This document shows, piece by piece, positions 1-34,144 of a stretch of 34,144 bases of DNA. Under the pieces are notes generated by a model that saw only the letters and a program-made list of their open reading frames with translations, had not been told where the DNA came from and searched no databases. Numbering within the stretch: position 1 is the stretch's first letter; each line of letters starts with the position of its first letter. Source of the DNA: Helicobacteraceae bacterium 4484_230 (GTDB lineage Bacteria; Campylobacterota; Campylobacteria; Campylobacterales; Sulfurimonadaceae); assembly GCA_002085085.1 (NCBI GenBank), contig MZGN01000006.1, positions 1 through 34,144 of the forward strand. The letters are read 5' to 3'. A program made the translations under genes and the position numbers.

Positions 1-633
1 AATACCGAATTTGTCGAAGGCTTCTATGCTGCAGGTGAATGTTCATGTGTCAGCGTCCACGGTGCCAACCGTCTTGGAGCCAATTCGGTTCTTGAAGCAC
101 TTCTGTTTGGCCGGTATGTAGGCAAGACAATGGTGGAAGATGTTGACAAAATCGAACTTAAAACTGCTACGCAGGCCGATGCCCAACGCATGCTTGAAGA
201 AGTTGAGTGGGTATTGACAAATAACGGACAGGAGAGTGTTCCTCGGCTGCGTGACGAACTACAGCAGAGTATGACGGATAATTCCGGCGTCTTCAGAACC
301 AAAGAGACTCTGACAAAACAGATGGAGATACTCAAAGACCTTCGTGAACGATACAAAAATATCCGCATAGAAGATAAATCCAACATATTCAACACCGACC
401 TTCAGGAAGCCTTGGAGCTTGGTCATATGCTGGACTTTTCACTTTTCATAACCAAGAGTGCCCTTTCACGCGAAGAGAGCCGTGGAGCACACTATCGTGA
501 AGATTTTCCACAACGCGACGACAAGAAATTTTTGCACCACACTATGGCCTACATGGATGAAGAGGGCAATATAACTCTTGATAAAATGGATGTCGTTCTC
601 GGCAAGCATGAGCTTAAAGCAAGAAACTATTAA
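1..633 (+). CDS. sdhA: Succinate dehydrogenase/methylmenaquinol:fumarate reductase flavoprotein subunit, C-terminal part (5' truncated by window edge)
   Basis: Frame 1 is open from base 1: NTEFVEGFYAAGECSCVSVHGANRLGANSVLEALLFGRYVGK... then SREESRGAHYREDFPQRDD, both typical of SdhA/FrdA C-terminal regions; followed by sdhB and sdhE. Confidence 0.92.
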   Translation, partial: NTEFVEGFYAAGECSCVSVHGANRLGANSVLEALLFGRYVGKTMVEDVDKIELKTATQADAQRMLEEVEWVLTNNGQESVPRLRDELQQSMTDNSGVFRTKETLTKQMEILKDLRERYKNIRIEDKSNIFNTDLQEALELGHMLDFSLFITKSALSREESRGAHYREDFPQRDDKKFLHHTMAYMDEEGNITLDKMDVVLGKHELKARNY

Positions 634-642
634 GGAGCCGAT

Positions 643-1623
643 GTGAGTGAGACAATAACAACAAAAAAAGTTACTTTTAAAGTCTTCCGCTTCAATGCGG
701 AGACTGACTATCTTCCTTATTACAATGAATATAAAATGGATGTCACGTCGGAAGAGGTGGTACTTGACATCCTTAACCGTATCAAATGGGATCATGACGG
801 AAGTTTTTCATACCGCAGAAGCTGCAGACATGGTATCTGCGGAGCCTGTGCGGTAACAGTAAACGGACGTGCAACGCTCGCATGTAAAGAGAATCTGCAT
901 GGACTGATGGATCTTTTCGGAGACGAACTTACCATCGAACCGCAGAGTGTCAAACGTGCTGTCAAAGATATGATAATCGACAAATCAGATTTCTGGGAAA
1001 AGCATGACCAGATACAGCCTTATCTTATCAGCCATATCGAAGAGCACCCGGAAATGGAGTGTGCCGTTTCACCCGAAGAGTCTGAACAGCTTCTTGAAGC
1101 AGACCTTTGCATACAGTGCGGTGCCTGCCACTACGCATGTCCAGTCGTTGAAGTCAATGAAGACTACATCGGTCCTGCCGCTTTCGTAAAAGCATACCGT
1201 TTTGAGGCAGATGTACGGGATGAGGCCCATGTCGCCAGACTTGAAACTGTTAGTGCCCCTTCACAGGGTGTCTGGGACTGTGTCAAATGCTTTGAGTGTG
1301 CAGAAGCATGCCCGAAAGATATCAACCCGATCGAAAAGATCACAAAACTGCACAATATGCTCTTTGAAGAGCGCGTCTTTAAAAATCCTGTTGCTGAACG
1401 TCATGCAGTCGGTTTCCAGCACTCTATCGCGAGACACGGTCTGTTGGATGAAGGTGAACTGGTTCGGTATTCAGAAGGCAATATAGGCGTTCTCAAACAT
1501 GTTCCGGTAGCAATCAAAATGTATAAAAAAGGCAAAATAGTACTGCCTTGGAATATGCCAAAATCCGACAAGCTTGACGAGATCAAAAAGCTTATCGAAT
1601 CATCATCGACATCGAACTATTAA
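643..1623 (+). CDS. sdhB: Succinate dehydrogenase/methylmenaquinol:fumarate reductase iron-sulfur subunit (MfrB-type)
   Basis: 326 aa; 2Fe-2S motif SCRHGICGACAVTVNGRATLAC and two CxxCxxCxxxCP motifs (CIQCGACHYACP, CVKCFECAEACP). GTG start at 643. Confidence 0.93.
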   Translation: MSETITTKKVTFKVFRFNAETDYLPYYNEYKMDVTSEEVVLDILNRIKWDHDGSFSYRRSCRHGICGACAVTVNGRATLACKENLHGLMDLFGDELTIEPQSVKRAVKDMIIDKSDFWEKHDQIQPYLISHIEEHPEMECAVSPEESEQLLEADLCIQCGACHYACPVVEVNEDYIGPAAFVKAYRFEADVRDEAHVARLETVSAPSQGVWDCVKCFECAEACPKDINPIEKITKLHNMLFEERVFKNPVAERHAVGFQHSIARHGLLDEGELVRYSEGNIGVLKHVPVAIKMYKKGKIVLPWNMPKSDKLDEIKKLIESSSTSNY

Positions 1624-1634
1624 GGAGCGCCGAC

Positions 1635-2522
1635 ATGGGAAAACTACAATACGCACTATTTACCGGATGTACGGCGAAAGAGAGTACGCCGGAACAGCTT
1701 AAATCTACCTACGCAGTTGCTGAAAAACTGGGTATAGAACTGATTGAGCTTAGCGAAGCCAGCTGTTGCGGTGCTTCACACCTGCAGGATTACGATGACT
1801 TTCTGTCACTTGTTCTAAATGCCAGAAATATCTGCTATGCAGAGTCCAGAAACATGACTATGGTAACGATCTGCAACACCTGTCAGCTGAACACGGCTAT
1901 GACTAAGCACAGACTCGACAATGATCCTGAGCTGAAAGCACGCGTCAATGAAAAACTTGCAGAAGTAGGACTGGAGTACAAAGGTACATCACAGATCACC
2001 CACTTTCTGTATGCAATAATAGACGACTTTGGGCTTGATAAAATAAAAGAGATGGTTGTAACACCTCTTAGTAAATTCAACATAGCGCCATTTTACGGAT
2101 GCCACAATATCCGCCCTTCCGAACTTCAGAACGAATCACACAAGAATCCGGAAAATCCGTATGTGCCTACATCCCTCGATGATCTTATCATCGCATGCGG
2201 CGGTGTTAATGTGGATTATGAAGAGAAGAACAAATGCTGCGGCTTCCATGTTGAGCTTCAGGCTCCAAAAACTGCGGCAATTCTTACCGGTAATGCCCTT
2301 AAAGGTGCCATTGACCAGAATGCAGACTTGATGGTCACTCCGTGCCCTCTGTGCCATTTGAAACTTGATACCCAGTACGGACATGCCTCTCATGCGGTAG
2401 GACGCGATGTAAAGATGCCTATACTTCATATGCAGCAGATGGTCGGCCTTGCCCTTGGCTGTACACCGGACGAACTGGGACTTGAACATAACCTGTACGG
2501 CAAAGTACCCTTCCCGGCCTGA
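1635..2522 (+). CDS. sdhE: CCG-domain (HdrB-like) subunit of the SdhABE/MfrABE complex
   Basis: 295 aa with two cysteine-rich CCG domains: SCCGASH...CNTCQ and YGCHNIRP...KCCGFHVE...CPLCH; directly downstream of sdhB. Confidence 0.9.
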   Translation: MGKLQYALFTGCTAKESTPEQLKSTYAVAEKLGIELIELSEASCCGASHLQDYDDFLSLVLNARNICYAESRNMTMVTICNTCQLNTAMTKHRLDNDPELKARVNEKLAEVGLEYKGTSQITHFLYAIIDDFGLDKIKEMVVTPLSKFNIAPFYGCHNIRPSELQNESHKNPENPYVPTSLDDLIIACGGVNVDYEEKNKCCGFHVELQAPKTAAILTGNALKGAIDQNADLMVTPCPLCHLKLDTQYGHASHAVGRDVKMPILHMQQMVGLALGCTPDELGLEHNLYGKVPFPA

Positions 2523-2530
2523 CAGCCGGG
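2513..2530 (+). terminator. GC-rich hairpin spanning the sdhE stop codon (possible attenuator/processing site)
   Basis: CCCGGC-CTGACA-GCCGGG: perfect 6-bp stem with the TGA stop in the loop; no clear T-run follows. Confidence 0.35.
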
Positions 2531-2549
2531 ATCTTCCGAACATATAATC

Positions 2550-3326
2550 ATGTCTGACTCAACAGAAATCATATCATGGAATGTAAACGGCATACGTGCT
2601 ATTGCAAACAAAAAAGCACTTGAATGGATAGATGAACGCCAACCTGACATTCTCTGTCTTCAGGAGATAAAAGCATCGGCTTCACAGTTTCCGGACAATC
2701 TGTTCGATACGGAATATTCCGAACTGACCATAAACAGCGGTGAGCGAAAAGGATATTCCGGTACGGCTGTTTTTTCCCATCTAATACCTGAATCAACCGA
2801 CTACTGCCTCTCCATAGACAGACTGCATGAAGGAAGAATTATACAGCACAACTATGATGACTTCATTCTCTTTAATGTCTATTTTCCCAATGGCCAGAAA
2901 GATGAGGAGAGGCTTTCATATAAAATGGAATTTTATAACAAGTTTCTAAACTGTTGCGATTCACTACGTGAAGACGGACACTCCATCGTCATATGTGGCG
3001 ACATCAATACTGCACACAAAGAGATAGATCTGAAAAATCCAAAATCAAACTCAAAGACATCAGGCTTCCTGCCCGAAGAGCGCGCATGGATAGACAAACT
3101 GATAGAGCATGGCTATATCGACACCTTCCGTTATGTCCACGGTGATATAGAAGATGAATACAGCTGGTGGAGTTATCGCTTTAGTGCACGTACAAAAAAT
3201 GTGGGCTGGCGAATAGACTATTTTTTTATTTCAGACGATCTTGCCGAGTATCTTGAAGATGCATTCATATTACAAAATATCAATGGTTCAGACCACTGTC
3301 CGGTAGGAATTCGTCTAAATATTTAA
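2550..3326 (+). CDS. xth: Exodeoxyribonuclease III
   Basis: 258 aa; IISWNVNGIRAIANKKALEWI, ILCLQEIKA, ICGDINTAHKEIDL, WRIDYFFIS, GSDHCPVGI are ExoIII/AP-endonuclease signatures. Confidence 0.93.
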   Translation: MSDSTEIISWNVNGIRAIANKKALEWIDERQPDILCLQEIKASASQFPDNLFDTEYSELTINSGERKGYSGTAVFSHLIPESTDYCLSIDRLHEGRIIQHNYDDFILFNVYFPNGQKDEERLSYKMEFYNKFLNCCDSLREDGHSIVICGDINTAHKEIDLKNPKSNSKTSGFLPEERAWIDKLIEHGYIDTFRYVHGDIEDEYSWWSYRFSARTKNVGWRIDYFFISDDLAEYLEDAFILQNINGSDHCPVGIRLNI

Positions 3327-3437
3327 TACCTGCCGGCCAACTCTGCAGAAAAGCCCCTGATCTAGAGCTCCCCTTAAGCATATAAGACTAAAATATCTAT
3401 AGCACACCTAATAAATATAAAAACTAAAAGGACATTT

Positions 3438-4958
3438 ATGACAGATCATCGTGCAAGTGGTATTCTGCTGCATCCAACATCTCTTCCCTCCTCCTGGGGT
3501 ATCGGTGATTTCGGTCCTTCTGCGAGAAATTTCATTGATTTTTTATCATCATGCGGACAGAGCGTATGGCAGATGCTTCCTATAGGACCGACAGGCTACG
3601 GTGACTCTCCGTACCAGTCGCTCTCGGCTTTTGCAGGAAACCCTATGCTTATCAGTCCGGATATTCTTTTTAAAGAAGGATTGCTCTCAGAAAGCGATCT
3701 TGAGAATATCGATTTTTCCAGAGACAGTGTCGACTATGCAAATGTCATTCACTGGAAACAGAAACTTTTATCAAAAGCATACAGAAATCATGTTGAGGCC
3801 CCTGAAGCAAAACTTGAACATGAATATAAAGCCTTTGCAAAAAAACATGCTTCATGGCTTGACGATTATGCGCTTTTTGCGGCACTGAAAGAGCATTTTG
3901 ACCTAAAGCCGTGGACAGAATGGCCTGAAGAACTGATAAAGCGTAGAGCAAAAGCTCTGAAAAAATTCTCTATAAAATTAAAAGATCTCATAGACGAACA
4001 CCGCTTTGTACAGTTTCTCTTTTTTAAACAGTGGGATGATCTTCACGAATATGCCAGGTTAAAACATATCAGTATTATTGGCGACATACCCATTTTCCTT
4101 GCTCATGACTCCAGTGACGTCTGGAGCCACCAGGAGTGGTTTTTTCTTGACGAAGACGGCTACCCTACTGTTATAGCTGGAGTACCGCCGGATTACTTCA
4201 GTGCTACCGGGCAGCGTTGGGGTAACCCTATATATAATTGGAACAGGTTGGAAAAAGATGGGTACTCATTCTGGATAGAACGCATTAGACTGCTTTCAGA
4301 AATATTTGACATCATCCGCATAGACCACTTCAGGGGATTTGCCGGATACTGGGAGATACCGGCTTCAGAAGAGACTGCAATCAACGGGGAGTGGAAAAAG
4401 GGACCCGGCGCCAAACTTTTTCACTGCATTAACAATGCAATAGACGGCGAATTAAATATTATTGCCGAAGATCTTGGCATTATAACTGACGATGTCACTG
4501 CACTTATCGATGAGCTTGGCTATCCGGGTATGGCCGTTCTTCAATTTGGATTTGAATCCATGAACGGCAGTGATGAGACATCCTTTCTTCCACACAATCT
4601 CCGTAAAAACCAGGTTGTCTACACTGCCACTCACGATAATGACACGACCGTCGGATGGTGGAACAAGCAGAGTGATGATATACAGGATTTTACCAGACGC
4701 TATCTCAGTACAGATGCCATGACGATACACCGTGATTTTATGCGGGCTGCACTCTCATCTGTCTGTAAACTGGCAATATTTCCAATGCAGGATCTGCTTG
4801 GGCTTGGAAGCGAAGCATGTATGAACCGCCCGGGAACAGCCAGCGGAAACTGGCAGTGGCGTTTTACAGAAAAGATGTTGACGGAAACTGTTAAAGAAGA
4901 CCTGATTGAAATGACACGGCTCTACGGTAGAGAGCCGACACATCTCTTAAAAAGCTAA
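3438..4958 (+). CDS. malQ: 4-alpha-glucanotransferase (amylomaltase)
   Basis: 506 aa; RASGILLHPTSLPSSWGIGDFG, QMLPIGPTGYGDSPYQSLSAFAGNP, IRIDHFRGFAGYWEIP, IIAEDLGIIT, YTATHDNDTT. Confidence 0.94.
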   Translation: MTDHRASGILLHPTSLPSSWGIGDFGPSARNFIDFLSSCGQSVWQMLPIGPTGYGDSPYQSLSAFAGNPMLISPDILFKEGLLSESDLENIDFSRDSVDYANVIHWKQKLLSKAYRNHVEAPEAKLEHEYKAFAKKHASWLDDYALFAALKEHFDLKPWTEWPEELIKRRAKALKKFSIKLKDLIDEHRFVQFLFFKQWDDLHEYARLKHISIIGDIPIFLAHDSSDVWSHQEWFFLDEDGYPTVIAGVPPDYFSATGQRWGNPIYNWNRLEKDGYSFWIERIRLLSEIFDIIRIDHFRGFAGYWEIPASEETAINGEWKKGPGAKLFHCINNAIDGELNIIAEDLGIITDDVTALIDELGYPGMAVLQFGFESMNGSDETSFLPHNLRKNQVVYTATHDNDTTVGWWNKQSDDIQDFTRRYLSTDAMTIHRDFMRAALSSVCKLAIFPMQDLLGLGSEACMNRPGTASGNWQWRFTEKMLTETVKEDLIEMTRLYGREPTHLLKS

Positions 4959-4962
4959 AAGG

Positions 4963-6192
4963 CTATATGAACGATACGGAGACTCTGTGCCTATCATCAA
5001 TACCAAGTTCTTTTTTATCGGCAATGCCGGCAGAAAGCACAACAAGCTCAGCAAGCGTCACTATCGGCATAGGAATCTCTCTTCCAACCGCATTTTGACA
5101 CTTGCTGCCCAGTTGATCAAACATTTCGAAAGCTTCATCCGAATCTACGACAAGAATATCTGCAGAGTTGTCAAATGCATCCACAAGTATATTTCCGGCT
5201 TTTTTATAGGCTATCTCCGGTGCATTATCTTTAATCCCAAAGCCGCACGCCCTGTCACTTAGATCAAAATCCACAATACCTCCGCCAACTGCCTTTATAA
5301 CACTTCCAGCGCACTCATATGTACTCTTATCGGCTCTGCTTCCGCAATAAAAAGCAATATTGAAATCCTTAAACGGATGCTTTACGGCATCGGCAACAGT
5401 TTCAACGCCTATCTTTGAAATTAGATCAAGAGCGTCCTCTGGTTCATGCTCGGCATTGAAATGGGATGAGAGAATTTTTAAAGCAGGATCTTCCTGTTTC
5501 TCTTTTTTACCAGGCAGGACATTTTTGCACTTATCCATAATAAATTTGACCGGTGCCATCTGCTCGGTATTTACCAGCAAATTCTCTTCTATCAGCTGTT
5601 TCAGCTCATCGATGATTTCGCTTATATCTACCGAGGGGTATTGATTGTTTTCATATTCATAAAGCCCGATACCGTTCTTTTCGTCCGAGATAATCTCAAG
5701 TATCTCTTTTTTATGCTCGCTGCCGTTCTTTATAAGACGGTGTGCCAGAACAAAAAGAGAGTCGCCGAAATAGTCTCTGTTGTATTTGAGTGTTTCTGAA
5801 GCATAGTATGTCGCATAAAGCGTTCTGTAGAACTTCAAATCATCTTCACTGCAAAAGGCACTGAGGTTCTCATACTTTTGCATAAAATCGTCATCATTGA
5901 AACGCAGACAGTTTGTAGATCTGTAGATGGATGCAGGCTCTATCTTTATTCTGTTTCCAAATACTTCTACGATTTCCGACAGCTTTATTCTTGCATCAAG
6001 AAGCTTTGAATTTATCTGCACTATCGTCTTTATTTTTGGGTATTCAAAAGTCGGTTCCATCTCCTGAACACTCTTAAGCAGATCTTTTATATTTTTTGAT
6101 CCGTCTATTTCCAGATCAAAGGATCTGTAAAAAGGCAGATAATCCAGTTTTGAATCAAAAAAATAGAGTTCGGCATTTATTTCAACATTCAT
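4963..6192 (-). CDS. Putative cluster-less SdhB-SdhE fusion-like protein, unknown function
   Basis: 409 aa. Residues about 1-230 align by eye to SdhB of this window without its cysteine motifs; residues about 267-400 align to the second CCG domain of SdhE (FNIAFYCGSRADKSTYECAGSVI...RACGFGIKDN...SADILVVDSDEAF). Located 109 bp downstream of frdB on the same strand. Confidence 0.85.
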   Translation of the reverse strand: MNVEINAELYFFDSKLDYLPFYRSFDLEIDGSKNIKDLLKSVQEMEPTFEYPKIKTIVQINSKLLDARIKLSEIVEVFGNRIKIEPASIYRSTNCLRFNDDDFMQKYENLSAFCSEDDLKFYRTLYATYYASETLKYNRDYFGDSLFVLAHRLIKNGSEHKKEILEIISDEKNGIGLYEYENNQYPSVDISEIIDELKQLIEENLLVNTEQMAPVKFIMDKCKNVLPGKKEKQEDPALKILSSHFNAEHEPEDALDLISKIGVETVADAVKHPFKDFNIAFYCGSRADKSTYECAGSVIKAVGGGIVDFDLSDRACGFGIKDNAPEIAYKKAGNILVDAFDNSADILVVDSDEAFEMFDQLGSKCQNAVGREIPMPIVTLAELVVLSAGIADKKELGIDDRHRVSVSFI

Positions 6193-6301
6193 AATATTCC
6201 CATCCTCTTTTATAGTAAAGCACCTATGGTATTTTGCCTAATTTTACAACTCGTTCTTATATTTTCTACTTAAGACATATGTACCGAACTATATCATCGG
6301 T

Positions 6302-7051
6302 CTACTTCCCTATCTCAACCATTTTTCTGCGCAGATATGCTATCTTGGACTGCAATGGAAGATCTTTGGGGCATACATCCTCGCAGCCCAGAAGTGTCAT
6401 ACAGCCAAACACACCATCTTCATCACCGACCAATTCATAATAATCCTTATTACTTCTTTTATCACGAGGGTCAAGCTGATAACGGGCTATCTTGTTCATC
6501 CCGACGGCACCGACAAAATTCTCACGCATCTGAATGGTACCACACCCTGCAACACAGCAGCCACACTCCACACAGCGGTCAAGTTCATATATTTCTTCAG
6601 CAAGCTCAGGCTCCATGCGTTCTTCAAGCTTATGTACATCTATCTCTTCCTGGGCATGTATCCAGGTCTCAAGCCTTTCATTTAAACCACGCATCCACCT
6701 GCCGGTATAGATCGAAAGGTCACCGATCAGCTCAAAAAACGGCAGAGGGGCTAGCATGATCTCAGGGTCCAGTTTGGCTGTCAGCGTCCTGCACGCCAAT
6801 CCGGGACGGCCGTTTATAAGCATTGCACAACTACCACAAATACCCGCACGACAGACAAAATCAAATTTCAAAGAAGCATCATAATGCTCGCGAATATCAT
6901 TAAGTACAATAAAAAGTGTCATACCTGGAGCTTCTTCGATCTCGAAAGTCTCTATGTGCGGCTTGTCGCCTTTTACATGAGGATCATATTTTAATATACT
7001 TATTTTAAGCAGTCTTGCTTTTTTATTTTCCACTTTTTGCTCCTTTATCAT
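6302..7051 (-). CDS. frdB: Fumarate reductase iron-sulfur subunit
   Basis: 249 aa; [21 protein letters not shown] (2Fe-2S), [11 protein letters not shown] (4Fe-4S), [16 protein letters not shown] (3Fe-4S type). Confidence 0.95.
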
Positions 7052-9039
7052 ATAAGAGGTTCATTCAGGCGTTCATTTCTTCCGCGGTACTTTTCTGGAA
7101 GAAGCTCTTCATAGTGCATCAGCGCACGCTGCACTTCAAAACGGTCAAGCCCCTCTTCTTCCACCTCTACACGTATCTGATCGACCTGCCTCTGGCGTAT
7201 CTCGCTCTTTGGGTGGCGGATCGTCATATCTTTGCCGTATCCACGAAACCCGGGAGGAAGCTCCATCGTATCGATATCTATCTCTTCGTAACTTACAGTT
7301 GGCATTGTCTTGTCCGGATCGTCCCATCTCATAATGGTTCTTTTAAGCCACTCTTTGTCATTACGCTCAGGGTAGTCCTCACGGGCATGTGCACCACGGC
7401 TCTCCGTGCGCAAAAGCGCACCGTATGCCACTGTCAAAGCAACTTTTATCATTCTTTTTGTTCTGTATGCATTTACCAGAGCAGGGTTCGCGGCCAGTGA
7501 TTTTGATCTGAATACCTCTATGTTGTGGCTCCTGAAAAGCAGCTGCTCCAGCTCTTCTACCGCCTTTTTGAGATCTTTGCCGTTACGGAAGATCCCGACT
7601 TTTTCCATCATGATCTTTTCCATTGCGCGCCGAAGCACATAAGCATCTTCACCGTTCTTGTTGTGAATAAATCGCTCAAGTCTCTGCTGCTGGTCATTGA
7701 CAAAATGCTCGATCACGGAAGTGTGTATGTTAATACTGCTCTCTTCACTGTCGCAAAAATCTGAAATATACTCGGCAACCAGCATTCCCGATACAACTGT
7801 TTCGCTTACAGAGTTTCCTCCCAGGCGGTTAAAACCGTGCATATCCCAGCAAGCGGCCTCTCCACATGCATACAGACCTTTAAGTGTCTGTGATTCACCT
7901 GTATATTTTGTACGGATACCGCCCATCGAGTAGTGTTGTGTCGGGCGGACAGGGATCCACTCTTTGGCAGGATCTATCCCCAAAAAGTTCTCACAGATCT
8001 CTTTTACTTCACGAAGGTTTTTCTCTATATGCTCACGTCCCAGTATCGTAATATCAAGCCAGAGATGATCTCCGTAGCGAGACGGCACCCCTTTTCCCTT
8101 TCTTATATGTTCTGTCATTCTTCTGGATACAACATCACGTGAGGCAAGCTCCTTTTTCTCCGGTTCATAATCCGGCATGAAACGGTAACCGTCTACATCA
8201 CGCAGAACACCTCCGTCTCCACGACACCCTTCAGTAGTCAAAATACCTACAGGAACGATGGCTGTAGGGTGAAACTGGATCGCCTCCATGTTTCCCAGTG
8301 TGGCAACCCCGGTTTCAAGTGCAATAGCCTGCCCCATACCCTGGCAGATAACGGCATTTGTAGATACACTGTATATTCTTCCGTATCCGCCGGTCGCTAT
8401 CGTCGTTGCTTTGGCTATGTAAGCAACCAACTCACCTGTCATCAGGTTGCGTGCCACGGCACCGTAACAGCGCTTGTTTTCATGTATAAGCGCGATCGCT
8501 TCGAGCCGCTCATGCACCTCTATCCTGTCTTCATGTGCTTTGTTATCCATTGCAAAAAGCATACTGTGACCGGTACCGTCCGAGGTGTAGCAGGTACGCC
8601 ACTTCTTGGTTCCACCAAAGTCCCGTGCGGTAATCAGCCCGTGTGCTTCGCTTTTTTCATTTATAGTTACTTTCTGTGCATTGATGATGGCAGTATGGTC
8701 ACCCTGCCTTACCCTGTTCCACGGCACACCCCATGCAGCCAGTTCACGGATCGCTTTTGGGGCGGTATTTACAAACATACGCACCACTTTCTGATCCGCA
8801 CCCCAGTCACTGCCTTTTACAGTATCTTCAAAATGGATATCTTCATTGTCGCCTTCACCCATTCTGCAGTTACCCAAACTTGCCTGCATCCCGCCCTGAG
8901 CAGCGGCGGAGTGTGAACGTTTCGGCGGAACCAGTGTTAACACAACTACATCGTGTCCGCGTTCCTTGACTCCGGTAGCAGTACGAAGCCCTGCAAGACC
9001 TCCACCTATAACCAATACATCTGTATAAATAATATTCAT
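7048..9039 (-). CDS. frdA: Fumarate reductase flavoprotein subunit
   Basis: 663 aa; [15 protein letters not shown]-binding, [14 protein letters not shown] flavinylation region, [36 protein letters not shown]; overlaps frdB by 4 bp. Confidence 0.95.
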
Positions 9040-9782
9040 TTTTGCACCTGCTTACCTGCATGCTCGACAGAGTGATAGCGCTCACCGACATGACCCTGAT
9101 GTTCAAACCCTATTTTCATATATGTTGCAATACTCAACAGCCCAAGCGTCATAAAAAAAGCTATAAAACCATACTGGAACTTTTTCAGGATCTGTCGGCT
9201 CTTTTTTGCATTTTTACCTTCAAACCAGCCCCACTTGAGACATAAGCGGTATGAGCCGATACCGGCATGCAATATAACCGCTATCAACAGCAGTAAAAAC
9301 AACGGCCACATCCATTCTGATACCATTCTGTCCGATGAAGCATAAGGGCCAATATCCCCGGGTTGACTCATAACGATATAGAGATGAACCGAACCCAGGA
9401 AAAACATCACAAAACCTGTAACTATCTGGATGAACCATGTTGACGTATCCGTATGCCTGAATGATTTCATATGGTTTCGAAATATTCTGTACTGTCTATA
9501 ATTTGAAGGGAACTTCCTTATGGCAACCAGCGCATGAAGGATAAAAACGGCAAAAATAAAAAAGCCCAACACTGCAATAAGAAACGGGTATCTCTCACCC
9601 AGGAAATAGTATCCCTCAAAAAATACGGTCATCGCATACATAGACTCTTTGCCAAAAAGAATACTGGATTCAAAAAACATATGAGCCCAGATAAACAGCG
9701 CAAGTATTAAACCGGTAGCGCTCTGTATAAAATCCAGACGTGCCGGAACTTTGTTGATTTTATGATTATTTTTTGCATTCAT
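9036..9782 (-). CDS. frdC: Fumarate reductase cytochrome b subunit (diheme)
   Basis: 248 aa, five-TM protein with His positions in [27 protein letters not shown] and [11 protein letters not shown] matching the Wolinella FrdC heme ligands; overlaps frdA by 4 bp. Confidence 0.93.
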
Positions 9783-9824
9783 ATGATTATATTTTTACCC
9801 CTGGATTTTATATATAAAGACGCG

Positions 9825-9830
9825 ATTATA
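9825..9830 (-). promoter_or_regulatory. Putative -10 element for frdCAB
   Basis: TATAAT on the minus strand (ATTATA on +), about 45 bp upstream of the frdC ATG. Confidence 0.45.
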
Positions 9831-9866
9831 TCCAAAACAATATTTATACCTGTTTATGTTCATATC

Positions 9867-9874
9867 TGTATAAT
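9867..9874 (+). promoter_or_regulatory. Putative extended -10 element for the 90-aa protein/YheT unit
   Basis: TGTATAAT, 25 bp upstream of the ATG at 9900, with AGGGTGG as a possible ribosome-binding site. Confidence 0.5.
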
Positions 9875-9899
9875 ATGAAAAAAAAACACAGGGTGGTTC

Positions 9900-10172
9900 A
9901 TGTCAAAACAGACAAAAGCGATGCAAAAAAAAATATCAAGACTCCAAAAAGAGCTTGCAGCCGAAATAGAAGATGTAATAAGAGCATATGGCAAACCGAT
10001 GGATATGCAGGAAATTATCGATCATTACCCGGATAATGAAAGGAAAAAAATGAGTGATGCCAAAACTCTGAAGCAGTATATCTCAATGGGGCTTGGCTAT
10101 ATGATAAGCCAGGGGATAATAAAAGAACTTCCAAAAACTCCGGATGGAAGATATTTGCTGGAACTTGTATAA
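9900..10172 (+). CDS. Small conserved-type hypothetical protein
   Basis: 90-aa ORF with good promoter/RBS context, adjoining the next gene on the same strand (9-bp gap); charged helical N-terminus; no recognised family. Confidence 0.75.
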   Translation: MSKQTKAMQKKISRLQKELAAEIEDVIRAYGKPMDMQEIIDHYPDNERKKMSDAKTLKQYISMGLGYMISQGIIKELPKTPDGRYLLELV

Positions 10173-10181
10173 TCAAACTCA

Positions 10182-11180
10182 GTGAGAGATCAATACAACA
10201 AGCAAGAGCTACAGGAATTCAAGCCGGCTTTTGGCCTTGCCAACAAACATATTCAGACGCTGTACCCTGTCCTGTTCAGAAAAAAAATTCAATTAAAATT
10301 TGAAACTGAACGCTTTTGGCTGGATGATGGTGATTTCGTAGATTGCTTTTGGTACGGCAAACCTGAGAGATCCCATAAAACACCCATTGTGATACTCTTT
10401 CACGGCTTGGAGGGATCATACAGATCTTCATATATACAGGGGATGATGAATACATTGGGCAAAGCCGGATTCAGCTCTGTCTTAATGCATTTCAGGGGCT
10501 GTTCAGGCAAGATGAACAATCTGCCGAGATCATACCACAGCGGTGACACAAATGATGCAAAAGCATGGATAACTCATCTTGACAATCATTATAACGGACA
10601 TAAACTTTTTGCCGTCGGCTATTCCCTTGGTGGCAATATGCTGTTGAAACTACTTGGAGAATGGAAGGAAGAATCACCTCTTGCAGGAGCTGTTTCCGTA
10701 TCGGCACCAATGCAGCTTGAAGCAAGTGCGGACAGGATGAACAGAGGAGTGTCTTTAATTTATCAATACTATCTGATGAAACATCTCAAAGCATCCCTCT
10801 TGAAAAAGTATAAAAGTCACCCCATGGAATCAATTATCGGCATAGACGAAAACAGTGTTAAAAAATTAAAGACTTTACGTGAATTTGACGATGCATATAC
10901 TGCTCCCGTCAACGGTTTTGAATCAGCAAATGAGTATTATAAAAAATCAAGCGCAAAGCAATTTGTCAAAAATATTAGAACAAGCACACTTATTATTCAC
11001 GCCCTTGATGATCCGTTTATGACAAATAAAGTTCTGCCGGACCAAAAAGAGCTTCCTTTAAGCGTTAAAATGGAACTTAGTAAAAACGGAGGTCATGTCG
11101 GATTTGTCGGCGGTAATATTTTTAGGCCAAAATATTGGCTTGAAGAACGTATTTTAGCTTTTATCAAAAAATTGAACTGA
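10182..11180 (+). CDS. Alpha/beta hydrolase, YheT-like
   Basis: 332 aa, GTG start; VILFHGLEGSYRSSYIQGM, MHFRGCSGKMN, AVGYSLGGNMLLKLLGE, HALDDPFM, NGGHVGFVGG. Confidence 0.88.
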   Translation: MRDQYNKQELQEFKPAFGLANKHIQTLYPVLFRKKIQLKFETERFWLDDGDFVDCFWYGKPERSHKTPIVILFHGLEGSYRSSYIQGMMNTLGKAGFSSVLMHFRGCSGKMNNLPRSYHSGDTNDAKAWITHLDNHYNGHKLFAVGYSLGGNMLLKLLGEWKEESPLAGAVSVSAPMQLEASADRMNRGVSLIYQYYLMKHLKASLLKKYKSHPMESIIGIDENSVKKLKTLREFDDAYTAPVNGFESANEYYKKSSAKQFVKNIRTSTLIIHALDDPFMTNKVLPDQKELPLSVKMELSKNGGHVGFVGGNIFRPKYWLEERILAFIKKLN

Positions 11181-11195
11181 TTAGAACAGCCGAAA

Positions 11196-11216
11196 GACAC
11201 CCCGCCATGGGGTATC
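11196..11216. terminator. Possible bidirectional hairpin between convergent genes
   Basis: GACACCCC-GCCAT-GGGGTATC: 8-bp stem with one mismatch; no strong T-run on either side. Confidence 0.4.
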
Positions 11217-11220
11217 ATTA

Positions 11221-12015
11221 TTAAAGGAAAAAACTTGATGCGCTCACATAAAAAAGAACAGATTTATGAAGAGAATCGCCATCAAGCTTGTTTATCAGCG
11301 GTATCTTCAAACCTGCAGACAGCGGTGCACCCGGAATGATCTTTTCAGTACTCCACTCCACCCAGAGGTCGGCCACGCCCAGCTTATCCTGATCGAAATA
11401 TGTAATTTTTACATTTGTCGTTACATACTCCGAAAGAAGACACTCGTGTGATCCACCAAACATTACAGCAAATGAATCATCTATATCACCGGAATTAAGC
11501 GTATACGTCAGCAATCCATGCAGCCTGAAACCGCCTGCAATATCTTTTGCCGTAGTGTGTGTCAAAGTAAATGAGCCCTCTCCGGTGCCCAGGCCTTTAT
11601 CTTCATTGCCACTTGTCGTTTTATATCGCAGTGTAGTGATATTTGTACCAAAATCTGCTTCGGGCTGTCCAAAGTGATAATTGGCAGACAGGGAAAAGTC
11701 TCCGATACCAAACTCATCTGCAATATCATTGCTTACAACAGGCAGTCTGATATCGAAACCAAGATGATCTATAGGTTGATACCGCATAGAGAGGTCAAGG
11801 AGATTGATATCATCACCTACTTGTACTGCACCGGTAGTTCCCAGTTGTTTATCACTGTTTGCAAACTCTATCTGATCGGTATTATCAATAATATCGTTTG
11901 TAAATGTCTGGAGAGTAGCAAACTCACTGTTGATATGATGACGCTCCCACGGTGCTGCAGACAACAATATGGAGCATGCAAATAATGTAACCACAATCTT
12001 TTTCATCTTATGCAT
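11221..12015 (-). CDS. Putative outer-membrane beta-barrel protein with signal peptide
   Basis: 264 aa; N-terminal signal MKKIVVTLFACSILLSAAPWE; alternating hydrophobic/polar strands ending in aromatic/hydrophobic ...FYVSASSFFL. Confidence 0.7.
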   Translation of the reverse strand: MHKMKKIVVTLFACSILLSAAPWERHHINSEFATLQTFTNDIIDNTDQIEFANSDKQLGTTGAVQVGDDINLLDLSMRYQPIDHLGFDIRLPVVSNDIADEFGIGDFSLSANYHFGQPEADFGTNITTLRYKTTSGNEDKGLGTGEGSFTLTHTTAKDIAGGFRLHGLLTYTLNSGDIDDSFAVMFGGSHECLLSEYVTTNVKITYFDQDKLGVADLWVEWSTEKIIPGAPLSAGLKIPLINKLDGDSLHKSVLFYVSASSFFL

Positions 12016-12079
12016 CCTTAATAATTTCTAGTTCAATCATATACCTTATTCGTTTAAAAACAAATTTATATTACAGTAT

Positions 12080-14902
12080 CTATGACTTATGAAGTTCCAG
12101 CTCTTTTTTTAGATACTCTCCGGTATAGCTTCCGGTAGTTTTATGTTCTTTGGCCATAGCCTCCGGATCTCCGACCGCAATGATCCTGCCGCCTTTTGAG
12201 CCGCCCTCCGGACCCATATCGATAATATAATCTGCATTTTTTATCATATCCAGGTTGTGCTCTATCACTAAAACGGAATTACCCAACTCTACAAAATGGT
12301 GCAACACCCTGGTCAGCCTGTTTACATCATCAAAATGAAGTCCGGTTGTCGGCTCATCAAGAATGTAAAGTGTTTTACCGGTATCTTTTCTGCTAAGCTC
12401 TTTGGCGAGCTTGATTCTCTGCGCCTCACCTCCGGAGAGTGTTACCGCATTCTGGCCCAGAGTAATGTAGCCAAGGCCCACATCATAAAGTGTCTGAAGT
12501 TTCACCTTGATCTTTGGAATCGGATCAAAGAACTTCAATGCCTCTTCTACACTCATTGCCAGCACGTCAGCTATACTTTTGCCCCTATACTGAACTTCAA
12601 GTGACTGGGCATTATACCTGCTGCCGTTACACGCATCACATTTTACAAGGATATCCGGAAGAAAATGCATCTCTATCTTGATCTCACCCTCACCCTGGCA
12701 CTTTTCACATCGGCCGCCCTTAACATTAAAACTGAACCTCGAAACCGTATAGCCGCGAATCTGTGACTCTTTCGTCTTTGCAAAAAGGCCTCTGATCTCA
12801 TCCATTACCCCGGTATATGTCGCCGGATTGGAACGGGGTGTCCTTCCTATCGGACTCTGATCGAGATAGATCACTTTATCGAGTTGTTCAAGGCCGTCTA
12901 TCTCTACACCGGCAACTTTATTGACTTTTCTTGCATGGTTAAGCAGCTCGCGTGCTGTCGGCAGCAGTGTTTGAAGAATCAGCGAACTCTTTCCGCTTCC
13001 GCTTACGCCGGTTACACAGACAAGATTATGGAGAGGTATTTTTACGCTCAGGTTTTCTATGTTGTTATGTGATACATTTCTGATCTCAAGCCACTCGGAC
13101 TGCTCTCTTCTGTAAAAATACTCTATCTTTTTACGTCCGTACAGGTAGTCGGCAGTCAGTGTCTTTGCTTTTTTCAGCTTAGCCAACGTACCGGCAAATA
13201 CAACCTCTCCGCCAAACTTTCCTGCACCGGGACCGATATCCACAATAAAATCCGCATTCTCTATCGTCTCCTTGTCATGCTCGACGACGATGACGGTATT
13301 TCCTTTTTTCTGCAGTGAGCGCAGCGTACGTATCAGCTTCAGTGTATCACGCTCGTGCAGTCCGATACTGGGCTCATCCAAAACATACATAACTCCGGTA
13401 AGTCCGCTTCCTATCTGTGATGCTATGCGTATACGCTGAGCCTCTCCTCCACTGATGGTTCTTGCATCCCTGCTGAGAGACAGGTAGTCCAGTCCGACAT
13501 CGTGCAGGAAAAAAAGGCGCTCTCTAATCTCGTTGAGTATCGGTGCGGCTATCAGTTTCGACTGGTCGGAAAGATATAAAAAAGTATCCTCTTTCTTAAA
13601 CCAGCTATAACACTCTTCGATAGGCATGGAGATAATGTCGGAGATCTTCATACCGGCAACATCAACCGCCAGACTTTCACGCCGCAGACGATGTGAACCG
13701 CAAAGGCTGCATGGCTTTTCACTCATATATTCTGACAGCTCTTTCTCATCTTTGAACATATCGTAAGCTATGCTGATAATACCCTGCCAGACACGTTTTA
13801 CAGGGTGATCTTTCCACTTAAAAGAGACCTCCTCAACACTTCCGTGCAGAATCGCTTTTTTCTGATACTCTTCGAGTTCTGAAAACGGTACCGTCATATC
13901 AATACCGGCAGTTTTACAGAATGCTTTTAAAAAAGTAAAATAATACCCTTTGTTAAAACCGTATATTATCCTGACAGCCCCTTTTTCGATCGGCAGGTCC
14001 TGATCGATTATCTTGTCTGTATCCAGTGCATAGCGGATACCGAGACCGTCACATTCGGGACAGGCCCCTTTTGGCGAGTTGAAAGAAAAAGTAAGGGGTT
14101 CGAGCGGTTCAAAACTTACTTTACAGTCAAAACAGGCATTATGCTCGCTGTAGTGAATAATCTTTTCCGGCAGGCCGACCTCTTCATAATTAAGTATCTC
14201 AAGTTCAACCTCGCCATAACTCTCTTTTAATGCTTTCTCCACATCCTGTGCAATACGCTCCTTATTCCCCTCTTTTATAACAATACGGTCAATCACGGCT
14301 TTGATAGTATGCTTCTTGGTCTTTGAGAGCTCGATCTCCTCATCGAGTCGCACCATAACACCGTCAACCATAGCCCTCACATAGCCTTTATGCACAAGCG
14401 ATTCCAGCAAGTCGGCAAATGTCCCTTTTTTCTCACGTATCAGAGGGGCCAGTATGATCACTTTTGCGCCTTCAGGGAGCCTTGCAACCTGTTCTATGAT
14501 GTCTGAAGCGTTCATCTGTGAGATCTTTTTGCCGCAAAGGTGACAATGTTGGATACCTACCCTGGCAAATAGGAGGCGCAGATAGTCATAAATCTCCGTA
14601 ATCGTACCGACGGTGGAACGCGGATTTTTGGATGTGGTTTTCTGATCGATCGCGATCGCAGGTGTCAATCCCTCTATTTTTTCCACGTCCGGCTTACCGA
14701 TACGGTCGAGAAACTGACGCGCATAACTTGAAAGACTCTCTATATAACGGCGCTGCCCTTCGGCATAGAGAGTATCGAATGCCAAAGTAGACTTGCCACT
14801 GCCGCTTATGCCGGTACAAACAATCAGTTTGTTTTTCGGAAGCTCCAGAGAGATATCTTTAAGATTGTTCTCCCGGGCACCTGTTATACGAATACTGTCC
14901 AT
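12080..14902 (-). CDS. uvrA: Excinuclease ABC subunit A
   Basis: 940 aa; GISGSGKSTLAFDTLYAEGQRRY, TISGGEAQRIRIASQIGSGLTGVMYVLDEPSIGLH, GVSGSGKSSLI, CEKCQGEGEIKIEMHFLPD, TLSGGEAQRIKLAKELS. Confidence 0.97.
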   Translation of the reverse strand: MDSIRITGARENNLKDISLELPKNKLIVCTGISGSGKSTLAFDTLYAEGQRRYIESLSSYARQFLDRIGKPDVEKIEGLTPAIAIDQKTTSKNPRSTVGTITEIYDYLRLLFARVGIQHCHLCGKKISQMNASDIIEQVARLPEGAKVIILAPLIREKKGTFADLLESLVHKGYVRAMVDGVMVRLDEEIELSKTKKHTIKAVIDRIVIKEGNKERIAQDVEKALKESYGEVELEILNYEEVGLPEKIIHYSEHNACFDCKVSFEPLEPLTFSFNSPKGACPECDGLGIRYALDTDKIIDQDLPIEKGAVRIIYGFNKGYYFTFLKAFCKTAGIDMTVPFSELEEYQKKAILHGSVEEVSFKWKDHPVKRVWQGIISIAYDMFKDEKELSEYMSEKPCSLCGSHRLRRESLAVDVAGMKISDIISMPIEECYSWFKKEDTFLYLSDQSKLIAAPILNEIRERLFFLHDVGLDYLSLSRDARTISGGEAQRIRIASQIGSGLTGVMYVLDEPSIGLHERDTLKLIRTLRSLQKKGNTVIVVEHDKETIENADFIVDIGPGAGKFGGEVVFAGTLAKLKKAKTLTADYLYGRKKIEYFYRREQSEWLEIRNVSHNNIENLSVKIPLHNLVCVTGVSGSGKSSLILQTLLPTARELLNHARKVNKVAGVEIDGLEQLDKVIYLDQSPIGRTPRSNPATYTGVMDEIRGLFAKTKESQIRGYTVSRFSFNVKGGRCEKCQGEGEIKIEMHFLPDILVKCDACNGSRYNAQSLEVQYRGKSIADVLAMSVEEALKFFDPIPKIKVKLQTLYDVGLGYITLGQNAVTLSGGEAQRIKLAKELSRKDTGKTLYILDEPTTGLHFDDVNRLTRVLHHFVELGNSVLVIEHNLDMIKNADYIIDMGPEGGSKGGRIIAVGDPEAMAKEHKTTGSYTGEYLKKELELHKS

Positions 14903-14903
14903 T

Positions 14904-15638
14904 TTAAACCGCCAATCTATAAAAAATATAAGAAGCTATGCCCATATAAAAGAGCATAAGCACAAGCCTGTGGTGCGATACGTGCACCACATCTTTAAGA
15001 TGTATACCCCCATATACCCCCGCCAGTGATGCAAGACCGACGGTAATACCGCCTTGAAAATCTACCAACCCTTTAAAAGAGAGACTTACAAGCCCGGCAA
15101 CAGAAGAAAATACGACAAAGAACAGGCCTGCGGACGTTGCTTTTTTCAGGGGTACGTGCAAAAAACCTGCAAGAAGAGGAACAAGCAAAAGCGACCCCCC
15201 GACACCGATAGAGATGGAAAAAGCCCCGATCGGCACCCCGGCAAGAAATAAAACAACAGGATGTCCGCTCTTTTCATCCGGTGCATCATGGGGTGTATAA
15301 AACATTCTCACAAGTGCCATCAATACAAAAGCAAAAAAGACCCACTCCAGTGTCCTTGAAGAGAGTATGGAGATAATATAACCGCTTAAAAGAGCTCCTG
15401 CAAAACCTCCGGCTCCTATTATAAAGACCATCTTGATGTCGAGTGTTCCTTTTTTAAGATTTAGATAACTCCCGTATATAGAACTGAAAACCATCTGTAA
15501 AACAGAAATACCGACTGCACTTTTTATATCAAAACCAAGCATCAGAAGTGCAGGAACCAATATCGCTCCTCCACCAATACCAAAAAAACCTGATAGCACT
15601 CCGATTAAACTGCCGATAATTATCAATTCTATTGTCAT
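14904..15638 (-). CDS. TauE/SafE-family sulfite exporter-like membrane protein
   Basis: 244 aa, multi-TM; SLIGVLSGFFGIGGGAILVPALLMLGFD and IGAFSISIGVGGSLLLVPLLAGFLHVPLKKATSAGL repeats. Confidence 0.88.
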   Translation of the reverse strand: MTIELIIIGSLIGVLSGFFGIGGGAILVPALLMLGFDIKSAVGISVLQMVFSSIYGSYLNLKKGTLDIKMVFIIGAGGFAGALLSGYIISILSSRTLEWVFFAFVLMALVRMFYTPHDAPDEKSGHPVVLFLAGVPIGAFSISIGVGGSLLLVPLLAGFLHVPLKKATSAGLFFVVFSSVAGLVSLSFKGLVDFQGGITVGLASLAGVYGGIHLKDVVHVSHHRLVLMLFYMGIASYIFYRLAV

Positions 15639-15755
15639 TTTTGTCCATATGTTCTGATTTTGAAATTATACAGAAGTGTTACTTCGAATGAGTTATACAA
15701 CCTACAGGTCATACTAAAGCCAAGTGGTTTGAGGCAAATAAAAATGTATTTTTAC

Positions 15756-15761
15756 TATAAT
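15756..15761 (+). promoter_or_regulatory. Putative -10 element
   Basis: TATAAT, 84 bp upstream of the likely ATG at 15846. Confidence 0.4.
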
Positions 15762-15845
15762 GATATTAAGTGTAAACCAAATTCCGGATGCAGACAAAAA
15801 CAGTATTTTTACAGAAGGTGTGTAATCCGGACAAAAAGTGATACT

Positions 15846-16739
15846 ATGCGATTTTATCTACTGCTTTTTTTTCTACCCGTCTTGCTGTTTGGAAGCAAAG
15901 TTCTCAATACTGATCTCCAAAAAGAACAAAACCATGTCACATTGACACTGACCTTCGATACCCCATATGAAGGTATTATAAGTAAAAGTTATCAAGATAA
16001 CTATCTGGTCGTCCGCATGAGTGACCTTGCAATGGAAAAACCTTTTGTCAAGGACGGCATCTCACCACTGATTGAGAGCTTGATGGTACAGTCTCAAAAC
16101 GGTGAAACAATGATCATAGCTGAAGCTCTGAAAAAAGTTTCGCTATCTGCACTAAAAAGCAAAGATGGCTATACTGTGCGCATTCGCTTTGACAAGCAAA
16201 CTTCTGCCAAGATCTCTCATCCGGTAAAAACAAAAGTATCGCACTTCAATACAACAGACTACTTTTTAATGCTCCTGCTGGCTGTAGGTGGAGCGGCTCT
16301 GATATTTTGGCTTTTAAGAAAAAAAGATCAGCTTTTCCCTTCCACGGAAGACAAAAAAGTACCGACACGCTCATTGGATTTGGAAACAACCCATGATGAA
16401 AATATTCAAGATACACAAAAAGTAGATCTACTGCAGAAAAAAGAGGTAAATATCGAGATTCGCTTCGAAGAGATGATAGACGGGGAGAACCGTGCATTTC
16501 TTCTAGTCTATAACGGACGGGAATATCCCGTAGTGCTTGGTGAAGAGAACTGTTTTTTAAACAAACACAAACCTGGAGATGCTCCTATGGGCAAAGAGGT
16601 GTTCACGGCTCTTGTAGAAGATTATATCCGCACAATTGAAGAGAAAAAGAGAGATGGTTCCGACAGCCAAAAAAGTTGTGACAGGCAGGAAGCACTTGAA
16701 AGCTATAAGGAAAAGGCTTCAAGGGATACTCTTTTTTAA
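15846..16739 (+). CDS. Secreted N-terminal/single-TM/cytoplasmic C-terminal protein, possibly FliO-like
   Basis: The supplied ORF starts at 15660, but a signal peptide begins at the in-frame ATG 15846 (MRFYLLLFFLPVLLFGSK). Periplasmic beta-rich part, then TM YFLMLLLAVGGAALIFWLLRKK, then cytoplasmic NRAFLLVYNGREYPVVLGEENCFL. Confidence 0.7.
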   Translation: MRFYLLLFFLPVLLFGSKVLNTDLQKEQNHVTLTLTFDTPYEGIISKSYQDNYLVVRMSDLAMEKPFVKDGISPLIESLMVQSQNGETMIIAEALKKVSLSALKSKDGYTVRIRFDKQTSAKISHPVKTKVSHFNTTDYFLMLLLAVGGAALIFWLLRKKDQLFPSTEDKKVPTRSLDLETTHDENIQDTQKVDLLQKKEVNIEIRFEEMIDGENRAFLLVYNGREYPVVLGEENCFLNKHKPGDAPMGKEVFTALVEDYIRTIEEKKRDGSDSQKSCDRQEALESYKEKASRDTLF

Positions 16740-16751
16740 ACCACTTGAAAA

Positions 16752-17708
16752 CTATCGTTTTACCAGTTTGTTTGTAGAAAAGAACTCATCTATCACTTCA
16801 CGGTATTGTTCCGGATCCGAAATATGATTTACTTTTTCACGCAATGCCGAAGCACCCTCATAGCCCTTTGAATAGGTATGAGTATGCTTTCTGAACATCG
16901 GTACGCCCTTTAGGCCATAAAATTCGATCATCTTGTCAAAATGCTCCATAATAATTTCATGTTTTACCATAAGATCAATATCTGCACTGCCTGTTTTTAG
17001 CTGGTGGAAGATCCATGGTGCCCCTACTGCACCACGCCCTATCATTACACCGTCGGCTTCAGTGTGCTTCAAAACCCACTGAGCCTTGTCAAAGCTGTCT
17101 ATATCGCCATTTGCTACCACTGGAATATTGACACTTGCCTTTATTTCACCAATGGCATCATAATCAACTTCTGCTTTAAACTTTCCTGCCCTTGTACGTC
17201 CATGCACTGCAATAAAATCTGCCCCGCTCTCCTGGACGATTCTTGCAATTTCAAGATGGTTCTTCTCTTCGAATCCCAGTCTGATCTTCACACTTGTCGT
17301 AGATTTATTTGAAGTTTTTTTAATAGTTTCTATCAAACGTCCCATCTGGGGCAGATCTCGCAGCAGTGAACTGCCGGAACCGTGACCGACAACCTTTGGA
17401 ACGGGACAACCGCAGTTAAAATCTATGATATCTATATTTTCCTGCGTATTGAGAAACTCTACAGCTTGCCTGACGATATCTACCTCTGCGCCGGCTATCT
17501 GGATGGAATACGGATCCTCATTCGGACTGCGCTCAAGCATTTTAATGGTTTTTTTCGAACCATAGGCTAAAGCGTTTGAGCTGATCATCTCACTGACAGT
17601 AAGATCGGCACCGAATTTTTTCACTACGCTGCGAAACGGCAGATCTGTAAATCCTGCCAAGGGGGCAAGTATGTATAAAGGTGTGTTAAATGATAGTTTT
17701 TCTGTCAT
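16752..17708 (-). CDS. dusB: tRNA-dihydrouridine synthase
   Basis: 318 aa; LAPLAGFTDLPFR, DFNCGCPVPKVVGHGSGSSLLRD, AVHGRTRAGKF, VVANGDI, GVMIGRGAVGAPWIF. Confidence 0.95.
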   Translation of the reverse strand: MTEKLSFNTPLYILAPLAGFTDLPFRSVVKKFGADLTVSEMISSNALAYGSKKTIKMLERSPNEDPYSIQIAGAEVDIVRQAVEFLNTQENIDIIDFNCGCPVPKVVGHGSGSSLLRDLPQMGRLIETIKKTSNKSTTSVKIRLGFEEKNHLEIARIVQESGADFIAVHGRTRAGKFKAEVDYDAIGEIKASVNIPVVANGDIDSFDKAQWVLKHTEADGVMIGRGAVGAPWIFHQLKTGSADIDLMVKHEIIMEHFDKMIEFYGLKGVPMFRKHTHTYSKGYEGASALREKVNHISDPEQYREVIDEFFSTNKLVKR

Positions 17709-17749
17709 AAATATCTTATCTGTTGCTTGAAGTAATGACGGTTTTATTC

Positions 17750-17767
17750 CGGAGCATTGATGCTCCG
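17750..17767 (-). terminator. Perfect hairpin between the two-TM protein gene and dusB
   Basis: CGGAGCA-TTGA-TGCTCCG, 7-bp perfect stem just after the stop of the 17775..18794 gene; no T-run on the coding strand. Confidence 0.45.
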
Positions 17768-17774
17768 AAGTACT

Positions 17775-18794
17775 CTATACATTGATAAAGAGTCTAATGT
17801 CAAAGTTTTTATTGCAGGATTTGAGTGAGCTGTAAGCTTTAAACTTGATAAATTCATTTGTCTGGGAATTTATAAGTATCTCGTTTGCCGGCTCAAGCAT
17901 TTCAAGATCGAACAGCGTATAGAGATAGCCATGCATAGCTTCATCATTATTTTCTGACAGTTTTTCAAACAGCTTCATGCGCTGCTCAGGAACAATGCGG
18001 TCACTCAGTATGGCAGATATTCTGATATAGTCATTTTTATCAAGATCCATCTCTTTCATCAATGAGATCATCTCGTCATTGGAGATATCCAGAGGCTTCT
18101 CCTCTGCATTGATACGCTTTAGAACAACTTCGAGTATTTCCATAGTCATGAATGACTTATAAGCATCAATAGAAGAGAATGGAACCACTTCCGCATAGTG
18201 TTTATATGCCTTTCTGCAAAGCTCTTCACTGTAGCGTTTTGAATGGTTTAAGATATTCTCGTCACTAAGATCGCCGTTTTCGAATCTGTTCATATTATTA
18301 CGCATCTCAAGCTCATTGGTGCTGGCAAGACGCAGTCTGCTGAGATTTACACTTTCACCGCTGTTTACTTTTCTTATTATCTCGAGAACCTTGTCTATCT
18401 CTTCATCACCAACATATGTAAGATCTTTATTTGGAATCAAAACAGAATTGTCGATCAATTTCCCCAAAAGCGCATATCTCTCTGTCTTGAACTTGTTGTG
18501 GCGGTGCTCCTCACCAAGCAGTGCTGCACGCAAAGCTTCCAAAAAAAGATTATAGTCTTTATTGTACTTTCTTAAACGGAAGTTTCCAACAATTGAGTAG
18601 TATATCATGTGCATAATGGTTGCAAGATACAGAAGAAAAAGCGCAATCACTACCCATGCAGCAACCGGAAGTGACGGAAGGTTCACTCCCATTATATCAA
18701 TATGCAGATTCTGCTGAGTCACAAAAGAGTAGACAAACCATCCAATCAGCGCCATCAATAAAAAAGCACCTAGCGTATAACGTCTCATATACAT
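17775..18794 (-). CDS. Membrane protein with two N-terminal TM helices and a long cytoplasmic helical domain
   Basis: 339 aa; TMs LGAFLLMALIGWFVYSFV and LPVAAWVVIALFLLYLATIMHMIYYSIV, then a charged helical tail. Lies between dksA-like and dus genes. Confidence 0.8.
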   Translation of the reverse strand: MYMRRYTLGAFLLMALIGWFVYSFVTQQNLHIDIMGVNLPSLPVAAWVVIALFLLYLATIMHMIYYSIVGNFRLRKYNKDYNLFLEALRAALLGEEHRHNKFKTERYALLGKLIDNSVLIPNKDLTYVGDEEIDKVLEIIRKVNSGESVNLSRLRLASTNELEMRNNMNRFENGDLSDENILNHSKRYSEELCRKAYKHYAEVVPFSSIDAYKSFMTMEILEVVLKRINAEEKPLDISNDEMISLMKEMDLDKNDYIRISAILSDRIVPEQRMKLFEKLSENNDEAMHGYLYTLFDLEMLEPANEILINSQTNEFIKFKAYSSLKSCNKNFDIRLFINV

Positions 18795-18803
18795 AATCGA
18801 TCC

Positions 18804-19157
18804 TTACGAATTATTTTTTTCGGCAATCTCCCTGCAGTCTATGCAATACTTTGCATGCGGTTTGACTTTCAGTCTCTGAAAGCCTATCTCCTCTTCACAC
18901 ATTTCACAGATGCCGTACTGACCATTATTTATTTTAGCCAATGCTGTTTCAATTTCCATTAATTCCAACTGCTGCTGGCTCCCAATGGCATTATCGACCA
19001 AATTTTCGTTACTAACCGAAGCATGGTCACCTTCATCGTTCAACTCAAGCCCATGAAGCTGCTCAATCTCATTTTTTACGCTTGTAATATTTTTCAATAT
19101 CTGTGTTTTACGGTCTTTCAGTATTGTTTCAAAATGCTTTAGCTCATTCTCTCTCAC
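18804..19157 (-). CDS. dksA: DksA/TraR-family C4 zinc finger protein
   Basis: 117 aa; ALAKINNGQYGICEMCEEEIGFQRLKVKPHAKYCIDCREIAE. Confidence 0.9.
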   Translation of the reverse strand: MRENELKHFETILKDRKTQILKNITSVKNEIEQLHGLELNDEGDHASVSNENLVDNAIGSQQQLELMEIETALAKINNGQYGICEMCEEEIGFQRLKVKPHAKYCIDCREIAEKNNS

Positions 19158-19166
19158 TAAGATTCC

Positions 19167-19517
19167 TTATTTATGATAGGGGTGATTGCTGAGGATACTA
19201 AAAGCGCGGTAGATCTGTTCAAGCAAAACCGCCTTGGCGATTTTATGGCTCATTGTTATTCTGCCCAGACTTACCGCCTGGTCGCACTGTCGTACAAAAG
19301 TATCCTCAAGGCCGTATGCACCGCCGATAAAAAATTTAACCTGTATTCTATCAGCTAAAAGCTTACTAAATTCAAAACTATCTATAATTTTTCCGTCAGG
19401 ATGCAAAGCAATCCTATAACCGTTGGTTATATATGGCTCAAAAGAGGCTGTATATGCCGATTGTGCGGCATTTGCACCTATAGTGTGTGCTTTCGTTACA
19501 CTTTTGCCAAAAAGTTC
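19167..19517 (-). pseudogene. rlmH: 5'-truncated rlmH (23S rRNA pseudouridine1915 N3-methyltransferase) remnant
   Basis: Open frame reads [54 protein letters not shown]...[14 protein letters not shown]...[27 protein letters not shown], the C-terminal about 3/4 of RlmH. In-frame TGA at 19518..19520; no ATG/GTG in the frame, first candidate start is TTG at 19406. Confidence 0.7.
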
Positions 19518-19524
19518 TCAATTA

Positions 19525-20115
19525 TCAACTGTTAAGCAGCCCGCTGCCTATTACGTGATAGGTTACATACTTAAACCTGTCATTCAGTCTGACACCGCCT
19601 ATTGCAGCAACGGGATGAAGAGATGTTGAAGCCAGACTGTCCAAAGAATCGGACAAAACCTGTGCATCGGATTTGGTATCCGTATTGCGATAAGCCCCAA
19701 GTCCGATATAGTCAACATCGAGCCCATTGGCCTGCAGAATTTCATCCTTGTTGTGTGTGGATAATCCAATCAGCTTTTTACTACCTATCATATCTCTGAT
19801 CTTATCAATCGCTATCTTTGGATCGGCAGCTATCTGAACAAGATCTTCCTGTCCAAGATGTATACCGTCACACAGTTTATGCAGAGGCAGCATATCATTT
19901 ACAATCAGTGTCTTGTTCCACATACTGCGTAATTCAGTCAACTGGGATGCGATCAGATCAATATTGTCCGATTTATTCCTATACTGGACAATCTCTGCAC
20001 CAAGATCATTGCATCTTGCAATAAAAAATTCAAGTGAAATGCCCCTCTGATCCAGCATTGCCTGATCACACAGGGCGTAGAGGCGAAGTGGGTTAAAGCC
20101 GTGGTCACTGTCCAC
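19525..20115 (-). CDS. thiE: Thiamine-phosphate synthase-like (TenI/ThiE family) protein
   Basis: 196 aa; LYALCDQAML, IVQYRNKS, LIVNDMLPLHKLCDGIHLGQED, IGLSTHNKDEI, DYIGLGAYRNTDTK, VAAIGGV, VIGSGLL. Confidence 0.82.
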   Translation of the reverse strand: MDSDHGFNPLRLYALCDQAMLDQRGISLEFFIARCNDLGAEIVQYRNKSDNIDLIASQLTELRSMWNKTLIVNDMLPLHKLCDGIHLGQEDLVQIAADPKIAIDKIRDMIGSKKLIGLSTHNKDEILQANGLDVDYIGLGAYRNTDTKSDAQVLSDSLDSLASTSLHPVAAIGGVRLNDRFKYVTYHVIGSGLLNS

Positions 20116-20120
20116 GGCGG

Positions 20121-20963
20121 CTACGGCATCATAAGCTTTAAGAGATCACCGATCGTCTTTTTCATATCGTTACGGTTGACAACCATATCGACCGAACCTT
20201 TTTCAAGGAGAAACTCAGCTCTCTGAAAACCTTCCGGAAGATCTGCACCGATTGTCTGCTGAATCACACGCTGCCCCGCAAAACCGATCAGTGCGCCAGG
20301 TTCAACAATTATTATATCGCCCAGTGTGGCAAAAGATGCACTGACACCACCCATTGTCGGATCAGTAAGAAGAGAAATATACGGCAGTTTTTCATCTGCC
20401 AAGCGGGCAAGTGCAGCAGATGTTTTACTCATCTGCATAAGAGAAAAGGTACTCTCCTGCATCCGTGCCCCGCCGCTTGCACTTACAATAACAAGTCCTT
20501 GGCGCTTCTCAATGGCACGATCGACTGCACGCACTATCTTCTCGCCTTCGACCGACCCCAAAGAACCGCCCATAAATGCAAAGTTAAATACCACGAGCTG
20601 AACAGGAGTGCCCTCGATAGTACACTCTCCGCTTACAACCGAAGAGCGGCGCCCTGTTTTTTTCTCACCCTCTTCCACTCTTTTTGCATAACTTTTTTTA
20701 TCGACAAATTTCAGAGGGTCTACAGGTTTCAGGTTTGCATCATACTCCTGGAAGCTTCCCTCGTCAGCCATAAATCTGATACGCTGATCAACATTGATAC
20801 GCAGGTGAAAGCCGCATTTTGGACAGACATACTTTTGATTGTCTATCTCTTTATAATACATCAATGCCTGACAAGAAGTACATTTGATCCAATGTGCCGG
20901 CGTTTCACCTTTGCCCGGCTGTTTTTTATTGGTATCACTGCTGAAAATGTCAAAAAGACTCAT
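20121..20963 (-). CDS. accD: Acetyl-CoA carboxylase carboxyltransferase subunit beta
   Basis: 280 aa; HWIKCTSCQALMYYKEIDNQKYVCPKCGFHLRI zinc finger, GGSLGSVEGEKIVRAVDRAI, SASGGARMQES, TDPTMGGVSASFA. Confidence 0.96.
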   Translation of the reverse strand: MSLFDIFSSDTNKKQPGKGETPAHWIKCTSCQALMYYKEIDNQKYVCPKCGFHLRINVDQRIRFMADEGSFQEYDANLKPVDPLKFVDKKSYAKRVEEGEKKTGRRSSVVSGECTIEGTPVQLVVFNFAFMGGSLGSVEGEKIVRAVDRAIEKRQGLVIVSASGGARMQESTFSLMQMSKTSAALARLADEKLPYISLLTDPTMGGVSASFATLGDIIIVEPGALIGFAGQRVIQQTIGADLPEGFQRAEFLLEKGSVDMVVNRNDMKKTIGDLLKLMMP

Positions 20964-21047
20964 AAAAACTCCTTGTACGCATTAAAAATATTTAGTATTC
21001 GAATTGTACCAAAAATACTATAAGAGCACCTCCGGTAGAGAGAAACT

Positions 21048-22430
21048 TTATCCAAGAATGGATTTTACAATCTCTCTGGCAGCCTCACGTCCGTCATATG
21101 CAGCAGTAACAACGAGGTCCGCTCCACGGTAACAGTCACCTCCGGCATATATACCGGATGTTGTAGTCTGATATTTCTCATCAACGACTATGCCGTTCCA
21201 GCTATTTGTCTCTATTCCATTTTCTGCCAAAAATGCAGGTGCTTCAGGGTTAAAACCCAGTGCCATTATCACTACATCAGCTTTTATCTGATAGGCGCTG
21301 CCTTTGACCTCTTCCATTCTCTGGCGTCCGCTCTCGTCTTTTGGCCCCAAAACAGTTTTAATCACCTCTATTCCAACAGCCCTGCCGTCATCGCCCAGTA
21401 TAATCTCTTTCGGAGATGCAAAAAAGGCAAAGTCAACACCCTCCTCCACTGCATTTTTATACTCTTTTTGTGAGCCCGGCATATTGTATGCGTCACGTCG
21501 ATAGAGACAGGTCACGCTTTTTGCCCCCTCACGTTTAGCAGTACGGACACAGTCCATGGCTGTGTCACCGCCTCCTATAACAACAATGTCCATGTCTTTA
21601 AAATCAAACTTTTTTTCATAAGAGAGGCCAAAATTTTTACGCTGAATGGCATTGAGATACTGCATGGAAACATATACGTTTGATGCATTCTCCCCATTTA
21701 TACGGGCGACCTTGGCACGTGTCGCACCGATACCTATAAAAATTGCATCATGCTGATCAGCTATTTCGGCAAAAGTTATATCCTTGCCTACTTCACAGTC
21801 AAGAACCAGCTTCATACCTGCATCTGTCAAAATACCTATACGGCGCTCAACAACTTTTTTATCGAGCTTAAAGTTTGGAATGCCATATGTCAAAAGTCCG
21901 CCGGCACGGTCTGCGCGCTCATACATGGTAACACCGATACCGGAACGAAGCAGATATGTGGCCGCAGAGAGTCCTGCCGGACCGGAACCTATAATTGCTA
22001 CTTTTTTGTCTGACGAGATAGCGGGAAATTCCGGTTTAAGGCCTTTTCTAAAACCCTCCTCGCTTATAAATGTCTCAACAGAACCTATTGTAATTGCACC
22101 GTGGCCGTCATTTAGTGTACAGTCACCTTCACAAAGCCTGTCATGGGGACATACGCGCCCCATGACTTCCGGAAACGGAGACGGCTCATTGGAGAGTCTG
22201 AATGCAAGCTCAAGGTCATTTTCCGCTACACTTTTAAGCCACTGGGGGATATAGTTATGCAGCGGGCATTTGTTCAGACAGAATGGATCCCCGCACTGGA
22301 TGCAGCGTTCACTCTGCACCGACGCCTCCGTGCGGTCAAGCAGTTCATATATCTCATTAAAATCTTTTGTACGCTCAACAACCAAACGTTTGGAAGGGTC
22401 TATGCGTCCTATATTTACAAATTCTCTCAT
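21048..22430 (-). CDS. gltD: Glutamate synthase small subunit
   Basis: 460 aa; CIQCGDPFCLNKCPLHNYIPQW, VCPHDRLCEGDC, VAIIGSGPAGLSAATYLLRSG, VVIGGGDTAMDC, YAGGDCYRGADLVVTAAYDGREAA. Confidence 0.95.
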   Translation of the reverse strand: MREFVNIGRIDPSKRLVVERTKDFNEIYELLDRTEASVQSERCIQCGDPFCLNKCPLHNYIPQWLKSVAENDLELAFRLSNEPSPFPEVMGRVCPHDRLCEGDCTLNDGHGAITIGSVETFISEEGFRKGLKPEFPAISSDKKVAIIGSGPAGLSAATYLLRSGIGVTMYERADRAGGLLTYGIPNFKLDKKVVERRIGILTDAGMKLVLDCEVGKDITFAEIADQHDAIFIGIGATRAKVARINGENASNVYVSMQYLNAIQRKNFGLSYEKKFDFKDMDIVVIGGGDTAMDCVRTAKREGAKSVTCLYRRDAYNMPGSQKEYKNAVEEGVDFAFFASPKEIILGDDGRAVGIEVIKTVLGPKDESGRQRMEEVKGSAYQIKADVVIMALGFNPEAPAFLAENGIETNSWNGIVVDEKYQTTTSGIYAGGDCYRGADLVVTAAYDGREAAREIVKSILG

Positions 22431-22431
22431 A

Positions 22432-25400
22432 CTAGTCCCCTTTCTCTTGGTTAAGTGGAAGTTTCTTAAGATTTTTTGGGCGCACCAGCCAGAAATTACG
22501 TATCTCTACCCTGAAATTGTCAAGGATGCATTGCGCTTTTTCGCTTCCGGTCTCTACCACATACTCTTTTAAAAGCCGTTTCAGATAGTGTCTGGCTTCA
22601 TCACCTTCATCCGTATCGATACGCGCAGCTTCAATCAGCTCCTGGTTTATATTTTCTATAAAGTCATGATTGCTGTCGTAAACAAAAGCGATACCTCCGG
22701 TCATACCGGCACCGAAGTTTATTCCCGTACCGCCGAGTATCACAACAATACCTCCGGTCATATATTCACATGCATTGTCGCCGGTTCCCTCTACTATGGC
22801 CAGTGCACCGGAATTACGCACGGCAAAACGCTCGCCGACTGATCCGTTTATAAAGAATTTTCCGCCTGTCGCACCATAAAGACAGGTGTTTCCCCCGGCA
22901 CTGAACGCTTCTCCCTGCTGAGGAGCCGTAACAACGATCTTTCCGCCATGCATTCCCTTGCCGATATAATCATTGGCAACACCATCAAGTTTGATACTGA
23001 TCCCGTTGATCAGGAAAGCCCCGAGAGCCTGACCGGCAATACCTTTTAGATCTATCTGGATCGTATTCTCTTTCAGTCCGACATCTCCATAGTATTGGGC
23101 GATCTCGCCACTGACGCGCGCCCCGAAGCTTCTGTTTAGATTGCAAATATTGCGGCTAATGCGGATCGGATAGTCAGGATGTTTGATTGCCTGCATCGCC
23201 TCTTTAAGCACATCCTGCTCAAACGCATTGTCATCAAACGGTTCATTGAATTCATATTGACAGGTATCCACACCCTCTTCTTTGTGCAGTACCGAACTAA
23301 AATCAAATTTTTCGGCAAACGGATCATCCAGCACTTTAAGCAAATCGCTGCGGCCGATCATCTCCTCCATTGTTCTGAAACCAAGCTCGGCCATAATTGC
23401 ACGTACGTCCTCAGCCAGAAGGGTAAAATAGTTGACAATCTGTTGAACATTTCCTTTGAAGTAGTCACTTCTAAGTACTTCATTCTGTGTCGCAATACCG
23501 ACAGAACAACGGTTAACGTGGCAGATGCGCAGCAGTTTACAGCCTATGATAGTCAACACTCCAGTACCGAATGCATAGCTTTCTGCGCCAAGCAGTGCAG
23601 CTTTAACAACATCGAGACCCGTCTTCAAACCGCCATCCGTCTGCACTTCTACCAACTCCCGCAGGTTGTTGGCTTTAAGAGCGTTATGTGCCTCGGAGAG
23701 TCCAAGCTCCCATGGGTTACCGGCAAATTTTATTGAGGTAAGAGGTGCAGCGCCGGTACCGCCGTCACCACCTGAGATTATGATCTTGTCCGCATATGCC
23801 TTGGCAACTCCGGCAGCAATGGTTCCAACACCGGCTGTCGAAACCAGTTTAACCGCAATTCTTGCCTTTGGGTTCACCTGCTTCATATCGAAGATCAACT
23901 GTGCAAGATCTTCGATCGAGTAGATATCATGGTGCGGTGGCGGCGAGATAAGTGTTACGCCGGCCACGGTATGGCGCAGGCGTGCAATTAGTCCTGTAAC
24001 CTTATGCCCCGGCAGTTGACCGCCTTCACCCGGCTTGGCACCCTGTGCTACTTTGATCTGGATCTCTTCGGCACTTCTGAGATAGGCTGGTGTAACCCCG
24101 AAACGGCCGGATGCAACCTGCTTTATCTTGGAGTTTCTGTTAGTATCGAAACGCTCTGGGTCTTCACCGCCCTCTCCGGAGTTTGACTGTGCGCCTATCG
24201 TGTTCATAGCTTCGGCAATGCACTCGTGAGCTTCCGGAGAAATGGAGCCCAGACTCATAGCTGCCGATGCAAAACGCTTGAATATCTCCTCTTTTGGCTC
24301 AACTTCGCTGATATCAATGGCCTCCCTGTCTGGAGCAAACTCCAGAAAGTCACGTATAAACTTCAGGCCGCGTCCATTGACCAGGGATTTTAGATGTTCG
24401 AAATCTTTTTTATCGCCACTTTTGACGGCAGCATGAATAGCCTGTATCACATCCGGACCAAAATCGTGATGCTCTTGGCCATGGTAGAACTTATAGAAAC
24501 CTCCAATATTCAGTGGAAAGATGCGGTTAAAACCATTCTCTTCAAATGCTTCGCAGTGAGCCTTTTTCAAACGCTTGTCAATATCTTCATAACCAAGGCC
24601 CGGAACCATTGCATGGGAATCACTGAAACAGTCTTTGACTATCTCACGGCTTAGACCCATTACATCAAACAGCCCCGAGTTTCTGTAAGAGGCGATCGTG
24701 GCTATCCCCATCTTTGACATTATCTTCAGCAATCCGGCATTCAATGCACTGTGGACACCTTTAAGGGCATCACTGCAGCTCATATCTATCGCTTTAGAGT
24801 CTTCAAGACGCTGCGCGACCGTTGCAAACAGAAGGTTTGGATAGATAGCATTCGCACCATATCCAAGCAGTGTCGCTGCCCCGTGTGAATCCACTACTTC
24901 CCCGGTTATGGCAACGATAGAGACAAGATGACGCACACCTGCGGACAAAAGTGCCCTGTTTAGCCGGCCAACTACCATAATCATCGGTATAACGGCATTA
25001 TCTTTATCAAAACCGCTGTCATCCAAAATAACGATGCGGACCTTGTTCTCTTTTACCTCAGCTATAACTTTTTTCATCAAAACTTCAAGGGCCTTTTTTA
25101 GATCACCTTTGTATGCCGTAGAAAATGTCTTGTTGTAATAAAAGTCCTGGTAACGTGGAGATTTTTTGTCTCCGAAAGATTTAAGGACATCAAGCTTCTC
25201 TTTAGTAATGATCGGGGATATTGCTTTTAGGCGCTGTGCATGTGAAGGAGCTTCGTTGAGGATATTGTGCAGCTCGCCAAAACCGGTATTTAGACTCATC
25301 ACCACTTTTTCACGGATCGGGTCAATAGGCGGATTTGTGACCTGCGCAAACTTCTGTTTAAAATAGTCACTGAAATTTCTCTGACGGACACTGAATGCGG

Positions 25401-26898
25401 CAAGAGGTGTATCATCCCCCATGGAGCCGACAGCCTCTTTGCCATCTTTCATCATAGGCTCTATTACCTGCTCTATGATCTCATGAGTAATATTGAAATA
25501 ACGCTGTCTGCAAGTAAAATTTTCATCATCGAACTCACACAGTTTGACATACTGCTCTTCCACATGCTCCTGGAGATAGATCATATGCTCATTCAGCCAC
25601 TTCATGTAAGGGTTGGATGATTTCAGATAATTGTTGATCTCATTATCTTTCAGTACTTTTCCAAATTTGAGATCGAGGCCGAGCATCTGACCTGACTGCA
25701 GACGTCCCCGCTCCTTTATCTCATCCTGTTCTATATCTATGACACCGTACTCACTTGCAATCAGAAGTGTGTCATCTTTGGTTATTACATATTTGGATGG
25801 ACGCAGACCGTTCCTGTCAAGTACACACCCGATATAACGGCCATCGGTAACAGAAAATGCTGCCGGACCATCCCATGCCTCAAAAACAGTAGAGTGGTAT
25901 TCATAAAAAGCGCGCAGCTCTGCATCCATATGCGGCGCATTCTGCCATGGAGCCGGAATTACGGCACGCACAGCCTTGAAAAAGTCCATGCCGTTGACAA
26001 GAAGGAACTCCAGGAAGTTGTCGGCGCTGGCACTGTCTGATGCTCCGGGCTGAAGTATCGGCAATAGTCTGGATATCTCCTCTTTTGTAAACACTTCGCT
26101 CTCTATAGACTCGGATTTTATCTCGACATTAAATCTGTTTGCCTCTACGGAGTTTATCTCTCCGTTGTGAGCTACTGCCCTGAAAGGCTGGGCAAGCCTC
26201 CACATTGGCAGAGTGTTCGTAGAAAATCTTTGGTGAAAAAGCGAAAAAGAGATCTTGAAGCTTTCATCCTGAAGATCGACAAAGAACTCTTTGATGTGTG
26301 TCGGCATTACCAGTCCCTTATAGGAAAGAACACGTGATGACATAGAGGCGATATAAAAATCTTTATTCCCGATAAGCTCATGCTCTGCCTCTTTTCGGCT
26401 CAAATAGAGCAAAGCATCAAAACGTTTGTTTGCCATAATAGAGTTGGAGGTAATAAACATCTGTATGATTTTAGGCAGTGACGCAAGCGCCTGATCGCCC
26501 AATGCTTCTGTATTTATAGGCACTTCACGCCTCAATACCACTTTAAGATCATTGTTGATACAGACTTTCTCTACAACATCAAGCTCTCTTTTGTCCTTGC
26601 AGAAAACTGTAGCGACCGCAAACTGTTCAGGCAGCTCAACACCCTCTTTTTCAGCCGCTTTACGCATAAATTCTGTAGGCATTGAGAGCAGCAGACCGCT
26701 CCCGTCACCGGTCTTGCCGTCAGCTGCTACGGCACCACGGTGCATCATGCGCTCAAGTGCCGTTATTGCATTCTCAAGATTTTTGTGCGAAGCGCGGTTT
26801 TTGATATTTGCTATCAGACCAAAACCGCAGTTGTCTTTAAATGATCGCAGCAAATCGTGATATTCCGTCATATAGCCACCTTTAATCGTAATTTTCAC
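22432..26898 (-). CDS. gltB: Glutamate synthase large subunit
   Basis: 1488 aa; NCGFGLIANIKN, MMHRGAVAADGKTGDGSGLL, SNSGEGGEDPERF, GAKPGEGGQLPGHKV, SGGDGGTGAAPLTSIKFAG, GCKLLRICHVNRCSVGIATQ. Real start may be the Met at 26871 (MTEYHDLL). Confidence 0.96.
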   Translation of the reverse strand: MKITIKGGYMTEYHDLLRSFKDNCGFGLIANIKNRASHKNLENAITALERMMHRGAVAADGKTGDGSGLLLSMPTEFMRKAAEKEGVELPEQFAVATVFCKDKRELDVVEKVCINNDLKVVLRREVPINTEALGDQALASLPKIIQMFITSNSIMANKRFDALLYLSRKEAEHELIGNKDFYIASMSSRVLSYKGLVMPTHIKEFFVDLQDESFKISFSLFHQRFSTNTLPMWRLAQPFRAVAHNGEINSVEANRFNVEIKSESIESEVFTKEEISRLLPILQPGASDSASADNFLEFLLVNGMDFFKAVRAVIPAPWQNAPHMDAELRAFYEYHSTVFEAWDGPAAFSVTDGRYIGCVLDRNGLRPSKYVITKDDTLLIASEYGVIDIEQDEIKERGRLQSGQMLGLDLKFGKVLKDNEINNYLKSSNPYMKWLNEHMIYLQEHVEEQYVKLCEFDDENFTCRQRYFNITHEIIEQVIEPMMKDGKEAVGSMGDDTPLAAFSVRQRNFSDYFKQKFAQVTNPPIDPIREKVVMSLNTGFGELHNILNEAPSHAQRLKAISPIITKEKLDVLKSFGDKKSPRYQDFYYNKTFSTAYKGDLKKALEVLMKKVIAEVKENKVRIVILDDSGFDKDNAVIPMIMVVGRLNRALLSAGVRHLVSIVAITGEVVDSHGAATLLGYGANAIYPNLLFATVAQRLEDSKAIDMSCSDALKGVHSALNAGLLKIMSKMGIATIASYRNSGLFDVMGLSREIVKDCFSDSHAMVPGLGYEDIDKRLKKAHCEAFEENGFNRIFPLNIGGFYKFYHGQEHHDFGPDVIQAIHAAVKSGDKKDFEHLKSLVNGRGLKFIRDFLEFAPDREAIDISEVEPKEEIFKRFASAAMSLGSISPEAHECIAEAMNTIGAQSNSGEGGEDPERFDTNRNSKIKQVASGRFGVTPAYLRSAEEIQIKVAQGAKPGEGGQLPGHKVTGLIARLRHTVAGVTLISPPPHHDIYSIEDLAQLIFDMKQVNPKARIAVKLVSTAGVGTIAAGVAKAYADKIIISGGDGGTGAAPLTSIKFAGNPWELGLSEAHNALKANNLRELVEVQTDGGLKTGLDVVKAALLGAESYAFGTGVLTIIGCKLLRICHVNRCSVGIATQNEVLRSDYFKGNVQQIVNYFTLLAEDVRAIMAELGFRTMEEMIGRSDLLKVLDDPFAEKFDFSSVLHKEEGVDTCQYEFNEPFDDNAFEQDVLKEAMQAIKHPDYPIRISRNICNLNRSFGARVSGEIAQYYGDVGLKENTIQIDLKGIAGQALGAFLINGISIKLDGVANDYIGKGMHGGKIVVTAPQQGEAFSAGGNTCLYGATGGKFFINGSVGERFAVRNSGALAIVEGTGDNACEYMTGGIVVILGGTGINFGAGMTGGIAFVYDSNHDFIENINQELIEAARIDTDEGDEARHYLKRLLKEYVVETGSEKAQCILDNFRVEIRNFWLVRPKNLKKLPLNQEKGD

Positions 26899-27094
26899 TA
26901 ATAATCAATCAAACCAAATAGACAATTTTTTCGGTAAGAAAATTTTTCTACTGCCTTCGGAATAAATTAGGAAAACTCATTTTTAATATAATATTTATGC
27001 GATTTAAGCAAAGTTTAAATTACTTTACACTATTTAGAAAATCGCAAAAGTTTTTAATTATATTATCTGTTGGGTTAAATCTCTATATAAAAGG

Positions 27095-27100
27095 TATAAT
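27095..27100 (+). promoter_or_regulatory. Putative -10 element for recO
   Basis: TATAAT in an AT-rich 245-bp divergent intergenic region, 43 bp upstream of the recO ATG. Confidence 0.5.
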
Positions 27101-27143
27101 TTAAAAGATGGAAAATAAAACCCGTGTAAAAAAGAAGCAGTAG

Positions 27144-27761
27144 ATGCAAGGCTATATAATCAATATGAATCGTGCCCGCGAAGAGGATCTTGTAGTTACG
27201 ATTTTAACCCAAAAAAGCTTAGACACTCTTTATCGTTTCTATGGGGCGCGCCACGGTATGATCAATCTTGGTTTTAAAATAGATTTTGAGATCAACACTT
27301 CACTAAAATCCACCATTGCCCAGCTTCGTGATGTAATTCATATGGGATTTCCATGGGTAACGGACCGAAACCGCCTTTACCACTGGCAGCAGTTTACTTC
27401 CCTTTTTTATTATCATCTCAAAGATTCAGAAGAGACGGGAGAATTCTATTTCGATCTACTGGACAATGCAGCTTCACGCTGGCATCTGCAAAACCCAAAG
27501 CGTGTAGCCGTAGAATCCTATATAAAAATTCTGGAACATGAAGGACGTCTGCACAGAGAGATGCGCTGTTTTTTCTGTGAAAAGCCCATACAGGGCGAGG
27601 TTTCTGTTATTCGTTCCTATTTCCCCGCTCATCCGCACTGTTCGCATACACCAGGTACTGATCAAAATGCTTTGGTAGAATTGTTTGAAAATCAATCATC
27701 ATTTTTTTTAGATGACAGAGAAGTGGAACGGCTCTGGTTTGTTATGGCAGAAGGTTTATAA
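27144..27761 (+). CDS. recO: RecO-family recombination protein (Campylobacterota type)
   Basis: 205 aa; MQGYIINMNRAREEDLVVTILTQKSLDTLYRFYGARHGMINLGFKIDFE... and a CFFCEKPI...HC zinc-like motif. Confidence 0.8.
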   Translation: MQGYIINMNRAREEDLVVTILTQKSLDTLYRFYGARHGMINLGFKIDFEINTSLKSTIAQLRDVIHMGFPWVTDRNRLYHWQQFTSLFYYHLKDSEETGEFYFDLLDNAASRWHLQNPKRVAVESYIKILEHEGRLHREMRCFFCEKPIQGEVSVIRSYFPAHPHCSHTPGTDQNALVELFENQSSFFLDDREVERLWFVMAEGL

Positions 27762-27792
27762 AACCTACCTAATCTGCGAGCAGTATCAAAGA

Positions 27793-28458
27793 TTAGGCAA
27801 ACTGTGTTTTCAATTCATTGAAATAATATTTCAGATTATAAAGATAATCCCTGATAATTTCAATATCTCTTCCCTCTTTGCTGTATTCATTCATATCGGA
27901 AAGCACATCAGCTACGCCTCCGCTGCCAAGGCTTGAAGATGATCCCTTTATCATATGGGAAATATCATCTATCTGCTCAAAATCTTCATTATCAATTGCT
28001 GCTTCAAGTTTCGGCAACTCATCATCTATCTGCTGAATCAGCTCTTTTATAAACATATCAGCCTCATCCTGGGAAAGTCCCAGTTGTTCAACTGCGCGGG
28101 CATTGTTGAACTTATCATACTGCTTTATTTTCCGCTTCGGTTTAGCCTCTACAGCTTCAGATACCTTCTCTTCAATTTCTGCCTGCGGTTCAGCAATATC
28201 AGGCGACAACGCAACCTCTGCAGCTGCAGTTGTCTCTTTCTCTTCCAAGGGAGCTGGTGCTTCCGGTTCAATTTCAGCAACAGAAACCGCTGCTTGAGAA
28301 ACTTTATCTACAGTTTCTTTTTCCTGTTTACTTTCTCTCAGCTCTTCTTTGAGGCGTTCAAAATTTTTTTGCTTTTTGCGATTTGACTGCATTATAAAAA
28401 TAACAATTGCAACAACTATTACAAGAATGGCTGCAATAAGTGATAGCCACGTCATCAT
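27793..28458 (-). CDS. Membrane-anchored HPt-domain phosphotransfer protein
   Basis: 221 aa; N-terminal TM LIAAILVIVVAIVIFIMQ, Glu/Ala-rich linker, C-terminal helical bundle with DDISHMIKGSSSSLGSGGV (HPt H-x-x-K-G-S motif). Confidence 0.78.
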   Translation of the reverse strand: MMTWLSLIAAILVIVVAIVIFIMQSNRKKQKNFERLKEELRESKQEKETVDKVSQAAVSVAEIEPEAPAPLEEKETTAAAEVALSPDIAEPQAEIEEKVSEAVEAKPKRKIKQYDKFNNARAVEQLGLSQDEADMFIKELIQQIDDELPKLEAAIDNEDFEQIDDISHMIKGSSSSLGSGGVADVLSDMNEYSKEGRDIEIIRDYLYNLKYYFNELKTQFA

Positions 28459-28735
28459 ATACCCTCCCCTGCACTTTTAAGAAAACCTCAAACTTTAAAA
28501 ACAATACTATATATAAAATCTTGAAGCATCCTTGCTCTTAACTATGATAATATATATTTCACCTATTAAAACTTAAGAGAAAGAGTAAATATAAATTTAC
28601 AAATAACAAATGTGAGATTTTGTAAAAAATGCGGGTAAACACTCTTTATATAAGCAACCTGCAGACTCTTGGACAAAAAATAGATTATTATTTTACAATT
28701 TGAATGAAAGACACCTCTGAAATATATATTGCGGA

Positions 28736-30970
28736 TCAGCCATTCCTCTCCTTGACAATCTCACTTATCTCTTTTGCGGTAACCGGTTCCGAATAGAGAA
28801 AGCCCTGAATCTCGTCACATCCGTTTCGACGCAAAAACAGCTCCTGCTCTTTGCTTTCAACACCATCTGCAATCACTTTAAGGCCAAAACTTTTCCCAAG
28901 TGCAATGGCAGCTTCCACAATTGCCTGATTCCCCTCATCATCAAACATTTCACGAATAAATGCTTTGTCTATTTTCAATTTGTCAAGTGCAAACATTTTA
29001 AGATTTGATAGCGATGAGTCGCCGCTTCCAAAATCATCTATTACCAGTTTATATCCCAGAACATATAAGTGCCCCATATTCTCGTTTGCAGTTTTTTCAT
29101 TTTGCAATAATGTTTTTTCACTTACATCAAACTCCAGCTCACCTGACCTGATGGTATATTTTCTGGAGATCTTTTCAATAAAATCAATCAACAACTCATC
29201 GTTTAACTGCCGTCTTGAGAGGTTGATGGCGACATTAAAGTCAAAAATTCCCTCTTTTTTCCACTCAGTTATCTGCGTACATACTTTCTCAATTACCCAT
29301 TTGCCTATTTTAATAATTGAACCCGTCTGCTCAGAAAGATGCAAAAACTCATTTGGCATCAATAGTCCCAGTTCATCATTTCTGATTCGCACCAGCGCCT
29401 CTACTCCGACGACCCTGCCGCTGTCTATCTCTATCATTGGCTGATATCTTAAAAGAAAACTGTCTTCTCTTTCGGCCTTTTTGATTGCCTGCTCCAGAGT
29501 AAAGCTTTCAAGGGACCTCTTTTTTAAAGCCTCAGAGGTGATCTGATAGCTGTCTTTTCCACTTTTTTTCACATAATACATGGCCTGGTCAGCTGCACTT
29601 ATAAGATCTTCGGGGCAATCACCATCTTCATGAAAAGTACTTATTCCTATACTTACAGATATGGCATACTCATTTTCGGCAAGTTTGAACGGCTCTGTAA
29701 AACAATTAAGTACATTTTGTGCAATTTTTTCAATATTACGCCTGCTTTCTACATCTTCTACAATAATCAGAAACTCATCACCGCCCAAACGCCCTACAGT
29801 ATCTTCAGCCCTCATAACATGTCTGAGCCTCTGGGAGCACTGCAACAAAAGCTCATCACCCCAGGAGTGGCCCAGATTATCATTGATCTCTTTGAAGTCA
29901 TCCATATCCAAAAACAGCACTGCACCCATACATTTTCTCCGCCTGCATCGATGAAGGGCGGACTCCAGTCTGTCATACAGCAATGTGCGGTTGGGAAGCC
30001 CCGTCAGTGAATCATGGGTTGCGGCATGTTCAAGCTGCTCACGTGAACGATAAATTTCCGAGATATCGGCTGCCATAACGACATAATTAATAGGCTGTTT
30101 GTTTTTATTGTAGACCGTATTAATTGTCATCCACACCGGAATGTCTTCATGTTCGGTACGCTTTATAACAGTTTCACCCTGCCATGTTCCCGAAGACTCT
30201 ATTGCTTGGCGTATCTCCACAGCCGTCTTATCGTCAAGAAATCTAAAAAAATAGTCAATCTTCCGTCCGATAACCTCTGCTTCAGAAAGTCCGGTTATTT
30301 TCAGTGCAGCATCATTGACCGTAATAACCTTATGTTCGCTGTCTTCAATAATGATTCCCTCGCGCGTCTCCTCAAAGACTTTGGAGATCATATGCAAATG
30401 GTCTTCCATTCTTTTGCGCTGGGTAATATTTCGCACTATGGCTACAACCGTATCAATTCCACTTTTTTTAAATCCGGCCGGTATTACCCTTGCTTCAAAA
30501 CAGATTGTCTGTGAAGCGACGTCAAGTTCATATTCAAGTATTTCCATTCGGTTCTTGCCAAGTGCTTTTTCAATTACATACAAAAAATCTTCAGCCAGAT
30601 CTTCCGGCAATATCTCCCGCACATTCTTGTTCAGCAGATCATCTTTATTGACATAAGAGTCTTCCAGTCCACCGGAAGAAAATACATCCAGGTACGTTCC
30701 TTTGTAATCGATAAGCAAAACAAGGTCGGGAATAGCATTGGCTATTGCATCTATATGCTTTTGGGATGAAGACTGAAGTTTACGATAAAGCGCATTAAGC
30801 TCATTTCTGGAGGTCTCCAGGGTATGTTGAAGAACTTCACACCGTTCATCATCAGCTGCATATGTATTGCTGACCACATTCAGCAAATCCTCGTATTGTT
30901 GCTCATCAGGCAATTCCATACTGTTTTTCAAACCAACATTTTTTATCTGTTCGGTCAATAAGCGATGCAT
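28736..30970 (-). CDS. PAS-PAS-GGDEF-EAL cyclic-di-GMP signalling protein
   Basis: 744 aa; two PAS-like regions, RAEDTVGRLGGDEFLIIVED (GGDEF with RxxD I-site), VEALVRI, AINLSRRQL, VIDDFGSGDSSLSNLK, DKLKID, IQGFLYSEPV (EAL). Confidence 0.94.
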   Translation of the reverse strand: MHRLLTEQIKNVGLKNSMELPDEQQYEDLLNVVSNTYAADDERCEVLQHTLETSRNELNALYRKLQSSSQKHIDAIANAIPDLVLLIDYKGTYLDVFSSGGLEDSYVNKDDLLNKNVREILPEDLAEDFLYVIEKALGKNRMEILEYELDVASQTICFEARVIPAGFKKSGIDTVVAIVRNITQRKRMEDHLHMISKVFEETREGIIIEDSEHKVITVNDAALKITGLSEAEVIGRKIDYFFRFLDDKTAVEIRQAIESSGTWQGETVIKRTEHEDIPVWMTINTVYNKNKQPINYVVMAADISEIYRSREQLEHAATHDSLTGLPNRTLLYDRLESALHRCRRRKCMGAVLFLDMDDFKEINDNLGHSWGDELLLQCSQRLRHVMRAEDTVGRLGGDEFLIIVEDVESRRNIEKIAQNVLNCFTEPFKLAENEYAISVSIGISTFHEDGDCPEDLISAADQAMYYVKKSGKDSYQITSEALKKRSLESFTLEQAIKKAEREDSFLLRYQPMIEIDSGRVVGVEALVRIRNDELGLLMPNEFLHLSEQTGSIIKIGKWVIEKVCTQITEWKKEGIFDFNVAINLSRRQLNDELLIDFIEKISRKYTIRSGELEFDVSEKTLLQNEKTANENMGHLYVLGYKLVIDDFGSGDSSLSNLKMFALDKLKIDKAFIREMFDDEGNQAIVEAAIALGKSFGLKVIADGVESKEQELFLRRNGCDEIQGFLYSEPVTAKEISEIVKERNG

Positions 30971-31063
30971 TACAACTCCAAGTTATTTATGGGCATCCAG
31001 CAGACACTTTTCTGTTAAATAGTATACACATAATTAAATAAAAAATAGCTCTTGCGTAAAGTA

Positions 31064-32173
31064 CTATGCACACTTTACCATCATGACACCCATCTCGACA
31101 TGATAGGTATATGGAAACTGGTCAAACATTGCCATGGCTTCAATTCTGTGTGTTTTGAGCAGATATTCCATATCCCTGGCGAGGGTTTCAGGATTACAGG
31201 AAATATAGAGCAGATTGTCAAACCTGGATGCAAATTTACAGGACTCCTCATCAAGTCCGGCTCTGGGCGGATCAACAAAAAGAGACGTCAGCTCATATGA
31301 GCCAATATCGATATCCTTCATGCGTCTGAATTCACGAACACCGTCAAGAGCCTGTACAAACTCTTCGGCACTCATACGGACAAACTCTATATTGTCAATA
31401 CCATTTAACCGCATATTCACTTTTGCAGCATTGATAGATGCTTTGGATATCTCCGTAGCCAATACCCTGTTGAATACGGAGGCCAGAGGAATGGTAAAAT
31501 TTCCGGCTCCGCAATAAAGTTCGAGAAGATCTCCCTGTAAATCTTTAAACTGGTTCAATACCCAGCTTACCATCTGTTCGTTAACGCCGGCATTAGGCTG
31601 GGTAAAGCTGTTTTCTATTTGTCGAAAACAGTATGTTTTATCACATATCAGAAGAGTTTCCGTGACATAATCTTTACCGACAATCAGTTTCTGCTTCCGA
31701 CTTCTTCCTATTATGCTTATATCAAATTCCGATGCAACTTCCCGGGCTTTTGATTCCCATGTCTCATCAAGTTTTCTATGATAAAGCATCGAAACGACTA
31801 TCTCACCCTTTTTTGTGCTTAAAAAATCCATTCCGAAAAGTTTTCTGTCCAACCCTGCTGATTTGATATGCTCCAGCAACATCCACATCAGATCTTCTAT
31901 GGGCTTGATCACTTTCGGGCACTCTTCTATTAAAACCACACCTTTGTGGTCACGGGAATTCATGGCATAATGTATCTTATCTCCGACATGCCAAACTTTG
32001 AACTCTGCCCTGGAGCGGTAATGACTGTGACGCGAAGCATACTGCTGAATTTCACCACTGTAAATATCTGAAAACCGTTCTTTTATCTCTTCATTTTTTA
32101 GCTTAAGCTGAAAATCATATCCATCTTCATAAATTCTACAGCTCCCACACTCACCAAAATGTTTACATTGCAT
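31064..32173 (-). CDS. trmA: tRNA (uracil-5-)-methyltransferase
   Basis: 369 aa; YRSRAEFKVWH, SFTQPNAGVNEQM, LLELYCGAGNFTIPLA, VDPPRAGLDEE, YISCNPETLARD. Confidence 0.93.
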   Translation of the reverse strand: MQCKHFGECGSCRIYEDGYDFQLKLKNEEIKERFSDIYSGEIQQYASRHSHYRSRAEFKVWHVGDKIHYAMNSRDHKGVVLIEECPKVIKPIEDLMWMLLEHIKSAGLDRKLFGMDFLSTKKGEIVVSMLYHRKLDETWESKAREVASEFDISIIGRSRKQKLIVGKDYVTETLLICDKTYCFRQIENSFTQPNAGVNEQMVSWVLNQFKDLQGDLLELYCGAGNFTIPLASVFNRVLATEISKASINAAKVNMRLNGIDNIEFVRMSAEEFVQALDGVREFRRMKDIDIGSYELTSLFVDPPRAGLDEESCKFASRFDNLLYISCNPETLARDMEYLLKTHRIEAMAMFDQFPYTYHVEMGVMMVKCA

Positions 32174-32316
32174 AAATACTCACCCCTTCTATAGAATTTT
32201 ATCATGTTTTAGCACGAACTTCCGCGTAAAAAAGCACAATAATGGAGGATAATGGTTACTCCTAATTCAACTATGTAAAAAATCGGGTAAAATAACAGAA
32301 AAAAAGAGATACGCAA

Positions 32317-33621
32317 ATGCACAACCTCTCCATCGTAATACTTGCCGCCGGCAAAGGCAGCAGAATGAAATCTCCGATTGCCAAAGTTCTTCATAATATA
32401 TGCGGCCGCCCAATGCTCTACTACTCCATAAAAGCCGCCAAAGAGATCTCGGACGATATCATAGTCGTAGTCGCACATCAAAAAGAGAAGGTGATCTCCC
32501 GGATAAACGAACTTTTTCAGGAGATCACTTTTGTTGTCCAGGATGCAGAAACCTTTCCCGGAACCGGCGGCGCCATGATGGGTATAAAGCCCAAGTATGA
32601 CAGCGTGCTGGTTTTAAACGGGGATATGCCGCTTGTCACACCGGAGTCGCTGCAAGGCTTTGTCGGCAGAGACGCAGATATCACCATGTCCGTCCTTGAC
32701 CTGGAAGACCCGTCAGGATACGGACGTGTAGTCATATCGGACCTTGGCGTAGAACGGATCATAGAAGAGAAGGATGCCAGCAACGAAGAGAAGCTGATTA
32801 AACATGTAAATGCAGGTGTTTACAGCTTTAAACGTTCTGTGCTTGAAAAGCACCTGCCCCACCTTTCCAACAACAATGCCCAGGCAGAATACTATCTCAC
32901 GGATATCATCTGGATGGCAAAGAGCGGAGGGCTTCACATAGAACCGCTTTTTGTCAAAGAGGAGCAGTTCAAAGGTGTCAACTCGAAATCCGACCTTGCA
33001 GCCTCTGAAGTGATCATGCAAAACCGCATAAAAGAGTACTGGATGCAAGAGGGAGTTGTCATGCAACTGCCTGAAACAATATATATCGACGAAGCAGTTG
33101 AATTCAAAGGCGAATGTATAGTGGAAAACGGGGTTCGCATTACCGGTAAGTGTCTGATAGAAAATTCCCATATAAAAGCACACTCCATTGTTGAAGAGAG
33201 TGTGATCATAAATTCGGATGCCGGGCCACTTAGCCATATACGCCCTCAAACACATATGGAAAATACACACATAGGGAACTTTGTAGAGGTGAAAAAATCG
33301 ACGCTCAAAGGTGTCAAAGCCGGACATTTGAGTTATATAGGAGATGCGGAGATCAATGAAGGTACAAATATGGGTGCCGGGGTCATTACCTGCAATTACG
33401 ACGGGAAGAAAAAGCATAAAACAATTATCGGCAAAAATGTCTTTATCGGTTCCGATACGCAGATAGTAGCTCCCTGCACGATAGATGACGACGTCATGAT
33501 CGCAGCCGGCACCACAGTAACCGCCAAATATGTCGAAAGCGGTGTGCTTGTACTGAGCCGAACACCGGTCAAATACATAAAAAACTTTTTTTACAACTTT
33601 TTTAATCTGGAGAAAAAGTGA
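32317..33621 (+). CDS. glmU: Bifunctional UDP-N-acetylglucosamine pyrophosphorylase/glucosamine-1-phosphate N-acetyltransferase
   Basis: 434 aa; IVILAAGKGSRMKSPIAKVLHNICGRPML, LNGDMPLVTPE, EYYLTDII, left-handed beta-helix repeats, GAGVITCNYDGKKKHKTIIG. Confidence 0.96.
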   Translation: MHNLSIVILAAGKGSRMKSPIAKVLHNICGRPMLYYSIKAAKEISDDIIVVVAHQKEKVISRINELFQEITFVVQDAETFPGTGGAMMGIKPKYDSVLVLNGDMPLVTPESLQGFVGRDADITMSVLDLEDPSGYGRVVISDLGVERIIEEKDASNEEKLIKHVNAGVYSFKRSVLEKHLPHLSNNNAQAEYYLTDIIWMAKSGGLHIEPLFVKEEQFKGVNSKSDLAASEVIMQNRIKEYWMQEGVVMQLPETIYIDEAVEFKGECIVENGVRITGKCLIENSHIKAHSIVEESVIINSDAGPLSHIRPQTHMENTHIGNFVEVKKSTLKGVKAGHLSYIGDAEINEGTNMGAGVITCNYDGKKKHKTIIGKNVFIGSDTQIVAPCTIDDDVMIAAGTTVTAKYVESGVLVLSRTPVKYIKNFFYNFFNLEKK

Positions 33622-34144
33622 ATATTCCCGAAAACCTTCTTGAGAAGAAAAAGATCCTGCTCGGTGTCACCGGCTCTATCGCAGCCTACAAAAGTCTGGA
33701 ACTGGTACGCCTTTTTGTAAAGGCGGGAGCCGATGTCAGAGTTGTAATGAGCGAAGCCGCAAAGAAATTTATCTCTCCTTTGAGTTTCGAGACACTCAGC
33801 CGCAATAAAGTGCTTGATGAACAGAGCGAATCATGGGCGGACGACCACAACCATATCAAAACGGGTGAGTGGGCCGATCTTTTTGTAATTGCCCCATGTA
33901 CGGCCAATACAATTGCAAAGCTTTCAAATGCCATTGCGGACAATATGCTTCTTCAAACGGCACTCGCCTACAGCGGTATGAAACTGCTGGCTCCGGCAGC
34001 GAACAGAGTGATCGATACTCAGAGCAAAGAGCTGGCATGTCAAAGCGTCGGCGACGGGGCCATGGCTGAACCGCTGGATATCTTCTGGCACAGTGCACAG
34101 GAACTTCTGAAAGAGGAGTTCTGGGAAGACCGCATGGTCATCGT
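33618..34144 (+). CDS. coaBC: Phosphopantothenoylcysteine decarboxylase/synthase, N-terminal part (3' truncated by window edge)
   Basis: GTG start overlapping the glmU stop (GTGA). Frame reads VNIPENLLEKKKILLGVTGSIAAYKSLELVRLF...HNHIKTGEWADLFVIAPCTANTIAKLSNAIADNMLLQT...APAANRVIDTQSKELACQSVGDGAMAEPLDIF... open to the window end. Confidence 0.88.
   Translation, partial: MNIPENLLEKKKILLGVTGSIAAYKSLELVRLFVKAGADVRVVMSEAAKKFISPLSFETLSRNKVLDEQSESWADDHNHIKTGEWADLFVIAPCTANTIAKLSNAIADNMLLQTALAYSGMKLLAPAANRVIDTQSKELACQSVGDGAMAEPLDIFWHSAQELLKEEFWEDRMVI

Follow-up and report, generated by a model that had tools for sequence, protein, structure and literature searches.

The 409-aa protein encoded at positions 4963 to 6192 of the window (the whole stretch of 34,144 nucleotides that was analysed), whose gene is called psb here, belongs to a family that almost certainly shares ancestry with the subunits SdhB and SdhE of E-type SdhABE and that, very probably, cannot carry iron-sulfur clusters as these subunits do. 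The reading of psb as a pseudo-subunit is well supported, and the family probably does a non-electron-carrying job across the Campylobacterota; a scaffold role specific to complex II is partly supported. In the text below, f-, G- and L-numbers designate families, genomes and loci, respectively.

The psb gene in the window

The original prediction described a 409-aa open reading frame related to both SdhB and SdhE, which was borne out; the gene lies on the minus strand, and the plus-strand frame over the same positions is broken by stops. The genes concerned are the following.

4963..6192, minus strand: psb, cluster-less SdhB-SdhE-like protein of 409 aa with DUF5644 + HdrB-like_C architecture, ATG at 6192
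6302..9782, minus strand: frdC (9036-9782), frdA (7048-9039) and frdB (6302-7051); NF010071, 411.9 bits
1..2522, plus strand: 3' part of sdhA (1-633), sdhB (643-1623) and sdhE (1635-2522), the cluster-bearing paralogues, E-type SdhABE

psb is located directly downstream of frdB on the same strand, after a gap of 109 bp, in the order frdC-frdA-frdB-psb. The sdhABE genes, of which sdhA is incomplete and runs off the contig start, are on the opposite strand and are separated from psb by two other genes (2550-4958). When compared with the equivalog cut-offs of 8-methylmenaquinol:fumarate reductase (MFR), the products of 643-2522 reached 166 of 600 bits for SdhB and 227 of 500 bits for SdhE; because these scores are far below the cut-offs, the window SdhABE is considered as E-type and not clearly as an MFR. 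No match to anti-phage models (PADLOC) was obtained.

Homology of the two halves to SdhB and SdhE

5578..6192, minus strand: N-half of psb (residues 1-205), SdhB-like, 2Fe-2S-type and helical ferredoxin-type domains without ligands (hhalign 99.3%, residues 4-205)
4966..5430, minus strand: C-half of psb (residues 255-409), ligand-free counterpart of the second SdhE/HdrB CCG-type domain (BLASTP, hhalign, Foldseek, ligand columns)
5605..5892, minus strand: DUF5644 match (PF18712), residues 101-196, 7.9e-5
4993..5220, minus strand: HdrB-like_C match (PF22196), residues 325-400, E 1.8e-10, above the gathering score

By BLASTP, the N-half aligned with the window SdhB over residues 4-153 (22% identity, E 4e-13) and the C-half with the window SdhE (28%, 3e-16). 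These relationships, both of which had been proposed from the sequence by eye, were reinforced by hhalign with alignment A5, made of nine psb orthologues and containing neither SdhB nor SdhE: the probability and E-value were 99.3% / 1.5e-20 for SdhB (residues 4-205) and 98.2% / 5e-14 for SdhE (residues 255-401). The same profile did not match the two controls, the window FrdB (0.3%) and an unrelated window protein (0.1%), and the relative of psb is therefore the SdhABE-type SdhB rather than the adjacent FrdB. An origin of psb from the neighbouring frdB was rejected on the same 0.3% value. A search of all PDB sequences with profile A1, in which no SdhB row is present, retrieved 3KWL (6.3e-40), E. 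coli FrdB (2.9e-7), HdrB (6e-6) and E. coli SdhB (4e-5). One proposed correspondence did not survive: the match PVAIKMYKKGKIVLP ~ PVKFIMDKCKNVLPG (PVAIKMY), assigned to the end of SdhB, lies outside the profile alignment, which stops at SdhB residue 244 and psb residue 205.

PF18712 scored 23 bits on the window protein with hmmscan, for a cut-off of 25; in the genome search it exceeded the cut-off, with 26.9 bits. PF18712 followed by PF22196 in the expected order identifies the protein as a member of the DUF5644 / HdrB-like_C family, in agreement with the early guess of an existing Pfam DUF with an HdrB-like C-terminus. A search of the window protein with PF02754 (CCG domain) gave no match. 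The H. pylori-like members have the same two Pfam domains and, in addition, give a weak Fer2_3 match.

Loss of the iron-sulfur ligands

6019..6039, minus strand: residues 52-58, site of the missing SdhB [2Fe-2S] cysteine loop (7-residue gap, alignment A2)
5797..5829, minus strand: residues 122-132, aligned to the first SdhB 4Fe-4S ligands, no Cys (alignment, ligand columns)

Just before residues 122-132, a 20-residue gap relative to SdhB marks the missing segment that precedes the first 4Fe-4S ligands. At the twelve SdhB ligand columns, Cys was present in 22/22 SdhB sequences, and at ten of them in 0/81 psb loci, which confirms that the SdhB ligand groups are gone. At the two remaining columns Cys was counted in 9/81 and 4/81 psb loci, and at the ten SdhE ligand columns in 0-14 of 79 psb members versus 24/24 SdhE; the counts of 9/81, 4/81 and 14/79 come from a gappy alignment and may be due to chance. 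The psb proteins display neither the ligands for a [2Fe-2S] and two further clusters that characterise SdhB/FrdB nor the 10 Cys in two CCG motifs of SdhE/HdrB. Moreover, one member of 292 aa (L079:5633-6511, G321) contains no cysteine at all and the likely coding part of another (L053:5690-6814, G209) is also devoid of it, so that any Cys-ligated cofactor is excluded in those members. Cluster binding through conserved substitute cysteines was considered and discarded, as no conserved Cys set was found in the 81 loci.

In the N-half, 67% of the well-conserved columns share the SdhB consensus residue versus 23% of the remaining columns. The persistence of scaffold residues noticed at the outset is thus real; as proof of a retained interface it fails, because such residues also persist as core fold.

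Predicted fold

A template-free AlphaFold2 model of the window protein, computed from alignment A5, had a mean pLDDT of 72.6 and a pTM of 0.51, and the packing of the domains is therefore uncertain. Foldseek ranked 3KWL on top (7.6e-14, prob 1.00), with an overall TM of only 0.40-0.47, followed by HdrB chains (4e-8 to 7e-7) and complex II SdhB/FrdB chains (5e-5 to 4e-3). The expected resemblance to complex II and HdrB chains was thus observed in the predicted structure, and the folds of both halves are supported by a model built without SdhB or SdhE in its alignment. The homologous fold of both SdhB/FrdB domains was recovered in psb by hhalign, Foldseek and the PDB profile search. From its match in the PDB profile search and its first rank with Foldseek, 3KWL belongs to the same family as psb. 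Judging from family, organism and length, this entry is presumably HP0468, whose gene of 1488 bp agrees in length with the H. pylori-like ORFs of 495 aa; we take it that the structure of this H. pylori member was solved in 2010, without known function. The H. pylori-like proteins (about 495 aa) have a fuller, two-domain HdrB-like half, whereas most of the first CCG domain is gone from the window protein.

Distribution, selection and origin

psb was found in many families of the order and in about 126 of its 301 genomes, a hand count from the genome searches with profile A1 and PF18712 together; PF18712 matched 0/14 control genomes. A scan of the genome collection with alignment A4 returned ten loci. 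The gene is fused in the window, in the H. pylori-like genomes and in most others, and split into two adjacent N and C genes in f20, f5 and part of f11 and f14. Four f15 members (L048, L060, L114 and L118; 324-337 aa) stop early within the HdrB-like domain, which leaves this family with a shortened C-half.

The Nei-Gojobori dN/dS of closer pairs from the H. pylori-like genomes, f11, f6, f15, f9, f1 and f20 ranged from 0.03 to 0.24, indicating purifying selection on psb as had been anticipated; more distant f9 pairs gave 0.3-0.6. The original prediction had set against itself the case of a decaying paralogue whose homologues retain their cysteines. What was found is a family with low dN/dS in which the ligand Cys are essentially absent from the homologues too. 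In a tree of 33 psb members and 22 SdhB, whose root is not fixed and in which some members are long-branched, a branch supported at 100/100 set all 33 psb apart from the SdhB, and a single origin is therefore the simplest reading.

Gene neighbourhood of psb

The surroundings of psb were compared in 81 loci. psb precedes sdhABE, with both on the same strand, in seven f15 loci (4-bp overlap in three, intervening ORF in one), seven f6 loci, three f7 loci (ORF between in two) and one f9 genome, the usual order in these four families being mostly psb-sdhA-sdhB-sdhE. In two f1 loci, psb adjoins sdhA divergently. The frdCAB-psb arrangement was encountered in the window only. The proposed tie to the neighbouring enzymes is supported for SdhABE, whereas the placement next to frdCAB is particular to the window.

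A desulfoferrodoxin-type superoxide reductase gene (PF01880; for instance L127:4158-4550, L054:4769-5158, L072:10731-11117 and similar) follows sdhE in f6, f7 and one f9 genome and directly follows psb in f20. This recurrence suggests an old psb-sdhABE-sor locus. The f20 order, thiL<>psb-superoxide reductase, resembles the f6/f7 arrangement minus sdhABE, and thiL and/or truD flank psb in many families. The simplest scheme is an ancestral locus truD-thiL <> psb-sdhA-sdhB-sdhE-sor from whose f20 copy sdhABE was lost, and the data support one origin of psb in, or early beside, this ancestral locus.

Other neighbours are not respiratory. In f9, psb lies between murA and a 208-aa gene in 15/15 loci with the murA-psb arrangement; the 208-aa protein (L091:6438-7064 and 14 other loci) has no Pfam match. 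In f14, psb is near pepF. In H. pylori-like genomes, its neighbours are a peptidase M3 (oligopeptidase F) gene and a gene whose 162-aa product (L055:6235-6723) has no Pfam match.

Co-occurrence with complex II

Among the 301 genomes, the FrdB equivalog was over its cut-off in 148, an SdhE match was present in 220 (a count that includes weak matches to psb C-halves) and some SdhB/FrdB in 296. No strict co-occurrence of psb with FrdCAB or SdhABE was found in this set and, because 296/301 genomes have some SdhB/FrdB, co-occurrence with complex II is little informative. In the family of the window, psb was detected in 4/28 sampled genomes and SdhABE in nearly all. FrdCAB is present and psb absent in several f9, f11 and f14 genera. 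Conversely, psb occurs without SdhABE in most f9 and f14, many f11 and many f20 genomes, and without FrdCAB in most f15, in f18 and in three f1 genomes. Two MFR-type SdhE copies of equal score were noted in G185 (G185:C1:377756-378598 and 1366416-1367258), a genome without psb.

One f20 draft genome, G135 (1.5-Mb, 99% completeness), has kept an intact split psb pair under constraint (dN 0.25-0.27, dS 0.7-1.5). The search of this genome gave no SdhB/FrdB match and a single distant flavoprotein match (31%). In its relative G123, one gene precedes frdC and another follows frdB; in G135, the former is followed by other genes and the latter is preceded by 670 bp without frdB; restriction-modification-like genes occupy the place of the apparently lost frdCAB (L147-L149). 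G135 is one draft genome, in which a recent frd loss would leave a lag.

Possible function of psb

The mechanism that we tentatively rank first, above an independent role, is that of a cluster-free accessory partner. psb would have arisen in the sdhABE operon, keeping the SdhB and SdhE/HdrB folds and losing the ligands. Through its SdhB/SdhE-like surface it may associate, in a non-redox manner, with an SdhA-type flavoprotein or some other protein, and its role could be accessory, regulatory or in assembly, in the first place for SdhABE; a later client, FrdCAB or something outside complex II, would have outlived SdhABE. Against this reading count the dispensability of psb in the window's family and in the FrdCAB-bearing f9, f11 and f14 genera, its occurrence without SdhABE or without FrdCAB, its persistence in G135, and its places next to murA in f9 and near pepF in f14. 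It is also conceivable, if less likely than not, that a phylum-wide cluster-free SdhB-SdhE pseudo-subunit, present in H. pylori- and Campylobacter-like species too, fulfils a general role independent of electron transfer, through SdhA/FrdA-type flavoproteins or a new client. As for the initial proposal that psb may act on FrdCAB and/or SdhABE as a scaffold, chaperone, decoy or regulator, the operon link to SdhABE speaks for it, while G135 and the many genomes that keep either enzyme without psb speak against it.

psb might instead have left complex II long ago for an independent housekeeping or regulatory role, its placement in the sdhABE operon being an ancestral relic. We lean against this possibility: the constrained psb pair of G135, where complex II was not detected, the lack of one or other enzyme in most psb lineages and the stable non-respiratory neighbours (murA in f9, pepF in f14, thiL/truD in many families) are in its favour, but the tight sdhABE operon with 4-bp overlaps has been kept in several families, and upregulation of HP0468 by H2 has been reported (PMC6090961), as would suit a respiratory setting. 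A redox-dead psb replacing SdhB/SdhE in an alternative SdhA complex, as a stoichiometric decoy, would be compatible with the retained SdhB-like positions of the N-half and with psb heading the sdhABE operon in f15 and f6; judged from sequence, it is unlikely, and it leaves the psb members without SdhABE unexplained. Binding of a cluster or metal through other ligands is highly improbable, since the single Cys of the second CCG motif kept by 14/79 members is opposed by the lack of any conserved Cys set and by the member without Cys. Finally, a decaying paralogue or an artefact, for which the loss of ligands alone would plead, is hardly credible for intact ORFs with a dN/dS well under 1, present in about 126/301 genomes and with a solved H. 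pylori relative; decay was ruled out on dN/dS, intact ORFs and breadth. Since psb is linked to an operon, occurs naturally in split form and has been lost from some genomes, its function is open to direct testing.

Comparison with known systems

A published list of DUF5644 proteins includes HP0468 (PMC9570263), and 3KWL is entered as no more than an uncharacterised protein of H. pylori (PMC3397514). In the open-access literature (most subscription papers lay outside the search), no statement deriving the DUF5644/HP0468 family from SdhB-SdhE was found, nor any paper on C. jejuni Cj1459/Cj1460. The latter are presumably the locus tags of the C. jejuni truD-thiL locus. The Pfam family DUF5644 + HdrB-like_C, including HP0468, was thus already known; no record of the cluster-less SdhB nature of its N-half was found in that literature, and the SdhB-SdhE derivation gives an origin to a conserved family with a solved H. 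pylori member. As far as we know, there are few documented cases of respiratory-complex pseudo-subunits whose fold persists after the loss of every cofactor.

SdhABE has been described as an E-type complex whose SdhE has 10 cysteines (PMC2680327). In E-type enzymes, MFR included, SdhB and SdhE are homologous to the psb halves, in the same order and often in the same operon, but psb is devoid of cluster ligands and is either fused or paired as a separate protein. TfrB of the methanogen thiol:fumarate reductase is an SdhB-HdrB fusion that carries clusters. Against the TfrB model (NF004898), partial matches were obtained with the window SdhB and with the window SdhE, and none with the window psb protein. 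With regard to HdrB of heterodisulfide reductase, whose chains the C-half matches in fold, noncubane clusters are not expected in psb because the CCG cysteines are absent.
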